In this document: positions 1-58,814 of the stretch, piece after piece
Layout of the letters: the number at the start of each line of letters is the position of its first letter
Numbering within the stretch: position 1 is the stretch's first letter
Source: Gammaproteobacteria bacterium
GTDB lineage: Bacteria; Pseudomonadota; Gammaproteobacteria; Steroidobacterales; Rariloculaceae
Length of the DNA stretch: 58,814 bases
Assembly: GCA_003155415.1 (NCBI GenBank)
Contig: PMCP01000020.1
Location: 1,900 to 60,713, forward strand
Direction: 5' to 3'
Translations under genes and position numbers: made by a program
The notes under the pieces: generated by a model
Seen by the model: only the letters and a program-made list of their open reading frames with translations
Database searches by the model: none
What the model was told of the DNA's origin: nothing

Positions 1-467
1 TAGTCGACTCTGAACTGGCCGTAGGGGTTGCCTGCGGACGGCGGCGCGCTCGCGCTCACGTTCACGAAGATCGTGGCGCCAGCGGACTCGGGATCGTCGA
101 TCCATACCCTTGCGCGCATCGGCTCGTCGTTCGACGTGCGCGTCGAGTTGACCGTCGCTGTCACGAACGAGGAGCTCTGCCCCGTGCTATCGGCATTGCT
201 CGTGGACGAGCGCGCCTCGGGATCGCACTTCGTCTTATCGACGAGCGCGTTGTACGGCCCGTCATTGACGAGCGCATCGCCGCGCAACGCGGCCATGATG
301 CAGGTGATCATATTCACCTGGCCGATGCCGCGTGACGTCGCGTCCTCGACGTAGCTGTGCTGCGGATCGATAGCGTAAGCCGAGCCGGCAGGCGGATCGG
401 CGTACACGACGGAGCATTTCAGAAGGGCAAGCGCGAGCGTCGCGCGCCCGATGTGGGCAACGTTCAT
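1..467 (-). CDS. Secreted protein of unknown function (3' end cut off)
   Basis: This reading frame starts at ATG 465-467 and runs off the left edge without a stop, giving about 155 residues. It opens with a signal-peptide-like stretch (MNVAHIGRATLALALLKCSV, then VYA-DPP), so the product is probably exported. The body contains YVEDATSRGIGQVNMI and two cysteines (one in the TCIMAAL stretch, one in KCDPEA), and near the edge reads IFVNVSASAPPSAGN. I do not recognise a named family. An AGGGAG ribosome site lies 7 bases before the ATG. The lipoprotein gene upstream ends only 20 bases away, so the two are very likely cotranscribed. Confidence 0.7.
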   Translation of the reverse strand, partial: MNVAHIGRATLALALLKCSVVYADPPAGSAYAIDPQHSYVEDATSRGIGQVNMITCIMAALRGDALVNDGPYNALVDKTKCDPEARSSTSNADSTGQSSSFVTATVNSTRTSNDEPMRARVWIDDPESAGATIFVNVSASAPPSAGNPYGQFRVD

Positions 468-487
468 GTCGGTCTCCCTAAGAGCGG

Positions 488-706
488 TTATTCGGCGTTC
501 GTGGCGGTGACGACGGCCACGGAGCTTGGCGTCGCGATGCCTGTGATCGCCGCGGGCGGCGTCGTCGGCGGTGTGACGGGCGGGTTGACCGCCGCAGGTG
601 AGTCCGAGCCGCCGCCGCAACCGGCCAGCGCGCCCATCAACACTGCGAGAGAGAGTCCGCCTAGCAAGGCATGACGAGTGCGGGCCAGTGTCGAGCGCTC
701 TTTCAT
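488..706 (-). CDS. Small lipoprotein
   Basis: The 72-residue product starts MKERSTLARTRHALLGG and has a clear lipobox, LAGC followed by GGGSDS. Signal peptidase II would therefore cleave before Cys and the mature protein would be a lipid-anchored peptide of about 40 residues. The mature part is proline/threonine-rich (PPVTPPTTPP), typical of a flexible surface linker rather than an enzyme. The frame is open further upstream, but the arginine-rich extension there has no signal-peptide character, so ATG 704-706 was chosen. It precedes the truncated secreted protein by 20 bases and probably shares its transcript. Function unknown. Confidence 0.6.
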   Translation of the reverse strand: MKERSTLARTRHALLGGLSLAVLMGALAGCGGGSDSPAAVNPPVTPPTTPPAAITGIATPSSVAVVTATNAE

Positions 707-924
707 ACGTGCATCCCCTCGGTCGCGACGTGGTCGCGGGTGGCTAAACAGGATGTTTGTACGATGCACGTATTTACGAGCGCATTGTCGGAGAGCGCTC
801 ACAGTTTTTTCGCGCTGCGCAAACGCCAAGTCACAAATCGATTGCGCTTGCTGCGTGAGTGCGAATTCCGTTCACGCGTTATGTCGGCTCTGATCGACGA
901 AGCGCTGGAAGTGCTCCGCAACGC

Positions 925-3285
925 CTAAGCCCAGTCGTCAGCGGAAATCGTCCAAGCCACGCGGCCTTCATTTTCGAACCGCACGTGCACACGCACGATT
1001 TGCGCGTCGACGAGCTTCAGGCTGTACCCCGCGTAATCGCGCACGTGCGCGGGTTTTTCCCACGTCCACGGGTGTGAGTCGGGCAGGTACACGAACACGT
1101 CGTGAGCGCTCTGCGGCGGACCGAGCGAGACTCCGCTCAGCGTGCGGTCGGATTCGTTCCACCGCACGTCCTCGATTTCGATCCCGCCCTGCGTGACGTG
1201 CCGGCTCGTGGAAAGAAACTGCGGCCTGCCGGCAGAGGCGTGTAGCGCGAGCAGCGTGACGCTGCCGGGCTGCACAGTCACGCCTAACTCGTTCCTGATC
1301 TCGCCGACGAGCCGCTGCTTCCAGAAGTCGAAGGCGATGTAGCCCTTCGCCGGATCCAGCCCGAGACGGCGAAACTCGAAGCGCCGCTCGGCCGTGTTAC
1401 GCAGATCCGGATTGAAGAACGCGACCACCGACCACTCCGCGAACGGCCGCTTGACGTGCCATACGAACGTCGTCGGGACGTCGGCGTCGAACAGGTCGAC
1501 GGGAACGGCCGCCTCGCCATGCGACGGCAGCACCTTCTTCAGGATTTCGAGCTTCGCCGGATCAAGATCGACGAGCCGGTCGCCGGAGATCAGGTTGCCG
1601 CCGGACAGCGCGATGCTGGTCGCGGCCGCTTCCGCCTGTTGCGGCGTGAGAAGCTCGAGGCACACATGGTCTACGTCGTTCACCCACGTGCGCCGGTGAA
1701 AGTAGTAGCGCTTCGCGGCCGCCGCGAGGCTGCACGCTGGGCCATCGAAGTATTGCGTCCACGCCGCCGCGGCGTAGCCGTAGTTCACGTCCGCCTCGAT
1801 GCGCATGCTGTCGATGAGACCCACCGTGACGTTGCCAGGGCCGCACTCGAGCACGTGACACCTTTCGCCAGCGGCGGCCCGCATGATTTCGAGCCCGCGG
1901 CGATAGACTTGAGCGGACGAGAGCGTTAGATCCCGATAGGTTTCCGCCGCGAGGATCGACCACGCCACGAAGTCGATCTTGATCATCTCGTAACCCCAGC
2001 GCTGCGCGACCTTCTCGAATAGCTCGCGTAGCCACTGCGCCGCCTCGGGGTGCGTGATGTCGAGGCAGTAGGACTTCACCGCCTCGCGTAACGCCTCGGG
2101 CGAACTCTCGTTCTCCCAGTTGCCGATGCGTTGCAGCGAACCATCGCGCCGCCGAACCAACCACTCCGGATGCAGGCGGAACACGTCGCTGCGCTCCGAC
2201 ACGACGTACGGCGCGATCCACAGCCCCGGCTTGAAACCGTGCGCCTTGATGCGTTCGGCCATCCATTGCATGCCGTGCGGAAAACGTTCGTTACCCTCCC
2301 AGTCACCGGCCGAGCGCTGGTAACCGTCGTCGATCTGGATGTACTGAAGCCCGAACGCGCGCAAGTGCCGTGCGGCGAATGCGGCGTTGCGCAGCACTTC
2401 GTCTTCCGAGACCTGCGTAAGCGTGTAGAACCAACTGCACCAGCCGTTGACGATAGAGCTCGCGCGCGCGTTGCGCGTGGCGCCCACCGCGTCAGCGTAT
2501 TCCTCGAGGGCCGCGTGGGGGCTCGAGGCCACGTTCAGCATGAAGCGATCGGAGTCGATCGACTGTCCCGGAGCGAGCCTGATCGGCGGCGCGTGCACAG
2601 CTTCGGCCGCGAAACTGATCTCGTCGTCGGCATGCCGCGCCACCAGAACTACGCCGAGTGCACGCATATTCTCGAGATACCCCAGCACCACGCCCTCCCG
2701 CTCGTAGCCGCTGAAGAGCCCGATGTTCCACCAGCTGGCGATGGTGGCATGCCGTGGCGCAATGGATTCGTTGACGAGACGCACGCCTTTGATCGGCGGG
2801 CGCGCGCCCGCCGGCGGCTCGGCCCCGAACGCGTGGACAGCGCCGGCGTCGTAGAACATTTCCCCGTTCGTGAGGCAGGCAGAGACGCCGGGCACTCGCA
2901 GCACACCTCCTTCGCTCGCGACGACGCGGGCCGGCTCGAGACTCGCGACGACCACGTCGCGCGACGAGACGTTCGTGCACCGAACCGCGATCGTCACCAT
3001 CGGGCGGGCATCGCATAGTGCAATGTCCACGCTGAGATCGATGAGCTTCTGCGGGTCCCGGCTCACGATGCTCAGGCGCCGCCCGGGACCGAATCGGTCG
3101 TGGAATTCGGATGTCTCGACGCTGTGCACGCGGCCGGGTGACGCCGTCGACTGCTTGCCCACGCTCGTGTTCGCGCAAGACGCGCCACCGGCCAGAAACG
3201 GCGCGCCATTCCGGCGACGCAGCGCGAACGTTCCGGTCCGCGTATCGAACGAGGCGGCGAAGTGATCGTTCTCGATCACGGTCAT
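925..3285 (-). CDS. GH36 family glycosidase (alpha-galactosidase-like)
   Basis: The 786-residue protein has the clan GH-D/GH36 layout: an N-terminal beta-supersandwich (about 1-270), the GWCSW motif at 281-285, then a TIM barrel with YIQIDDGYQ (315-323) and KPGLWIAPYVV (352-362). The predicted nucleophile is Asp438 in IKIDF, and Asp499 in MRIEADV is the likely acid/base. No signal peptide is visible, so it should act in the cytoplasm on imported alpha-linked sugars. The start at ATG 3283-3285 lies 4 bases after the stop of the ABC transporter gene, and the longer open frame has poor composition. It is the last gene of a minus-strand glycan operon. Substrate specificity cannot be read from sequence alone. 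Confidence 0.85.
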   Translation of the reverse strand: MTVIENDHFAASFDTRTGTFALRRRNGAPFLAGGASCANTSVGKQSTASPGRVHSVETSEFHDRFGPGRRLSIVSRDPQKLIDLSVDIALCDARPMVTIAVRCTNVSSRDVVVASLEPARVVASEGGVLRVPGVSACLTNGEMFYDAGAVHAFGAEPPAGARPPIKGVRLVNESIAPRHATIASWWNIGLFSGYEREGVVLGYLENMRALGVVLVARHADDEISFAAEAVHAPPIRLAPGQSIDSDRFMLNVASSPHAALEEYADAVGATRNARASSIVNGWCSWFYTLTQVSEDEVLRNAAFAARHLRAFGLQYIQIDDGYQRSAGDWEGNERFPHGMQWMAERIKAHGFKPGLWIAPYVVSERSDVFRLHPEWLVRRRDGSLQRIGNWENESSPEALREAVKSYCLDITHPEAAQWLRELFEKVAQRWGYEMIKIDFVAWSILAAETYRDLTLSSAQVYRRGLEIMRAAAGERCHVLECGPGNVTVGLIDSMRIEADVNYGYAAAAWTQYFDGPACSLAAAAKRYYFHRRTWVNDVDHVCLELLTPQQAEAAATSIALSGGNLISGDRLVDLDPAKLEILKKVLPSHGEAAVPVDLFDADVPTTFVWHVKRPFAEWSVVAFFNPDLRNTAERRFEFRRLGLDPAKGYIAFDFWKQRLVGEIRNELGVTVQPGSVTLLALHASAGRPQFLSTSRHVTQGGIEIEDVRWNESDRTLSGVSLGPPQSAHDVFVYLPDSHPWTWEKPAHVRDYAGYSLKLVDAQIVRVHVRFENEGRVAWTISADDWA

Positions 3286-3289
3286 CGGG

Positions 3290-5065
3290 TTAGCTGTGCG
3301 GGGGCAGGCCGCGTGACCGCCGCTTCGTGAGATGCAGCACCTTCTTGAACAGCGGCAGGTGCATCTGCGTGCTACGCCCGATGTGAATGATCGTGGTCTC
3401 TGCAGCGCGCTGCGTGAACAGCTCAATGGCGCGTTCGAGCGTGGTGTTCCGCATCGACGAGAACGTGTCGTCGAGCACCACCCAGCGCGGCGCCTGTAGC
3501 GCTATACGCGCGAGCACCAGCGCCATCTGCTCGTCCGCGCTGAGCTCACGGTCCCAACGCAGATTTGCATCGAGGTCCTTCACGCAGCGCTCGAGGCCCG
3601 CGCTCTGCAGCGCCTGGGCGTAAGCACTGTCCGTGAAGCCGTCAGTCAGCAGCGGGTAAGCAAGCGCTTCGCGGAGCGTACCAAGATGCAGGTACGGCGT
3701 GCCTTGCGGCACATACATCACGGGCTCGCCGTCCGGCCGCACGATGCGGCCGCTGCCCCAGGGCCACAACCCCGAGACGGCACGGAACAGCGGGGTCTTG
3801 CCTTCACCCCGCTCGTCACAGATCAGTGCATGCTCGCCCGCCTTGATCGTGACGCGACGCGGCTGCAGCGCCACGCGTCCGCCGGGCGCGTCGACCTCGA
3901 GATCTTCGAACGCCATCGCACCGGCCGCGCCGTCGACATATTCGATCCGGCTCCCGGCCTCGGGCTCCGATTCGGCGGTGAGCAGCGCGTCCCTGAAATT
4001 CGCGACGCGCAGAAGTGTCGCGCGCCAGTCCGCGAGCGCACTGAAGTTGTCGATGAACCAGCGCAGCGAGCCTTCGGCCTGCGTGAACGCAGCCGCGGCC
4101 ATCATCATGCCGCCGAACGTGGTCTTGCTGGTGAAGTAGAGAGGCGCTGCAACGAGGATCGGCACCACACCCGTGATCCAACCGAAACCGGCCGTGACCC
4201 ATTGCAGGCGAGTGAGGCCGCGAACGAGCCGGCGCATCGCCAGCATGACGTTGCTGAGATGCCCCTCGAGCTGGCGACGCTCGTCGGCCTCGCCGGACGC
4301 GAGTGCGATACCGTCGACATGCTCGTTGACGCGGACGAGGGCGAAGCGCAGATCGGCCTCGCGCGCGTAGCGATCCGCGTTGCGTTGGACCAAGCCCCTG
4401 CCCACGATGTAACTCACCAACGAGCCCACCGCGGCGTAGGCAATCGCCGCCCACAGCATGAAGCCCGGGAGCGCGTACTCGACGCCACCGGCGCGAAACG
4501 TGAACCCTTCCGACGCGGTCCACAGCACGCCCGCGAAGCTCAGCAACAGCACGGTCGAACGGAACAAGCCGGTGGAAAGATCGAACGACAGCTGGCAGAG
4601 CGAGGTGGTGTCCGCCGTCATGCGTTGATCGGGGTTCACGCTCACGGGACTGCCGCTGGTGGCAAGCCAGAACGCGCGACGCGGCGCGAGCCAGAGCTTC
4701 AAGAGGTCGCGCGTCAAGCTTTCGCGCAGGCGGTACTTCGTGGTCTCGTTTAGCCACAGCTGAGCGACATCGAGCACGAGGAGCCCCGCGACGATCGCGA
4801 AGTACACGCCGAGCTGGTAAAGGAATTCGTTCAGGTCGCGGCGCGTGATGGCATCGTAAAACGGCTGATTCCAGCGGTTGAGGAGGATCTGACCATAGGT
4901 GGTCGCGAGTATCGCGACCGTGAGCGCGGCGAAAAGCGCGACGAGCCGCACACCCACGGGCGACGCGAAAATCGCACGGTAGATCATGAGCGCCTGCGCG
5001 ACGACGCCCGCTCGCGCCGCTTCGTGCGCCTCCGGCGCGTTACTCGTAACGGAAGCTTCCGTCAC
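3290..5065 (-). CDS. SbmA/BacA-like ABC transporter, fused permease-ATPase
   Basis: The roughly 590-residue product has a hydrophobic N-terminal half with several membrane segments and the SbmA/BacA/YddA-type sequence NRWNQPFYDAI. The C-terminal half is an ABC ATPase. The ATPase motifs are eroded. Walker A reads DERGEGKT (first Gly replaced), the signature is LSADEQ (YddA-type proteins have LSLGEQ) and Walker B ends VVLDD (Asp where Glu is expected). The GTG start at 5063-5065 overlaps the stop of the upstream GH15 gene as GTGA, so translation is probably coupled. The family usually moves peptides or lipids across the inner membrane. Its place among cytoplasmic glycosidases suggests import of a glycan or glycopeptide, but this is inference. 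Confidence 0.8.
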   Translation of the reverse strand: MTEASVTSNAPEAHEAARAGVVAQALMIYRAIFASPVGVRLVALFAALTVAILATTYGQILLNRWNQPFYDAITRRDLNEFLYQLGVYFAIVAGLLVLDVAQLWLNETTKYRLRESLTRDLLKLWLAPRRAFWLATSGSPVSVNPDQRMTADTTSLCQLSFDLSTGLFRSTVLLLSFAGVLWTASEGFTFRAGGVEYALPGFMLWAAIAYAAVGSLVSYIVGRGLVQRNADRYAREADLRFALVRVNEHVDGIALASGEADERRQLEGHLSNVMLAMRRLVRGLTRLQWVTAGFGWITGVVPILVAAPLYFTSKTTFGGMMMAAAAFTQAEGSLRWFIDNFSALADWRATLLRVANFRDALLTAESEPEAGSRIEYVDGAAGAMAFEDLEVDAPGGRVALQPRRVTIKAGEHALICDERGEGKTPLFRAVSGLWPWGSGRIVRPDGEPVMYVPQGTPYLHLGTLREALAYPLLTDGFTDSAYAQALQSAGLERCVKDLDANLRWDRELSADEQMALVLARIALQAPRWVVLDDTFSSMRNTTLERAIELFTQRAAETTIIHIGRSTQMHLPLFKKVLHLTKRRSRGLPPHS

Positions 5066-6414
5066 GGCGAAACCGCCGCGCGCCGCGCCGCAACGCACGA
5101 AATGAACGCGGCATAGCTCCAAGCGAGGTGCTTCGCGGACGTCTGCTCGCCGGTGCGCTGGTCGAACTGCTCGGAAAGATCACCGTTCGCGGGGGTGAAG
5201 GCGCGAACGGTTTCGATGAATGTGTCGCCGCGAGCTATCCAACGATCCGCGCCCCCAGGCGCGCGAGCCGCCGCGGCCCGGAAACAGAACTCCGCGGCGC
5301 CGAGCGTCGAGAAGTAATACGCGCCGCCGGAATAGTAAACGTCACCCTCGTAACGGCCCATCGCGGGGCCTCGCTCGCGCGGCCGTCCGCGATTGATGAG
5401 GTAGAGGCTGTCGAATAGCCGCTCGAGGGCTTCGAGCGTCGAGTGCATGCGAGGATCGCGCACGGAATGCGTCTTCTCGGCGTGACAGGAATGCAGAGTG
5501 CTCAGGATCACGGCAATGTCGAGCTGTTTCGTCGTCGCCACACCGGGCGGCATCATACGGGACCCGTAGTAGCCCGCATCCCCGAGCCAGAAACTATCGA
5601 GCTTCTCGCGTATAGCACGCGCTTGCGCGCGCCGCGCGGCGGCCGCGGGCGCATCCCTCGCGGCGTCGAGCCACTCGGCACCCTCGTCGAGCGCGGCCGC
5701 CGAAACACGCAGCGTGAAATAGTGAAGCCCCTGCTCTTCTTCCCAGATGTCGAACGATGGCTCGCACCAGTGGGCGGCCGTCAACGCAAGATCGATGCGC
5801 AACAGACGCTCGGCGTCCGCGCAGACGTTTTCGTTCGCACGCGCGCCCTTCGCGCGCAGCGTCCGCAACCATCGCAGCACGGTGAGCGCCCGCAACGGCG
5901 CGCCGTCGTGCTGCGGACGAGCCCAGCGGGAGATGTCGAGCGTGCCATCCGGATTCACGCGCGTGTCCGCGTAGACGGCGTCGCCCGCAACGGCCTCGAG
6001 ATCGTCGCCGCGCAGATAGCGCTCGAAATCCGGCGCCACCTTCTGCCGCCACTGCGACAATCCGACGAGGGCACGTCCGTCGAGCGCCTTCAAAGACAAA
6101 CTGAAGCGCACAAAATCGGCGAAGTACGTGGGCGCCCGCGCATCGAGAAGCCCTTCTTCGTAGAGCAGGCGCACCGCGTCGATGACGATCGCGGAGTCCC
6201 GGAACCAATGGAAGAAATAGTCCGGATCCGGGTCGTAGGCCGCAGGCACGGGGGAAGCAACGATGGAGCCCGCCACTGGCCGCACGGTTTGCCCGAAGCC
6301 CGGCCGCTCTTTCACGATGTCGCACGCGGAAACGCTCTTCAGCATGGCCATCGCGGCGTGGCGGTACTGGCGGGCGAGCCAGTCCTCGAGACTGCCTGTC
6401 GCGGCGGAAGTCAC
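5062..6414 (-). CDS. GH15 family glucoamylase-like glycosidase
   Basis: The 450-residue protein matches the single-domain (alpha/alpha)6 GH15 type. It has FFHWFRDSAIVIDAV near 67-81, the general-acid region DIWEEEQGLHYFTLRV around 222-237, and the C-terminal EQFDQRTG...HLAWSYAAF with the probable catalytic base Glu near 415. No signal peptide is present. The start was set at GTG 6412-6414, which overlaps the stop of the GH144-like gene as GTGA; a longer frame upstream is arginine-rich and unlike the family. It would release glucose from the non-reducing end of an alpha-glucan or oligosaccharide in the cytoplasm. Family assignment is firm, substrate is not. Confidence 0.88.
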   Translation of the reverse strand: MTSAATGSLEDWLARQYRHAAMAMLKSVSACDIVKERPGFGQTVRPVAGSIVASPVPAAYDPDPDYFFHWFRDSAIVIDAVRLLYEEGLLDARAPTYFADFVRFSLSLKALDGRALVGLSQWRQKVAPDFERYLRGDDLEAVAGDAVYADTRVNPDGTLDISRWARPQHDGAPLRALTVLRWLRTLRAKGARANENVCADAERLLRIDLALTAAHWCEPSFDIWEEEQGLHYFTLRVSAAALDEGAEWLDAARDAPAAAARRAQARAIREKLDSFWLGDAGYYGSRMMPPGVATTKQLDIAVILSTLHSCHAEKTHSVRDPRMHSTLEALERLFDSLYLINRGRPRERGPAMGRYEGDVYYSGGAYYFSTLGAAEFCFRAAAARAPGGADRWIARGDTFIETVRAFTPANGDLSEQFDQRTGEQTSAKHLAWSYAAFISCVAARRAAVSP

Positions 6415-7697
6415 CGCCGTGCGGCTTTCAGGTGAGGGCTCTTGAAGCCGAGCCGGCGGAGCCCGGCTTGCACTTCCGGCACGGCCATGAAGAGTTTCCA
6501 CAGAAGGCCCGTCCGATGGTTCTCGATCATGACGACGATCGGTCCCTGGTCGATCGCGAGGAAAGTGTCCGCGTACCAACGTTGGCTCTCGCAGAACGCG
6601 TCGACAAAGCCGAACCCACGCCACACGCGCTTCCCGTAGCGTTTCAGGAAGTGACGCGTCACGGTCATGGCCTCGGCGGGCGCATACGGCATGCTCGCGA
6701 GCGCGGCCGTCGGGCTGATCGTGCCGTTGTCGTTGTCCGGTGCGTGTGCTGAGTATCCGGCGGGATCGTCGCTCGCCGTCAGCCCCCAGCAGTCTCTTCC
6801 GTAGCCTTTGAACTTGCCAGGGTTCGCGACGCAGTGCGCGCGGTTGATGCGAACGTGTCGCACGTTCTGCTCCCAGTAGTCGGCATAGCGATCGTTAAGC
6901 CCGCGCGGATCGAGCCCGCAGAACGAGTAATGCGCGAAGAACAGCGGGCCGCCATACGCCATGCCGAGGGGCAGCTCGGTGCCATACCAACGCTTGCCGT
7001 TGCGAAAACCCGATCCGCTCGCGAAGCCTTTGGCGTACACCGCCGCCTCGATCGCATGCTGCGGCGCCGAAGCCGCGAGCACGTAGGTCATGAGGCATTC
7101 GTTCCAGCCGCGAATCGCGTGATTCATGGCCCAGCCGTGCTTCGGGCTCCAGTGCCAGTAGAGAACCTGGCGACCGCCTTGGGTGAACCACGTCCACTCC
7201 ACATCGCTCCAGAGCGTCGAGATTCGCGATCGCGCTGACGCTTCCTGCGGTGTGTCCCGGTCGAAATACTCGCGCGCGCAGAGCAGGCCCATCATCAGGA
7301 ACGAGGTCTCGACGAGATCGGCCGCATCGTCCTTCGGCGAGAACGGAATGGACTCGCCCGTGCGGCCGTCCATGAAGTGGGGATACGCGCCGTGATAACG
7401 CCGCGCGCGCGCCAGCAGGTCCAGCATTCGGCCGAGGCGTTCGACGGCCGCGTCGCGGGTCACCCAGCCGCGCTCCGTCGCCACGATCAGCGCCATGACA
7501 CCGAAACCCGAGCCGCCGATCGTGACGGGGTCACCGCTGCGGGCGCGCTTACCCGCCGTGCGCCGGTCGAAAGCCAGACCGCTCGCCGGGTGGGCGCCTT
7601 CCCAGAAATAGCGGAACGTCTGCCGCTGCACGGCGTCGAGCAGCGCTTCGTCCGGCAGGCTTATGAGCTTCGACGGATCGGGTGTGGATTTCGGCAA
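6411..7697 (-). CDS. Glycoamylase-domain protein, GH144-like (putative endo-beta-1,2-glucanase)
   Basis: The 428-residue protein has the Pfam Glycoamylase/GH144 pattern: GGSGFGVMALIVATERGW, an acidic DDAADLVETSFLMMGLL segment, then GWNECLMTYVLAASAPQHAI, and RGFGFVDAFCESQRWYADTF towards the C-terminus. Characterised GH144 enzymes cut beta-1,2-glucans. The start is TTG 7695-7697 with a GGAAGAG ribosome site 5 bases upstream; the frame stays open upstream only as antisense of the GH3 gene. Known members are usually exported, but no signal peptide is visible here, so this copy looks cytoplasmic. It is the first gene of the minus-strand glycosidase operon and is divergent from the GH3 gene, the usual partner activity. 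Confidence 0.82.
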   Translation of the reverse strand: MPKSTPDPSKLISLPDEALLDAVQRQTFRYFWEGAHPASGLAFDRRTAGKRARSGDPVTIGGSGFGVMALIVATERGWVTRDAAVERLGRMLDLLARARRYHGAYPHFMDGRTGESIPFSPKDDAADLVETSFLMMGLLCAREYFDRDTPQEASARSRISTLWSDVEWTWFTQGGRQVLYWHWSPKHGWAMNHAIRGWNECLMTYVLAASAPQHAIEAAVYAKGFASGSGFRNGKRWYGTELPLGMAYGGPLFFAHYSFCGLDPRGLNDRYADYWEQNVRHVRINRAHCVANPGKFKGYGRDCWGLTASDDPAGYSAHAPDNDNGTISPTAALASMPYAPAEAMTVTRHFLKRYGKRVWRGFGFVDAFCESQRWYADTFLAIDQGPIVVMIENHRTGLLWKLFMAVPEVQAGLRRLGFKSPHLKAARR

Positions 7698-7760
7698 AGT
7701 GGCTCTTCCAGCGCACGTCTCGCGTCGTCGAAGACCTGCGACGCCGCCCGTTGATCGGTC

Positions 7761-9923
7761 ATGATTGTCCCCATGAGCATGATTGACAAGCTGACGGGCC
7801 GCATGACGCTCGCGGAAAAGCTCGGCCAGCTCACGATGACCACGTCGAGCTATGCCGTGACGGGGCCCGTGATCGCCGGCGACTCCACCGATTCGATCCG
7901 CAACGGCACGCTCGGCAACCTGCTGAACCTCGTCGGCGCGAAGCACGTTCACGAGATGCAGCGCATCGCAGTGGAGGAATCGCGCCTGCGCATTCCGCTC
8001 CTGATCGGGTTCGACGTGATCCACGGGCACCGCACGATATTTCCCGTGCCGCTCGCGGAAGCGTCCACGTTCGATCCAAAGATCTGGGAGCTCACGGCGC
8101 GCGAGTCCGCTCGCGAGACCGCGGCCGACGGCATCGCGATGACGTTCGCGCCGATGGTGGACGTCTCGCGCGACCTGCGCTGGGGACGCACCGTGGAAGG
8201 TCCGGGTGAAGATCCGTGGCTGGCCGCTGAAATCGCTCGCGCGAAGGTGCGCGGGTTTCAGGGCGCAGATCTCGCGTCGCCCGAATCCGTGGCCGCAACG
8301 GCAAAGCACTTCTGCGCGTACGGGCCCGTGACCGGCGGTCGGGAGTACGCTTCGGTGGACATTTCCGAGCGCACGTTGCGCGAAGTGCACCTGCCCGCAT
8401 TCGCGGCAGCGGTGCGCGCTGGCACGGCGGCCATCATGCCGGCATTCACTGATCTCGCGGGCATTCCGCTGACGGCGCACAAAGCGCTGCTGCGTGACTA
8501 CCTGCGCGGCGAGCTCGGCTTCGACGGCGTGATCGTGAGCGACTACAACGCAATTCGTGAGCTGATCCAGCACGGCGTGGCCTCGAACGTCGTGGAGGCG
8601 GCGGTTCTCGCGCTGAAGGCGGGTGTCGACATCGACATGATGGCGGGCGCGTATCGCGACGGATTGCCGGAAGCGCTCGAACGTGGCCTCGTGACGATGG
8701 ACGAGGTCGACGAGTGCGTGCTGCGCGTTCTGCGGCTGAAGGAACGTCTCGGACTCTTCGACGATCCGTATCGTCGCGGGTCTCGCGTGGAGGCGGTCGA
8801 AGTGGTTACGGCTCGGCGGCGTGTGGCGCGTGATGTCGGCGGCAAGTCGCTCGTGTTGGTAAAGAACTCCAACGACGCACTGCCGTTTCGCGCAGACATT
8901 CGCCGCATCGCCGTCATCGGCCCGTTGGCCGACGCCTGGCGCGAGATGCGCGGTCCGTGGGCTGCTGCCGGTTACGAGGAGCCCAACGTCAGTGTGCTTG
9001 CGGGGCTGCGCGCGGCGCTGCCGGAAGCGCAGGTCGTGCATGCGGAGGGCGTGGCGATTTCCAGCGCCGACACCGCAGGCATCGCCGCGGCGGCGGACCT
9101 CTTGGACGACGGCGTGGAGGTCGTCGTGCTCTGCCTTGGCGAAGCGGCGGAGATGAGCGGCGAAGCCTCATCCCGCGCGTTCCCCGAGTTGCCCGGCGAG
9201 CAACGCGCGCTCGCCGACGCCGTGCTCGAGCGTGCGGCCACGAACGACATCCCAGTCGTGGCCACGCTGTTTTGCGGACGCCCGTTGATCGTCCCTTGGC
9301 TCGCAGAGAAAGCCGACGCATTGGTCGTCGCCTGGTTCCCGGGAACCGAAGCGGGCCATGCCATTGCCGACGTCCTGACGGGTCGCCTATCGCCGTCGGG
9401 ACGAACGCCGATCACCTGGCCACGCGCGCTCGGGCAAACACCGCTCTTCTACGGTCAGCGAAACAGCGGTCGGCCCGAGAACCCGCAGGATCGCTTCACC
9501 AGCAAGTACCTCGACTCGGCGAACTCGCCCCTGTTCCCGTTCGGATTTGGGCTTACCTACGGCCGTTTTGCCTACACGAACCTGCGCGTGAGCGCGGCGA
9601 GCGCAACCGTCGAGGACACGATCGAGGTCGCGGTCGATTTGACGAACACAGGCGCTCGCGAGGCGGAAGAAACCATATTCATGTTCGTTCGCGATCGCGT
9701 CGCGAGCGTCGCGCGCCCGCTTCTCGAGCTCAAAGGGGTGACGAAGATCGCGCTAAAGCCGGGCGAGACCGGCACGGCACGGCTGCAACTGGCGGCGGCG
9801 GACCTGCGCTTCTTGGGTCTCGACCTTAAGCCGGTGTTCGAGCCCGGCGAAGTCGAGATTCTGGTCGGGCCGCACGCCGACCCCGCGCGGCTGACGACGG
9901 CTCGCGTAATGCTGCAAGGATAG
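7761..9923 (+). CDS. GH3 family beta-glucosidase
   Basis: The 720-residue protein is a BglX-type GH3 enzyme. Its N-terminal barrel has GFDVIHGHRTIFPVPLAEA, AKHFCAYG and the nucleophile Asp261 in VIVSDYNAI. An (alpha/beta)6 sandwich follows (AVIGPLADAW, then GEAAEMSGEA). The C-terminal fibronectin-III-like domain has EETIFMFVRD. Unlike E. coli BglX there is no signal peptide, so it probably hydrolyses short beta-glucosides in the cytoplasm. In-frame ATGs at 7761, 7773 and 7779 are all possible starts; the first was kept. It is divergent from the GH144-like gene across 63 bases, suggesting shared control and beta-1,2-gluco-oligosaccharides as a plausible substrate (inference). Confidence 0.9.
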   Translation: MIVPMSMIDKLTGRMTLAEKLGQLTMTTSSYAVTGPVIAGDSTDSIRNGTLGNLLNLVGAKHVHEMQRIAVEESRLRIPLLIGFDVIHGHRTIFPVPLAEASTFDPKIWELTARESARETAADGIAMTFAPMVDVSRDLRWGRTVEGPGEDPWLAAEIARAKVRGFQGADLASPESVAATAKHFCAYGPVTGGREYASVDISERTLREVHLPAFAAAVRAGTAAIMPAFTDLAGIPLTAHKALLRDYLRGELGFDGVIVSDYNAIRELIQHGVASNVVEAAVLALKAGVDIDMMAGAYRDGLPEALERGLVTMDEVDECVLRVLRLKERLGLFDDPYRRGSRVEAVEVVTARRRVARDVGGKSLVLVKNSNDALPFRADIRRIAVIGPLADAWREMRGPWAAAGYEEPNVSVLAGLRAALPEAQVVHAEGVAISSADTAGIAAAADLLDDGVEVVVLCLGEAAEMSGEASSRAFPELPGEQRALADAVLERAATNDIPVVATLFCGRPLIVPWLAEKADALVVAWFPGTEAGHAIADVLTGRLSPSGRTPITWPRALGQTPLFYGQRNSGRPENPQDRFTSKYLDSANSPLFPFGFGLTYGRFAYTNLRVSAASATVEDTIEVAVDLTNTGAREAEETIFMFVRDRVASVARPLLELKGVTKIALKPGETGTARLQLAAADLRFLGLDLKPVFEPGEVEILVGPHADPARLTTARVMLQG

Positions 9924-9976
9924 ACACGTCAGTCCCGCCCGCGCGCTCGATTCATGAGCCGTCGCGCACGGCGACG

Positions 9977-10627
9977 CTAGACAGGCGGCCCACGCTGGCC
10001 CAGCTCCGCCTCGAGTGCAGCGATGCGCGCGTCGCGTTCCGCGATCGCCGCGTCTCGTTGCGCGAGCGCGCGCTCCACGTCCGCCGCTTCGAAACGCTGC
10101 GGAATGTGCTGGTGGCAGTTCTCGTCCCAGGCCTCGACCGTGAGCACGATCGCCTGCTCGGCGCGGGCCTTGTAACCCGCGGGCAACAGCGAGGCGACGA
10201 GCTCTGCATCGTCTTCCACCACACGCGCGGTGCCCCAGATCTTGATCCTGCGCCGTTGCGCGTAGTCGATCAGGAATAGGAACGCTCGGCCGTTCTCGCC
10301 GAGATTCCCGCTCGTGATGAACTGCCGATTGCCACGGAAATCAGCGAACGCAATCGTGCGCTCGTCGAGCACGCGTAGAAATCCGGCGGGGCCGCCACGA
10401 TGCTGAATATACGGCTGGCCCGCGGCATTCGCGGTGGCGAGAAACACGCTGGTCTGCGCCGCGATGAACGCCTCGAGTTCCGCGTCGATGGTTTGCGACC
10501 AACCGTCGCCCCGCTCCATGCGCGCATACGCTTCGCGCGAACCCTTGCGCGCCTGAATCGCCTTCACGCTTGCCGTGAAGGCGATGTCGCTCGCCGCGAC
10601 CGCGGATGGCAAAGACTGGGTGGCCAT
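9977..10627 (-). CDS. Pyridoxamine 5'-phosphate oxidase-like flavin-binding protein
   Basis: The 216-residue protein has a split-barrel flavin-nucleotide-binding fold. Recognisable parts are TSVFLATANAAGQPYIQHRGG, then IAFADFRGNRQFITSGNL, and IKIWGTARVVEDD. Such PNPOx-like proteins bind FMN, F420 or haem and reduce small molecules, so the exact reaction cannot be named. The last 35 residues form a short charged coiled coil (ALAQRDAAIAERDARIAALE), unusual for the minimal fold and perhaps a multimerisation tail. It starts 2 bases after the stop of the AhpD-like gene, so the two form an operon. It ends 53 bases from the convergent GH3 stop. Confidence 0.85.
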   Translation of the reverse strand: MATQSLPSAVAASDIAFTASVKAIQARKGSREAYARMERGDGWSQTIDAELEAFIAAQTSVFLATANAAGQPYIQHRGGPAGFLRVLDERTIAFADFRGNRQFITSGNLGENGRAFLFLIDYAQRRRIKIWGTARVVEDDAELVASLLPAGYKARAEQAIVLTVEAWDENCHQHIPQRFEAADVERALAQRDAAIAERDARIAALEAELGQRGPPV

Positions 10628-10629
10628 CG

Positions 10630-11181
10630 CTAGGCCGCCCGGCGCGCCGTGATGGCCGGAAAATCGACGGCCGTGCGCGCCACCTCGTTGACGTAGTTGG
10701 TCAGCGTGTTCAGCGCCACGTGCAGCACGATCTCGACGATCTCGGCATCGCTGTAGCCAGCGAGACGCACGTCGCTGATGTCGGCGTCGGACACGTGCCC
10801 GCGCGCCTCCACCACCTTGAGCGCGAATCGCAGCGCCGCTTCGGCTTTGGCGTCGTGGGAACGGCCGTCGCGATTGGCGGCGATTTCCGCGTCATCGAGG
10901 CGCGCCTTGTTCTTGCCGAGAAAGCTGTGCGCCGACAGGCAGTAGCTGCAGCCGTTGAACTCGGCCACGGCCAGCGCAATGCGTTCACGGGTCTGTGCGT
11001 CGAGCGAGCCTTTGCCGAGCGCGCCGTTCAGCGAGAGGTAACCCTCGAGCGCCGCGGGGCTGTTGCTGATCACGCGAAACATGTTCGGCACGGCGCCGAG
11101 CTGCGCTTTGACGGCGTTCAGCAGTGACTGAGAACCGGCGGGCGCGATGTCGACAGAGGCGGGGGTATGCAAACGCGACAT
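10630..11181 (-). CDS. Carboxymuconolactone decarboxylase / AhpD-like peroxidase family protein
   Basis: The 183-residue product has the AhpD-type redox motif CSYCLSAHSFLGKNKARLDD, with the CxxC pair and following His used in hydroperoxide reduction. The start at ATG 11179-11181 has an excellent AAGGAG site 8 bases upstream; the longer open frame has no ribosome site. The coupled PNPOx-like flavoprotein and the divergent LysR regulator suggest a small oxidant- or electrophile-responsive module. A true decarboxylase role is less likely because no aromatic-degradation genes are nearby. Confidence 0.87.
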   Translation of the reverse strand: MSRLHTPASVDIAPAGSQSLLNAVKAQLGAVPNMFRVISNSPAALEGYLSLNGALGKGSLDAQTRERIALAVAEFNGCSYCLSAHSFLGKNKARLDDAEIAANRDGRSHDAKAEAALRFALKVVEARGHVSDADISDVRLAGYSDAEIVEIVLHVALNTLTNYVNEVARTAVDFPAITARRAA

Positions 11182-11270
11182 GGGAGAGCTCCTTGGGGTG
11201 GCCAGCAACCGCGCCAGCCGATGGAAAGGAGTCTGCACTGATGCTTTCCTCGCGATAATCCATCACGATT

Positions 11271-11298
11271 GCACTACATCATTGCTCAATTAGCACTA
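11271..11298. promoter_or_regulatory. Possible LysR operator (phased GCACTA repeats)
   Basis: In the 121-base gap between the AhpD-like gene and the LysR gene, GCACTA occurs at 11271-11276 and again at 11293-11298. The 22-base spacing is about two helical turns. The second copy lies just before the lysR start, where autoregulation would act. The region is locally AT-rich compared with its surroundings. This is a visual motif only. Confidence 0.3.
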
Positions 11299-11302
11299 AT
11301 CC

Positions 11303-12208
11303 ATGGACCGTCTGAGTGCGATGCAGGCGTTTGTCGCGGTCGCGGAGCTACAAGGTTTCGCCCCGGCCGCACGCAAGCTGGCGGTGTCCGCCTCGGCGGT
11401 GACGCGAATGGTGGCGGCACTGGAGGAGCGACTCGGCGTGCGCCTGCTACAGCGAACGACGCGCTCGGTCACGCTCACGGACGCGGGCGCGCGGTATCTC
11501 GATCGTGCACGCCGCATCCTCGCGGAGATCGATGAAGCCGAAAATTCAGCCCACGCCGAACAGGCACGCCCGACGGGCCGCCTGACCGTGTCCGCCCCGA
11601 CGCTATTCGGCCGCATGCATGTGGGCCCGCTCATGGGCGAGTTTCTCGCGGCGCATCCGGAAGTCACGGGCGAACTGCTGCTCGCCGATCGAATGGCCAA
11701 TCTCGTAGACGAAGGGATAGATCTTGCGCTGCGCATTGGCCGGCTGGAGGACTCGAGCCTCATCGTGCGCAAGGCAGGCGAAACGCGGCGCGTCCTCGCG
11801 GCCTCGCAGGGGTACTTGGAGCGGCACGGCGTGCCGGCCGTCCCAAAAGATCTGAGCGCGCACCAGGTAATTCAGGTGCTGCCGCTGGCACCGACGCTCG
11901 AGTGGACCTTCCGCGCCGAAGCGCACGGCAGCCGCGACGAAGTGCGCGTGAGTGTTGCGGCTCATTACGTGACGAACAGCGTCGACGCAGCACTCTGGCA
12001 TGCCGAGCACGACGGCGGGCTCACGCTGGCGCTGTCGTATCAGGTCATGGAAGCGGTGAAGGCAGGCCGCTTGCGATTGGTGCTCACGGAGTACGAGCCG
12101 CCGCCGTTGCCGATCCAGTGGGTCTATCCCACGTCGCGGCTCCTGTCGGCGAAAGTGCGGGCGTTCATCGATCTCGCCACGCGCAAAAACGACTGGCGAT
12201 TTATCTGA
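11303..12208 (+). CDS. LysR family transcriptional regulator
   Basis: The 301-residue protein starts with the LysR winged helix-turn-helix (MDRLSAMQAFVAVAELQGF, then SAVTRMVAALEERLGVRLLQ and TRSVTLTDAG). A linker helix and an effector-binding domain follow (from about residue 90: GRLTVSAPTLFGRMHVGPL). It is divergent from the AhpD-like/PNPOx operon, and LysR proteins normally control the divergent neighbour. That operon is therefore the likely target, with an oxidised or aromatic small molecule as a possible inducer (inference). No truncation or unusual residue is seen. Confidence 0.93.
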   Translation: MDRLSAMQAFVAVAELQGFAPAARKLAVSASAVTRMVAALEERLGVRLLQRTTRSVTLTDAGARYLDRARRILAEIDEAENSAHAEQARPTGRLTVSAPTLFGRMHVGPLMGEFLAAHPEVTGELLLADRMANLVDEGIDLALRIGRLEDSSLIVRKAGETRRVLAASQGYLERHGVPAVPKDLSAHQVIQVLPLAPTLEWTFRAEAHGSRDEVRVSVAAHYVTNSVDAALWHAEHDGGLTLALSYQVMEAVKAGRLRLVLTEYEPPPLPIQWVYPTSRLLSAKVRAFIDLATRKNDWRFI

Positions 12209-12246
12209 CTACGGCTCAAAGCCCCAGGGCGCGAGCATTCCCTCAC

Positions 12247-12936
12247 TCATCTCCGTGGCGTGCCGTCGCCAGCGTGGTTCTCACCGATCGACCGGGACGG
12301 AGCCGCGCTCCAAGCAAACACGAAGTGCCCGGTCAACGCCGCAACGCCCACCAGCGCGAGAACTATGCCGCCGTGCCAAGCGAACGTAATCGCGTTGTTC
12401 GCGTGCTGCAGCGACATGCATGCACCCACGTTGGCCAAGGCACCCACGGCGAGCGCAGCGAATGCCGCCGTGGTTGCGGGGTTCAGCGGCGCACCGCGAC
12501 GCAGCATCACGGCCAACACCCCCATCAGAGGCGCGCCACCCACGAGAATGAAGCCGACGCAAACCCACTCATGGGACGCTGCGAGAACGGTGGTCCAGTC
12601 GAAGTCGCGCGGTGACGCGGCGACGAGAGTCCCAAGCCAAAGGACGGCAGCCACCACGGCCCACACACGCGAACGCTGCGGCAAACCAGGAACTACCGAC
12701 ACGAACGCCGCTCGGGTAGCCAGTAGCCCCATGACGACGGCCGCGATCTGCGACACCCAGAAACCAGCGCCTGCGCCCCCGGCCCGCGTATTGACTGCGC
12801 TCATCCCGACGACAAGCAGGCCGAGATAGACCGCTGCGCCAATAGACCACGCCGCCGCTCTCCGGCCAGCAGGCCTCAACGGTGTGACGGGCTCTAGCCC
12901 TCGACCCAGGTCTTCGATCAGATCGTTCGTGTTCAT
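12247..12936 (-). CDS. nrsF: NrsF-type anti-sigma factor (DUF1109)
   Basis: The 229-residue protein begins with a short cytoplasmic segment (MNTNDLIEDLGRGLEPVTPL) followed by about six membrane helices, the NrsF/DUF1109 architecture. In Caulobacter NrsF holds the ECF sigma factor SigF at the inner membrane and releases it under chromate or cadmium stress, using two conserved cysteines. This protein has exactly two, Cys126 in HEWVCVG and Cys173 in VGACMSL, at matching loop positions as far as I can judge. Its start overlaps the sigma factor stop by 4 bases (ATGA), so the pair is translated together. Confidence 0.88.
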   Translation of the reverse strand: MNTNDLIEDLGRGLEPVTPLRPAGRRAAAWSIGAAVYLGLLVVGMSAVNTRAGGAGAGFWVSQIAAVVMGLLATRAAFVSVVPGLPQRSRVWAVVAAVLWLGTLVAASPRDFDWTTVLAASHEWVCVGFILVGGAPLMGVLAVMLRRGAPLNPATTAAFAALAVGALANVGACMSLQHANNAITFAWHGGIVLALVGVAALTGHFVFAWSAAPSRSIGENHAGDGTPRR

Positions 12937-13505
12937 TCGCGTGTCTTACTCAGCGTGCGCCGTAATGTCGCCATGGCGCGATGCGTGGCCACCTTCAGCG
13001 CGCCGACGCTCGTACCGGATACTTCCGCCGCTTCCTTCAGCGACAACTCCTTGAGCTTCAACAGCTCGATCGCCTGGCGCTGACCCTCCGGCAGCGCACG
13101 CACCGCTGCATGCAGAGCGGCCGCGTCTTCCACCTCGCCGATATCGTCATTCGTAGCGGGCTCCGAAAAGGTTACATCCTCCTCGTCCACATGAATTTCA
13201 CGCCGCGAGATCCGGGCGTACCGGCGCGCGCCGTCGACGAGCCGATTGCGCACGATGGCGAGTAGCCACGGCACGAACGGGCGCGCGGGATCGTAGGTGG
13301 AGCGCACGGTGTGCACCGAGAGCAGCACGTCCTGCAGGAGATCCTCCACCTCCGCGATCCCGGCAAAACCGCGCTGTCGCTTGATGATTTGCCTCACGCG
13401 CGGCGTGATCGTCTTCAGTAGCTCCCGATACGACGCGCCATCGCCCTGCTGCGCTGCGCGCATCAGCTCACCGAGAGAATCGCTTGGCAAGAGGGCGTCT
13501 GTCAT
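12933..13505 (-). CDS. sigF: ECF RNA polymerase sigma factor, SigF-like
   Basis: The 190-residue product has region 2 (YDPARPFVPWLLAIVRNRLVD) and region 4 (ALPEGQRQAIELLKLKELSL, then VSGTSVGALKVATHRAMATL), with a charged linker containing VDEEDVTF. The start is ATG 13503-13505; 20 further residues are open upstream but overlap the promoter of the divergent operon. The partner immediately downstream is an NrsF-type membrane anti-sigma. The divergent bufferin operon carries a GTAACC-N16-CGAA promoter, the type used by the Caulobacter SigF group, so this operon is almost certainly its target. Confidence 0.9.
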   Translation of the reverse strand: MTDALLPSDSLGELMRAAQQGDGASYRELLKTITPRVRQIIKRQRGFAGIAEVEDLLQDVLLSVHTVRSTYDPARPFVPWLLAIVRNRLVDGARRYARISRREIHVDEEDVTFSEPATNDDIGEVEDAAALHAAVRALPEGQRQAIELLKLKELSLKEAAEVSGTSVGALKVATHRAMATLRRTLSKTRE

Positions 13506-13532
13506 GGCCGGCAATGCGAGTTTACGGCACAC

Positions 13533-13558
13533 GTAACCTTTTTGCGGGTTGCGCCGAA
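13533..13558 (+). promoter_or_regulatory. SigF-type ECF promoter for the bufferin operon
   Basis: GTAACC at 13533-13538 and CGAA at 13555-13558 are separated by exactly 16 bases. This is the -35/-10 arrangement I recall for Caulobacter SigF-dependent genes. Transcription would start near 13565, leaving a leader of about 40 bases with an AAGGAG ribosome site before bufA. The motif lies between the divergent sigF and bufA genes. No equally good copy is visible on the minus strand for sigF itself. Confidence 0.75.
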
Positions 13559-13568
13559 TCAACACTCA

Positions 13569-13585
13569 CTGGTCAAACAGACCAG
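13569..13585 (+). repeat. Inverted repeat in the bufA leader
   Basis: CTGGTC at 13569-13574 and GACCAG at 13580-13585 are perfect inverted arms around AAACA. The repeat lies just after the predicted start site and just before the ribosome site. It could be a repressor operator or a small RNA hairpin affecting bufA translation. Function is unknown. Confidence 0.45.
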
Positions 13586-13605
13586 CATTCGTAAGGAGCT
13601 CTTCC

Positions 13606-13872
13606 ATGAACAAACGCATCGTCATTGCTTCGGCGCTCGCGGCCGCCATCGTCGCTCCGTCGCTCGCCTTCGCTGCCCCGGCGGCCGAGCCGACCTTCAA
13701 GGCAGAGAAATGCTACGGGATCGCCAAGGCCGGCAAGAACGACTGCGCCTCCACCGGTAACAACTCGTGTGCCGGCACCACGAAGGCGACGGCGGACCCG
13801 CGCGCGTGGGTCTTCGTACCCGCGGGCTACTGCGAGCGCATCGTCAACGGCAGCCTGACGCCGAAGGCCTAG
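13606..13872 (+). CDS. bufA: Bufferin precursor (DUF2282), copper-binding RiPP-type peptide
   Basis: The 88-residue precursor has a signal peptide (MNKRIVIASALAAAIVAPSL, ending AFA-APA) and a short mature domain with four cysteines: KCYGIAKAGKNDCA, then NNSCAGT and AGYCERI. This is the DUF2282/BufA1 signature. In bufferins an MNIO enzyme converts cysteines to 5-thiooxazoles, and the exported peptide sequesters copper in the periplasm. The AAGGAGCT site is 11 bases before the ATG. The next three genes are the MNIO enzyme, its partner and a DoxX protein, so the operon is complete. The preceding promoter and divergent sigF-nrsF give the regulation. Confidence 0.92.
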   Translation: MNKRIVIASALAAAIVAPSLAFAAPAAEPTFKAEKCYGIAKAGKNDCASTGNNSCAGTTKATADPRAWVFVPAGYCERIVNGSLTPKA

Positions 13873-13874
13873 CC

Positions 13875-14780
13875 GTGAGGGTCGCAGCCGCCACTCGCGC
13901 CGAGCACGGCGCAACCGACTCTCGCCTGGCGGGCGTCGGCTTGCGTTTGCCGCACTTGGCCGAAGTGGCGGCCGGCGCCCCCACGTCTGCGTGGCTCGAG
14001 ATTCATCCGGAGAACTTTCTCGCGAACCCCCACGCGAGGGAGTTGCTCCTCGACATCGCGGAGCGGCACGCCGTCTCGCTGCACACCGTGGGGCTGTCGG
14101 TCGGTAGCGTTGCGGGAGTGGACCGCGAGCATCTGCAGCGGATTCGCCGGCTCGTCGACGAGGTTGAACCGATTCTCGTCTCTGGCCACCTCGCGTGGTC
14201 CACACATCGGGGCGTGTACTTGAACGACCTGCTGCCGCTTCCCTACAACGAAGAGACGCTGCGTGTAGTCGCTACGCACGTCCACGAAGTGCAGGACGCC
14301 CTTGGGCGGCCCTACGTCGTGGAAAATCCCGCGAGCTACCTGGGCTTCGCGGGCTCGACGCGCACGGAGACGGACTTTCTCTCGGAGCTCGTGACACGCA
14401 CGGGCTGCCAATTGCTATGTGACGTGAGCAACGCGTTCTTGAGCGCGGCCAACATGGGCTACGACGCTTATGCGTATATCGACGCGTTCCCCGCGCACGC
14501 CGTTGCGGAGATTCACCTCGGCGGCTTCACGCGCGAGGCCGACGAGGCCACGCCCGGCGGTGAGATTCTCATCGATACGCACGCAGGCGCCATCGCAGAC
14601 TCGGCGTGGGACCTCTATGCGTACGCACTGCGCCGGTTCGGCCCGCGCCCGACGTTGATCGAGTGGGATAACGATCTGCCCTCCTTTTCCCGGCTGTTGG
14701 CCGAAGCCGCTCGCGCTGACGCCGTTGCGACGGACACCTTCAACCGAGCACGCGCACATGCACATGCACTTGCTGGCTGA
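13875..14780 (+). CDS. bufB: MNIO (DUF692) multinuclear iron oxidase of bufferin maturation
   Basis: The 301-residue protein is a DUF692/MNIO TIM-barrel enzyme. Likely iron ligands lie in LEIHPENF, SLHTVGLSVG, VSGHLAWS, VVENPASY, CDVSNAF, EIHLGGFT and IDTHAGAI. The family oxidatively remodels cysteine or aspartate side chains of precursor peptides. The start is GTG 13875-13877, 2 bases after the bufA stop; the longer open frame runs antiparallel to sense through bufA in another frame and is not credible. It overlaps bufC by about 20 bases. It would act in the cytoplasm on unfolded BufA before export. Confidence 0.92.
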   Translation: MRVAAATRAEHGATDSRLAGVGLRLPHLAEVAAGAPTSAWLEIHPENFLANPHARELLLDIAERHAVSLHTVGLSVGSVAGVDREHLQRIRRLVDEVEPILVSGHLAWSTHRGVYLNDLLPLPYNEETLRVVATHVHEVQDALGRPYVVENPASYLGFAGSTRTETDFLSELVTRTGCQLLCDVSNAFLSAANMGYDAYAYIDAFPAHAVAEIHLGGFTREADEATPGGEILIDTHAGAIADSAWDLYAYALRRFGPRPTLIEWDNDLPSFSRLLAEAARADAVATDTFNRARAHAHALAG

Positions 14781-15543
14781 CCTACAAAGCGCCTTCGCTC
14801 ACGCCATGACGACGGGGAAAGCCGGGCCCGTCGTCGAGCACCTCGTCGGCGGCGCCGATCCCGGCAAACGGCTGAACATTCACCTCCGCCACTACGAAGC
14901 GAGCTTAGCCACGGCCCTATGCGAAAAGTTCGAGGCCTGCGCTTGGCTCGCGGGTGCAGACCTCGTGAACGCGGCGGCGCGTGCATACGTACGCGCGCAA
15001 CCGCCGCGCCAGCCTTGCATTGCGGAATACGGCGGCGACTTCCCTGAGTTTCTTGCCCAACACGGCCGAGCGCGGACGATGCCGTATCTCGAATCGTTCG
15101 CGATGCTCGAGTGGGCGGTGGGCCGAGTATCGATCGCGATCGACTACTCGCCCCTCTCGTGGTCGGACGTCGGGCGGATTGGATCAGAGCATCTCGTCGA
15201 TTCGGTGCTCGCACTCCACCCCGGCCTGCGCTACGTGCGCTCGACCTGGGGTGTGGACCAGCTCATGACTACCTACTTAAGCGGTACCCAACCCGAGCGC
15301 TTCGTGCTCCCCGAGTCCGACACGTTCATCGAGGTTCGCGGCGCGCGCGGCACCGTTCACCTTGCGCGACTCGACGGCGCGACCTTCACATTCCGCCGTG
15401 ATCTTGCTGCAGGCCGCTCCGTCGGCGATGCGGCCGAGAGCGCGCTCGAACTCAACTCCACTTTCAATCCCGGCGAAGCACTCGGACTGCTCGTGCACGC
15501 CGGGCTCGTCATCGCAACAACAGCACAGGCCAACGCATCATGA
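14758..15543 (+). CDS. bufC: BufC-type partner protein (DUF2063 domain)
   Basis: The 261-residue protein has the N-terminal helical DUF2063 domain (LLADLQSAFAHAM, then LNIHLRHYEASLATAL and a YLESFAMLEW segment). A less conserved C-terminal half follows, with FVLPESDTF and a predicted beta-rich region. In MNIO systems this protein delivers the precursor to the enzyme. Two close ATGs (14758 and 14764) are possible, both inside the end of bufB. Its stop overlaps the doxX start as ATGA. Assignment rests on the domain look and on gene order. Confidence 0.85.
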   Translation: MHMHLLADLQSAFAHAMTTGKAGPVVEHLVGGADPGKRLNIHLRHYEASLATALCEKFEACAWLAGADLVNAAARAYVRAQPPRQPCIAEYGGDFPEFLAQHGRARTMPYLESFAMLEWAVGRVSIAIDYSPLSWSDVGRIGSEHLVDSVLALHPGLRYVRSTWGVDQLMTTYLSGTQPERFVLPESDTFIEVRGARGTVHLARLDGATFTFRRDLAAGRSVGDAAESALELNSTFNPGEALGLLVHAGLVIATTAQANAS

Positions 15544-16019
15544 TCCAACTTTCCAGGCTCCGAGAACGGCTCGAGCGCTTCCCGTTGTCCTTCCTGCAAC
15601 TCGCCATGCGACTCGGTGTAGGCGCCGTATTCTTTCGTTCGGGGCTCCTGAAGATCGATTCATGGGAATTCACGATCCAGCTGTTTCGCGATGAGTACAA
15701 GTTGCCGTTCATCGATCCGGTGCTGGCGGCGCATGCCGCCGCGACCGTTGAGCTCGGCATTCCTCCGCTGCTAGTCGTCGGACTTGCCACGCGGTTTGCG
15801 ACGCTTCCACTGCTCGGCATGATCGTCGTGATCCAAACGCTCGTGTACCCGAACGCGTGGAGCGATCACCTGATGTGGGCCGCGGCGCTGCTGCTGATTC
15901 TTACTCGCGGGCCCGGCGTTTTCTCGCTCGACCACCTGATCATTCGGACGCAAGCCGCTCGACGTCGCGCGCAGCCAGATGACGCTCGTACGCCGACGGA
16001 TCTTCCAGCGGGGCCGTAG
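15540..16019 (+). CDS. DoxX family membrane protein of the bufferin operon
   Basis: The 159-residue protein has four hydrophobic helices and the DoxX hallmarks LAMRLGVGAVFFRSGLLKI at the N-terminus and LVYPNAWSDHLMWAAALLLI in the last third. DoxX proteins in bufferin operons are conserved but their job is unsettled; roles in redox or quinone chemistry at the inner membrane have been proposed. The start overlaps the bufC stop (ATGA). A polar C-terminal tail of about 25 residues follows the last helix. It closes the four-gene operon. Confidence 0.88.
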   Translation: MIQLSRLRERLERFPLSFLQLAMRLGVGAVFFRSGLLKIDSWEFTIQLFRDEYKLPFIDPVLAAHAAATVELGIPPLLVVGLATRFATLPLLGMIVVIQTLVYPNAWSDHLMWAAALLLILTRGPGVFSLDHLIIRTQAARRRAQPDDARTPTDLPAGP

Positions 16020-16110
16020 AACTGCCGGCCTTGCACATAACGAGGAAGCGTCTGCGGAACTTATGTTCAGCGCCGCTAAAGTTCTAACGCGAGCGGCCGT
16101 CATGGTCGTC

Positions 16111-16347
16111 ATGGACAAGATCGGTTCCATCTTTCAAACCGCGCTCAGCGGCATCCAGACCAACCTGCGCAAGTTGAATGACGCGGCCAACGACATCGCT
16201 ACGGCCCCTGCACGCGGCGCCGAGCCGACCGAGCTCGACAAGTCGCTGGTCGACGCGCTCGAGGCTCAACGTGCGATCGAAGCATCGGCAGTGATCATGC
16301 GCCGTGCGGATCAGGCACTCGGCACACTGCTCGACGCGTTGCGCTGA
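16111..16347 (+). CDS. Mini flagellar-rod-like protein
   Basis: The 78-residue product joins what look like the two ends of a flagellar rod/hook protein with no body between them. The N-terminus, SIFQTALSGIQTNLRKLNDA with AND following, resembles the ALSGMxANxxRLDxxANNxAN helix. The C-terminus, LVDALEAQRAIEASAVIMRR, resembles the rod C-terminal helix of FlgC/FlgG. No other flagellar gene is in the window. Starts at 16063 and 16102 are also in frame. It may form a coiled-coil pair rather than act in a flagellum. Function unknown. Confidence 0.65.
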   Translation: MDKIGSIFQTALSGIQTNLRKLNDAANDIATAPARGAEPTELDKSLVDALEAQRAIEASAVIMRRADQALGTLLDALR

Positions 16348-16376
16348 GCCGCCCACTACTTTCACGCGCTGATTGT

Positions 16377-16391
16377 TGTCGCGTCGCGACA
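16377..16391. repeat. 15-base perfect palindrome upstream of the TonB receptor
   Basis: TGTCGCG at 16377-16383 and CGCGACA at 16385-16391 flank a single T. It lies 30 bases after the mini-rod stop and about 190 bases before the receptor start, in a 231-base gap without a gene. It looks like a dimeric regulator site; a terminator role is less likely because no T-run follows. I see nothing else decisive in this gap. Confidence 0.4.
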
Positions 16392-16578
16392 GTCGATCTC
16401 ATGTGAACATCGCGCACGGCCGTGGGCTCTCGCTTCCGAGACGACCCCGGGCGTATCATCCAGCCCACTACCGATCGCAGCGCGGCGATCAATAACGAGC
16501 TGACACGTCGCCGCGCATACAGGGAGTTCGTCCGAAAGCCAGGGATACGGCATCCACTCAAGCTCGGGGGGTGCTTTC

Positions 16579-19539
16579 ATGACTGGTTCGACGTTTCCAT
16601 TTCCGGACGCGATTCGCTCACGTGCTCCAAGGATCGGTCTCGCGCTGCTCGCAGCAGTGGCCACAGCCGGGCTCGCGCTAGCTCAAGAAGCCAAAGAAGG
16701 GAAAGAAGAAATCATCGTCACCGGCTCGCGCATCGCGCGCAGCGGATTCGATTCGGCCCAACCGCTGTCCGTAGTGGATTCAACCCAGATCCAGAACCTC
16801 GGCATCGTGAACGTGGGCGACGTCCTGCGCACGCTGCCGCAGAACACCCCGTTCTTCACCGACACGAACGTCGGCATCGGCAACTTCAACGTCGGCTCGC
16901 AGCTCGCGAATTTGCGCGGCTTAAACCCGTACTTCGGAACGCGCACGCTCACGCTCGTCGACACCAAACGGGTCGTGCCCAACACGGAGGGCGGCGCCGT
17001 CGATCTCGTTCTGATCCCCTCCATGCTCGTGGGACGCACGGAGGTCGTCACGGGCGGCGCTTCGGCTGCTTACGGCTCGGACGCCATCGCCGGCGTCGTG
17101 AACGTGATGCTCGATACGAAGCTCGAAGGCTTGAAGGCGCAGATCGACTATGGCCAGACGGGTGAACGCGACGGAGGTGATCGTCACGTCTCGGTCGCGT
17201 GGGGCCACGCATTCGCCGATGACAAGGTCCACTTGCTCCTTGGCGTGGAGTCTCAACACCAGGATGCGATCGGGCCCTGCTCGAAGAACCGCGACTGGTG
17301 CAAGGAATCCTGGCTGGTCGGCACCAACGCCGGCTTTGCGAGCGGCAACGGGTACCCGAACTTCGTCGTGGCGCCCAATGCCAAGTACGCGACGACCGAA
17401 AACGGCCTCATCGCACCCTGCCTGGTCGCGGGATGCGCGACGAGAGGGGCTTTCCAGACCCTGAATGGCGCCGGCACGGCGCTCTCTGCTTACAATCCCG
17501 GCCGGTTCCCCGGCGGTTTCCTCGGCGTCATCGGTGCCGACGGCACGGTGCTCGCCTACGACGTCTCGGGCCTGCGTCCCGACGAGAAGCACACGTCAGC
17601 GCTGGGTCACGTCGATATCAACCTGTCGAGCTCGCTGAAACTCTCGTTCGATCTCGCGAGCGCGAGCAGCGATTCGTTTAACTACCCGGCGAACGGCGGT
17701 CTCGGGCCTTTCGGCGGCGGCGTCTTCATCAAGCCGGACAACGCCTATCTGACACCGGCGCTCCAGGCGGCGCTGCCGTTCGGCGGCTATATGAACCGCG
17801 TCTTCGCGCCCGACGTTTTTTCGGCGACCAATACCACGACCGCCGACACGAATCGCTTCGTCACGTCGTTGAGCGGGCATCTCGTGGGCAGCTGGGCCTG
17901 GGATGGCTACTACGAGCAGGGCAAGAGCACGTATAGCCAGCAGCTCATTCATAACGCCGATCTCAGCGTCCTGGGTATTCCGGCTCAATACGGCTTCTTC
18001 GGCTGGGCCACCGATGCCGTGCGCTCGAATCCGGCGGATCCCACGAGCCCCATCGTGTGCCGCGCGACGAAAGTGGGCGATCCAGCGTTCAATGCGCGCG
18101 CGGCCGGCTGCGTGCCCCTGAATTTCTTTGGTGTCGGCAACTCGAGCCAGGCCGCGATCGACTATGCGTTCCGGACGCTCAAGGAAAACTCGGCCTACAA
18201 GCAGAACGTGGCCGGCGTGAACTTCCGCGGCGACCTCGCCAAAGGCTTCGGCGCCGGTCCGATCTCGGGCGCTTTCGGCGCCGAATTCCGTAGCGACAAA
18301 TCCGACGTCACGCACGACATGGCGAACCAGCCGTGGTACTCGAGCTACCTGCTGAACTGGGGTTATGACCGCGGCGGCACGATCGACGTGGCTGAATACT
18401 ACGGCGAAGTGCAGGTGCCGTTTTCGAAGAAGGTCAACACGGACTTCTCGGTGCGCCAAACGCACAACGAAGCCACGAGCATCGCGGCGGGCAGCACCAC
18501 GAAGTCGCACGACTTCGATAGCTGGAAGGCCGCCTTGACCTACGACGCCACCAGCAAGGTTCGCTTGCGCGCGACGCTCTCGCGCGACGTTCGCGGCGCC
18601 GGGTTCCGGGAGCTGTTCCTGCCCGTGGTCTCGACCCCCGGCACGCCTGGCGGCTTCCCGGCGGGCATCAACAACCCATGGAAGGGCAACCTCCCGCAAG
18701 CCTATACCAGCATCACGGGCGGCAATCCGAATTTGAGGCCCGAGATTGCGGACGAATCGGCCTTGGGCGTCGTGTTGTCGTTCGACCGCCTGCGGTTCTC
18801 GGCCGATTGGTACCAAATCGATCTCAACAGCGCGATCGCAGGCGCGCCTACGCCGCAGAGCGTCGTCGACGCATGCTTCCGCGGGGCCGGGATCGCGTGC
18901 GACTCCGTGATCCGAACCGGAAGCGGCGCCTCGACCGACATCGTCTCGGTCACGAGTGGCTCGATCAACCTCGCGTCGTACCTCACCCGAGGCATCGATT
19001 TCGAGGCGAACTACAACGTGCCGCTGCGAGCGGGTGACAGCCTGAACCTGCGGATCATCTCGAGTTACCTCTACGACATGATCATTGACACGGGGCTCGG
19101 TGGCACGCCGGTGAACTATCGCAACCAATCCGGCCCGGTCGGCGCCTTCGGCGGCTTCAACTCGTCGCCGGAGTGGCAGGCGACGGGGTGGTTGACGTAC
19201 TCGCACGCACGTTTCACGACGACGCTCGAGACGAAGTACATCGGGGCGGGCCTCTTGAACGTGCTGTACACCGAGAGCCAGATCGGCGCGGCGACGAACA
19301 CGCTACTCAACACGGTCAGCGACAATAGCGTCAGTAGCCGCATCTACCTGTCTTGGTCGGGGTCCTACGACTTTCGACCACAGAGCTCGAAAAGTCAGCT
19401 GCAGATGTTCTGGGCCGTCAACAATCTCATGGACAAGGCTCCGCCGGTGGCCCCGGGTGGCAATGCTTTCCCGACGAATCCCGTATTCTTCGACACGATC
19501 GGCCGACGCGTCCGCGCTGGCATTCGCCTGAACTTCTAG
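16579..19539 (+). CDS. TonB-dependent outer-membrane receptor
   Basis: The 986-residue protein has a signal peptide (GLALLAAVATAGLALA), a TonB-box-like segment EEIIVTGSRIARSGF, and a plug domain (NLGIVNVGDVLRTLPQNT, then LRGLNPYF and VVTGGASAAYGSDAIAGVVN). A 22-strand barrel follows, closing with the outer-membrane signature ending GIRLNF. The barrel carries several cysteine pairs in loops (GPCSKNRDWCKE, PCLVAGCA, CRATKVGD). The GSRI-type plug is typical of large receptor families in Xanthomonadales and Sphingomonadales that import oligosaccharides, peptides or unknown ligands. No dedicated inner-membrane transporter lies beside it, so the substrate stays open. Confidence 0.92.
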   Translation: MTGSTFPFPDAIRSRAPRIGLALLAAVATAGLALAQEAKEGKEEIIVTGSRIARSGFDSAQPLSVVDSTQIQNLGIVNVGDVLRTLPQNTPFFTDTNVGIGNFNVGSQLANLRGLNPYFGTRTLTLVDTKRVVPNTEGGAVDLVLIPSMLVGRTEVVTGGASAAYGSDAIAGVVNVMLDTKLEGLKAQIDYGQTGERDGGDRHVSVAWGHAFADDKVHLLLGVESQHQDAIGPCSKNRDWCKESWLVGTNAGFASGNGYPNFVVAPNAKYATTENGLIAPCLVAGCATRGAFQTLNGAGTALSAYNPGRFPGGFLGVIGADGTVLAYDVSGLRPDEKHTSALGHVDINLSSSLKLSFDLASASSDSFNYPANGGLGPFGGGVFIKPDNAYLTPALQAALPFGGYMNRVFAPDVFSATNTTTADTNRFVTSLSGHLVGSWAWDGYYEQGKSTYSQQLIHNADLSVLGIPAQYGFFGWATDAVRSNPADPTSPIVCRATKVGDPAFNARAAGCVPLNFFGVGNSSQAAIDYAFRTLKENSAYKQNVAGVNFRGDLAKGFGAGPISGAFGAEFRSDKSDVTHDMANQPWYSSYLLNWGYDRGGTIDVAEYYGEVQVPFSKKVNTDFSVRQTHNEATSIAAGSTTKSHDFDSWKAALTYDATSKVRLRATLSRDVRGAGFRELFLPVVSTPGTPGGFPAGINNPWKGNLPQAYTSITGGNPNLRPEIADESALGVVLSFDRLRFSADWYQIDLNSAIAGAPTPQSVVDACFRGAGIACDSVIRTGSGASTDIVSVTSGSINLASYLTRGIDFEANYNVPLRAGDSLNLRIISSYLYDMIIDTGLGGTPVNYRNQSGPVGAFGGFNSSPEWQATGWLTYSHARFTTTLETKYIGAGLLNVLYTESQIGAATNTLLNTVSDNSVSSRIYLSWSGSYDFRPQSSKSQLQMFWAVNNLMDKAPPVAPGGNAFPTNPVFFDTIGRRVRAGIRLNF

Positions 19540-19559
19540 CGCTGGAAGGAAAGTGGGAT

Positions 19560-19584
19560 GCGGACGACGTAATTCGTCGTCCGC
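19560..19584 (+). terminator. Terminator-like hairpin after the TonB receptor
   Basis: GCGGACGACG at 19560-19569 and CGTCGTCCGC at 19575-19584 form a perfect 10-base stem with a TAATT loop, 20 bases after the receptor stop. The following bases (GTCTCTTC) are only partly T-rich, so it may be a weak intrinsic terminator or an RNA-stabilising hairpin. Confidence 0.6.
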
Positions 19585-19672
19585 GTCTCTTCAAACCCGA
19601 GCGAGCGCGCGAGCGATCGAACCCGGCCGCGACGTATAATCGGCCGGCCTTCGGTTGCCCGGTTTGCTCCCC

Positions 19673-20509
19673 ATGCGAATGACGCGCTCTGAGTTCCTGG
19701 CCTGGCCGCACAAGGCCATCACCCTGCTCGGCATGTCGGGCGTGGGTAAAACCACACTCGCGTACAAGCTGCCGTCGGATCACTGGTTCCATTACTCGGG
19801 CGACTACCGCATCGGCACGAAGTACCTGGCCGAGCCGATTCTCGACAACATCAAACGTCAGGCCATGAAGGTGGATTTCCTGCGCGACCTGTTGCGCAAC
19901 GACTCGATCTACATCTCGAGCAACATCACGGTGCACAACCTGCAGCCCGTGGCGACGTTCCTGGGCAAGATCGGCCGCACGGACTTGGGCGGGCTACCCG
20001 TCGACGAGTTCAAGAAGCGCCAGCGGCTGCACCGGGACGCCGAGATCGGCGCGATGCGCGACGTGGCGGAGTTCATCGGCAAGGCGCAAGAGCTTTACGG
20101 CTACGACCACTTCATCAACGACGCCGGCGGTAGTCTCGTCGAGCTCGATGACGAGAAGACCGAGAAGACGCTGGCCGAGAACACGCTGATCATCTATCTC
20201 AAGGCCGACGACGACATGGAGCGCGAGCTCGTGCGCCGCGCCGTCGCGAACCCGAAGCCGCTGTACTACAACGAGCCGTTCCTGGATCAGAAGCTGGCCC
20301 AGTATTTGGAAGAGGCCGAGCTCGACGGCCCGGACAACATCATGCCCGACGAATTCGTGCGTTGGATCTTTCCGTCGCTCGTCGCACATCGCCGGCCGAA
20401 ATACGAAGCGCTGGCCAAACGCTACGGCTACACGCTGAACGCGCGTTCGGCCGAGGCCATCACCTGCGAAGCCGATTTTCTGGAGCTCGTCGCAAACGCT
20501 CTCGGCTGA
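19673..20509 (+). CDS. P-loop ATPase/kinase-like protein
   Basis: The 278-residue protein starts MRMTRSEFLAWPHKAITLLG and has a Walker A motif, GMSGVGKTTLA, near residue 21. An acidic stretch, HFINDAGGSLVELDD, could supply a Walker B-like element, and LIIYLKADDDMERELVRRA resembles the lid of small-molecule kinases. It looks like a conserved proteobacterial ATPase without an assigned substrate. In-frame starts at 19655 (TTG) and 19679 (ATG) are possible. It stands alone, 133 bases after the TonB receptor and convergent with the rhomboid gene (12-base gap). Confidence 0.75.
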   Translation: MRMTRSEFLAWPHKAITLLGMSGVGKTTLAYKLPSDHWFHYSGDYRIGTKYLAEPILDNIKRQAMKVDFLRDLLRNDSIYISSNITVHNLQPVATFLGKIGRTDLGGLPVDEFKKRQRLHRDAEIGAMRDVAEFIGKAQELYGYDHFINDAGGSLVELDDEKTEKTLAENTLIIYLKADDDMERELVRRAVANPKPLYYNEPFLDQKLAQYLEEAELDGPDNIMPDEFVRWIFPSLVAHRRPKYEALAKRYGYTLNARSAEAITCEADFLELVANALG

Positions 20510-20521
20510 GGCACCGGCGCG

Positions 20522-21418
20522 TCAACCGGCCGCGGTCAAACCCCACGTCCACGCAGCTATCACAGCAGCCAACGCGACCGCGGCGCAGGCTGCCTGTAGC
20601 CGCCGGTTCCTGAGCCAGGCGGGCATCAACCCGCGCGCGAGCACGAGCCCGCCGCCGAAGCCGACGCAAAACCCGAGGAAATGCGCACCAATGTCGGTGT
20701 TCTCGCCGGCCGTGCCCGTGAACGCGAGTAGCCCGAGGCCCGCCACGATCGGCGCGACCCGCGCGCGCCACGGCGTCGCGCGCCAGAACCCACGCCGCCA
20801 CGTGTACGCCACCAGCATGCCGAGCGCGGCAAAGACGGCCGTCGAAGCGCCGAGCGAGCGATGGTCCGGCCCTTGTAGCCACGCGCTCAGTGCATTCGCT
20901 CCGGCCGCGGCCACGAGCACCGCGAGCCAGCCGACACCCACACCCAGGTAGCGGCCAACGAACCAGCCGAAGAACGCGCCGAACACGAGATTGCCGCCGA
21001 GATGCGCGAACTCGACGTGCAGCGTCAGCGCCGTGATCGTGCGCCAGAGCTCGGCTCCCGATACCGCGCCTGGCTCCAGCATTCCTGCTCCGTACCAATC
21101 GAGATTGAACAGGCTTTCGCGCGCTGCGACGAACACGATGAGCAGCACGCCGAGGTACGCCGCGACGCCCGGCAATCCGGAGCCCACGAGGTCGAGGGGC
21201 CGCGTGCCGACACGACGCGCGTTCTCGCGGCGGTACTGGCCAAGCTCCGCCGCAGCCGCCGCGGCGTGTTCGACCGGAACCCAGAGCTCGAGCCCGGTCG
21301 AGCCGGGCTGACGCTGATGCGGGATGCTGCGCGCAATGAGTACGAGAGCGAGCTCGTTAGCTCGCGCTTCGTCGAGCCCCACCGCAACCGTCACCCACTG
21401 CTCTGCGCGCTCGTCCAT
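20522..21418 (-). CDS. Rhomboid family intramembrane serine protease
   Basis: The 298-residue protein has a cytosolic N-terminal domain (1-80) and then a rhomboid core. LHVEFAHLGGN carries His134, His139 and Asn143. GAST carries the nucleophile Ser192, and GAHFLGF carries the catalytic His246. All three signature motifs are intact, so the protease should be active. The N-terminal part (WVTVAVGLDEARANELALVL) resembles the DUF-type ferredoxin-like fold seen before GlpG cores. It cleaves membrane proteins within the bilayer; substrates are unknown. It is divergent from ogt across an 83-base gap with a strong palindrome. Confidence 0.92.
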   Translation of the reverse strand: MDERAEQWVTVAVGLDEARANELALVLIARSIPHQRQPGSTGLELWVPVEHAAAAAAELGQYRRENARRVGTRPLDLVGSGLPGVAAYLGVLLIVFVAARESLFNLDWYGAGMLEPGAVSGAELWRTITALTLHVEFAHLGGNLVFGAFFGWFVGRYLGVGVGWLAVLVAAAGANALSAWLQGPDHRSLGASTAVFAALGMLVAYTWRRGFWRATPWRARVAPIVAGLGLLAFTGTAGENTDIGAHFLGFCVGFGGGLVLARGLMPAWLRNRRLQAACAAVALAAVIAAWTWGLTAAG

Positions 21419-21440
21419 CTGCTAGCATCCATCGTCACGA

Positions 21441-21463
21441 GCGTGCGGAGCTGCTCCGCACGC
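21441..21463. repeat. 23-base perfect palindrome between rhomboid and ogt
   Basis: The left arm GCGTGCGGAGC (21441-21451) and right arm GCTCCGCACGC (21453-21463) are exact complements around one T. It lies between the divergent rhomboid and ogt starts, so it could be a shared operator or a hairpin in both leaders. Nothing T-rich follows on either strand, so a terminator is unlikely. Confidence 0.55.
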
Positions 21464-21501
21464 GGCACGCTAAGGTAGCAGACGCATAGGGGCTTCGACC
21501 G

Positions 21502-22005
21502 ATGACTGCCGCGCGACGCTGCGACACGGCCGAAGAGCCGTACTACTGGGAGCTCGTACCCTCGCCGCTCGGGGCCATCATCGTGATGGTCGACGCCGAT
21601 GCGCGGCTGACCGAAATCCGCCTCGATGGCGAGCAGCGAAGCGGGCCCCGCGACGCGCGTCGATGCGCCGCCGCCTGCGCGCAGCTCGCCGAATACTTCG
21701 CCGGCAAGCGCCGCGACTTCGATCTCGCGCTTGCGCCGCACGGCACGCCGTTTCAGCAGCGCGTGTGGCAAGCCTTGCTCGCGATCCCCTTCGGCGTTGT
21801 GCGCACGTACGGTGACGTGGCACGAGATATCGGCCAGCCGCTCGCGATGCGCGCCGTGGGCCAAGCCAACGGCCGCAATCCGCTGCCGATCGTGATCCCG
21901 TGCCACCGCGTGATCGCCGGCGACGGCACGATCGGGGGCTTTTCTTCTGGCCTGCACGTGAAGCACCGGCTGCTCGCGCTCGAAGGCATCGAGCTGAAGC
22001 TCTAG
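21502..22005 (+). CDS. ogt: Methylated-DNA--protein-cysteine methyltransferase
   Basis: The 167-residue protein has the full Ogt/AGT signature. Arg-finger region: VGQANGRNPLPIVIPCHRVI, with acceptor Cys134. The DNA-binding helix-turn-helix is VRTYGDVARDIG around 100-111. The N-terminal ribonuclease-like domain is short. It repairs O6-methylguanine by irreversible transfer of the methyl group to Cys134. No Ada N-terminal domain is present, so it is an Ogt type without autoregulation. The Cys-rich small gene starts 1 base after its stop and is cotranscribed. Confidence 0.95.
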   Translation: MTAARRCDTAEEPYYWELVPSPLGAIIVMVDADARLTEIRLDGEQRSGPRDARRCAAACAQLAEYFAGKRRDFDLALAPHGTPFQQRVWQALLAIPFGVVRTYGDVARDIGQPLAMRAVGQANGRNPLPIVIPCHRVIAGDGTIGGFSSGLHVKHRLLALEGIELKL

Positions 22006-22006
22006 C

Positions 22007-22306
22007 ATGGCGCACGATCTGCGTTGCTACCGCTGCGGCACGTCCCTCGACGCTCTGACCCTGCCCCTAGCGCGGCTCGACGAGTGCCCGCAGTGTCGCG
22101 TGCACCTGCACGTGTGCCGCATGTGCGAGCGCTTCGCTCCGCGCAAACCGAAAGGCTGCAGCGAAGAGGACGCCATCGAAGTGCGCGACAAGAAGGGGGC
22201 GAATTTCTGCGATTACTTCAAGCCCAGCGCACGCGCCTACGACTCGGCGGAGCAGACCGCAGAACAGGCCGCACGCTCGCAGCTCGACTCGCTGTTCAAG
22301 AAATAG
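22007..22306 (+). CDS. Small Cys-rich zinc-ribbon protein
   Basis: The 99-residue protein has three CxxC pairs (Cys7/10, Cys27/30, Cys37/40) plus Cys51 and Cys68, enough for two zinc sites. The N-terminus reads LRCYRCGTSLDAL, then DECPQCRVHLHVCRMCERF. The C-terminal third is helical and charged (EQTAEQAARSQLDSLFKK). It looks like a conserved proteobacterial zinc-ribbon protein of unknown function. It starts immediately after the ogt stop, so it may assist DNA repair or simply share the transcript. Confidence 0.8.
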   Translation: MAHDLRCYRCGTSLDALTLPLARLDECPQCRVHLHVCRMCERFAPRKPKGCSEEDAIEVRDKKGANFCDYFKPSARAYDSAEQTAEQAARSQLDSLFKK

Positions 22307-22335
22307 GGCTGTTCCAAAACTCCCACGGTGGACGT

Positions 22336-22357
22336 ACACTTCTATCATAAGAAGTGT
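22336..22357. repeat. Inverted repeat upstream of the GT87-like gene
   Basis: ACACTTCT at 22336-22343 and AGAAGTGT at 22350-22357 are perfect arms around ATCATA. The repeat lies 30 bases after the zinc-ribbon gene stop and about 75 bases before the next start, in a 125-base gap. It may be an operator, given the AT-rich core. Confidence 0.4.
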
Positions 22358-22431
22358 GAAGACGTCTGACCCGACCGCTATGTACGGAACGGCGAACGTA
22401 CTCACCGGGCGGCTAGTGGGGAGGAATCGGG

Positions 22432-23631
22432 ATGCTCGTCGGCGGCGCTATGGCTCGTCGGGCGCACGCTCTGGAACAACGGCTCGGCACCGACGGCCGA
22501 GGCTGGATCGTCTGGGCGTGCTTTGCTCTTTTGGTGCTGCTCGCGAAAATCGACAGCACCGACTCGATCGAGAACGTGTTCAGTGTCTACCGCGACGCCG
22601 GACTGCGTTGGCTGCGCGGCGAAGACCTCTACCCCACGCAGTTTCGCTTCAACTATTTCCCCCCCTCCGCGCTGTTCTTCGCGGCGTTCAGTTGGCTGCC
22701 GTTCGGGCTCGAGGGCGCGATTTGGCGCATTGCCAACATCGGCGTGTTCGCGTTCGGGCTCTCAAGAATCAGCGGCTGTGGTGAACAGCCGATCCCGCGA
22801 GCGCGCTTCTTCATCGCGACCGTCGTCACGGTGGTATTGAGCGCGAGCGCCGCGCGCTACGGACAACTGACGCTTGCGATGTCGGGCCTCATGATGGCGG
22901 CGGTTGCCGACGTCGAGAGTGGAGCGTTGTGGCGCGCAGCCATTCTGATTGCGCTCGCCGTGGCATTGAAACCCCTGGCGCTCGTGCTGGCCTTGCTGCT
23001 CGTCGCTATCTATCCGCGAGTGCTCTGGCGTACCGCAGTCGCAGTCGCGCTGATCTTTCTGCTGCCGTTCCTGTTTCAGCACACCGACTACGTGCTGCGG
23101 CAATACGCGGACGTGCCGGCCATGCTCGATGCCCGGTCGCATCAGCGCTACGAGTGGCAGCACCTCTTCGGGCTGGTCGAGAAGCTGGGGTGGGTCACGA
23201 CGAACGCGGAGCAGACAGTCGTCAGTGGCGCGACGGCTGTGTTCGTCCTGTTCCTGTGCTGGCGCGCCCGACAACGTGCACCTGCTGTGGGCGCGGCGCT
23301 CACGCTATATGGGCTCGCGAGTTGCTACATCCTGCTGTTTGGCACGGCCACGGAACGCAATACGTTCGCGATGCTGGCGCCGGTCATCGGTCTCGCCGCG
23401 GCGACAGCGTGGCAGTCCAGGGACCGCGGTCTGCTTGCCTTCTTCAGCGCCTTGGCGTGGATCATGTTGCTGAGTCACACGCTGCAGCGTGCATTCCCGC
23501 ACACGGCCCTCGCCATGGCGAAACCGTTCGCGTGCCTGCTGCTGTTCGTGTGGCTGGCGTGGACGGCGTTCGGTGCATCCACCGAAGCGAGCAAACGCCA
23601 GGCGTCACGCCCTCCGCCCCCGAGGAACTGA
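22432..23631 (+). CDS. GT87/DUF2029-like polytopic membrane protein
   Basis: The 399-residue protein has about ten hydrophobic segments. It shows the DUF2029/GT87 look: an early acidic loop SVYRDAGLRWLRGEDLYPTQ followed by FNYFPPSALFFAAFSWLPFG. These inner-membrane proteins use polyprenyl-phosphate-linked sugars, for example mannose or arabinose, as donors. The start ATG 22432-22434 has a GGAGGAA site 6 bases upstream. The C-terminal tail is cytosolic and basic. No partner glycan genes flank it, so acceptor and donor are unknown. Confidence 0.78.
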   Translation: MLVGGAMARRAHALEQRLGTDGRGWIVWACFALLVLLAKIDSTDSIENVFSVYRDAGLRWLRGEDLYPTQFRFNYFPPSALFFAAFSWLPFGLEGAIWRIANIGVFAFGLSRISGCGEQPIPRARFFIATVVTVVLSASAARYGQLTLAMSGLMMAAVADVESGALWRAAILIALAVALKPLALVLALLLVAIYPRVLWRTAVAVALIFLLPFLFQHTDYVLRQYADVPAMLDARSHQRYEWQHLFGLVEKLGWVTTNAEQTVVSGATAVFVLFLCWRARQRAPAVGAALTLYGLASCYILLFGTATERNTFAMLAPVIGLAAATAWQSRDRGLLAFFSALAWIMLLSHTLQRAFPHTALAMAKPFACLLLFVWLAWTAFGASTEASKRQASRPPPPRN

Positions 23632-23638
23632 CGCGGCG

Positions 23639-24529
23639 TTACTTCTCGCCGCCCTGGGCGACGGTGCGGCGGGCCTCGAGCAGCGAACGCCGCATATCGA
23701 TGGCGATCGTGGCGTCCGGCGCGACCTTCGAATCCTTGTCGAGCTCTTCAACGACGCGCACGTCCGTATCGCTCAACGTCGGCAGATTGACCGAGGTCGT
23801 GGCCGTGCCACTCTCGCCTCGCAGCAGCTGGTACTTGCGCTTCCAAGCGTCGGAGTTACGGCGCAGCTCGGCGATCGTGGCCGCGTGCTTGTTCGTCGAT
23901 GCCTCGAGCTGCTCGATGATTTCCTGTTTCTGATCCAAGGTGGTTCGCAACGCGGCAACGCGCTCTTGGTCGGCGCGCAGGCTCTTGATCAGCGTCTTGC
24001 GAGCTTCCAGCTCCGCACGCAGTGATTCGATCTCGGCCAACTCCTCGGCGTGCTGGCCTGCGGCCTCGCGCAGCGCGTCGGCCTCCATCGTGGAGTTAGC
24101 GGCCTGTTGCTCGGCGCGCTTCAATTGTGCGCGCAGCTCATCGAGCTCGCGATCCTTGGCCTTGGTGTCTGTCTTGGCGCGGTCGACGTTCTCCACGTCG
24201 CGCCGCAGCGCGCGCACGAGATCCTTCTTGCTCTCGAGCTCCGACGCTACGCGCTCGATCTCGAGATCGCGGGCGCGAACCTCTTCGCGCAACTTCGAGC
24301 TTTCCTCGGCGTCACCGCGGAGCGCTTCGATCAGCGTTTGTTGACCGTCCAGGCGTTGCTTCAGGGAATCGAGCTCTTGGTGCCGCCCGGCAGCTCCTTC
24401 TTCGAGCTCTGCCACGCGCGCGCGTTTGGACTCCAGCTCTTCGAGCACCGTCGAAAGCTCGGAGCCCCAATCGGCTAACAAGCCTGTCAGTCGCTCACGC
24501 ACGTCCTGAATTGAGTTTTCGTCCGCCAT
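23639..24529 (-). CDS. Coiled-coil protein with tandem 38-residue repeats
   Basis: The 296-residue protein is almost entirely coiled coil. Residues 60-211 divide exactly into four back-to-back 38-residue units, which begin LDGQQTLIEALRGD, LESKKDLVRALRRD, LKRAEQQAANSTME and LEARKTLIKSLRAD. They end EIERVASE, ELDELRAQ, EIESLRAE and IIEQLEAS. Residues 22-59 look like a degenerate fifth unit. The C-terminus has the motif WKRKYQLLRGE and a Thr/Ser-rich tail. No signal peptide or membrane segment is present. It precedes the Kor genes on the same strand but ends convergently with the GT87-like gene (7-base gap). Function unknown; a cytoplasmic scaffold is plausible. Confidence 0.75.
   Translation of the reverse strand: MADENSIQDVRERLTGLLADWGSELSTVLEELESKRARVAELEEGAAGRHQELDSLKQRLDGQQTLIEALRGDAEESSKLREEVRARDLEIERVASELESKKDLVRALRRDVENVDRAKTDTKAKDRELDELRAQLKRAEQQAANSTMEADALREAAGQHAEELAEIESLRAELEARKTLIKSLRADQERVAALRTTLDQKQEIIEQLEASTNKHAATIAELRRNSDAWKRKYQLLRGESGTATTSVNLPTLSDTDVRVVEELDKDSKVAPDATIAIDMRRSLLEARRTVAQGGEK
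23897..24352 (-). repeat. Four tandem 114-base coding repeats
   Basis: This segment encodes residues 60-211 of the coiled-coil protein as four contiguous units of 114 bases. The protein repeats are divergent (units 1, 2 and 4 share the xTLI/V-x-x-LR-x-D opening; unit 3 is the most eroded), so the duplication is old and not a recent slippage product. Confidence 0.6.
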
Positions 24530-24661
24530 TGGCCCGCACCCCTACGGTTAGCGGACTTAACGTGCCGGTTTTACCTGTGAATTACGGTGATTTACGTCAC
24601 AACTGCGGCGGTGTTGGCGCTGGGCGCCCGGTCGGGCGCACGCGAACAGCCGAGCGCGGCG

Positions 24662-25717
24662 CTAACGGTAGCGTTTCTGCAGCGCCGCGAGCGATTCCGG
24701 CCCGGGGCAGAGCTGCTCGTATGGGACCTGGTTCAGCGGCGTTTCAATCGTGGAATTCGCGCCATGCAGATCGGGCTGGGACTCGTCTATATATAGCAGG
24801 CCGGTCACGATCTCGCCGGCACGATGGCGCGTGCGCAGGTATTCGATGGCCTCGCCGCGATTGCCGATGTCGTAGTCGTTGGCCAACTTGCGCAGCAGCA
24901 GGCGGCTGCCGTCGTGCAACTCCACGGGCAGCACGTCGCCCTCATCGTACGCCGCCATGATTTCTTCCTCCGGCGGCACGAAGTCCGTATGAATCGCTCG
25001 CAAGTTGAACTCACGCGCGTGCTCATAGCTCTTCGTCGAGCCCTCGTGGTCGTTGAATGTCACACACGGCGACACGACATCGAGCAGCGCAAAGCCCCGG
25101 TGGCTGATGCCCGCCTTGATCAGCGGCACTAGCTGTTCCTTGTCGCCGGAAAAGCTGCGGGCGACGAACGTTCCGCCGAGCGCGAGCGCCATCTGCACGG
25201 GGTCGATCGGCGGCTGACGGTTCTCTTCGCCACGTTTGTTTTTCGCGCCAAGATCAGCGGACGCGGAGAACTGCCCCTTCGTGAGCCCATACACCCCGTT
25301 GTTCTCGATGATGTACAGCATGTCGAGATTACGGCGCAGCGCATGCATGAACTGGCCTAGCCCAATCGATAGGGAGTCGCCATCGCCGGAGACGCCGAGC
25401 AGGTACAAGTCGCGATTCGCCGCACTGGCGCCGGTGGCGATCGACGGCATTCGGCCGTGCACCGAGTTAAAGCCGTGCGAGGCGCTCAAGAAATAGGCTG
25501 GCGTCTTCGACGAGCAACCGATACCGCTCATTTTTGCCACGCCGTGCGGCGGAACGCCGAGTTCGAAACACGCTTGCACAATCGAAGCCGTAATCGAATC
25601 GTGTCCGCAGCCTGCGCACAGCGTCGACATGCCGCCTTCGTAGTCGCGCACGGTGAGGCCGAGCACGTTACGCGCGAGCCCCGAGTGGACGATCTTCGGT
25701 TTCGCAATCGACGTCAT
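24662..25717 (-). CDS. korB: 2-oxoacid:ferredoxin oxidoreductase, beta subunit
   Basis: The 351-residue protein carries the thiamine-diphosphate-binding motif GDGDSLSIGLGQFMHALRRN ending in IIENNGVYGLTKGQ, and the N-terminal cysteine motif CAGCGHDS for one 4Fe-4S cluster. With the alpha/gamma subunit it would convert 2-oxoglutarate (or another 2-oxoacid) plus CoA to the acyl-CoA while reducing ferredoxin. ATG 25715-25717 overlaps the korA stop as ATGA; the longer open frame is antisense-like low-complexity sequence. It is the last gene of the three-gene operon. The KorB label is by similarity to 2-oxoglutarate types and could be another 2-oxoacid. Confidence 0.9.
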   Translation of the reverse strand: MTSIAKPKIVHSGLARNVLGLTVRDYEGGMSTLCAGCGHDSITASIVQACFELGVPPHGVAKMSGIGCSSKTPAYFLSASHGFNSVHGRMPSIATGASAANRDLYLLGVSGDGDSLSIGLGQFMHALRRNLDMLYIIENNGVYGLTKGQFSASADLGAKNKRGEENRQPPIDPVQMALALGGTFVARSFSGDKEQLVPLIKAGISHRGFALLDVVSPCVTFNDHEGSTKSYEHAREFNLRAIHTDFVPPEEEIMAAYDEGDVLPVELHDGSRLLLRKLANDYDIGNRGEAIEYLRTRHRAGEIVTGLLYIDESQPDLHGANSTIETPLNQVPYEQLCPGPESLAALQKRYR

Positions 25718-27534
25718 GCGGCTACTCCTGCGGCCGCAGCCTGCCCGAGCGCTTCGAGGATGCAGCGGCAGTCCATCGGCAAACCGCCGTAGTGCAGGAT
25801 CGACGTCATGCGCGAGGACGGATATTGCGTCTCCGCCATGAGCAGCGTCTTCAGCTGCGCGTCGCGATTCTGCTCCACGACGAACACGCGCTCGTGCTGC
25901 TCGAGGAACTGCGTGACCTTCTTGCCGAAGGGAAACGCGCGGACGCGGCAATAGTCCGCGTACACGCCCTGCTTCGCGAGGAGGTCGAGCGCTTCGTCTA
26001 TCGCAGAGTCGCTGCTGCCGACGGCCACGATGCCCCACTTCGTGGGCTGGCGCGAGCGCCGAATCTCAGGTTGCGGCACGAGCGTCGCCGCCGTCCGCCA
26101 CTTCTTGGCAAGCCGGTCCAGCACCTGTTGGTACTCGGCCGAGTCCTCGGTATAGCCGCCGTACTGGTTGTGCCCCGATCCGCGCAGGAAATACGAGCCG
26201 CGCGGGTGCACGCCCGGCAGCGTGCGATACGGGATGCCGTCGCCATCGACATCGGTATAGCGGTGGAACGTCTTCGCCGCTTCGAGCTCTGCGGCCGACA
26301 GCACTTTGCCGCGGTCCGGTCGATAGGTGGCGTCCCAGGTCAGCTCTTTGCACATCCAGTCGTTCATGCCGATGTCGAGATCCGACATCACGATGACCGG
26401 CGTCTGCAGCCGCTCGGCGAGATCGAAGGCCGTTACCGCGAGCTCGAAGCACTCGCGCGGATCGCGTGGGAATAGCAGCACGTGCTTCGTGTCGCCGTGA
26501 GACGCATAGGCCGCCGCCAGCAAGTCACCCTGTTGAGTTCGCGTGGGCATGCCCGTCGAAGGCCCCACGCGTTGCACATCGAACAGCACGGCCGGTAACT
26601 CGGTGAAATAGGCGAACCCCAAGAACTCCGTCATCAACGAGAGGCCGGGCCCGCTCGTCGGGGTGAATGAACGCGCACCGTTCCACGAGGCGCCGAGCAC
26701 GATGCCAATGGCCGCAAGCTCGTCCTCTGCCTGGACGATGCAGTAACGCCGCTCGCCGGTTTTTGGATCTTTGCGGTAACGCTCGCAGAACGCCTTGAAC
26801 GCATCCATGATCGAAGTGGACGGCGTGATGGGATACCACGCGCCAACCGTGGCGCCGGCATAAACGCAGCCGAGCGCCGCGGCCGTATTGCCATCGATCA
26901 TGATGTGCCCGGCCGTCTTGTTCAGCGTCTTGACGCGCAGCGGCAGCGGGCACTCGAAGTTGGCACGCGCGTAGTCGTAGCCGAGATCGAGAGCCTTCGT
27001 GTTCGACTCGAGAAGCGCGGGTTTCTTCGCGAACGTCTCCTCGACGAGCTTAGCGATGACTGCTCGGTCGAGATCGAGCAATGCCGCGAGCGCGCCGACG
27101 TACGCCATGTTCTTCATCAGCACGCGCGTGCGAACGTTCGCAAATTGCTCGTTGCACATGCGCGCGAGCGGCACGCCGATGATCGTAATGTCGGGCCGCG
27201 CCAGCAGCCGGTCGCGCGGCCAAGTCGAGTCGTAGATCAGAACTCCGCCGGGCGCCACTTCTTGCAGATCGCGCGTATACGTCTGCGCGTTCATTGCAAT
27301 CATGATGTCGACTGAGCCGGAGCGTGCAAGATAGCCGTCTTTGCTGATTCGGATCTCGTACCAGGTGGGCAACCCCTGAATGTTCGACGGGAAGAAATTC
27401 TTGCCCGTGACCGGGATGCCCATGCGGAAGACAGTCTTCATGATCAGCGCGTTGGCACTGGCCGAGCCGGTGCCATTCACGTTGGCGATCTTCAGGACGA
27501 AGTCGTTTACCCGGCTTTTCTGCTGTTTTGCCAC
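25714..27534 (-). CDS. korA: 2-oxoacid:ferredoxin oxidoreductase, fused gamma-alpha subunit
   Basis: The 606-residue protein joins the gamma domain (about 1-190; NDFVLKIANVNGTGSASANA and TGKNFFPSNIQGLPTWYEIR) to the alpha pyrimidine-binding domain (GAWYPITPSTSIMDAF, then QAEDELAAIGIVLGASWNGA and TSGPGLSLMTEF). The C-terminal domain has VAVGSSDSAIDEALDLLAKQ. The start is GTG 27532-27534 with a GGCGAGG site, so it overlaps the end of the upstream GltD-like gene by 28 bases. Together with KorB it forms the CoA-acylating, ferredoxin-reducing enzyme. The fused gamma-alpha form is common in aerobic Proteobacteria and Actinobacteria. Confidence 0.9.
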   Translation of the reverse strand: MAKQQKSRVNDFVLKIANVNGTGSASANALIMKTVFRMGIPVTGKNFFPSNIQGLPTWYEIRISKDGYLARSGSVDIMIAMNAQTYTRDLQEVAPGGVLIYDSTWPRDRLLARPDITIIGVPLARMCNEQFANVRTRVLMKNMAYVGALAALLDLDRAVIAKLVEETFAKKPALLESNTKALDLGYDYARANFECPLPLRVKTLNKTAGHIMIDGNTAAALGCVYAGATVGAWYPITPSTSIMDAFKAFCERYRKDPKTGERRYCIVQAEDELAAIGIVLGASWNGARSFTPTSGPGLSLMTEFLGFAYFTELPAVLFDVQRVGPSTGMPTRTQQGDLLAAAYASHGDTKHVLLFPRDPRECFELAVTAFDLAERLQTPVIVMSDLDIGMNDWMCKELTWDATYRPDRGKVLSAAELEAAKTFHRYTDVDGDGIPYRTLPGVHPRGSYFLRGSGHNQYGGYTEDSAEYQQVLDRLAKKWRTAATLVPQPEIRRSRQPTKWGIVAVGSSDSAIDEALDLLAKQGVYADYCRVRAFPFGKKVTQFLEQHERVFVVEQNRDAQLKTLLMAETQYPSSRMTSILHYGGLPMDCRCILEALGQAAAAGVAA

Positions 27535-29321
27535 TGTGCCTCGCCGGCCCGCGATTCCTCGGCCGCGTAAGGGATTTTTACCGTCGATTTCTGCATGTCC
27601 CACGCACCCGTGGGGCACCGCTCGGCGCACAGCCCGCAGTGCACGCAAATGTTTTCATCCTTCAGCATCACACGCCCCGTTTGGGGCAACGGCTCGGACA
27701 CGTACAGCGGCTGTGTGGGATTTTGTCGCGGCGTCTTGAGCCTCTCGTCGATCTCCGTCGCGTCCCCGTTCGGTGCGATAGTGAGGCAGTCGACGGGACA
27801 GATGTCGATACACGCGTCGCACTCGATGCAGAGCTTCGGCGTGAACGCCGTCTGGATGTCGCAGTTGAGACAACGTTCGACCTCAGTTGCGATCTGCTCG
27901 ACGCTGAAGCCGAGCTCGACCTCGATGTTCAGCTTCTTGAAGCGCTTGGTGAGCTCGACGTGCGGCATGATGCGTCGCTCGGCGGGCTCATATCCGTTGC
28001 TGTAGCTCCACTCGTGAATGCCCATTTTGGCCGTCGTGAGATTCACACCTCGCGGCAGGCGCTCCGTGGTGGCCATGCCCTGACAATGCTTGTGGATCGA
28101 GATGGCCGCCTCGTGGCCGTGCTTCACGGCCCAGATGATGTTCTTCGGACCGAACGCGGCATCGCCGCCGAAGAACACGCCCGGGCGCGTGGACTGGAAC
28201 GTGACCGTGTCGATCACCGGCACCTCGTGGCGATCGAAACCGATGCCCAAATCACGCTCGATCCACGGGAATGCGTTCTCCTGCCCGATCGCGAGCACAA
28301 CGTCGTCGCACGGCAGAAACACGTCGCGCAGTACCTTTTGGCCGACGATATCGTCGCCCTGAAATTCGTATTCGAGCTCCTCGAACTGCATGCCAACGAG
28401 CTTGCCGTTTTCCATGACGAACGCTTTCGGCGAGTAGTTGACGACGATTTCCACGCGTTCTTCTTCCGCGTCCTCGAGCTCCCACTCCGAAGCCTTGAAG
28501 AACCGCCGCGGCTTGCGGGCGATGACTTTGACGTCCTTGGCACCGAGCCGCAGCGAGCTGCGGCAGCAATCCATCGCCGTGTTGCCGACGCCGATGATCA
28601 GCACGCGCGCGCCGACGGATTTCGTATGGCCGAACGCGATCGAGCCGAGCCAATCGATGCCGATATGGATGCGGTCGCTCGCGTCGCGCCCGGGCAAACG
28701 CAGATCCTTGCCTTTCGGGGCGCCGCTGCCGACAAACACGGCGTCGAAACCGTCGTCGAGCAGTGCTTTCAGGCTTTGTACCGGCGAGGAATAGCGCACG
28801 TCGACACCGAGCCGCGTGATGTAGCCGATCTCGTCGTCGAGCACCGAAGTGGGCAACCGAAACGCCGGAATGTTCGTGCGCATGAGGCCGCCCGGACGAT
28901 CGAGCGCCTCGAAAACCACGCACTCGTACCCGAGCGGCGCGAGATCGTTGGCCACGGTCAGCGAAGCGCAGCCGGCCCCGACGAGCGCGACACGTTTCCC
29001 GTTGCGCACCTCAGGCGCCCGCGGCAGGCGGTCTTCGATGTCGCCGCGATTGTCGGCGGCCACGCGCTTCAAACGGCAGATGGCGACGGGCTCGGCCTCC
29101 ACGCGTCCGCGCCGACATGCCGGCTCGCACGGGCGGTCGCATACTCGGCCCAGGATGCCGGGGAATACGTTCGACTCGCGATTCAGCAGGTACGCGTCGG
29201 CGAAGCGGCCCTGGGCGATGAGGCGAATGTACTGGGGTACGTCGGTATTCGCGGGGCACGCCCACTGACAGTCGACGACGCGGTGAAAATACTCCGTGCC
29301 CGCTGTATCCGTGGGTTCCAT
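27507..29321 (-). CDS. GltD-like FAD oxidoreductase with two ferredoxin clusters
   Basis: The 604-residue protein has a GltD-type N-terminal Fe-S domain (CQWACPANTDVP, then VCDRPCEPACRRG), an FAD site (GKRVALVGAGCASLTVANDL), an NAD(P) site (ARVLIIGVGNTAMDCC) and GVFFGGDAAFGPKNIIWAVK. The C-terminus adds two 4Fe-4S motifs, CIECDACIDICPVDC and CVHCGLCAERCPTG. It should pass electrons between NAD(P)H and ferredoxin-like clusters. As the first gene before korA and korB, it probably couples the 2-oxoacid oxidoreductase to NADP+ reduction or the reverse. It is not a glutamate synthase subunit: no large subunit is near. Confidence 0.88.
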   Translation of the reverse strand: MEPTDTAGTEYFHRVVDCQWACPANTDVPQYIRLIAQGRFADAYLLNRESNVFPGILGRVCDRPCEPACRRGRVEAEPVAICRLKRVAADNRGDIEDRLPRAPEVRNGKRVALVGAGCASLTVANDLAPLGYECVVFEALDRPGGLMRTNIPAFRLPTSVLDDEIGYITRLGVDVRYSSPVQSLKALLDDGFDAVFVGSGAPKGKDLRLPGRDASDRIHIGIDWLGSIAFGHTKSVGARVLIIGVGNTAMDCCRSSLRLGAKDVKVIARKPRRFFKASEWELEDAEEERVEIVVNYSPKAFVMENGKLVGMQFEELEYEFQGDDIVGQKVLRDVFLPCDDVVLAIGQENAFPWIERDLGIGFDRHEVPVIDTVTFQSTRPGVFFGGDAAFGPKNIIWAVKHGHEAAISIHKHCQGMATTERLPRGVNLTTAKMGIHEWSYSNGYEPAERRIMPHVELTKRFKKLNIEVELGFSVEQIATEVERCLNCDIQTAFTPKLCIECDACIDICPVDCLTIAPNGDATEIDERLKTPRQNPTQPLYVSEPLPQTGRVMLKDENICVHCGLCAERCPTGAWDMQKSTVKIPYAAEESRAGEAQWQNSRKAG

Positions 29322-29464
29322 CAGTCGGCGCCCGATCGCAACCGGTTCGAGTAGGCTTGGATCGAGGGGGCTAACAGCGCTGAGCGCGCGGTTCTGAGGT
29401 CGTGCGGGCCGGAGACAAGAGCGGACGCGGAACTCGCGAAGTCATGTCGATCACCCTGTGTTGT

Positions 29465-29476
29465 CCAGCCATTATA
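29465..29476 (-). promoter_or_regulatory. Candidate -10 element for the GltD-like/kor operon
   Basis: On the minus strand TATAAT (29471-29476) is a perfect -10 hexamer, but no good -35 box lies 16-18 bases upstream. A start near 29464 would give a leader of about 140 bases before the ATG at 29321. A 24-codon frame with an AGGGTG site (29371-29445) sits in that leader but has no other support. I see nothing else in the 288-base gap. Confidence 0.4.
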
Positions 29477-29609
29477 GACACAGCGCCGACACCGCGACAC
29501 ACGCGTTGCGTGAACGTTTGCCGCGAATGTCCGGACTAACGATAGCCGCACGCTCAGGGTTCGCGGCATAGGTCAACTACGCTGCGGCGCGGCAATTTTT
29601 GGGGCTAGA

Positions 29610-30956
29610 ATGCGGCCAATGACGTCGTTCCCGGCCACCGGTCGAAAGCGAAGCCGACTGCGGCACCGGTGGCTGCTCGGCTGCGCGGCTTGCATGCTCG
29701 GCGCGAGCGCCGCCTGGTCGCAGGCCGAGACGGCAGCCGGTGCGGGCAACGCTGGTTCGCAGCCCACGACTACGGCGCCAGCCGTCGATACGGCTTCGTA
29801 CCAGCAACGCATCGACAGCACCATAGAGCAGTACGGCAAGAACAGCCTGCCGACGGCAGAGGCGTACTCCGACCTCGCTGACGCGCAACGACACGCGGGG
29901 CAGCACGAGCAGGCAACACAAAACTACGTCGCGGCTGTCGAGATTTACCGAGCCCTCGACGGACCCTTCACTCCGCTCGCAATCCCGCTTCTACTGAACC
30001 TCGGCGACAACTATCGCGAGGCCCACGACAACCTGAACGCAGTCACGGCGTACACCGAAGCACGCACCGTGAATCGCCGCATTTACGGGTTGTTGAACGA
30101 AGCGCAGCTGCCGATGATCGACAAGCTGTCGGCGACGCTCCTCGATCTGAACCGGCCGGTAGAGGCCGAGGCCCAGCAGGTCGAGGCGCTGCGGCTGGCC
30201 GAGCGAACCTGGCCGCCTGAGTCGGACCAGGGCCTTGCCGCCATCTACAAATACGCCGCCTGGCTGCGCGAGCGCGGACTGTTCCAATTCGAACGCGATC
30301 AATACGACCGCGCGCGCCGCATCATCGAGGAGCACTACGGCAAGAAAAACGTGCGGCTCGTGACGCCGCTGCTCGGCGTCGGCAACAGCTTTCGCAACCA
30401 GCGCACTCCCGACGGTCAGGGCATCGGCGCATTGCAGGAGGCGCTCGAGATCCTCGTAGCACAGCCCACCAAGGACCCGCTCGCTGTGGCCACGGCGCTG
30501 CGCGACGTGGGCGATTGGCAGGTGGCCTTCGACCGGGTCGGATATTCGGGCGCCGACTATCGCCGCGCCTGGCAGCTGTTGGACGAAGTGCCATCCGGCG
30601 ATCGGCTGCGCCGCGAATGGTTTACCGGCCCGGTGTTCGTGCTCCGCGAGCCGATCGTCATGCGGGGCCTGAGCGAGGATCCGAATGCGCCGAGCGGACA
30701 GGTGCTCGTCCGCTTCGACCTCGACCGCAACGGCATCACGAGCAATGTGGCGATCGTCGAGTCGGAGCCGGCAGGCCTCATGGACGAAACCGTGTTGCGG
30801 CAGGTCAAACGCTCGAGATTCCGTCCGCAGATCGCCGAAGGCGAGATCGTCAGCAGTAAGGGCTTGGGCCTGCGCCTGACGTTCCAATACAAGCCGATTG
30901 CAGAAGCGGGTAACGACGATGCAAAGAAAGAGAGCAAACGCTCGAAACGTAAGTAA
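29610..30956 (+). CDS. TPR protein with TonB-like C-terminal domain, copy 1
   Basis: The 448-residue protein has a signal peptide (WLLGCAACMLGASAAWSQA), a helical tetratricopeptide-like middle (AYSDLADAQRHAGQHEQATQ, YVAAVEIYRAL and further units to about 300), and a C-terminal TonB-like domain (GQVLVRFDLDRNGITSNVAI, then LMDETVLRQVKRSRFRP). It lacks the N-terminal membrane anchor of true TonB and would be periplasmic after cleavage. A homologous gene follows, overlapping its end by about 38 bases, so the two arose by duplication and are cotranscribed. Function is unknown. A role in an envelope complex is likely. Confidence 0.8.
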   Translation: MRPMTSFPATGRKRSRLRHRWLLGCAACMLGASAAWSQAETAAGAGNAGSQPTTTAPAVDTASYQQRIDSTIEQYGKNSLPTAEAYSDLADAQRHAGQHEQATQNYVAAVEIYRALDGPFTPLAIPLLLNLGDNYREAHDNLNAVTAYTEARTVNRRIYGLLNEAQLPMIDKLSATLLDLNRPVEAEAQQVEALRLAERTWPPESDQGLAAIYKYAAWLRERGLFQFERDQYDRARRIIEEHYGKKNVRLVTPLLGVGNSFRNQRTPDGQGIGALQEALEILVAQPTKDPLAVATALRDVGDWQVAFDRVGYSGADYRRAWQLLDEVPSGDRLRREWFTGPVFVLREPIVMRGLSEDPNAPSGQVLVRFDLDRNGITSNVAIVESEPAGLMDETVLRQVKRSRFRPQIAEGEIVSSKGLGLRLTFQYKPIAEAGNDDAKKESKRSKRK

Positions 30957-32319
30957 CGCAGTCATTGCACTGCTGGCCGGAGGCCTGCTCGGGGCGAACG
31001 CCCATGCCCAGCAAACGAACCCGGCGCCCACCCAGTCCGCTGCTGATGCAGCCCCAGGCGCCGACACCTCGGCCCTGCAGGGGATGCGACGCGCACGGGA
31101 CGCGCAGATCGCGGGGCGCGAATACCAGACCGCCCTGAAGGTCGCGCAGGACGTGCTCGCCGCGCAGGAGCAGTCGCCTCACGACGTGGCGTACGCCAAC
31201 GATGTCGCGGCGCTCGGCCGCATTCACGCCGAGCTCCGGGAGATCGACGCCGCGGAGGCGCGCTATCTCGAGGCAATCGGGCTGATCGCCAAGGCCGAAG
31301 GCGAGTTCACCCCCACGCTGATCGACGTTTACCGCGGACTCGGCCGCAGCTACATCCGCGGGGGCCGGTACCCCGAAGCCATCACGACGCTCGAGACGGC
31401 GCAGAACATCAGTCAACGGAATCTCGGGCTGTTCAACGTCGAGCAGTCGCCGTTGCTCGACGACATCACGACGGCCTACTTGGGCCTCGGCGACACCACC
31501 GAAGCCCAACGCAGACAGCTCGACCGGCTCGACAATGCGGTGCGCCGGTTCGGCGCCGACGATCCGCGCGTGATTCCGTTTCGTTACGTGCTGGCGAACT
31601 ACTACGAGCGCTCGCGGCTGCCCGAAAGCGCGTCCAAACAGTACGAAGAGGTGTTGAAGTCGCAGACGGCAACGCACGGCGACATCGACGCAACACTGCT
31701 CGGGCCGCTGCGCCAGATTGTGAAGATCGATCTTTTGATCACACAGGCGAGCAAGCCCCAGCACCGCGATCAGCTGGCGATGCTGGTCGACCACCTCCCT
31801 GACGCCGACGCGGTCGACCGGGGCCTGTCGCTGGCCGTGCTCGGGGACTGGGCCACCGTAGCCAACGACGCGGCCAGCGCGCGCGGTTACTACAAACAAG
31901 CCTGGGCCTCGCTCGCGCGCGAGCCGCAGTTCGATGTGACGAGCTACTTCAGCGCCCCCAGCATGATCGACTTCGTCGCTCCGTTGAATCCCGTCGATCG
32001 CAACACGCGCTCCCGGGGGTACGCGTGGACGCAGATCCAGTTCAACTTCAGCGTCTCGCCGGACGGGCTGCCGTCGAACGTGACGATCTTGGGGCTCCCC
32101 GAGGACAAGGACCCCACACCGATCCAGTCGCAATACAACCGGCGGCTACTCGAGACACACTTCAGGCCGAGGCTCGTCGCCGGCAATCCCGAGTTGACGA
32201 CGAACGTGAAGTCCACGCATTACTTCCGCTACTACCTCGAAAAAGAGAAAAAGACCCGCGGCAAAGGCAAAGGCCGGGATACGGACGCGGATGCGGGCCC
32301 GGACGACAAGAAAGGCTAG
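30919..32319 (+). CDS. TPR protein with TonB-like C-terminal domain, copy 2
   Basis: The 466-residue protein repeats the architecture of its upstream neighbour. It has a signal peptide (VIALLAGGLLGANAHAQ), TPR-like helices (YLEAIGLIAKAEGEFTPTLI, YRGLGRSYIRGGRYPEAITT) and a TonB-like end (YAWTQIQFNFSVSPDGLPSN, then LLETHFRPRL). It has diverged strongly from copy 1, so the duplication is old. A lysine- and aspartate-rich tail (KKTRGKGKGRDTDAD) follows. The ATG at 30919-30921 was preferred because it precedes the signal peptide with the AGCGGG site upstream; 30898 is an in-frame alternative. Function is unknown. Confidence 0.78.
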   Translation: MQRKRANARNVSNAVIALLAGGLLGANAHAQQTNPAPTQSAADAAPGADTSALQGMRRARDAQIAGREYQTALKVAQDVLAAQEQSPHDVAYANDVAALGRIHAELREIDAAEARYLEAIGLIAKAEGEFTPTLIDVYRGLGRSYIRGGRYPEAITTLETAQNISQRNLGLFNVEQSPLLDDITTAYLGLGDTTEAQRRQLDRLDNAVRRFGADDPRVIPFRYVLANYYERSRLPESASKQYEEVLKSQTATHGDIDATLLGPLRQIVKIDLLITQASKPQHRDQLAMLVDHLPDADAVDRGLSLAVLGDWATVANDAASARGYYKQAWASLAREPQFDVTSYFSAPSMIDFVAPLNPVDRNTRSRGYAWTQIQFNFSVSPDGLPSNVTILGLPEDKDPTPIQSQYNRRLLETHFRPRLVAGNPELTTNVKSTHYFRYYLEKEKKTRGKGKGRDTDADAGPDDKKG

Positions 32320-32367
32320 CAACGCGCCGTCACGCGCCACGCAGGCGCAGATGCGCGGTGCCCGCTG

Positions 32368-33468
32368 ATGAACGGCCCGATCAAAGGTCGCGGCGCCCTC
32401 TCGAACTCAAGGGGGCGGTTCGCTCGCCACGAGCGCGAACCGGACCGCGACGCGCTGGCGGCCGCGGCGGCAGCGGACGGCGAAGAGCCACCGCGTCTCG
32501 CGACGACGCTGCACGTCGATACGGCGCGCAGCATCATCGCGCGCAACCGGTCTCCCGACATCCCGTTCGACCAGTCGATCAACCCCTATCGCGGATGCGA
32601 GCACGGCTGCATCTATTGCTACGCGCGAGCCACTCACTCCTACCTCGATTTGTCGCCGGGGCAGGACTTCGAGACGCAGCTCTTCTACAAACCGAACGCC
32701 CGCGAACTGTTACGCACCGAGCTGGCTGCGCCCAGCTACACCGTGAGCCCGATCGCGTTTGGCACGAACACAGATCCTTATCAGCCCGTCGAGCGCGAGC
32801 TGCGCGTGACGCGAGGCCTTCTAGAGTTGCTGCTCGAGCTGAAGCATCCGCTGACGATCGTCACCAAAGGCTCGCTGATACTCCGCGATCTCGATCTGCT
32901 CGCCGAGCTCGCGCGCCACGACCTCGTGGCCGTCAACGTCAGCCTCACGACGCTCGACCACGACTTGAAGCGGCGCATGGAGCCTCGAACGGCGGGACCA
33001 GAGCAACGGCTCCACATGATTCGGGCGTTGACCGACGTCGGAGTACCGACAGGTGTGCTGGTAGCGCCGATCATTCCGGCGCTGAACGACCACGAGCTCG
33101 AGCGCATGCTCGAGGCGGCGGCGAAACACGGTGCCACCAGTGCCGGTTACGTCTTGCTACGACTGCCGCACGAGGTCGAGGCGCTGTTCGTCGAGTGGCT
33201 GCATGCGCAGTACCCGGACCGCGCAGAGCATGTGCTTTCTTTGATTCGGCAGATGCGCGAGGGCTCGCTGAACGACCCCGCCTTCGGGAGCCGCCAGCGC
33301 GGCGTTGGGCCTTTCGCACAGCTCTTAAGGGCGCGGTTCAGCCGCGCCGCGCGCGCCTACGGCCTGATCCACGACTTCATGCTGAATACCTCGCTGTTCG
33401 CGCCACCACGCGCGTCCAGGCCGCAGCTCGACCTGTGGCCCTTGGAGCAGGTCCGAAAGTCTCAATAA
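32368..33468 (+). CDS. PA0069-type radical SAM protein (SPL-like)
   Basis: The 366-residue protein has the radical SAM cluster CEHGCIYCYAR (CxxxCxxC) near residue 77, preceded by INPYRG. It has the spore-photoproduct-lyase-like features PIAFGTNTDPYQPVERELRV and LTIVTKGSLILRD. It belongs to the PA0069/SplB-related group found in many non-sporulating Proteobacteria; its reaction is not established. It uses one 4Fe-4S cluster and SAM in the cytoplasm. The ATG 32368 follows the TPR gene by 48 bases, possibly a shared transcript. The N-terminus is a variable, basic extension of about 45 residues. Confidence 0.9.
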   Translation: MNGPIKGRGALSNSRGRFARHEREPDRDALAAAAAADGEEPPRLATTLHVDTARSIIARNRSPDIPFDQSINPYRGCEHGCIYCYARATHSYLDLSPGQDFETQLFYKPNARELLRTELAAPSYTVSPIAFGTNTDPYQPVERELRVTRGLLELLLELKHPLTIVTKGSLILRDLDLLAELARHDLVAVNVSLTTLDHDLKRRMEPRTAGPEQRLHMIRALTDVGVPTGVLVAPIIPALNDHELERMLEAAAKHGATSAGYVLLRLPHEVEALFVEWLHAQYPDRAEHVLSLIRQMREGSLNDPAFGSRQRGVGPFAQLLRARFSRAARAYGLIHDFMLNTSLFAPPRASRPQLDLWPLEQVRKSQ

Positions 33469-33544
33469 TTCTGGTCCTGCCTGCTGTACCCTTTGGCCCG
33501 TCAGGCCTTTTGTGGCACTTTTTCTCGATAGGGAGCCTACGACC

Positions 33545-34243
33545 TTGGCCGACCATCGCCTGCTGATCATCGACGACGACGTGCGCCTCTCGGAGATGCT
33601 CGTCGAATATCTCGCGCCCGAGGGCATAGAACTCACGGCCGTGGCGTCGGGAGTCGCCGGACTGCGCAGCGCCCAGCGCGAGAACTTTGATCTCATTGTG
33701 CTCGACGTAATGCTGCCCGGTCTCTCGGGCTTCGACGTGCTGAAACAATTGCGCGAGACCGGCGCGAAAACGCCGGTGCTGATGCTGACCGCGCGTGGCG
33801 ACGACGTCGATCGGATCATCGGGCTCGATCTCGGCGCCGACGACTACCTGCCGAAGCCGTTCAATCCGCGTGAGCTGCTTGCGCGCATCAAGGCCATCCT
33901 GCGACGCACGTCGGAGACGGACGGCGACCAACAGATAGACGTCAGCGTCGGCGATCTGCGCGTGAATCTGCCACGCCGCGAAGCGTGGATCAAGGAGCAT
34001 CCGCTGAAGCTCACGAACGCCGAGTTCGTGATACTCGTGACGCTGATGCGCTCGCCAGGCGAAGTCGTGTCGCGCGAGGCGCTCACACGCACTGCACTCG
34101 GCCGGCAGCTGCTACCAGACGATCGGAGCCTCGACACCCACATCAGCAACCTGCGCCGCAAGCTTGGCGGAGACGCCGATGCCGATGTGCTCATCCGCAG
34201 CATCCGCGGCAGCGGCTACGTGCTCGTCCCCCCACAGGGGTAG
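33545..34243 (+). CDS. OmpR-family response regulator, CpxR-like
   Basis: The 232-residue protein has a receiver domain with the acidic pocket IIDDD and phosphoacceptor Asp54 in LIVLDVMLPG, the Thr/Lys switch residues in MLTARGDD and LPKPFNPREL, and a winged-helix output domain (VVSREALTRTALGR, then SLDTHISNLRRKLG). TTG 33545 follows a GGGAG site; an in-frame ATG at 33512 adds 11 residues. It ends 5 bases before the sensor kinase gene, so the two form an operon. CpxR systems respond to envelope stress; this is only the closest family. Confidence 0.9.
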   Translation: MADHRLLIIDDDVRLSEMLVEYLAPEGIELTAVASGVAGLRSAQRENFDLIVLDVMLPGLSGFDVLKQLRETGAKTPVLMLTARGDDVDRIIGLDLGADDYLPKPFNPRELLARIKAILRRTSETDGDQQIDVSVGDLRVNLPRREAWIKEHPLKLTNAEFVILVTLMRSPGEVVSREALTRTALGRQLLPDDRSLDTHISNLRRKLGGDADADVLIRSIRGSGYVLVPPQG

Positions 34244-34248
34244 CGGCC

Positions 34249-35607
34249 ATGGGTTTGTTCTGGAAGATCTTCGTCTTTTTCACGGTTGCGATGACCGTCA
34301 CCTTGGTCGGAGTCGCTTTCTTAAGTTTTCGTCTGGCGAGCACCGCGCTCGACCAGGTGAACGTCGAAGGTCGCGACAAGATCATCGAGGAAGTCGCGGG
34401 CGCGCTCGCACACGGCGGCGAGCGAGAACTCAAGGGCTGGTTGTTCAACAATCCGCGACCGGCGCCCGGCATCGTACTGCTGGTGACCAACGAGCGCGGC
34501 GACGAGCTGCTCGGCCGCGCGATGCCGCGCGAGCTTGCTCGTTTGCTCGCGACACGACCCTTTAGGCGCCCCGCCGCGCCTGCGAACTTGCGACCCATGC
34601 AGCTGACGCCGCACCTGATCGGGCCGAACAACGAGGAGTACCGGTTGCTGTTCGCGCGCGCGCCGGTCACGGTGCTCGGTATCCTGATGTGGCCGGGCAC
34701 TCAGGTGGCTGTGATCAGTATTGCGATCTTGGTATCCGCAATCATGTCCGTGCTACTCGCGCGTTATCTGTCCTCCCCCATCATGCGGCTCCAGAAGGCC
34801 AGCCGCGCGCTCGCAGCCGGCGCGCTCGAGACGCGCGTCGGGGCCCCGTTCAACCGCCGCAGCGACGAGGTCGGCACGCTGGCGCGAGACTTCGACGCCA
34901 TGGCCGAACGCATTCAAGCCCTCGTGACCGCGAAGGAAACGCTGCTGCGCGACGTGTCGCACGAGCTACGCTCGCCGCTCGCGCGGATCCGTATGGCGCT
35001 CGCGCTGGCTCAACGCCGTGCTGGAGCCGAAGCCCAAAAGGACCTGGATCGCATCGAGCGCGAGGCTGAGAAGCTCGACGCTCTCATCGGCCAGGTCATG
35101 ACCCTGACCCGCTTGCGAACTGCTTCGGCGCCGCGTCGCGAGGCGGTGCGCCTCGACCAGCTAGTCGGCGAAGTCGTGGACGATGCACGGTTTGAGCATC
35201 CGGCGAGCCGCGTTGAGCTCACGACCAGCGGCCCGATCGAAGTGCGCGGTGATGCCGACGGTCTCAAGAGCGCGATCGAGAACGTCGTCCGCAATGCGCT
35301 GATCTATGGCGACCCCGCGCAACCGGTCCAGGTCGAAGCCACGTCGAACGTCGACGGGGCGCTCGTGCGCGTGCTCGACCGCGGGCCGGGCGTGCCGGAC
35401 TCGGAGCTCTCGAGGATCTTCGAACCGTTCTACCGCACCGACAAGAGCCGCGATCACCAGAAAGGCGGCCAGGGCATCGGGCTTGCTATCACGACCCGCG
35501 TAACGGAACTGCACGGTGGCAGCGTCACCGCGCGCAATCGCAACGGCGGGGGGCTCGAGATCGACCTCAAGCTGCCGCTCGGAGCGGCTCCCGCGGAAGC
35601 CGCCTAG
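34249..35607 (+). CDS. Sensor histidine kinase, CpxA-like
   Basis: The 452-residue protein has an N-terminal membrane helix (IFVFFTVAMTVTLVGVAFL), a periplasmic sensor loop, a second helix (VAVISIAILVSAIMSVLLA), a HAMP domain with the LQKASRALAAGALETRVG segment, and the dimerisation helix with His238 in RDVSHELRSPLARIR. The ATPase domain has N box ENVVRNALIYG, DRGPGVPDSELSRIF and GQGIGLAI. All kinase motifs are intact. It would phosphorylate the regulator encoded just upstream. Its stop overlaps the convergent amtB stop by 4 bases. Confidence 0.92.
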   Translation: MGLFWKIFVFFTVAMTVTLVGVAFLSFRLASTALDQVNVEGRDKIIEEVAGALAHGGERELKGWLFNNPRPAPGIVLLVTNERGDELLGRAMPRELARLLATRPFRRPAAPANLRPMQLTPHLIGPNNEEYRLLFARAPVTVLGILMWPGTQVAVISIAILVSAIMSVLLARYLSSPIMRLQKASRALAAGALETRVGAPFNRRSDEVGTLARDFDAMAERIQALVTAKETLLRDVSHELRSPLARIRMALALAQRRAGAEAQKDLDRIEREAEKLDALIGQVMTLTRLRTASAPRREAVRLDQLVGEVVDDARFEHPASRVELTTSGPIEVRGDADGLKSAIENVVRNALIYGDPAQPVQVEATSNVDGALVRVLDRGPGVPDSELSRIFEPFYRTDKSRDHQKGGQGIGLAITTRVTELHGGSVTARNRNGGGLEIDLKLPLGAAPAEAA

Positions 35608-36890
35608 AGGCTGTAGCCGCGCTCCTCGTGGAGCACGAGATCGAGGCCGTCGCTCTCCTGCTCCGACGACACACGTAGCGGCGTGACAACATTGACCAGC
35701 TTCAGGATCACGAGCGTTGCGATGCCACACCAGGCCGCCGTCGCAACCGCGCCGATCAGCTGTGTCGTGAGCTGCGCGCCGATCGACACGCCGTCCGGCA
35801 GTCCGATCCCATCGAAGGACTTTGCGGAGAACACTGCTGTCAGCAGCAACCCCGTGAAACCGCCGACGCCGTGCACGGGGAACACGTCGAGCGAGTCGTC
35901 GATCCTCAGTTTTCTTTTGACCAATTGCGTGGCGAAAAAGCACACCACGCCGGCAACGAGGCCGATGATCAGGCCGCCCATCGGGCCGACGTAGCCCGAA
36001 GCCGGCGTGATCGTACCAAGCCCGGCTACCATGCCCGTGACGATGCCGAGCACGCTCGGCTTGCCGAACCTGACCCACTCGAGGGCCATCCAGGCCACGG
36101 CGCCGGCCGCGGCGCCGACATGCGTGACAAGCATCGCCATTCCCGCCGCGCCGTTCGCCGCGAGCGCGCTGCCCGCGTTGAAGCCGAACCAGCCAACCCA
36201 CAGCAGGGACGCGCCAGTCACCGTCATCGTGAGGTTGTGAGGCGGCATCGCGGTGTTTGGAAAGCCGTTGCGTTTGCCGACCACGAGCGCCGCCACGAGC
36301 GCAGCGACGCCGGCATTCACGTGGACAACGGCGCCGCCGGCGAAATCACGAAAGCCCATCGCGGCAAGCCACCCGCCGCCCCACACCCAATGCGTCACTG
36401 GCAGATACACGACGACAAACCACAGGATCGAAAACAGCAGCATGCCGGCGAAACGCGTGCGTTCCGCGAATCCGCCAATGATCAGGGCGGGCGTGATGAT
36501 GGCGAAGGTCAGCTGGAACATCGTGAACACCGACTCGGGGACCAAGCCGCTCACCGTGTTCACCTCGACACCCTTGAGCCACGCCTTCGACAAGCCGCCG
36601 ATGAAGGCGTTGCCCTCGGCAAAGGCTGCGGAATATCCAAACACCACCCAGATGAGCGAGACGATGCAACACAGCGCGAAACACTGCATCAGCACCGACA
36701 AGACGTTGCGACTACGCACGAGGCCGCCGTAGAACAACGCGAGACCGGGCAGCGTCATCATTAATACCAACGACGTGGCCGTCAGCAACCACGCCGTTGC
36801 ACCGCTGTCGACCGTCTGCGCCAGGGCCAACGCCGGGCACAAAGCCATCACCAGTGCTGCTACAGCACTCTTTGTCTTAGTCACGTTCAC
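35604..36890 (-). CDS. amtB: Ammonium transporter
   Basis: The 428-residue protein has a cleavable signal peptide and eleven membrane helices. Conserved pore residues are visible: the twin histidines lie in VTHWVWGGGW and FPVHGVGGFTG, and the ammonium site region includes GGLVRSRNVLSVLMQC. It imports ammonium in trimers and is inhibited by GlnK binding at the cytoplasmic face. The glnK gene lies 22 bases upstream on the same strand, the standard glnK-amtB operon. The C-terminal tail (EQESDGLDLVLHEERGYSL) carries the usual GlnK-contact region. The stop codon overlaps the convergent sensor kinase stop. Confidence 0.96.
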   Translation of the reverse strand: MNVTKTKSAVAALVMALCPALALAQTVDSGATAWLLTATSLVLMMTLPGLALFYGGLVRSRNVLSVLMQCFALCCIVSLIWVVFGYSAAFAEGNAFIGGLSKAWLKGVEVNTVSGLVPESVFTMFQLTFAIITPALIIGGFAERTRFAGMLLFSILWFVVVYLPVTHWVWGGGWLAAMGFRDFAGGAVVHVNAGVAALVAALVVGKRNGFPNTAMPPHNLTMTVTGASLLWVGWFGFNAGSALAANGAAGMAMLVTHVGAAAGAVAWMALEWVRFGKPSVLGIVTGMVAGLGTITPASGYVGPMGGLIIGLVAGVVCFFATQLVKRKLRIDDSLDVFPVHGVGGFTGLLLTAVFSAKSFDGIGLPDGVSIGAQLTTQLIGAVATAAWCGIATLVILKLVNVVTPLRVSSEQESDGLDLVLHEERGYSL

Positions 36891-36912
36891 TCCCCCCGGA
36901 GCCAGCGTAGAT

Positions 36913-37260
<348 letters not shown>

Positions 37261-37316
37261 CTAAAGAGTTGAGTGGCGGTTAGCCGGGGTCTCGCGCCCC
37301 GTGTTTTCTGGATTGT

Positions 37317-37346
37317 GTATTACCAGTACCAGCGTATTCTAGCCAA
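37317..37346 (-). promoter_or_regulatory. Weak sigma70-like promoter of glnK-amtB
   Basis: Reading the minus strand, TTGGCT (37341-37346) and TAATAC (37317-37322) are separated by 18 bases. The leader to the glnK ATG would be about 55 bases. Both hexamers deviate from consensus, so this is a weak call. Confidence 0.3.
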
Positions 37347-37460
37347 CTGACGGCCCGTTGCTACGCAGCCTGCGAAGTTGCTTGCCGTATCGCGCGCTCC
37401 GCGCAACTTTCCGCAGCGTGGAGCGTCCGAAGTATCGAAGCCCAACAGACGGTGGTCACG

Positions 37461-38420
37461 ATGCGTAAGAAGCCCGACACTCGAATCAAACCTTCCGAGA
37501 TCACACCCGAAGGCGCATTCCTGAACCGGCGCGCGCTGTTGAAGGCCGCCGTGGCTGCGGGCCTGGTGCCAGGCATTATGTCCGCGTCCGAAGCGGCCAC
37601 GATTCCCGCTGGCGGGGAGTTCGACCCCAAGCCAACGAAGTGGCCCGGCTCGGTGACGGACAAACCGAACAGCCTCGAAGACATCTCGACCTACAACAAC
37701 TACTACGAGTTCGGGGCGGCCAAAGGCGATCCGGCCGCCAATGCGCACACGCTTAAAACGAAGCCATGGTCGATTCAGGTCTCGGGCGAGGCCGCGAAGA
37801 CCGGCACGTTCACGCTCGAGGACATCCTGGCGCCCCACGCGTTGGAGGAACGGGTCTATCGGTTGCGATGCGTGGAAGCGTGGTCGATGGTCATCCCGTG
37901 GGTCGGGTTTCCGCTGGCCGATCTCCTGAAGCGTTTCGAGCCAACGTCGCAAGCGAAGTTCGTGCAGTTCTTGACGCTTGCGGATCGGAACCAGATGCCG
38001 GGCATCCGCTATCCCATTCTCGAGTGGCCGTATCGCGAAGGCCTCACGATCGAGGAAGCCACGCACCCGCTGACGCTCGTGGTCGTCGGCGTCTACGGCA
38101 AGGTGCTGCCGAACCAGAACGGCGCGCCGATTCGCATCGTCGTGCCGTGGAAGTACGGCTTCAAGAGCGCGAAGTCGATCGTCCGAATCCATTTCACGGA
38201 CAAGCGACCGCTCACGAGCTGGAACATGTCGGCACCGCAAGAGTACGGGTTCTACTCGAACGTCAATCCAAAGGTCGATCACCCGCGTTGGAGTCAGGCC
38301 AGCGAACGGAAGCTCGGCGGCGGTCTGCTCGCGGGGAGAGCACCCACGTTGATGTTCAACGGTTACGCCGATCAAGTCGCGAGCCTCTACACCGGGCTCG
38401 ATCTCGCGAAGAATTTCTAG
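37461..38420 (+). CDS. msrP: Protein-methionine-sulfoxide reductase, molybdopterin subunit
   Basis: The 319-residue protein has a Tat signal (LNRRALLKAAVAAGLVPGIM), then a sulfite-oxidase-type molybdopterin domain with the Mo-ligand Cys in YRLRCVEAWSMVIPW and the family-typical MPGIRYPILEWPYREGL. It repairs oxidised methionine in periplasmic proteins using electrons from the quinone pool via MsrQ. An in-frame GTG at 37452 is an alternative start. The msrQ gene begins 4 bases after the stop. The pair responds to hypochlorite or copper stress in other bacteria; no regulator is adjacent here. Confidence 0.95.
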   Translation: MRKKPDTRIKPSEITPEGAFLNRRALLKAAVAAGLVPGIMSASEAATIPAGGEFDPKPTKWPGSVTDKPNSLEDISTYNNYYEFGAAKGDPAANAHTLKTKPWSIQVSGEAAKTGTFTLEDILAPHALEERVYRLRCVEAWSMVIPWVGFPLADLLKRFEPTSQAKFVQFLTLADRNQMPGIRYPILEWPYREGLTIEEATHPLTLVVVGVYGKVLPNQNGAPIRIVVPWKYGFKSAKSIVRIHFTDKRPLTSWNMSAPQEYGFYSNVNPKVDHPRWSQASERKLGGGLLAGRAPTLMFNGYADQVASLYTGLDLAKNF

Positions 38421-38424
38421 TCGC

Positions 38425-39048
38425 GTGGCGGTAACGACGCCGCGTTGGGTCGTCACCGTCAAGGTGGCCGTTTGGGGTGCGTGCCTGGCGCCATTCGCGC
38501 TGCTCGTCTTGCGCGCTCTCGAGTTTCACGGCCTGTCGCTCGGCGCGGACCCCGTTCAGGAGCTTCTGAACGTGTGCGGCAAGACCGGGCTGAACCTGCT
38601 GCTACTGACGCTGTGCATCACGCCCATTCGGCGCTCCACGGGCATCAACAGGCTAATTTCCTTCCGCCGGCTGCTGGGGCTGTTCGGGTTCTTCTACGTC
38701 GTGCTGCACTTCACGACGTACGTATGGCTCGATCTCGGCTTCGCGTGGGACCACGTGTTCGAGGACATCGCGAAACGGCCGTATATCACGGTCGGATTCA
38801 CAGCGCTCCTGCTATTGATACCGCTCGCCGCAACCTCGACGAATCGAATGCAACGCCAGCTCGGCAGAAACTGGGTCAGGGTGCATCGCCTTGTCTACGT
38901 GATCGCTGTGCTCGGCGTGGTGCACTTCTGGTGGCAGGTCAAGCGCGACATCTCAGAGCCGCTGCTGTACGCATTCCTGCTAACCGTGCTGCTCGGAGTC
39001 CGCCTGCATCACGCATGGAAGCTGCGGCGTAAAGCCGCGAGTCAGTAG
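38425..39048 (+). CDS. msrQ: Haem-binding membrane subunit of the MsrPQ system
   Basis: The 207-residue protein has about six membrane helices and the histidines that hold haem b in MsrQ (YedZ), including VVLHFTTYVWLDL, WVRVHRLVYVIAVLGVVHFW and RLHHAW. It takes electrons from ubiquinol or flavin reductase and passes them to MsrP. The start is GTG 38425, 4 bases after msrP. Its stop overlaps the convergent SH3-protein stop by 7 bases. Confidence 0.95.
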   Translation: MAVTTPRWVVTVKVAVWGACLAPFALLVLRALEFHGLSLGADPVQELLNVCGKTGLNLLLLTLCITPIRRSTGINRLISFRRLLGLFGFFYVVLHFTTYVWLDLGFAWDHVFEDIAKRPYITVGFTALLLLIPLAATSTNRMQRQLGRNWVRVHRLVYVIAVLGVVHFWWQVKRDISEPLLYAFLLTVLLGVRLHHAWKLRRKAASQ

Positions 39049-39635
39049 ATTCGAAAACCGCCGTGGCGGCGACGGATCAACGAATCGAGCCACCACAAGC
39101 CCGCCGCAAAGCCGCCGACGAGAGTCACGACGAGTGCCACGAGCACCCAAGGCAAGGGCAGCGTGCTGCGATAGGTCTCGAACCGTTCTTCGTAAGAGCG
39201 GTTCTCTTGGCGCAGACGGTCGAGGGCAACCTGCAGCGCCTCCGTGGGCGCCGTCGTCGATGCCGTGTGCCCGAGCTTGCCGAGCTGCACTTCGGCCGTG
39301 TGCTGCGCCTCGCGTGCGGCTGCGACGTCGTTCTTCAGATCGGCAATCTCCGCCTCGAGCTCCGCCATTCGCGCTCGGGCCGGCTTGGTGCTTACGAGAA
39401 ATGCGGTCTTGACCCAGCCCTCGCGTCCCGCCGCTGTGCGGACATGCGTGTAGTTCGTATCGCGTTCGAGCACCTCGACGGCTGCGCCGCTCGAGAGCGT
39501 GTCGAGCGCATCACCGCTACCGTCGTCCGCACCGTAGAGGCTTAGACGCAGACTGTCGGTCACGTAGGCGGGCTCGGCGCCCGCCAGAGCGGCAAAGCCA
39601 CACATCGCACCGATTAACAGCAATTGTTTCCGCAT
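39042..39635 (-). CDS. TIGR04211-family SH3 domain protein
   Basis: The 197-residue protein has a signal peptide (LLLIGAMCGFAALAGA), a bacterial SH3 domain (AYVTDSLRLSLYGADDGSGD, then VLERDTNYTHVRTAAGREGW), a coiled coil (ARMAELEAEIADLKNDVAAA) and one C-terminal membrane helix (WVLVALVVTLVGGFAAGLWW) with a short basic tail. This is the layout of the TIGR04211 group, related to YgiM of E. coli. It is a periplasmic protein anchored in the inner membrane by its C-terminus. Function is not established; SH3b domains often bind peptidoglycan. Confidence 0.88.
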   Translation of the reverse strand: MRKQLLLIGAMCGFAALAGAEPAYVTDSLRLSLYGADDGSGDALDTLSSGAAVEVLERDTNYTHVRTAAGREGWVKTAFLVSTKPARARMAELEAEIADLKNDVAAAREAQHTAEVQLGKLGHTASTTAPTEALQVALDRLRQENRSYEERFETYRSTLPLPWVLVALVVTLVGGFAAGLWWLDSLIRRRHGGFRIY

Positions 39636-39706
39636 GACGCCCTCGGATGAGCCTTGGGTCTCGAGCCGTATTCTAGGCTAGCGCCGAATGCCGAGGCGCG
39701 GCTCCG

Positions 39707-41881
39707 TCAGGCGCGTGTGGTCGCGCGCACCGCCGGAGCTTCGCCAAACGCCGCAAGCAGAGTGCCAAGAGCCTGTGGCCGGCCGAAGTGGAAACCCTGA
39801 CCGAAGTCGACATCGAGTTCACGTAGCTTTTCGGCGGTCGCCGGGTTCTCGACGTGCTCGGCAATTGCGCTCACGCCCAGCGTTCGCGCCGCGCGTGCGA
39901 TGCCGGACACGATCGATTCGGCGATACGGTCGTCCACGATACGGCGGATGAAACGGCCGTCGATCTTGAGGTAGTGCACCGGCAAACGCTTCAAGTGCGC
40001 CAACGAGCTCAAGCCGGAGCCGAAGTCGTCGAGCGCGATTCTGCAGCCGGCGTTCGTCAGCTCGCGAATCAGCGTCTCGGCGGCCGCAATGTGATTGACG
40101 GCCGCAGATTCCTTGAGCTCGAAACAGAATGCCGCGGGCGGGAGACCAGCTTCGGTAATTTGCTCGAGCGCGAACGTCGCGTACTTGCGCGTCGCGATTG
40201 ACTGCGCCGAGACGTTCAGCGTGAAGCAATACGGCGCGCCGGCCACTTCCGCCGCATGAGGGCGCAGCGCGTCGATCGCGGAGCACAGCACCCAACGATC
40301 GAGGGCAGGGAGCAGCTCGTAACGCTCCGCCGCGTCGAAAAATTTGTCGGGGGCGATCAGCGCACCGGCCGAGTTGCGCATGCGAACCAGCAACTCGTAG
40401 CCGACTGTCTCGCCAGATCGCGCAGACAGACCGACGATCGGCTGTACCTCGAGGCGGAAGTCGTTCGCGCGGAAGGCCTCCTGCAAAGTCGACGCGGCGA
40501 GGTTCTGCTGCTCGCCGCCCGTCGACGAGGTCGCGCTTTCGTCGGCGACGGCGAGCCGACCACCACCTTGCTGCTTTGCGCGTTTGCAAGCGAGCTCCGC
40601 GGCTGCGATCAAGTGTGAGATCTGATCCTGCCGACGGGTGATCTCGATGGCGCCGATACTGACGCTGACCTGCACCGCATCGACACCGTGCACGTAGCCG
40701 AGTTGAGCCGTTGCCGCCAATAGACGCGTGCCGACGTCGTGCGCGGCGTTGATGTTCGCCTGGGGCAGCAGCGCCGCGAAACGATCGCCGCCGAATCGGC
40801 AGACGACGGCCGCGGCGCCGGCCAAGCGGCGGACCATATCGGCGACGCGTTGAATGACCTCGTCGCCCGCCTGAAAGCCGAACGCCTGGTTGATGGCTTC
40901 GAGATGATCGATGTCGATGTACAACAACGCGTGCGTGCCGGCCCCAGTATCGAGCAAGGACTGCATTCGGCGCTCGAAGATCAGCCGGTTCACGAGGCCA
41001 GTGAGTGAATCGTGTTGACTGCTCAGGATCGCAACGGACTTCCGACTTACGAACTCGAGAATCCGGATGTCGCGCAGCTCGAAGTCCTCGGCCGTTGCCG
41101 CGCGGAACAGCGCGACGAGACCGATGACGCGACTATGCACGTCGCGAATCGGGCACGACAGAATCTTGTAGGGCGCCACGCCACCAGCGCCCGCGACGCG
41201 ATTCACGACCATCGGCCGGTTGTTCAGCTGCGCCCACGCGAGCAGATGCTTCTGCGTACGATCGAGGATGTTTGCGCCGGGAATCGACTCGTCCATGGCA
41301 CATGAAACTGTCAGGTTCTTGTCGGGCACGAGCAGCGCGCCGAGCACGCAGCCGAGATGCTGCATGCTGTGACGAAGCAGCTGCGTCAGTGCTCCGCTAT
41401 CGGGCTGGCCGGCTTCGTCGACCGAAAGCAACAACTCGAGGCCTGCGTCGTCCACGCCCGGAGATAGGGATCTGGTGTGCTCGAGATCCAGCCGGTTCTC
41501 GAGGGTATCGAGCACGGGCCGCAGCATGCTGAGAACCATCGATGGTGTCTGCTTGGAATTCGGGTTCAGCTCGATCACGAGCGACCCGAGTGGGCGCGAG
41601 TGTTCGTTGCGTAGCAGAGCGACGAACGCGGGGACGCCCGCCGCAGTGAGCTCGATGCTGCCGCGACTCGCGAGCGTGTCGCTCGAACGCAGGCGCTCGA
41701 TGAGCTGTCGAAGGTCGAGTTGTTCGTAGCCGTGGGAGCACCAGATCAGCTCGGCGGCGCTATCGTAGATCGCGATGCCGCCAGTGCTCGGCAGCAGCAT
41801 CTTGATCAGTTGCCCATAAGCGGCGTAACCGGCAGCAGCACCGGCACCATTCGGGTTGGTATTGACGACGGACTCGGCCAT
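39707..41881 (-). CDS. GAF-like/GGDEF/EAL cyclic-di-GMP signalling protein
   Basis: The 724-residue protein has an N-terminal region with a GAF-like sensor fold (about 170-290), a GGDEF domain whose signature is GGDRF (Arg367 replaces the key Glu), and an EAL domain reading YELLVRM at 495-501 (catalytic Glu496). The EAL domain keeps LNVSAQS, ELKES, DDFGSGLSS, YLKIDGRF, AEHVE and the final GQGFHFGRP. The diguanylate cyclase is therefore likely inactive and the phosphodiesterase likely active, lowering cyclic di-GMP. No membrane segment or signal peptide is seen. It stands alone, and the next gene upstream is 105 bases away. Confidence 0.9.
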   Translation of the reverse strand: MAESVVNTNPNGAGAAAGYAAYGQLIKMLLPSTGGIAIYDSAAELIWCSHGYEQLDLRQLIERLRSSDTLASRGSIELTAAGVPAFVALLRNEHSRPLGSLVIELNPNSKQTPSMVLSMLRPVLDTLENRLDLEHTRSLSPGVDDAGLELLLSVDEAGQPDSGALTQLLRHSMQHLGCVLGALLVPDKNLTVSCAMDESIPGANILDRTQKHLLAWAQLNNRPMVVNRVAGAGGVAPYKILSCPIRDVHSRVIGLVALFRAATAEDFELRDIRILEFVSRKSVAILSSQHDSLTGLVNRLIFERRMQSLLDTGAGTHALLYIDIDHLEAINQAFGFQAGDEVIQRVADMVRRLAGAAAVVCRFGGDRFAALLPQANINAAHDVGTRLLAATAQLGYVHGVDAVQVSVSIGAIEITRRQDQISHLIAAAELACKRAKQQGGGRLAVADESATSSTGGEQQNLAASTLQEAFRANDFRLEVQPIVGLSARSGETVGYELLVRMRNSAGALIAPDKFFDAAERYELLPALDRWVLCSAIDALRPHAAEVAGAPYCFTLNVSAQSIATRKYATFALEQITEAGLPPAAFCFELKESAAVNHIAAAETLIRELTNAGCRIALDDFGSGLSSLAHLKRLPVHYLKIDGRFIRRIVDDRIAESIVSGIARAARTLGVSAIAEHVENPATAEKLRELDVDFGQGFHFGRPQALGTLLAAFGEAPAVRATTRA

Positions 41882-41986
41882 CCAATGGCGTCCACGCGGG
41901 CGGAAAGAACTCCCGATATCGTCGGCTAAGACCTACGCTAAATCCTTGATGAAAGTCGCAAAAGCCGTGCCCTAGATGGGTGCTTT

Positions 41987-42403
41987 CTAGCTGCGGTTGG
42001 TGAGGTACTGCGGCGGCTTCTTCGGAGTGCTGACTACCTTCAACGGCTCAGCACGTTCGAGCGTATTCAAGAGCTCGACATAGAGCTTCACAACCGTGGC
42101 AGCGTGGCCGCCTGCTTCGTCGGGGGACATCTTCTGGACGCTGGCCCTGACCCTGGGCTCGCTCCCCACGGGCGCTACACGATTCAGGGCCGTCTGCAGG
42201 TCGGCGAAGTCGCGGCGGAGCCCTGCTGGAAACTCGTTTTCCACCAAATCCGCCAGATTGGCAGTGTAGGCCTGGGCCAAACGAGCCTTTACGGGTCCGT
42301 CTCCGATCAGGATTTTGACGGCCTCGGCGAAGCGCTGAGCGAGTGGTGACATAGGTGGAGCCTGGAAATTGTTGTTGTTGTCGGCGCCGACCGGGCGACC
42401 CAC
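41987..42403 (-). CDS. Conserved small protein of unknown function
   Basis: The 138-residue protein is soluble and mostly helical (MSPLAQRFAEAVKILIGDGP, then AQAYTANLADLVENEFPAGL and VVKLYVELLNTLE) with a basic, proline-rich tail. I do not recognise the family. The GTG 42401-42403 with AAGGG upstream adds an Asn-rich leader (ADNNNNF); ATG 42350-42352 is the alternative start. It lies 59 bases downstream of the sigma54 activator gene on the same strand, so cotranscription is possible. Confidence 0.6.
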   Translation of the reverse strand: MGRPVGADNNNNFQAPPMSPLAQRFAEAVKILIGDGPVKARLAQAYTANLADLVENEFPAGLRRDFADLQTALNRVAPVGSEPRVRASVQKMSPDEAGGHAATVVKLYVELLNTLERAEPLKVVSTPKKPPQYLTNRS

Positions 42404-42462
42404 TGCCGCCCTTGGACATAACGTATACCAGATATCAACAAAGGGCTACAAGCCTTTGGACG

Positions 42463-44304
42463 CTAAGCCGGTCGCCGGCGTTCGGGCACCGGCCGCGGGG
42501 AGCCGACCGCCGGTTTACGGAGCTTCAGTTTCTTCATGCGATCGGCGAGCGTCGTCGGCTTCACGCCTAGCAGCTTGGCCGCCCCGTCTGGGCCGGATAC
42601 GCGCCACTGCGCCCGCTCGAGCGCTAGAAGGGTATTCTTTCTTTCGAGATCAAACAGCTCGGCTTCTGTCATCAAGCGCGCGGCACCTTCCGGCTCGTTC
42701 GTCTCGGTAACGGCGGCCGAGTTCAGGATGTCGCTCATGGCGAGATCGAGGCGCAGCACTTTGCCGCGCGACAAAATCACGGCGCGCTCGATCACGTTCT
42801 TCAGCTCACGGATGTTGCCTGGCCACTGGTAGCGCTTCAGCAATACCGCTTGTTGCTTCGACAATGTCAGTGGTCGATGCCCGAATTCCTGGCAGGTCCG
42901 CTCGAGAAAGTGGCTTGCGATCTGCAGCACGTCATCGCCGCGCTCCCGCAGCGGCGGAACCTCGATCGGGAACACGCTGAGGCGATAGAACAAGTCTTCG
43001 CGAAATTTACCCTCCGCCACCGCTTGCTCGAGGTCGCGGTTCGTGGCCGCGATCACGCGCACATCGACCGAGTGCGTGCGGTCGTCGCCGACTCGCTCGT
43101 ACTCGCTCTCCTGCAATACACGCAGCAGCTTGCTCTGAAGGTCGAGCGGAATCTCGCCCACTTCGTCCAGGAAGATCGTGCCGCCGTCCGCGAGCTCGAA
43201 ACGCCCAACGCGATCGCGAACCGCGCCCGTGAACGCGCCCTTCACGTGGCCGAAAAATTCGCTTTCGAACAGCTCGTGCGGGATCGAAGCGCAGTTGACC
43301 TTCACGAGCGGGCCCTGACTGCGCGGGCTGCGCGCGTGGATCGCGTGCGCCACCAGTTCCTTGCCGACACCCGACTCGCCCTCGATCAGCACACTTGCGG
43401 ACGTTTGCGCGACGGCTTCGATGCGCGCGAGCATTTTCTTCAACGGCGGGCTCTCGCCGATGATGCGACCGTAGTTCATCGACACCTGTACTTCTTCGCG
43501 CAGGTAGTCGCGCTCTCGCTCAAGCTCGGCGCGCAGCCGCGCGTTTTCCTCGAACGCGGCGCGCAGCTGCCGCTCCGCCCGATTACGCGCGGTCACGTTG
43601 GTGGACGCGACCAGCAACGCGACGACGGCACCGCTCGGATCCCGGTCTGCAGTCGCAGACACCACAACCTCGAGGACCTCACCGGACTTCGCGACGTACG
43701 TGCGCGGTTCGTTTTCGAGCTCGCCATGGGCGATGACGTCCTCGAGTTTCCCGCCACCGAGCGTGAGCCGCGTTTCCGGACCCATGAAATCTGTAATCGA
43801 CCGCCCAAGTACATCTTCGCGTCGATAACCGAGTGTCTGCAGCCAGCGATCGCTAACGTGGATGATGCGGCCGTGGCTATCGACCGTGTGGAGCAGGGCC
43901 GGCGTCGCACGATATAGCCCGCGATAGTGCTGCTCTAGCCGCGCTTGCAGCCCAAGCTCCGTGTACACGGCCACCGTTCGCAGGTAGTCCCCCTCGTCGG
44001 TGCGGTCGACGATCGCCGTGGCGAGGCAATCCACGCGTTCACCACCGCGCGTCACGAGGTCCACGGGTACGCCCTGCAGGCGACCGGTGCGACGCAGCAT
44101 CGGCAGGTATTCCTCCGTGATGATCTTCGCGACTTCTTTGGTCGCAAGATCCTGCGGACGCATGTTCGTGATCTCTTCGCGTCCGTAACCAAAGCGCTTG
44201 AGCCACGAGTCGCTGGCGTCGACGAAGAATCCCTCTTCGTTCAGCAGCACGATCAGCGCCGGGCTACGGCGAAACAGCCACTGGTAGTTGGATTCAATCG
44301 TCAC
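42463..44304 (-). CDS. PAS-PAS-AAA+ sigma54-dependent activator
   Basis: The 613-residue protein has two PAS sensor domains (about 10-115 and 128-235), a short coiled linker, a sigma54 AAA+ domain and a Fis-type helix-turn-helix at the end ([19 protein letters not shown]). AAA+ motifs are intact: Walker A GESGVGKE (from 309), GAFTGA (356-361), Walker [12 protein letters not shown] and the arginine-finger region. It has no receiver domain, so the signal is sensed directly, perhaps by a ligand or redox cofactor in a PAS domain. It is divergent from a small secreted protein with a -24/-12 promoter and twin palindromes, its probable target. Confidence 0.92.
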
Positions 44305-44335
44305 GCACGCAGCTTACGGTTTTTCGTCTTTTTAG

Positions 44336-44367
44336 ACAACGGGAATCCGTTGTTTACGGGAATCCGT
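44336..44367 (+). promoter_or_regulatory. Twin palindromic activator sites (probable UAS)
   Basis: Two copies of ACGGGAATCCGT lie at 44339-44350 and 44356-44367, centres 17 bases apart. The first extends to perfect 7-base arms (ACAACGG at 44336-44342, CCGTTGT at 44347-44353); the second keeps only ACGG/CCGT. They sit about 80-100 bases before the predicted start of the small secreted gene, where a sigma54 activator should bind, and also next to the activator's own start. Confidence 0.65.
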
Positions 44368-44412
44368 CATTCTGTAAATATGTAACTCACTGTTTTTGTT
44401 ACATACCTTTCT

Positions 44413-44428
44413 TGGCACGCTCCCTGCA
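44413..44428 (+). promoter_or_regulatory. Sigma54 (-24/-12) promoter
   Basis: TGGCACG at 44413-44419, four bases (CTCC), then CTGCA at 44424-44428 match the sigma54 consensus TGGCAC-N5-TTGC with one mismatch. GG (44414-44415) and GC (44426-44427) have the required spacing. The start should lie near 44438-44440, 57 bases before the small gene. Confidence 0.75.
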
Positions 44429-44445
44429 GTAGCCTCCGCGTAAGA

Positions 44446-44464
44446 GATCTCTGTGACAGAGATC
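44446..44464 (+). repeat. 19-base perfect palindrome in the leader of the small secreted gene
   Basis: GATCTCTGT (44446-44454) and ACAGAGATC (44456-44464) flank a single G. It follows the predicted start site by about 7 bases and ends 32 bases before the ATG. It may be a repressor operator acting as a roadblock, or an RNA hairpin in the leader. Confidence 0.6.
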
Positions 44465-44496
44465 GCAAGCACCGAAATATCGGTAAGGGACTGAGT

Positions 44497-44772
44497 ATGG
44501 TTACACGCAAACTGTCGATGCCGGCCGCCTTGGCCGTCGGACTGTCCGTGGGCCTGCTCGCGCAAAACGCGACGGCCACGGAGGCCAATCCGACGCTTAA
44601 GTCACCGGTGCTAGTCGATGTCACGGTCGATGAGCAGCTGTTCCGGACGGAGATCGAAAACTACGTCCGGTCGCTGAACGTGGAGATCCGTAACACGCTT
44701 GGTCAGGAGTTGCGCCGTTCATTGGCGCCGAAGATCGAGCTCGCTAGTAACGAGCTTCGCGCTCGAGGTTAA
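44497..44772 (+). CDS. Small secreted protein under sigma54 control
   Basis: The 91-residue product has a signal peptide (MVTRKLSMPAALAVGLSVGL, then LAQNATA-TEANP), leaving a mature peptide of about 63 residues. The mature part has no cysteine and ends in a predicted amphipathic helix (QLFRTEIENYVRSLNVEIRN, then LGQELRRSLAPKIELASNEL). I do not recognise a family. The AAGGGA site is about 9 bases upstream of ATG 44497. It is preceded by a -24/-12 promoter, upstream palindromes and a divergent sigma54 activator, and followed by a strong hairpin, so it is a monocistronic, tightly regulated and probably abundant periplasmic protein. Confidence 0.78.
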   Translation: MVTRKLSMPAALAVGLSVGLLAQNATATEANPTLKSPVLVDVTVDEQLFRTEIENYVRSLNVEIRNTLGQELRRSLAPKIELASNELRARG

Positions 44773-44785
44773 CGGAGAGAGAAGC

Positions 44786-44822
44786 ACGGCGTCACTACTA
44801 CTCCCCCCAGTGGTGGCGCCGT
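44786..44822 (+). terminator. Strong 3' hairpin after the small secreted gene
   Basis: Left arm ACGGCGTCACTACT (44786-44799) pairs with AGTGGTGGCGCCGT (44809-44822) over 14 positions, two of them G-U, with a 9-base loop. It starts 13 bases after the stop. Only TTGG follows, so it may protect or terminate the transcript. The remaining gap to 44974 holds several shorter complementary stretches and a T7 run near 44930, possibly a longer structured 3' region. Confidence 0.55.
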
Positions 44823-44974
44823 TTGGCCGAATCGGACGGCCTTGCTCGGGGGATCGGGCTTCCGATAGCGAATCAGGATAGGCTTCGCAACGAAGAATAT
44901 GGATGTTCGCAGCCCGGTCCCTATTTTTTTCCGCGTCTTCCGCCTTTGATCTTCCATTCACGCCATGGCGCAAG

Positions 44975-45868
44975 TTACTGCGCCGGCGGCTCAGCGGTGG
45001 CTTTCAGATTGTGCTTTAGAAACTCGAGCGTCTTCGTCCACGCCTCGGCGGCCGATCGCTCGTTGTAGTTGCTACCGCTCGAATTGGCGAACCCGTGGTC
45101 GGCGCCGATCATGATCAAAACTTCGGCGCTCTTGCCGAGCTCATTCAAGGTGGTACGAAAATTCTGCACGTCGTGGACCGGGATGCTCTTGTCCTCCGCG
45201 CCGAAGAATCCAAGGATCGGCAACCGCAACTTGCCGAGCTGATCGCGATCGACGGCCACTTGGCCGTAATACATGACTACGGCGTCGAGCTGATCCGGAT
45301 ACAAGAGCGCCGTCTGCAGCGCCCAGCTACCACCCAAGTCCCAACCGATGCTGCCGATGCGCGGTGCAAGCGCGTATTTATCGAGGTAGTCGTAGGCCTG
45401 TCGCAGATTCTTCCGACCGGATTCCGGATCGTCGAGTAGCGCCGTCATAAGTACCTGCGCCTTATCCGGCGTTGCGGCAGTGGCGCCCCCGTAAAGATCC
45501 ACGGCGAGCGCGACGTAGCCTTCGCCGGCCAATCTACGCGCCATCGTTTTGACCTGGTCGTTCAAGCCCCACCACTCGTGGATCACGATGATTCCCGGCA
45601 GCGGCTCCGCAGCGTCTTGCGGCATGGCGAGAAATCCGACGAGGTTGTTCTTCTGACCCTCGCCGTACGCGACGTCTTGCTCGAGAAGCGCTACGGCCGG
45701 CTTCTGCGCAAGGGCCGCGGCTGAGACAGGCGGTGGCGCGTTCGCGGCGGGCACGGCGACAGGGGGCACCGTCGATGCCGGCTGCTCCCCCGACCCGCAC
45801 GCGGAAAGGGACAGCGCGAGCCAGGCGGCGGCGAACGCGTGGAGAGCCAGGCTGAGCGCTGTTTTCAT
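44975..45868 (-). CDS. Dienelactone-hydrolase-like lipoprotein with Asp at the nucleophile position
   Basis: The 297-residue protein has a lipobox (SLSAC, Cys24) and a dienelactone-hydrolase alpha/beta fold (GIIVIHEWWGLNDQVKTMAR, VALAVDLYGG). The nucleophile elbow reads IGWDLGGSW, so Asp177 stands where the family has Cys (GxCxGG). Asp226 (GAEDKSIP) and His258 (GADHGF) complete the site. The codon is a plain GAC. An Asp nucleophile could still act, as in dehalogenase-type hydrolases, or the protein may have changed function. It is an outer- or inner-membrane lipoprotein. The pyrC stop lies 46 bases upstream. Confidence 0.88.
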   Translation of the reverse strand: MKTALSLALHAFAAAWLALSLSACGSGEQPASTVPPVAVPAANAPPPVSAAALAQKPAVALLEQDVAYGEGQKNNLVGFLAMPQDAAEPLPGIIVIHEWWGLNDQVKTMARRLAGEGYVALAVDLYGGATAATPDKAQVLMTALLDDPESGRKNLRQAYDYLDKYALAPRIGSIGWDLGGSWALQTALLYPDQLDAVVMYYGQVAVDRDQLGKLRLPILGFFGAEDKSIPVHDVQNFRTTLNELGKSAEVLIMIGADHGFANSSGSNYNERSAAEAWTKTLEFLKHNLKATAEPPAQ

Positions 45869-45914
45869 GGGCGAAACTCCAGCACAGCAGCCGTTCGAGT
45901 CACAAGGTAGTGCG

Positions 45915-47252
45915 TCACGCGCGCGCGTGAAACTGAAGCGCGTTGGCCATTCGCTGCCCAACGGGCTGACCATCGCGATACACCGTAGCCCCATTGATCA
46001 CCGTCAGGAAAACGCTGGATCGCAGCGTGGTGCCCTCGAGCGGCGACCAGCCGCATTTGTACCGTACTTGCGCGGCATCGACGCGCGTCGGCTTGTCGAG
46101 ATCCACAACGGCGAAGTCGGCGTAGTACCCCTCGCGCACGAAACCACGGTCGACGATGCCGAATACCGTGGCAGGGTTGTGCGCCGCTTTCTCCACGATC
46201 TTCGGCAACGTAAATAGGCCCTGGCCATGTTGTTCCAACAACATCAACAACGAGTGCTGCACCAGCGGGAGCCCCGATGGCGCCTCGAAGTAGCCGCGCG
46301 CCTTTTCCTCGAGCGTATGCGGCGCATGGTCCGTGGCGATCACGTCGATTCGATCGTTCACCACAGCTTGTTGCAGAGCAGCGCGATCCGCAGCGGTCTT
46401 GATAGCCGGGTTGCACTTAATCTTCGCGCCCAGCGTCGCGTAGCTTGACTGCTCGTACCACAGGTGATGCACACAGACTTCTGCGGTGATGCGTTTGTTC
46501 GCGGCGGGACCCGGCTCGAAGAGTTCCATCTCACGGGCCGTCGTCAGGTGCAGGACATGCAATCTGGTGCCGTGTTTCTTCGCGAGCCCGACGGCGAACG
46601 ACGACGATAGATAACACGCTTCGGCCGAGCGAATCTCCGGATGGGCCTCGATCGGCACGGCGTCGCCATAGCGCTCGCGGTAGCGCTTTTCGTTCGCCCA
46701 AATCGTGGGGGAATGCTCGCAATGAGTGGCCACGGGTAAGTTCGCTGCGGCGAAGATGCCTTCGAGCGTCGCGGGGTCGTCAACCAGCATGTTGCCAGTC
46801 GACGCGCCCATGAACACTTTGATGCCGCAGGCCAAGTCGGAGCCGACGCGCTTCAGCTCCTCGAGATTCGTGTTGGTGGCGCCGAAGTAAAACCCGTAGT
46901 TCACATGGCAGGTGTCGGCTGCGATGCGGCGCTTCTCGGCGAGCGCCGCACGATCGGTCGTGGGCGGCTGCGTGTTCGGCATGTCGAGGAAGCTCGTGAC
47001 GCCGCCGCAGATTGCCGCCAGGGACTCGCTGCCCAGCGTGGCTTTGTGCGTGAGCCCGGGTTCGCGGCAGTGCACCTGGCCGTCGATGATACCCGGCAAC
47101 AAGTAACGGCCCGCGAGATCGATGACTTCTGCGCCGGCTGGGACGGATCCTGGCCCGATGCGCTCGATCCGCTCACCGCGAATCAGCACGTCGGCCGCGA
47201 CGATGCGCCCTTCGTTCACGACCTGCCCATTGACCAAACACAACACCGTCAT
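45915..47252 (-). CDS. pyrC: Dihydroorotase
   Basis: The 445-residue protein is an amidohydrolase of the dihydroorotase group. It has DGQVHCREPGLTHKA, the probable carbamylated Lys in GIKVFMGASTGNM, His ligands in ATHCEHS and LHVLHLTT, and catalytic Asp in IATDHAPHTLEEK. The first metal His of the usual HxH is Gln, as I recall for the Bacteroidetes-type subfamily. It closes the dihydroorotate ring in pyrimidine synthesis. ATG 47250-47252 overlaps the stop of pip by 4 bases. No other pyr gene is near. An allantoinase or hydantoinase is a less likely alternative. Confidence 0.88.
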   Translation of the reverse strand: MTVLCLVNGQVVNEGRIVAADVLIRGERIERIGPGSVPAGAEVIDLAGRYLLPGIIDGQVHCREPGLTHKATLGSESLAAICGGVTSFLDMPNTQPPTTDRAALAEKRRIAADTCHVNYGFYFGATNTNLEELKRVGSDLACGIKVFMGASTGNMLVDDPATLEGIFAAANLPVATHCEHSPTIWANEKRYRERYGDAVPIEAHPEIRSAEACYLSSSFAVGLAKKHGTRLHVLHLTTAREMELFEPGPAANKRITAEVCVHHLWYEQSSYATLGAKIKCNPAIKTAADRAALQQAVVNDRIDVIATDHAPHTLEEKARGYFEAPSGLPLVQHSLLMLLEQHGQGLFTLPKIVEKAAHNPATVFGIVDRGFVREGYYADFAVVDLDKPTRVDAAQVRYKCGWSPLEGTTLRSSVFLTVINGATVYRDGQPVGQRMANALQFHARA

Positions 47253-48214
47253 TGCACCCTCGCTCCTCGCAGAAACCGATCCGTGGCCGTCACGAGCTCG
47301 GCCGTGATGCCGGGCTCGTACGCCGAGTGGCCCGCGTCGATCACGACGCGAAGATCGGCTTCCGGCCAACGTTGATGCAGCCGGAAGGCCGTATCGATTG
47401 GACATACCATGTCGTAACGACCGTGGACGATGACGCCCGGGATGCCTCGGATCGCCGCGACACCCGTCAGCAACTGATTCTCGTCGGCAAAGAAGCCGCG
47501 ATTCACGAAATAGTGAGCCTCGATGCGCGCAAGCGCCAGCGCGAACTGCGCGGCACCGAACTGTGCCGCACGCTGAGGGTTCGGCCACAGCGAGCTCGTC
47601 GCGCCTTCCCAAATCGACCAAGCGCGAGCCGCTGCCAATTGCGCCGCGGTGTCGGTACCCGTCAATCGGTGGTGATAGGACGCGAGCAGATCGTGGTGTT
47701 CCTCGGGCGGGATCGGCGCCAGAAACTCCTGCCACAACTCCGGGAACACCATGCTCGCACCGTGCTGATAGAACCACTGCAGCTCGGCGGCGCGGAGCAG
47801 GAAGATACCGCGCAGCACGAGCTCGGTGACCGCGGCCGGATGCGACTCGGCGTATGCGAGTGCAAGCGTGCTACCCCATGACCCACCGAACACGAGCCAG
47901 TGTTCGATATTCAGGTGCCGCCGCAAGAGCTCCATGTCGGCGACGAGGTGCCAAGTGGTGTTCGCGACCAATGAAGCGTGTGGCAGGCTGCGCCCGGCAC
48001 CGCGCTGGTCGAAGACGACGATGCGATATCCGGCCGGATCGAAGAATCGCCGCGCATTTGCGTCACCGCCGGCGCCCGGCCCACCGTGCACGAACAGAGC
48101 GGGCTTGCCGCGCGGGTTGCCGCATTGCTCGTAGTAAATCTCGTGACCATCGCCAACGGCCAGGTAGCCGCTGTCGAACGGCTCGATCGGGGGGTAGAGT
48201 TCCTTTCTGCTCAT
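47249..48214 (-). CDS. pip: Proline iminopeptidase
   Basis: The 321-residue protein is an S33-family alpha/beta hydrolase. It shows LFVHGGPGAGGDANARRFFD, VVFDQRGAGRS, the nucleophile elbow GGSWGSTLALAYAE, catalytic Asp region VHGRYDMVCP and His region DAGHSAYEP. It releases N-terminal proline from peptides in the cytoplasm. No signal peptide is present. Start ATG 48212-48214 lies 97 bases from the divergent M16 peptidase gene. Its stop overlaps the pyrC start (ATGA), an unexpected pairing that may reflect shared growth-phase expression. Confidence 0.93.
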   Translation of the reverse strand: MSRKELYPPIEPFDSGYLAVGDGHEIYYEQCGNPRGKPALFVHGGPGAGGDANARRFFDPAGYRIVVFDQRGAGRSLPHASLVANTTWHLVADMELLRRHLNIEHWLVFGGSWGSTLALAYAESHPAAVTELVLRGIFLLRAAELQWFYQHGASMVFPELWQEFLAPIPPEEHHDLLASYHHRLTGTDTAAQLAAARAWSIWEGATSSLWPNPQRAAQFGAAQFALALARIEAHYFVNRGFFADENQLLTGVAAIRGIPGVIVHGRYDMVCPIDTAFRLHQRWPEADLRVVIDAGHSAYEPGITAELVTATDRFLRGARVQ

Positions 48215-48311
48215 AGATTCTTCGGGCTACGGTGGTTACTCCACCACCGCCGGCCGCGCTTATACTCCCACACGCCCGCCACTCGGGGCACAACGTCGCC
48301 AAGGAACGTCG

Positions 48312-51044
48312 ATGACCAGACTGCTCGCGTTCGCCTGTCTACTGACTTGCTTTACGACCCGGGTGCTCGCGCAGGACCCGGATATCCCGTTCGACGAGTT
48401 CCGCCTGAGCAACGGGCTGCGCGTGATTGTGCACCAGGACAGAAAGGCGCCGATCGTTGCAATCCAGGTCTGGTATCACGTCGGCTCGAAGAACGAAGTT
48501 CCGGGCAAAACTGGCTTCGCTCACCTGTTCGAGCACTTGATGTTCAACGGCAGCGAGAATCATAACGACGAATGGTTCCGCCCGTTGCAGGAGGTCGGCG
48601 CCACGAATGTCAACGGCAGCACGGACTTCGATCGTACCAACTACTTCGAAACGGTACCCACGTCGGCGCTCGATCTCGCGCTTTGGATGGAATCCGACCG
48701 CATGGGCCATCTGCTCGGCGCGATCGATCAGAAGAAGCTCGACGAGCAGCGCGGCGTGGTCCAAAACGAGAAGCGCCAGGGCGAAAACGCGCCGTACGGC
48801 AAAGCCTACGGCACGCTGATCACGAATCTGTTCCCACCGGGCCACCCGTATTCGTGGGAAGTCATTGGCTCGATGGACGATCTGAACGCCGCGAGCCTGG
48901 ACGACGTGAAGAAGTGGTTCCAGACGTACTACGGGCCGAACAACGCCACGATCGTGCTGGCCGGCGACATCGACCTCGCAACAGCCAAGGAGAAGATGCA
49001 GCGCTACTTCGGCGACATTCCGCCGGGGCCGCCGCTCACGCGCCGCGAGCGCTCGATTCCTGTCAGCATTCCCCCGACGCGCCTGGTCATGCAGGACCGC
49101 GTGCCCGAAGCGCGCATCTACAAGGTGTGGTTCGGCCCGGAATGGATCAGCGACGACTCCACGTATCTGCAGCTCGCCGACTACGTGCTAACGAGTGGCA
49201 AGACGTCACGGCTGTATCAGCGGCTCGTCTACAAAGACCAGATCGCGACCGACGCTGGCGCATTCGCGCTGAACAACGAGATCGCTGGCGCCTACATCGT
49301 CTACGCCACGGCCGGACCGGGACAAGATTTGGTGAAGATCGAAAAGGCGCTCGACGAGGAACTCGCGCGGTTCCTGGCGCAAGGGCCCACGAAAGCTGAG
49401 CTCGATCGGGCGAAGACGGAGATCCGCGCCTCGTTTACGCGCGGCGTCGAGCAGGTTGGCGGTCGTGGCGGGAAGTCAGGCATTCTCGCGGAGAATGCCG
49501 TTTACGGCGGTCGGCCCGACTTCTACAAGCATTCGCTCGAGTTGATGCGCACGGCCACTCCACAACAGGTTCTTGCGACGACGCGCACGTGGATCAAAGG
49601 CGCGCCACTGGTCCTCGAGGTGCAACCGTTCTCACGTGACTTGAAGGCCGGGGCCGGCGGCGCCGATCGCAAAAAGCTGCCGATGCCGACGTCGTTCCCG
49701 GATGCGCCATTCCCGGCGATGAGCCAGGCGACCCTCGCGAACGGCATGCGCCTGATCGTGGCCGAGCGCCACGCGGTGCCCGTCGTGCAGTTCAGCCTGC
49801 AGCTGAACGCGGGCTTTGCGGCCGATCAGTTCGCCGCGCCCGGCGTCGCGAACATGACCATGGAAATGCTCGACGAAGGCACCAAGAGCATGGACTCGCT
49901 GAAGATCGACGACGCGCTCGCGCGCCTCGGCGCGGACTTGAACAGCGGCGCGAATCTCGACTTCTCCGTGGTGAGCCTGAACGCGCTGAAGGAGAATCTC
50001 GACCCCTCGCTCGCGATCTATGCCGACGTGATCCTGAACCCCGAGTTCCCGCAGGCGGAGCTCGATAGGCTGAAGCGCCTGCAGCTCGCCGGCATCCAGC
50101 AAGAGAAGAACACGCCGACGTCGATGGCGCTGCGCGTCCTGCCGCGCCTCTTGTACGGCGAAGGTCACGCATACGCCCTGCCGATGACGGGCTCGGGCAC
50201 CGAGCAATCGGTGGCCGCGATTCAGCGCGACGATCTCGTGAAATACCACACCACGTGGTTCAAACCGAACAACGCGACCTTGATCGTCGTCGGCGACACC
50301 ACGCTCGCAGAGATCAAGCCAAAGCTCGAGACGCTGTTCGCACGCTGGCAGCGCGGCGACGTGCCGGCCAAGAAACTGGCGGACGTCGGCTTGCCGGACA
50401 AGCCGCGTATCTACCTCATCGACCGCCCGGGTTCCGAGCAGACCATGATCATGGCCGGCGAGCTGATCCCGGCCAAAAATCAGGCCGACGAGATCGCGAT
50501 CAATGCCATGGACGACATCCTGGGCGGCGCGTTCACGTCGCGTATCAACATGAACCTGCGCGAGGACAAAACGTGGTCGTACGGCGCCGACACGACGATC
50601 GTCGACACGCAAGCCCAGCGGCTGTTCCTTGGCATTGCACCCGTGCAGGCCGACAAGACCGCGCCGGCGATGCGCGAGATGAAGAAAGAGTTCGACGAGT
50701 TCCTCACTACCCGTCAGGCTACCGATGCCGAGGTCGCCACCAGCAAACGGCGTAGCACTTTGACGCTGCCGGGCCGCTGGGAAACGGCGCGCGCCGTCGC
50801 GCGCGACATTGCCGCACTCGTACGTTTCAAGTTGCCGGACAACTACTGGAACGACTACGCGGAACTCGTCACGAAGCTCACGACGGGCGAGGTCAACGGC
50901 GCGGCCAAGCGGTTGCTGCAACCCAATCGGCTGACGTGGGTCGTCGTCGGCGACCGCAAGGTCATGGAAGCGGAAGTGCGCGCCTTGAACTTCGGCGACG
51001 TTGCCATCGTCGACGTGGACGGCACCCCGTCGAGCTCTCCATGA
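48312..51044 (+). CDS. M16 family zinc metallopeptidase, fused double-domain type
   Basis: The 910-residue protein has a signal peptide (RLLAFACLLTCFTTRVLA) and two M16 halves. The N-terminal half carries the inverted zinc motif HLFEH at 71-75 and the distal Glu in EQRGVVQNEKRQGENAPYG. The C-terminal half is the non-catalytic clamshell (ANGMRLIVAERHAVPVVQFS, then MEMLDEGTKSM without HxxEH). It degrades peptides in the periplasm. The size and fused form match the PqqL/zinc-protease type, but no siderophore or PQQ genes are near. It is divergent from pip. Confidence 0.94.
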   Translation: MTRLLAFACLLTCFTTRVLAQDPDIPFDEFRLSNGLRVIVHQDRKAPIVAIQVWYHVGSKNEVPGKTGFAHLFEHLMFNGSENHNDEWFRPLQEVGATNVNGSTDFDRTNYFETVPTSALDLALWMESDRMGHLLGAIDQKKLDEQRGVVQNEKRQGENAPYGKAYGTLITNLFPPGHPYSWEVIGSMDDLNAASLDDVKKWFQTYYGPNNATIVLAGDIDLATAKEKMQRYFGDIPPGPPLTRRERSIPVSIPPTRLVMQDRVPEARIYKVWFGPEWISDDSTYLQLADYVLTSGKTSRLYQRLVYKDQIATDAGAFALNNEIAGAYIVYATAGPGQDLVKIEKALDEELARFLAQGPTKAELDRAKTEIRASFTRGVEQVGGRGGKSGILAENAVYGGRPDFYKHSLELMRTATPQQVLATTRTWIKGAPLVLEVQPFSRDLKAGAGGADRKKLPMPTSFPDAPFPAMSQATLANGMRLIVAERHAVPVVQFSLQLNAGFAADQFAAPGVANMTMEMLDEGTKSMDSLKIDDALARLGADLNSGANLDFSVVSLNALKENLDPSLAIYADVILNPEFPQAELDRLKRLQLAGIQQEKNTPTSMALRVLPRLLYGEGHAYALPMTGSGTEQSVAAIQRDDLVKYHTTWFKPNNATLIVVGDTTLAEIKPKLETLFARWQRGDVPAKKLADVGLPDKPRIYLIDRPGSEQTMIMAGELIPAKNQADEIAINAMDDILGGAFTSRINMNLREDKTWSYGADTTIVDTQAQRLFLGIAPVQADKTAPAMREMKKEFDEFLTTRQATDAEVATSKRRSTLTLPGRWETARAVARDIAALVRFKLPDNYWNDYAELVTKLTTGEVNGAAKRLLQPNRLTWVVVGDRKVMEAEVRALNFGDVAIVDVDGTPSSSP

Positions 51045-51138
51045 CAGGTCCGTAACTTGAAAGGGCTCTGGTGTCTATGGAGAATGTTCCGCCGCATCGC
51101 GGTACCGCGTCTTTTCTAAGTCTCCGGCGGGTTTCCCT

Positions 51139-52074
51139 ATGATCGACGTCCAGGGCCTCACCAAAGAATATGGTCGGCTCCGTGCCGTAGACAATTTGAG
51201 CTTTCGGGTCGAACCGGGGCAGGTGCTCGGCTTCCTGGGCCCAAATGGCGCCGGCAAGACCACTACGATGCGCATCGTCGCCGGATTCCTGCCGGCCACC
51301 TCGGGCCGCGTGCTCGTCTGCGGCCACGACATCGAAACGCAGTCCGTCGCAGCCAAACGCCGCATCGGTTACTTGCCCGAGGGCGCGCCGAGCTATCCCG
51401 AGATGACGCCACGCTCGTTCCTGGAATTCATCGCGGAGGCGCGCGGCATTCCGGCCGCAAAACGCCGCCAGCGCCTCGATGAAGTCTTCGCGCTGCTGCA
51501 TCTCGAACGCGTGCTCGAGCAGAGCATCGATACGCTGTCGAAGGGCTATCGGCGCCGCGTGGGTCTCGCGCAGGCCATCCTGCACGATCCCGAAGTGCTA
51601 CTCCTGGACGAGCCCACGGACGGACTTGATCCGAACCAGAAGCACGAAGTTCGCGAGCTGATCGGCCGCATGGCGCGCGACAAAATCATCGTGATCTCGA
51701 CGCATCTGCTCGAGGAAGTCGATGCCGTGTGCAATCGCGCAATCATCATCGCGCACGGCAAGATCCTGGCCGATGACACGCCGCGCGGTCTCGAAACGCG
51801 ATCGCGGTTCCACAATGCGGTATCCGTGAAGCTCGCTACGCCCGAGCACCTGGCCGCAGCGCGTCGCGCCATCAACGCGCTCTCGGAGGTCGCAAGCACG
51901 GAGCTCGACGAAAAGACCCAGCGGCTCACGGCCTTCCCCGCGCCCGGCAAGCTGCCGCTCGCCGCCATCAACGCGCTGGCCGAGAAGGAGCGCTGGCACC
52001 TGGCCGAGCTGCATCTCGAGTCCGGCCGCATGGACGAAGTATTTCGGTCGATCACCGGCGGAGCGATGGCATGA
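51139..52074 (+). CDS. ABC transporter ATPase, GldA-like
   Basis: The 311-residue protein has Walker A GPNGAGKTTT (from 34), a Q-loop in RRIGYLPEGAPSYPEM, signature LSKGYRRRVGLAQ, Walker B LLLDEPTDGLDPNQ and the H-loop in ISTHLLEE. All catalytic residues are intact. The last 90 residues form the accessory domain typical of GldA-type exporters. It overlaps the permease gene by 4 bases (ATGA), forming an operon with a GldG-like protein and a DUF4340 protein. The substrate is unknown; related gene sets occur far beyond gliding bacteria. Confidence 0.93.
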   Translation: MIDVQGLTKEYGRLRAVDNLSFRVEPGQVLGFLGPNGAGKTTTMRIVAGFLPATSGRVLVCGHDIETQSVAAKRRIGYLPEGAPSYPEMTPRSFLEFIAEARGIPAAKRRQRLDEVFALLHLERVLEQSIDTLSKGYRRRVGLAQAILHDPEVLLLDEPTDGLDPNQKHEVRELIGRMARDKIIVISTHLLEEVDAVCNRAIIIAHGKILADDTPRGLETRSRFHNAVSVKLATPEHLAAARRAINALSEVASTELDEKTQRLTAFPAPGKLPLAAINALAEKERWHLAELHLESGRMDEVFRSITGGAMA

Positions 52075-52805
52075 GCGGCGTACTCGCAGTCTTCAAGCGC
52101 GAGCTCAGGAGCTATTTCGCCACCCCGATCGCATACGTGTTCATCGTGATCTTCCTGATCGCATCGGGCCTCTGCACGTTCTACTTCCTTGGCTTCTACG
52201 AGAGCGGGCAGGCGGACCTGCAGGCCTTCTTCTACATGCATCCCTGGTTGTACCTGTTCCTGGTGCCCGCGCTCTCCATGCGCCTCTGGGCCGAGGAGCG
52301 TAAGTCGGGCTCGATCGAGCTGCTAATGACGTTGCCGCTCGAAATGTGGCAGGTCGTCGTCGGCAAGTTTCTCGCGGCTTGGGTCTTCACAGGGATAGCG
52401 CTGGCGCTGACGTTCCCGATCTGGATCACGGTCAATTATTTGGGCAAGCCCGACAACGGCGTCGTCTTCGCGGCCTACGTGGGCAGCTTCCTGATGGCGG
52501 GCGCATTCCTCGCCGTCGGCGCCTGCATCTCGGCCGCGACGAAGAACCAGGTCATCGCGTTCATCCTCTCGTTCATCACGTGCTTCATGTTGCTCGCGGT
52601 CGGCGTGCAACTCGTGCAGCAGGTCATGTCGGCCTGGGCGCCGCAGTGGCTCGTCGATGGCCTCGCTTCGTTGAGCTTTCAGACGCACTTCGACTTCATC
52701 AGCAAGGGCGTCATTGATCTGCGCGACATCGTGTACTTCGCTCTCTTGATAGGCGCATGCCTGTACGCGAACGCCATCGTGTTGCAACTGAAGAAGGCGG
52801 ATTGA
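52071..52805 (+). CDS. ABC transporter permease, GldF-like
   Basis: The 244-residue protein has six membrane helices and the ABC-2 pattern: AVFKRELRSYFATPIAYVFI at the start, then SMRLWAEERKSGSIELLMTL and a conserved EMWQVVVGKFLAAW. It would form the membrane channel with the preceding ATPase. It overlaps that gene by 4 bases and is followed after 4 bases by the GldG-like gene. No extra domains are present. Confidence 0.92.
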   Translation: MSGVLAVFKRELRSYFATPIAYVFIVIFLIASGLCTFYFLGFYESGQADLQAFFYMHPWLYLFLVPALSMRLWAEERKSGSIELLMTLPLEMWQVVVGKFLAAWVFTGIALALTFPIWITVNYLGKPDNGVVFAAYVGSFLMAGAFLAVGACISAATKNQVIAFILSFITCFMLLAVGVQLVQQVMSAWAPQWLVDGLASLSFQTHFDFISKGVIDLRDIVYFALLIGACLYANAIVLQLKKAD

Positions 52806-52809
52806 GCCG

Positions 52810-54693
52810 ATGACCACGCGCACCCGGCAACGGATCGGTTACTCGACTCTCGCGGTACTCTTCGTCGGGCTGATCGTGGCAGTGATTGCCAGCAACGTGT
52901 GGCTGCGCGGAGCGCGCCTCGACCTCACGGCGAATGGTCTTTACACGCTCGGCAAAGGCACGCACGCCGTGCTGAAAGACATCAAAGAGCCGATCGACCT
53001 CTATTTCTTCTTCTCGAACGAATCGACAAAGAATCTGCAGCAGATTCGCACGTACGCGACCCGCGTACGCGAGACGCTCGAGGAATTCGCCGCCAGCACG
53101 CCGGACGGAAGGCTCGTGCTGCACGTCGTCGATCCGGTGCAATTCTCGGAGGACGAGGACCGAGCGGAGCAGTTTGGCCTGCAGGCCGCCAACATCGGCG
53201 CCGGCGGCGAATCCGTGTATTTCGGCCTCGCCGGCTCGAACAGCATCGGCAAGACCGACACGATTGCGTTCTTCGACCCGCGTAAAGAGATGTTCCTCGA
53301 GTATGACCTCGCGAGGCTCGTCTACAACCTGTCGAACACGAAAAAGACGGTCGTAGGCCTGCTCACGGCCGCGCCGATCGGCGGCGGCTTCGACCCGCTC
53401 ACCCAACAGCCGAGCCAGCCGTGGGTCGTGGTAGAACAGGCCCGCAAGCTGTTCGACCTGCGCATGCTGCCGCCGAACGTTCTGAAGATCGACGACGACG
53501 TGAACGTGCTGTGGGTCGTGCATCCCGCGATGCTGGACGACACGACTCAGTACGCCATCGATCAGTTCGTCATGCGTGGCGGCCGCGCACTCATCTTCGT
53601 CGATCCGCTCGCGGAGATCCTCGCCGGCGGTGGACAGGAAGGCCCCGGCGCGGCGCCGGCCACTTCTTCGCTCGACAAGCTATTCTCAGCCTGGGGCGTG
53701 AAATTCAACGCGGGCGAGGTGGTCGCCGACAATCGCTACGCGCTCAGCATCGGTGGCCGATCTCGGCCCATGCGTCACATCGGTCTGCTCGGTCTCGATG
53801 CCGAGGCAATGAGCACGGAAGACGTCATCACGCAGGGCTTGAGCTCTGTGAACGTCGGCGTCGCCGGCCACTTCGAGCTCGCTGACGGCGCAACTGCCAA
53901 GCTCTCGCCGCTGCTGCATTCGAGCCCTGAGTCCGAACTCTTGCCGACGGACCGGTTCCAGCAGCTCGCCGACCCCAGTGAGCTGCTCAAGAACTTCACG
54001 CCGGGCGGCAAGGAGCAGGTCATCGCGGCACGGCTATCCGGGCCGCTGAAGTCTGCGTTCCCCGATGGCGCACCGAAGGTCGAAGGTCGCGACGCACCGG
54101 TGGATGCAGCGCTCGGGGCGACACACTTGGCATCGACCGACAACGCGAATCTCGTGCTCGTGGCCGACGTCGACATCTTGAGCGATCGCCTATGGGTGCA
54201 GGCGCAGAATTTCCTCGGGCAACGCGTCGTGAGCTCGTTCGCGAACAACGGCGACTTCGTGTTCAACGCGCTCGACAACCTCTCCGGTAGCGCAGCACTG
54301 ATCGGACTGCGTAGCCGCGCAACGTACACGCGGCCCTTCACGAAGGTCGAGGAGCTGCGGCGCAATGCCGATGTGCAATTCCGCGCCACCGAGGAGCGGC
54401 TCCAGGCCGAGCTACGCGGCACGGAGCAGAAGCTGGGCGAGTTGCAGGCCGCGCGCAAAGATACGAGCTCGCTGATGATGAGCCCCGAGCAGCAAGCCGA
54501 GGTGCAGAAATTCCTGGATGAGCAAGTCCGCATCCGCCAGGAGCTGCGCAACGTGCGCCGCAATCTCGACCGCGACATCGACAGCCTTGGCACGACGCTC
54601 AAGATCCTGAACATCGCGCTCGTGCCGCTGCTGCTGACGGCCTTGGCGCTGGCGGCGGTGTTCGTGAAGCGGCGCAGGAAAGCCAAGGCATGA
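52810..54693 (+). CDS. GldG-like ABC transporter auxiliary protein
   Basis: The 627-residue protein has one membrane helix at each end (STLAVLFVGLIVAVIASNVW and ILNIALVPLLLTALALAAVF). Between them is a periplasmic GldG/IFT52-like domain: LDLTANGLYTLGKGTHAVLK, YFFFSNES, VVHPAMLDDTTQYAIDQFVM and FVDPLAE. A coiled coil (about 520-585, including RATEERLQAELRGTEQKL) precedes the last helix. It probably works with the permease at the periplasmic face. Its stop overlaps the DUF4340 start by 4 bases. Confidence 0.9.
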   Translation: MTTRTRQRIGYSTLAVLFVGLIVAVIASNVWLRGARLDLTANGLYTLGKGTHAVLKDIKEPIDLYFFFSNESTKNLQQIRTYATRVRETLEEFAASTPDGRLVLHVVDPVQFSEDEDRAEQFGLQAANIGAGGESVYFGLAGSNSIGKTDTIAFFDPRKEMFLEYDLARLVYNLSNTKKTVVGLLTAAPIGGGFDPLTQQPSQPWVVVEQARKLFDLRMLPPNVLKIDDDVNVLWVVHPAMLDDTTQYAIDQFVMRGGRALIFVDPLAEILAGGGQEGPGAAPATSSLDKLFSAWGVKFNAGEVVADNRYALSIGGRSRPMRHIGLLGLDAEAMSTEDVITQGLSSVNVGVAGHFELADGATAKLSPLLHSSPESELLPTDRFQQLADPSELLKNFTPGGKEQVIAARLSGPLKSAFPDGAPKVEGRDAPVDAALGATHLASTDNANLVLVADVDILSDRLWVQAQNFLGQRVVSSFANNGDFVFNALDNLSGSAALIGLRSRATYTRPFTKVEELRRNADVQFRATEERLQAELRGTEQKLGELQAARKDTSSLMMSPEQQAEVQKFLDEQVRIRQELRNVRRNLDRDIDSLGTTLKILNIALVPLLLTALALAAVFVKRRRKAKA

Positions 54694-55793
54694 GCCAGCG
54701 CAATGTTCTGATCCTGCTCGCCGCGGTGGTCGTGCTCGTGGCGCTGGTGCTAGTGGGGCAACGCGGTGGCAATACCGGCAGCGGCAGCAAGCTGTTCGCG
54801 CCGCAGCTCGAGGCGGCGCTGAACGACATCGACCGCGTCACGATCACCAAGGCCAACAACGAAACCGTCGTGGCCCTAGAGCGTAAAGCGGAAGGCTGGG
54901 TCGCCACGAACAAGAGCGGCTACCCGGCAAACGTGGACAAGCTGCGGCAGGGTCTGCGAGCGCTGGCCGAGGCAAAGATCCTGGAGCAGAAGACCGCAAA
55001 CCCCGAGCTCTACAGCCATCTCGGTGTCGAAGACGTGGGCGGCGACAAGGCAGCCGGCCTCGCAATCACTCTGGCGGCCAGCGGCAAGGAGTTGCCCGCG
55101 CTGATCCTGGGCAACGCCGAAGGCTCGAAACACCGCTACGTGCGGCGCGCCGCGGAAACGCAGAGCTATCTGATCGACAGGAATCCCGAGTTCGCACGCG
55201 GCGTGGGCCAGTGGCTCGACGCACAGATCGTTGACGTACGCAGCGACCGAATTGCACAAGTCACGATCACGCAGCCCACCGGACAAGTCGTGCGACTCTC
55301 CAAACCGAACAAGGACGCGGCGAACTACGACGTGGCCGATGTGCCGAAAGGCCGCGAGCTGTTGTATCCCGGTGTCGCGAACGTGATCGGCAACTCGCTG
55401 CGCGAGCTCAACCTCGAGGATGTGGAGCCCGCAGCGGCTTCGGCCCCAGCGAAACCCACGGTCGTCGAGGTCCGCACGTTCGACGGGCTCGTCGTGCGCG
55501 TGGATGGCGAGAAACGCAATGACGCGAGCTGGGTCAGCCTCACGGCGAGTGTCGACTCCGCACAAGCCGCGCGAGCCGCGACGGCAACGATTCCGACGCC
55601 ACCCGCGGAAGGCGCCGGCGCGGACACGCCGAAAAGCCCGGCAGCAAGTGATCCTGTCGCCGAAGCAGCACGCATCAATGCCAAGGTCGGACCGTGGCGC
55701 TACAAGATCGCGACGTTCCAATACGACCAGATGACGCGCGGCATCGCGGATCTGCTAAAGCCGCTTGCCGCGCCGACGGCGAAACACGATTAG
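54690..55793 (+). CDS. DUF4340 domain protein of the Gld-type ABC operon
   Basis: The 367-residue protein has an N-terminal membrane anchor (NVLILLAAVVVLVALVLVGQ) and a periplasmic DUF4340 domain (LNDIDRVTITKANNETVVAL, GWVATNKSGYPANVDKLRQG, YLIDRNPEFARGVGQWLDAQ). An alanine/proline-rich insertion lies at about 290-325. It is the fourth and last gene of the ABC operon and overlaps the GldG-like gene by 4 bases. DUF4340 proteins are nearly always beside GldG-like genes; their job is unknown. It ends 8 bases from the convergent DUF1415 gene. Confidence 0.88.
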   Translation: MSQRNVLILLAAVVVLVALVLVGQRGGNTGSGSKLFAPQLEAALNDIDRVTITKANNETVVALERKAEGWVATNKSGYPANVDKLRQGLRALAEAKILEQKTANPELYSHLGVEDVGGDKAAGLAITLAASGKELPALILGNAEGSKHRYVRRAAETQSYLIDRNPEFARGVGQWLDAQIVDVRSDRIAQVTITQPTGQVVRLSKPNKDAANYDVADVPKGRELLYPGVANVIGNSLRELNLEDVEPAAASAPAKPTVVEVRTFDGLVVRVDGEKRNDASWVSLTASVDSAQAARAATATIPTPPAEGAGADTPKSPAASDPVAEAARINAKVGPWRYKIATFQYDQMTRGIADLLKPLAAPTAKHD

Positions 55794-55801
55794 CAGCCCC
55801 G

Positions 55802-56386
55802 CTACGAATCGCCGTCGAACAGGGCGCGCCAACCTGCGTCACCGAGCGCGCGCAGCGTAGCGATGTTCCGGTTGCCGATCTCGTGTACTTCCGGAAACGT
55901 CGCGGCGGCCCGTTCCACGCTGGCTTCGCGCAGAACGTGCAGCATCGGATACGGCGAACGGTTGCTGTAGTTCTCGATGGCGTCCGGAGCGGTGTCAGCG
56001 AACTGGTAGGCGGGATGAAAGCTTGCGATCTGCAACTCGCCCGTAAACCCGAGGGACTCTACCGTAGCGTCCGCTTGATCCAGGAACTCGTTGTAGTCGA
56101 GGAACTCGTGGAGTACACGCGGATGTATCAGGAGGCTCGTTTCGCAAGCATTCGGGTCCGCGGCGGCCACGTGCAACAACTCCGCCGCCAGATCTTCGGC
56201 CAGGCCTGACGTGGTTGTCTGCTCGCTGACCCGGTAGCGAATTTGCCCGCGCTGGTAGGGTGTGGCGGCGAACGGGCATAAGCGGAGCCCGATGACCGCT
56301 TTCTCCACCCAATCGCGCGTCTTCGCAATCACGCGCTCCGCGGATTCGCCGATCGCGCGTGGCTCGCACGAGCGGCGTTCATTCAT
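55802..56386 (-). CDS. DUF1415 family protein
   Basis: The 194-residue protein matches DUF1415: KTRDWVEKAVIGLRLCPFAA near the N-terminus, HPRVLHEFLDYNEFLDQAD in the middle, then ELQIASFHPAYQFADTAPDA and NRSPYPMLHVLREASVERA. The single Cys (LCPFA) and His residues are conserved in the family as far as I recall. It is a soluble cytoplasmic protein of unknown function. The start ATG overlaps the stop of a 43-residue gene by 4 bases. Confidence 0.9.
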   Translation of the reverse strand: MNERRSCEPRAIGESAERVIAKTRDWVEKAVIGLRLCPFAATPYQRGQIRYRVSEQTTTSGLAEDLAAELLHVAAADPNACETSLLIHPRVLHEFLDYNEFLDQADATVESLGFTGELQIASFHPAYQFADTAPDAIENYSNRSPYPMLHVLREASVERAAATFPEVHEIGNRNIATLRALGDAGWRALFDGDS

Positions 56387-56514
56387 TGCGGCGGGTCGCT
56401 GGGAACGGTCTTCTTCCGCGCCGCCTGGCGCTCCTGTTCTTCCAGATTGCGCTTCTTCTGCGCATCCTCGCGGCGCCGCTTGTCTTGTTTATAGTTCGGC
56501 GTCTTGTTGGCCAT
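56383..56514 (-). CDS. 43-residue basic protein
   Basis: This short gene encodes MANKTPNYKQDKRRREDAQK, a middle KKRNLEEQERQAARKK and an end TVPSDPPQ. The product is very rich in Lys, Arg, Glu and Gln and should be a single charged helix. A GGAGAA site lies 5 bases before ATG 56512-56514. Its stop overlaps the DUF1415 start as ATGA, so it is translated with it. It looks like a conserved proteobacterial small protein; function unknown. Confidence 0.75.
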   Translation of the reverse strand: MANKTPNYKQDKRRREDAQKKRNLEEQERQAARKKTVPSDPPQ

Positions 56515-56579
56515 GTCATTCTCCGAAACGTGGGTCCTGAGAATAGCTTGGACTATTTCGAAGCCGGTGGCGAATCACA

Positions 56580-57029
56580 ATGATCGTCTGGGTCGATGCC
56601 GATGCTTGTCCGGGTCCGATCAAAGAAATCCTGTTCCGGGCCGCGGAACGAGTACAGATCGAGACGGTGTTCGTGGCTAACCACGCGTTACGCGTGCCGA
56701 AGTCGCAGTTCGTCAAGACCCTCCAGGTCGGAGCGGGGTTCGATGTGGCCGATGCCCGAATTGTCTCCGGGCTAAAGCCCGGCGATCTCGTCATTACGGC
56801 CGACGTGCCGCTGGCGGCGCAGGTCGTCGGCGCGAAGGGGTTTGCGCTGAATCCACGCGGCACGTTGTATACGGCGAACAACGTGCAGGATCACCTGGCA
56901 CGCCGCAATTTCATGGAGTCTCTGCGTTCCGCGGGCGAGTTGACGCGCGGACCGCCGGCGCTGAACAGGACGGATATTCAGGCGTTCGCCAATGAGCTCG
57001 ACAAGTTTCTGACCCGCCACGGGGCCTGA
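56580..57029 (+). CDS. YaiI/YqxD (DUF188) family protein
   Basis: The 149-residue protein has the family signature MIVWVDADACPGPIKEILFR, then GFDVADARIVSGLKPGDLVI and TADVPLAAQVVGAKG, followed by NPRGTLYTANN. The aspartate-rich motifs resemble a PIN-like nuclease active site. It is a complete soluble protein. It is divergent from the 43-residue gene (65-base gap) and ends 17 bases from the convergent transglutaminase-like gene. The reaction is not established. Confidence 0.93.
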   Translation: MIVWVDADACPGPIKEILFRAAERVQIETVFVANHALRVPKSQFVKTLQVGAGFDVADARIVSGLKPGDLVITADVPLAAQVVGAKGFALNPRGTLYTANNVQDHLARRNFMESLRSAGELTRGPPALNRTDIQAFANELDKFLTRHGA

Positions 57030-57046
57030 CCACCCGGACGACGCGT

Positions 57047-57877
57047 TCAGGCCGCCGGAAGCAAAGCTTCCGGGCCGACTTCGTCGCACCACACGCTGAA
57101 ACGCTCCAAACGGCTCGATCCGAACGAAGTCAGCAGCGCGACGTCCGCGGCATCGCGACCGCGAGCCATCAACACCCGACCGACGCGCGGGATGTTGTGG
57201 CGCGCATCCATCGTGTACCACGTGCCACCGAGATACACCTCGAACCAGGCGCTGAAATCCATCGGCGAGGGCACGGCCGGCACGCCTATGTCGCCGAGAT
57301 ACCCCGTGCAATACCGCGCCGGAATGTTCAGGCATCGGCACAGAGTCACAGCGAGGTGCGCGAAGTCACGGCACACCCCCACACGCTCTTCATGCGCCTC
57401 GAACGCCGTGCGTGTATTACGTGCCTTCAGGTAGTCGAAGCGAATGCGCCCGTGAACGTAGTCGCACACGGCTTGAACGCGCGCCCAGCCGGCGGGCACT
57501 GCGCCGAAGAGTTGCCACGCCGCGGACATCATTCGGTCGACCTCGCAGTAACGACTGGCGAGCAGAAAAACAATGTGGTCGGCCGGCAGCTCCTGAATCT
57601 CGAGCTGCGCCGCGGCGGGGTTGTGCGCCTCCGGCCGCCCATCGTCCTCCACCACGGCGTCGTTCCAAAACCGAATTCGCCCCGCGGGCGCCGTCAACCG
57701 GCCGCAGCGATTGCCGAAGCCGTCGTTGTAGCCGCTGATGGGCACTTGCGGGTCCACAAGCAGGTACTCGTTGCGCCGAATCGCCGGTAGGCAGCGGGGG
57801 TGCAAGTAGAGCATCGCCACGATCGGTGTTGGCTGCGGATGCTCGAAAACAATGTCATAGCCGACTTTTATCAACAT
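57047..57877 (-). CDS. Transglutaminase-like protein
   Basis: The 276-residue protein has an N-terminal beta domain and a transglutaminase-like core (about 150-230). The Cys nucleophile lies in EERVGVCRDFAHLAVTLCR, and the Asp site in WYTMDARHN. The usual catalytic His position reads MDFSAWFEVYL, with Ser where many relatives have His. This may be a subfamily trait or a loss of activity; I am not certain. No signal peptide is present. It may be a peptidase or cross-linking enzyme of unknown substrate. It stands alone. Confidence 0.85.
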   Translation of the reverse strand: MLIKVGYDIVFEHPQPTPIVAMLYLHPRCLPAIRRNEYLLVDPQVPISGYNDGFGNRCGRLTAPAGRIRFWNDAVVEDDGRPEAHNPAAAQLEIQELPADHIVFLLASRYCEVDRMMSAAWQLFGAVPAGWARVQAVCDYVHGRIRFDYLKARNTRTAFEAHEERVGVCRDFAHLAVTLCRCLNIPARYCTGYLGDIGVPAVPSPMDFSAWFEVYLGGTWYTMDARHNIPRVGRVLMARGRDAADVALLTSFGSSRLERFSVWCDEVGPEALLPAA

Positions 57878-58024
57878 TTTGCGTCCATGCGTGGGGTTCG
57901 GTTGCCTGACAGCCAGGGGGTAGGCGTCTCACTATGCGCCACAACGCGCTCGCCCATTCGCGATATAGGTACGCACCTCGACGCGGGGGCATAGACTCGC
58001 AGCCCGACAATCCGAGTTGCGCCG

Positions 58025-58273
58025 ATGAACGATGTCCCAAGTCTTGCGGTGGCCGGGTGGCACAGTTGCCAACTCGTGGTCACGCCCGAGCAGCTGGGTA
58101 TGCGCAGCGTCGGCGACTGCCGCACGCGTGCGGCGAAACTGGGGTTCACCCCTCTGCCCAAACTTCCGTATAAGCAGGAGTATTGGCGGCTCGACACGCT
58201 CCTGCGCTGGTCTCGCGGTAACAACCTCGACTTTCTACCGACGCTTGGCCTGAGCATCACGCTCCGCAAGTAG
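58025..58273 (+). CDS. Possible small protein of unknown function
   Basis: The 82-residue frame starts MNDVPSLAVAGWHSCQLVVT and ends LDFLPTLGLSITLRK. Its third codon positions are GC-rich like the real genes here, and no better gene covers the interval. The middle (EQLGMRSVGDCRTRAAKLGF) might be a small helix-turn-helix. There is no convincing ribosome site, and an overlapping minus-strand frame exists. Treat it as tentative. Confidence 0.4.
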   Translation: MNDVPSLAVAGWHSCQLVVTPEQLGMRSVGDCRTRAAKLGFTPLPKLPYKQEYWRLDTLLRWSRGNNLDFLPTLGLSITLRK

Positions 58274-58371
58274 CAGAGCTCGCGCCACGCTGGAACAACC
58301 GCGGCGTGGCCACTGACGGGCTCGGTGCGCGCCGGGTACACTGGCGTGCCTGCCCGCGGCGCGAGCGTTTC

Positions 58372-58814
58372 ATGAGCACGGTTCGAAAGTCCTACCCCAT
58401 AGCTGCGAGCTATGCGCCGCTGATCGCGCGCGCGCGGGTGTACGACGTGGCGATAGAGTCACCCCTCGATCGCGCGCCGCGTCTGTCGAAGCGCCTCGGC
58501 CACGACGTGCTGCTGAAACGCGAGGACCTGCAGGCCGTGTTCTCATTCAAGCTGCGCGGCGCCTACAACAGGATCGCGCATCTGCCGCCGGACGCGCTCG
58601 CCAAGGGCGTGATCTGCAGCTCCGCCGGTAACCACGCGCAGGGTCTGGCGCTCTCGGCGCGCAAGCGCGGCGTACGTGCCGTGATCGTAATGCCGACCAG
58701 CACCCCGTCGATCAAGGTCGACGCCGTCGCCGCACTCGGCGGCGAGATCGTGCTCGAGGGCAGCACCTTCGACGACGCATACGCGTACGCGCTGCAGGTC
58801 GCGGCCGCGCAGGA
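58372..58814 (+). CDS. ilvA: Threonine ammonia-lyase, N-terminal part (cut off)
   Basis: The first 147 residues start MSTVRKSYPIAASYAPLIAR and continue YDVAIESPLDRAPRLSKRLG. The PLP-binding lysine lies in VFSFKLRGAYN, preceded by LKREDLQ, and the substrate loop is SSAGNHAQGLA. This is the fold-type II biosynthetic IlvA pattern, the first step from threonine to isoleucine. The right edge removes the rest, so the ACT regulatory domains cannot be checked; a catabolic TdcB-type is less likely given the N-terminal extension. Confidence 0.93.
   Translation, partial: MSTVRKSYPIAASYAPLIARARVYDVAIESPLDRAPRLSKRLGHDVLLKREDLQAVFSFKLRGAYNRIAHLPPDALAKGVICSSAGNHAQGLALSARKRGVRAVIVMPTSTPSIKVDAVAALGGEIVLEGSTFDDAYAYALQVAAAQ

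Follow-up and report, generated by a model that had tools for sequence, protein, structure and literature searches.

A conserved sigma-F-type site inside sigF suggests that an ECF16 sigma factor drives its own anti-sigma factor at a bufferin locus

A bufferin operon that faces a sigma/anti-sigma gene pair raises the question of what the sigma factor activates besides the operon: itself or its own brake. We addressed this question for one locus in the window, the whole 58,814-nucleotide stretch of contig PMCP01000020.1 that was analysed. There, nrsF and sigF are divergent from bufA-bufB-bufC-doxX (12247-16019). A preliminary description of this DNA had named these six genes, and in a profile search all six families scored above their curated Pfam cut-offs, with every gene intact:

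12247-12936, minus strand: nrsF, six-helix membrane anti-sigma factor, 229 amino acids, with Cys126 and Cys173 (PF06532, 62 bits versus a cut-off of 26.8)
12933-13505, minus strand: sigF, ECF16-type sigma factor, 190 amino acids, ATG start (PF04542 and PF08281, above cut-off)
13606-13872, plus strand: bufA, Buf1/DUF2282 bufferin precursor, 88 amino acids (PF10048, 79 bits versus 22.4)
13875-14780, plus strand: bufB, MNIO enzyme, 301 amino acids, GTG start (PF05114, 309 bits)
14758-15543, plus strand: bufC, DUF2063 partner protein, 261 amino acids (PF09836, 62 bits versus 27.2)
15540-16019, plus strand: doxX, DoxX family membrane protein, 159 amino acids (PF07681, 54 bits versus 23.6)

Exactly 100 bases separate the ATG codons of sigF and bufA, the distance given in the preliminary description. 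The bufferin genes had also been called contiguous and overlapping; they are contiguous, and bufB-bufC and bufC-doxX overlap, but bufA and bufB are separated by 2 bases. SigF contains ECF sigma regions 2 and 4, and its gene overlaps nrsF by 4 bases. An ECF sigma gene is thus adjoined by an overlapping gene for a six-helix DUF1109/NrsF anti-sigma factor, as is characteristic of ECF16 (SigF-NrsF) pairs. Against the NCBIfam AntiSigF_NrsF equivalog, NrsF scored far below the cut-off (21 versus 300).

The product of bufA has four cysteines (residues 36, 47, 55 and 76) and an N-terminal signal peptide as judged by eye, in agreement with the preliminary description. A Buf2 assignment was rejected in favor of Buf1, as BufA is far under the NCBIfam BufA2 cut-off and far over that for DUF2282. 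A DUF2282 precursor with a signal peptide and four conserved cysteines, contiguous in one operon with an MNIO maturase and a DUF2063 partner, is the gene content of a Buf1 cluster. BufB also exceeded the NCBIfam cut-off for the bufferin maturase MNIO_BufB (330.8 versus 310 bits) and matched PDB 3bww (E 2e-30), while a search by sequence for a PDB relative of BufC found none. The genome (3.9 Mb, 82% complete) carries a single DUF2282 gene and a single MNIO gene, both at this locus, and no second bufferin cluster. From its genes the locus appears to be a Buf1-type bufferin operon, for which cysteine-derived, copper-binding thiooxazoles are predicted.

Upstream of bufA we found an exact match to the GTAACC-N16-CGAA pattern of ECF16 targets:

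13533-13558, plus strand: sigma-F promoter of the bufferin operon, GTAACCTTTTTGCGGGTTGCGCCGAA, an exact match to the Caulobacter 5'RACE consensus

We compared 80 loci with a bufA hit, counting the window's own. The pattern GTAAC-N16-18-CG(A/T) stands before bufA at 22 of the 27 loci with an ECF sigma hit (three of these hits are weak) and at 4 of the 53 loci without one, which ties this promoter to the regulator. Control of the bufferin operon by SigF/NrsF, as proposed in the preliminary description, is therefore supported by gene content, by the exact promoter match and by published loci of the same type. That interpretation holds in part, and because a bufferin locus under SigF/NrsF control is mostly published already, it is not new as stated.

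When the 3.9 Mb genome was searched with the strict pattern GWAACCTTT-N12-14-CGAA, exactly two matches were recovered, one before bufA and one inside sigF, with none in the reversed control. A loose pattern gave 32 matches versus 22 in the reversed control, and no wider sigma-F regulon can be claimed from it. The second strict match is the following:

13150-13175, minus strand: candidate intragenic sigma-F-type promoter, GTAACCTTTTCGGAGCCCGCTACGAA, an exact match on the sense strand of sigF

This inner site, which the preliminary description had missed, lies approximately 210 bases ahead of the nrsF start and matches the bufA promoter in both halves, in spacing and in the TTT extension. In an alignment, loci of Acidobacteria MAGs and of Afipia relatives carry it at the same codons as well.

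To place the site among its relatives, we gathered 94 distinct sigF-type genes. Thirty-two carry the inner site, 32 carry a site upstream of sigF, none carries both, and 30 have neither in exact form; on a tree from which the motif columns had been excluded, the inner and upstream states cluster, so the 64 genes are not independent observations. Within the window's branch the exact inner site is present in 31 of 42 genes and absent from 11, and several genes of this branch with neither exact form are one base off the inner site. No sigma-F site was found upstream of the window's own sigF, even with one mismatch allowed. A relaxed upstream promoter for the branch was also rejected, as it yielded only scattered one-mismatch matches at varying positions. 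A sigma-70 promoter for sigF was sought in the sigF-bufA gap and none was found; sigF's own promoter was not located. Whether the divergent gene encodes BufA, a thioredoxin-like protein or another secreted protein, the inner site is retained. Thus, it is a feature of the regulator and not of the bufferin operon.

Read in frame, the site also encodes residues of the sigma linker in a conserved gene, and a protein motif at this position (V/E-T-F-x5-N) is partly conserved in its own right. The locus could then be an ordinary ECF16 locus: sigma-F would serve bufA only, sigF and nrsF would share a transcript from a promoter not seen here, and the linker motif would account for the inner match. We permuted synonymous codons within each of the 42 branch genes, keeping the proteins and the codon content of each gene (400 shuffles). 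The exact inner site, observed in 31 of 42 genes, appeared after shuffling in 2.3 genes on average and in 8 at most, and a strict form, observed in 24, appeared in 0.75 on average and in 4 at most; since the site was noticed in the same gene set and the sequences are kin, these counts overstate independence. Synonymous conservation in 10-codon windows peaks exactly at the inner site (z 24, versus 6.9 for the best window elsewhere). At the site, valine is encoded by GTA in 18 of 19 cases, although GTA makes up 10% of the valine codons in these genes. The codon before the -10 element varies, being mostly ACG, GCG or CCG (residues T, A, P and S), and the next codon is usually AAT, AAC, AAA or AAG; the amino acids differ while CGAA is constant. 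Taken together, the deficit in the shuffles, the synonymous peak and the changing residues around a constant CGAA indicate that the constraint on the inner site acts on DNA, and a by-product of the protein motif is unlikely.

Because the inner site was noticed in the set on which it was tested, eight plasmid loci were fetched afterwards as a check, albeit a small one. Seven of the eight have the exact inner site and none has the upstream site, while all eight have a sigma-F site before the neighboring unit (six divergent, two downstream). At the Paraburkholderia fungorum locus (L167), bufA lies downstream and co-directional with a sigma-F site in front of it, and the inner site is still present. 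The inner site also occurs in Cupriavidus necator N-1 (L168), a relative that can be grown in the laboratory.

A constraint on DNA does not by itself identify what binds there, and the element could be the binding site of another regulator or a place where the sigma factor causes the polymerase to pause. We give this very little credence, as the element fits the bufA promoter of the same sigma factor in each of the features listed above, and the other branch has a sigma-F site upstream of sigF in its place. Alternatively, the inner site could be a genuine sigma-F promoter whose transcript acts through a truncated sigma factor (region 4) or as a regulatory RNA, and not as nrsF mRNA. Its position in the linker means that a transcript would open with the part encoding region 4. 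However, the aligned genes share no in-frame downstream start codon, on which ground a shortened sigma product was rejected, and, in the window and its relatives alike, the sigF and nrsF genes either overlap or abut; we regard this explanation as quite improbable.

We consider it probable that, in this Buf1-type operon under an ECF16 pair, the targets of sigma-F are the bufferin genes and nrsF but not sigF, giving a self-limiting response. Envelope metal or oxidant stress, as known from Caulobacter, would inactivate the membrane protein NrsF and free sigma-F. Free sigma-F would then fire the promoter before bufA, yielding the copper-binding peptide and its maturation proteins (bufABC-doxX), and the promoter inside sigF, yielding more nrsF mRNA but no sigF mRNA. 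With the brake induced and the sigma factor not, the response should limit itself. Both transcription by sigma-F from the inner site and the feedback that limits the response are what we infer. For the large ECF16 branch as a whole we lean, by a narrow judgement, toward an autoregulatory promoter inside sigF instead of upstream, with negative feedback through the anti-sigma factor replacing positive autoregulation; the second-cysteine site of NrsF differs between the same branches, so the sensing of metal stress and its shut-off may differ as well.

The preliminary description had put forward two cysteines of NrsF, Cys126 and Cys173, as possible sensors. These are indeed its only cysteines, and Cys126, which matches the position of Caulobacter C131, is invariant (70 of 70 aligned NrsF sequences). 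The proposal did not extend as well to Cys173. The studied second cysteine (C181 in Caulobacter, C179 in OsrA) aligns to residue 176 of the window's protein, a leucine, with Cys173 three residues before this column; the placement uses the published motif position, as Caulobacter NrsF itself is outside the alignment. Column 176 holds cysteine in 27 sequences, none of them from the window's branch (the Caulobacter-like group has cysteine there), and histidine in most of the branch. Most of the branch has cysteine instead in the column of window residue 108, a serine in the window's protein, and Cys173 is common to the window, L020 and L137. Since most of the branch has histidine there, the alignment indicates that the second cysteine is not required within the wider NrsF family. 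An AlphaFold2 model of NrsF (pLDDT 89.9, pTM 0.85) has six long helices and, with the published topology, places Cys126 and Cys173 at the periplasmic ends of helices 4 and 5. In this model Cys173 might stand in for the usual second cysteine. Published results on NrsF cysteines should not be carried over to the window's branch unchecked.

How widely is this arrangement distributed? Genome contigs were scanned for relatives of BufB; of the 80 loci recovered, at least 14 have the same divergent layout, in Alphaproteobacteria, one Acidobacteria MAG and one Gemmatimonadetes MAG. Horizontal spread of the cluster is likely, because, of the 58 genomes searched as relatives (among them the window's own), only 8 had an NrsF match, the nearest BufB proteins are in other phyla and the cluster is carried on plasmids, of which Nitrobacter hamburgensis plasmid 3 is typed conjugative.

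The closest known system is Caulobacter CC3252-CC3257, which matches the window in all six genes, in their divergent layout and in the GTAACC-N16-CGAA promoter before the DUF2282 gene. There, 5'RACE yielded this promoter pattern, sigma-F mediates induction of the genes by chromate and cadmium, and a serine at C131 or C181 of NrsF derepresses sigma-F genes (PMC3511200). Copper induces the whole regulon, including sigF and nrsF, and a sigF mutant is copper-sensitive (PMC8224329). In contrast to the window, Caulobacter has a sigma-F promoter upstream of sigF, and copper raises sigF mRNA; the window has none upstream and one inside. The position of the second NrsF cysteine also differs, and the Caulobacter regulon includes a second cluster and MsrPQ, whereas the window's genome has the strict site at one locus only.

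Similarly, Sinorhizobium meliloti RpoE7-EcfR7, which faces SMb20530-SMb20527 (PMC6180224), is an ECF16 sigma/anti-sigma pair divergent from DUF2282-like, DUF692 and DUF2063 genes. Unlike the window, it has a promoter upstream of rpoE7, and induction by peroxide, cadmium or chromate was not seen (PMC6180224). Bradyrhizobium EcfF-OsrA shares the ECF16 sigma factor and the six-helix DUF1109 anti-sigma factor, with OsrA Cys129 equivalent to the window's Cys126; however, ecfF is autoregulated from an upstream promoter, its target genes are different ones, and the site of OsrA Cys179 is not a cysteine in the window (PMC3420878). The sigma-F promoter upstream of sigF, a trait of all three systems, is thus lacking in the window. 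The Buf1 bufferins or captophorins (PMC12452194, PMC13097082), with a four-cysteine DUF2282 precursor bearing a signal peptide, an MNIO enzyme, a DUF2063 partner and DoxX, do not differ from the window in gene content, and in a 2025 survey Buf1 clusters included genes for a sigma factor and NrsF (PMC12452194).

We found no report of inner-site promoter logic for ECF16, a weak negative given that the literature covered was mostly outside subscription journals (such as that of the 2012 EcfS paper); the conserved regulatory element inside sigF is apparently undescribed so far. What is new is a natural contrast within one family: one sigma factor activates itself, the other would activate only its brake, and the output genes are the same. 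With this contrast one can test directly how the sign of the feedback affects a metal stress response, and promoter searches confined to intergenic DNA miss a conserved part of such circuits. The same logic is known from Corynebacterium glutamicum SigH, where a SigH-dependent promoter inside sigH drives rshA only, with a proposed role in shutting down the response (PMC3489674). That inner promoter was proven by Northern blot and primer extension (PMC3489674); its candidate counterpart here is a sigma-F-type site in sigF ahead of nrsF that is conserved at the DNA level. The two systems are not relatives, as SigH belongs to an unrelated sigma group and RshA is a different, soluble type of anti-sigma factor.

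At several of the loci gathered from other genomes and plasmids for comparison (L-numbers), a sigF gene carrying the inner site, the putative sigma-F-type promoter within sigF and ahead of nrsF, faces a gene for a different secreted protein. The divergent genes were of two kinds:

Upstream of sigF, opposite strand: thioredoxin-like or TlpA-like gene (L144, L145, L165, L142, L140, L141)
Upstream of sigF, opposite strand: small secreted protein gene (L091, L163, L138, L139, L164)

In the first set, a secreted thioredoxin-like or TlpA-like protein replaces bufA, and these proteins carry a CPTC, CPVC or CPAC motif. Because the divergent gene encodes a secreted protein of this type with CPxC-type motifs, the inner-site sigma branch may control periplasmic thiol chemistry as a further target. 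The small secreted proteins of the second set belong to no recognised family, and a sigma-F-type site lies between sigF and each of their genes.

Plasmid-borne loci were also found. On Nitrobacter hamburgensis plasmid 3 (L171), conjugative by typing, DUF2282, DUF692 and DUF2063 genes face sigF-nrsF. On a Paraburkholderia fungorum plasmid (L167), sigF-nrsF-bufA-bufB share one direction; a mercury resistance operon (merR, merT, merP, merA) adjoins them.

The sigF match nearest to that of the window (L136, 62% identity) is listed with a single TGA within the matched stretch; the gene may be broken, or the TGA may be a sequencing error. In the window itself, a small ORF lies past doxX (16078-16347, + strand); its match to the C-terminal domain of the flagellar rod protein scores 20.4 bits, below the cut-off of 23.

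Alignment of the anti-sigma family NrsF shows two different cysteine layouts. In window numbering, most proteins of the window's branch have Cys at column 108 and His at column 176, whereas the Caulobacter-like group has Cys at only column 176 of these two.

What the first reader, a model, noticed from the sequence alone, without database searches (positions are those of the whole stretch)
23639..24529. Coiled-coil protein made of four exact-length 38-residue repeats
Residues 60-211 split into four contiguous 38-residue units with matching opening and closing motifs. A 38-residue period does not fit simple heptads (35 or 42) and suggests a specific superhelical register or hendecad mix (for example 11+11+16 or 27+11). 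Length is strictly conserved though sequence has drifted.
Basis: seen in the sequence. Interest (0 to 1): 0.5.

Follow-up and report, generated by a model that had tools for sequence, protein, structure and literature searches.

The report
Coiled-coil rod with 38-residue units
This gene encodes a long rod-shaped bacterial protein whose helix carries a 38-residue pattern, five ordinary seven-residue turns plus three extra residues, an uncommon kind of coiled-coil irregularity that also shows up in longer rods of related bacteria.

Summary
The 38-residue period is real, but three of the four proposed units carry it (1, 2, 4); unit 3 does not. Lag 38 beats all composition and heptad-preserving shuffles and 997 of 1000 class-preserving ones. 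Unit 1 to unit 2 spacing is 38 in 6 of 9 orthologues, else 45, 52 or a weak 24: all 3 modulo 7. The core pattern is 35+3: five heptads with one three-residue 'stammer' per unit. Longer coiled-coil proteins of the same order carry a similar motif pair (15 of 18 spacings 38 or 45), but lag 38 stands out only in those first found by similarity to this protein (10 of 13), not in seven others (0 of 7). Inferred stammers are frequent here and scarce in SMC controls. No Pfam or NCBIfam model reaches its cut-off. AlphaFold gives one helix 4-237, a disordered linker and a short tail helix. Most likely a cytosolic scaffold rod, encoded behind a 2-oxoacid:ferredoxin oxidoreductase operon in one clade; the function is inferred.

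The parts
23639..24529 (-). Coding sequence of the coiled-coil protein, 296 aa plus stop
   Evidence: orthologues in 8 other genomes
24422..24508 (-). Conserved N-terminal cap, residues 8-36 (LRERLT.LLADWG.EMS..L.ELE)
   Evidence: invariant R11, L14, L18, A19, W21, G22, S26, L29, L32 in 9 of 9
24230..24343 (-). 38-residue unit 1, residues 63-100, inferred stammer near residue 74
24116..24229 (-). 38-residue unit 2, residues 101-138, inferred stammer near residues 112-119
24002..24115 (-). Spacer, residues 139-176: of unit length in this protein but without the unit's sequence; its length varies in orthologues
23888..24001 (-). Unit 4, residues 177-214, with the best conserved stretch of the rod (ARKTLIKSLRAD.ER), inferred stammer near residue 188
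23831..23845 (-). End-of-coil motif WKRKY, residues 229-233, with similar ends in several long relatives
23711..23818 (-). Linker predicted without firm structure, residues 238-273
   Evidence: AlphaFold pLDDT below 50 at 238-253 and 266-275; a low-confidence helix 255-263 lies between
23654..23710 (-). C-terminal tail peptide, residues 274-292 (TIAIDMRRSLLEARR); helix 280-292
   Evidence: T.AI[DN]M present in 7 of 9 orthologues
24662..26038 (-). Upstream gene: thiamine-pyrophosphate subunit of a 2-oxoacid:ferredoxin oxidoreductase (korB-like); ORF as listed, true start uncertain
   Evidence: PF02775; directly upstream in the window and in 7 of 7 other f1 loci with the orthologue
25714..27648 (-). 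korA-like subunit (POR, POR_N); ORF as listed, true start uncertain
27507..29321 (-). FAD / 4Fe-4S oxidoreductase, first gene of the same run

Best explanation
It is a cytosolic rod protein. Residues 4-237 form one long helix that most likely pairs (inferred: parallel homodimer, about 35 nm by the usual rise per residue) into a coiled coil. Three stretches of the rod carry a 38-residue unit made of five heptads plus three extra residues, i.e. one stammer per unit just after the motif L[IV]..L...[DE]A, with Lys/Arg/Gln prevailing at two of the inferred core positions (1 and 25). Each stammer shifts the register by three and, by what is known of stammers, locally overwinds the helix; in-phase stammers should favour pairing with a chain that has stammers at the same places. 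The conserved cap with an invariant Trp at one end, and a flexible linker with a conserved short helix at the other, look like two docking points, so the rod would act as a scaffold or spacer that holds partners at a fixed distance. Shown by computation: repeat, best-fitting register, orthologues and relatives, helix prediction, gene order. Inferred: dimer, parallel orientation, stammer geometry, selective pairing, scaffold role.
For: Repeat against shuffles. Inferred core positions 5, 8, 12, 15, 18, 22, 25, 29, 32, 36, 39 in 25 aligned units, steps 3-4-3-3-4-3-4-3-4-3-4 = 38. The 35+3 layout has the highest score and highest shuffle z among the layouts tried in 6 of 6 orthologues with the 38 spacing, in one (L008) by little (z 4.3 against 4.1). 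With phase fixed from the orthologues it beats best-phase heptad and hendecad in 6 of 6 long relatives from families f1, f2, f3, f4, f9 and f11, which were chosen because they have the 38 spacing. A test that does not depend on spacing, stammer against uninterrupted heptads behind the first motif, favours the stammer in 10 of 11 long relatives reached earlier and 5 of 6 newly reached ones, one of these by 0.1. Register tracing puts a stammer in unit 1 in 9 of 9, unit 2 in 8 of 9 and unit 4 in 9 of 9 orthologues. Same-method control: 28 stammers in 1907 coil residues here, 34 in 5182 in 12 long ORFs, 2 in 5616 in SMC pieces, 0 in 519 of E. coli MukB, SbcC and RmuC. Spacing equals 3 mod 7 in 9 of 9 orthologues and in 15 of 18 motif pairs of 17 long relatives. 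Helix 4-237, helix 280-292. Stammer physics and partner selection: passages of PMC4786415 and PMC9369452.
Against: No structure, oligomer prediction or expression data. The layout and tracer tests use core preferences that I wrote by hand; a layout of period 38 has a built-in advantage on sequences picked for a 38 spacing. The long relative of the window's own genome goes against the pattern: spacing 39, and heptads score better than the stammer there (-2.3 against -8.0). In the seven box proteins not reached before by similarity to this protein, lag 38 is among the top three lags in 0 of 7 (against 10 of 13 of the others), and 4 of the 6 with a motif pair have 45 instead. The tracer also calls other register breaks: 7 stutters and 5 others in the orthologues, and 28 six-residue and 22 five-residue breaks in SMC. 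Block 3 breaks the array. Orthologues come from two bacterial families only, so they are not 9 independent cases. Nothing in the family libraries points to a function.
Confidence: 0.55

Rival explanations
1. An ordinary heptad coiled coil; the 38 spacing is only the trace of an old internal duplication and has no structural meaning.
For: Units 1, 2 and 4 do look like duplicated sequence; best-phase heptad scores are positive in 6 of 6 orthologues and z is close to that of 35+3 in L008; class-preserving shuffles reach the lag-38 score in 3 of 1000; the long relative in the own genome fits heptads better.
Against: The heptad layout scores lower than 35+3 in 12 of 12 sequences (sequences with the 38 spacing). 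Length changes between units 1 and 2 keep the 3-residue phase shift in 9 of 9 orthologues and 15 of 18 pairs in long relatives, which a neutral trace would not need.
Confidence: 0.2
2. Hendecad-type (right-handed or straight) coil.
For: None found here beyond 38 not being a multiple of 7.
Against: 38 is not a sum of 7s and 11s; hendecad and 18/5 layouts score negatively in 6 of 6 orthologues, hendecad in 6 of 6 long relatives.
Confidence: 0.02
3. The short rod co-assembles with the long relative of the same cell through the shared motif pair; the stammers act as a pairing code.
For: All 9 genomes with the short protein also have a long box protein; 11 of the other 387 genomes of the order sample do (the two calls were taken to have drawn the same 396 genomes). 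Motif pair and WKRKY-like end occur in both.
Against: Within a genome the two spacings agree exactly in 4 of 9 (G009, G013, G017, G023: 38/38), differ by one in G000 (38/39) and disagree in 4 (G014 52/45, G002 24/45, G001 45/53, G010 38/57). Co-occurrence follows a clade.
Confidence: 0.13
4. Accessory or scaffold subunit of the 2-oxoacid:ferredoxin oxidoreductase encoded upstream.
For: korB-like gene directly upstream on the same strand in the window and in 7 of 7 other f1 loci with the orthologue.
Against: 11 of 18 f1 korB loci examined have no related coiled-coil gene on the same strand in the 1.5 kb behind korB (one, in G016, has a small heptad-rich ORF on the other strand); in G023 the orthologue is not beside kor genes; the gap to korB is 132 bases here and roughly 100-210 in relatives.
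Confidence: 0.12

Closest known systems
Long coiled-coil relatives in the same bacterial order (380-900 aa, unnamed; box ALK.G.D.LR..K)
   Same: Motif pair mostly 38 or 45 residues apart, inferred stammers, a similar N-terminal cap in several (Trp kept in the f4, f9 and f11 proteins read), WKRKY-like end in the f1 and f3 ones
   Different: Mostly longer; carry the ALK.G.D.LR box (by eye much varied in the f9 protein), which this protein lacks; other gene neighbourhoods
Stammer-containing coiled coils (trimeric autotransporter stalks, L1ORF1p, MITF/TFE zippers), as mentioned in passages of PMC4786415 and PMC9369452
   Same: Three-residue insertion into heptads; expected local overwinding and possible partner selectivity
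   Different: The passages seen do not describe stammers repeated at a fixed distance; here they recur with the 38-residue unit
SMC / Rad50 / MukB-type coiled coils
   Same: Generic charged coiled-coil composition; SMC and Rad50 models are among the best NCBIfam matches, all far under cut-off; PADLOC gives weak SMC-like matches (LmuB, JetC; best E 1.7e-6)
   Different: 296 aa without ATPase head domains; almost no stammers in SMC by the same tracer
Crescentin and other intermediate-filament-like bacterial rods
   Same: Long cytosolic coiled-coil rod (recalled; start of the abstract of PMC10873595 seen in a search listing)
   Different: No such family among the Pfam or NCBIfam matches shown; filament formation untested

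Membership tests
Coiled coils with stammers (decad discontinuities) | Three-residue insertion in a heptad background | tested here: met
   By sequence only:
Coiled coils with stammers (decad discontinuities) | Local overwinding or 3-10 turn in a structure | not testable with these tools
   No multimer prediction or coordinates available
Hendecad coiled coils | 3-4-4 core spacing | tested here: not met
   Negative layout scores in 12 of 12 sequences
Long coiled-coil relatives with the ALK.G.D.LR box | Motif pair with a 3 mod 7 spacing | tested here: met
   38 here; 15 of 18 pairs in long relatives
Long coiled-coil relatives with the ALK.G.D.LR box | ALK.G.D.LR..K box | tested here: not met
   The box profile finds one place in this genome, G000:C3, not the window
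SMC/Rad50/MukB ATPases | Reaches the curated model cut-off | tested here: not met
   Best 32.5 bits against a cut-off of 300 (ASRP); SMC_prok_B 29.1 against 567.35
Crescentin / intermediate-filament-like rods | Filament assembly in vitro or in cells | not testable with these tools
   Needs experiment
2-oxoacid:ferredoxin oxidoreductase subunits | Kept beside kor genes wherever it occurs | tested here: not met
   Beside korB in 8 of 9 loci, not in G023

The most novel reading that the evidence does not exclude
A bacterial family of rods uses repeated stammers, spaced 38 residues or 38 plus whole heptads (3 mod 7), as a built-in pairing code: only chains with stammers in the same phase can wind together, which sorts long and short rods of one cell into defined homo- or hetero-assemblies and gives an overwound superhelix of about 38/11 residues per turn.
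Probability: 0.17. Interest if true: 0.65.

Novelty: new variant of a known kind. Interest (0 to 1): 0.4.

Why it matters
PMC4786415 states that the vast majority of coiled-coil structures that leave the heptad have periodicities above 3.5 and assumes 10/3 as the lower limit (passages). A protein family that repeats a stammer and mostly keeps the 3-residue phase while gaining or losing whole heptads would be natural material for testing what overwinding is for, in particular whether stammer phase selects partners. It also gives a handle on a set of rods, found here only within one order, that the family libraries searched do not name.

Tried and rejected
Hendecad, decad, 18/5 and 39/11 layouts. 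Family libraries: Pfam, NCBIfam, PADLOC, PHROGs (no match); Pfam and NCBIfam matches are generic coiled-coil ones under cut-off. Solved structures: one weak match to a Hook3 chain, E 0.0082, taken as compositional. Promoter and terminator scan of 23600-24750: none found. Class sample with the box profile: 1 of 369 genomes, the window's own. Literature searches for stammer plus coiled coil (20 of 35 and 20 of 26 papers listed) and 38-residue coiled-coil repeats (4 papers): no listed title or abstract start describes a bacterial family with repeated stammers; this is a statement about those listings only. Within-genome matching of short and long spacings as a sign of co-assembly: exact in 4 of 9, so not claimed. 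The box-profile search as an independent test of lag 38: weakened on checking, because its seeds came from proteins first found by similarity to this protein; see the full report. Notebook slips corrected here: entry 3 says lag 38 is among the top three lags in 11 of 20 long relatives, one search gives 10 of 20; entry 4 says 9 of the 10 stutters of the orthologues lie in the N-cap, one search shows 8.

Full report
What was claimed and what is there. The ORF at 23639-24529 (minus strand, 296 aa) has blocks starting at residues 60, 98, 136 and 174. Ungapped comparison gives BLOSUM62 sums of 62 (1 with 2), 52 (1 with 4) and 62 (2 with 4), but 1, 13 and 1 for block 3. Lag 38 has the best local self-match of lags 5-119 (115; next 76 with 92, then 24, 114, 52, 14). 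Of 1000 shuffles each, 0 composition, 0 heptad-preserving and 3 class-preserving shuffles reach 115 at lag 38; over any lag, 0, 0 and 1 of 300 do. So the period is real, three of the four units carry it, and much of the signal lies in the residue classes. There is no DNA-level tandem array of this period.

Orthologues. A search of 58 genomes found full-length orthologues in 8 besides the own one; an alignment-based search of 396 genomes of the order gave the same 9 genomes plus weak coiled-coil matches. Invariant residues cluster in an N-terminal cap (R11, L14, L18, A19, W21, G22, S26, L29, L32) and in unit 4. A motif matrix of 18 positions, shorter than the unit so that 38 is not built in, gives unit 1 to unit 2 spacings of 38 (6 of 9), 45, 52 and a weak 24; all are 3 modulo 7. 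Unit 2 to unit 4 varies (76, 77, 73, 76, 69, 76, 69, 76, 53). The matrix was trained on sites of these same proteins, so the spacings, not the scores, are informative.

Register. In 25 gap-free aligned units the hydrophobic positions are 4/5, 8, 12, 15, 18, 22, 29, 32 and 36 (15 and 36 in 68% of units), with Lys/Arg/Gln prevailing at 1 and 25. Core steps of 3-4-3-3-4-3-4-3-4-3-4 sum to 38: five heptads plus one extra three, a stammer at positions 12-15-18. Positions 1 and 25 are 24 and 14 apart in turn, which fits the side lags 24 and 14. Over 76 residues the 35+3 layout outscores every other layout tried in 6 of 6 orthologues with the 38 spacing (for this protein 15.7 against 6.6 for heptads and -12.0 for hendecads). 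That is partly circular because the layout came from the same family. With the phase fixed, 35+3 also wins against the best heptad and best hendecad phase in 6 of 6 long relatives (13.1/8.9/-3.5; 17.5/11.0/-8.2; 16.6/11.3/-5.8; 15.2/6.9/-5.9; 9.4/5.6/-11.4; 5.4/0.7/-10.7), but these six were picked for having the 38 spacing. A test without that choice compares, behind the first motif only, a stammer with uninterrupted heptads: the stammer scores better in 15 of 17 long relatives, 10 of 11 reached earlier and 5 of 6 newly reached, one of the latter by only 0.1; the exceptions are L086 and L077, the latter from the window's own genome (the three f16 proteins among the 20 were left out for lack of a clear motif pair).

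A wider family. Longer coiled-coil proteins of the order (380-900 aa) share the motif pair; several share a WKRKY-like end and a similar N-terminal cap. I built a profile of a different region, the ALK.G.D.LR..K box. It hits 20 of 396 genomes of the order and 1 of 369 of a class sample, the own genome. In the part behind the box, lags 14 and 38 have the highest mean self-score of 88 lags, and lag 38 is among the top three lags in 10 of 20 proteins. This is not an independent test: the ten seeds of the profile, and 13 of the 20 proteins, had already been reached by similarity to this protein. All 10 successes lie among those 13; among the 7 newly reached (G001, G010, G014, G022, G037, G060, G071) there are none. 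Measured between motif pairs that I picked by eye, 15 of 18 spacings in 17 proteins are 38 or 45, i.e. 3 mod 7; the exceptions are 39, 57 and 53. Among the newly reached, 4 of 6 are 45 and none is 38. So what the wider family seems to keep is the phase rather than the number 38.

How unusual. A simple register tracer with hand-written core preferences finds 28 stammers and 7 stutters in 1907 coil residues of the 9 orthologues, and 34 stammers and 6 stutters in 5182 of 12 long ORFs. The same filter and tracer give 2 stammers and 5 stutters, but 28 six-residue and 22 five-residue breaks, in 5616 residues of 20 partly overlapping SMC pieces from ten genomes, and 0 stammers in 519 residues of MukB, SbcC and RmuC. 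A stricter filter gave 23-27, 31-33 and 0-1 stammers for the first three sets at three penalties. In the C-terminal parts of the 20 box proteins the tracer gives 42 stammers and 2 stutters, with 50 breaks of other kinds. The SMC pieces are homologous to one another, so there are few independent controls. Passages of PMC4786415 say that stammers overwind the helix and that most departures from the heptad go the other way; a passage of PMC9369452 says that stammers can give binding specificity by requiring the same phase in the partner.

Structure. AlphaFold2 on the nine-sequence alignment gives mean pLDDT 84.3 and pTM 0.29: one helix 4-237 (ten-residue blocks at 85-97 from residue 11 to 230; 69 for the first block), low confidence at 238-253 and 266-275, a short uncertain helix 255-263 and a helix 280-292. 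A single-chain model cannot show the partner or the core.

Surroundings. Upstream, on the same strand, lie a korB-like, a korA-like and an FAD/4Fe-4S gene. korB is directly upstream in the window and in 7 of 7 other f1 loci with the orthologue. But 11 of 18 f1 korB loci examined have no related gene behind korB, and in G023, of another family, the orthologue is not beside kor genes. The link is thus a feature of one clade. Every genome with the short protein also has a long relative (9 of 9; 11 of the other 387), yet their spacings agree exactly in only 4 of 9 genomes. Named records behind four orthologues are metagenome-assembled genomes, three labelled Gammaproteobacteria and one Rhodospirillaceae; one, ZC4RG20, is from compost (passages of PMC8434746).

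Conclusion. The best reading is a cytosolic coiled-coil rod with repeated stammers and a docking point at each end. The rod is well supported, the register fairly well within the orthologues and less firmly in the wider family; the scaffold role and any pairing code are inference.

Noticed in passing
L073:7001-9691 (+), also L094, L095, L096: About 900-aa coiled-coil proteins of family f16; the one read in full has two hydrophobic stretches near its N-terminus and inferred stammers 31, 38 or 39 residues apart within its coil stretches, with larger gaps between stretches.
   Followed up: partly
L087, L088, L089, L092, L093 (C-termini): Relatives of family f2 end in a shared tail TGT[VIM][KR]LR (5 of 5), perhaps the counterpart of the TIAIDMR tail here.
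   Followed up: no
L072:7637-10166 (own genome, contig C3): The long relative in the window's own genome is split over two ORFs at undetermined bases in the contig.
   Followed up: no
window 22007-22306 (+): 99-aa Cys-rich, zinc-ribbon-like protein (by eye) with no Pfam match, kept beside the methylguanine methyltransferase gene in relatives including G023.
   Followed up: partly
L069, L070, L071, L072: In f1 the long relative lies near genes that look like dacA and, in some, ybeD and lipB (named from memory of such sequences, not tested).
   Followed up: no
L060 (JAHEKF010000001.1): Record labelled Rhodospirillaceae although it carries the same locus as records labelled Gammaproteobacteria; the label may be wrong.
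   Followed up: no
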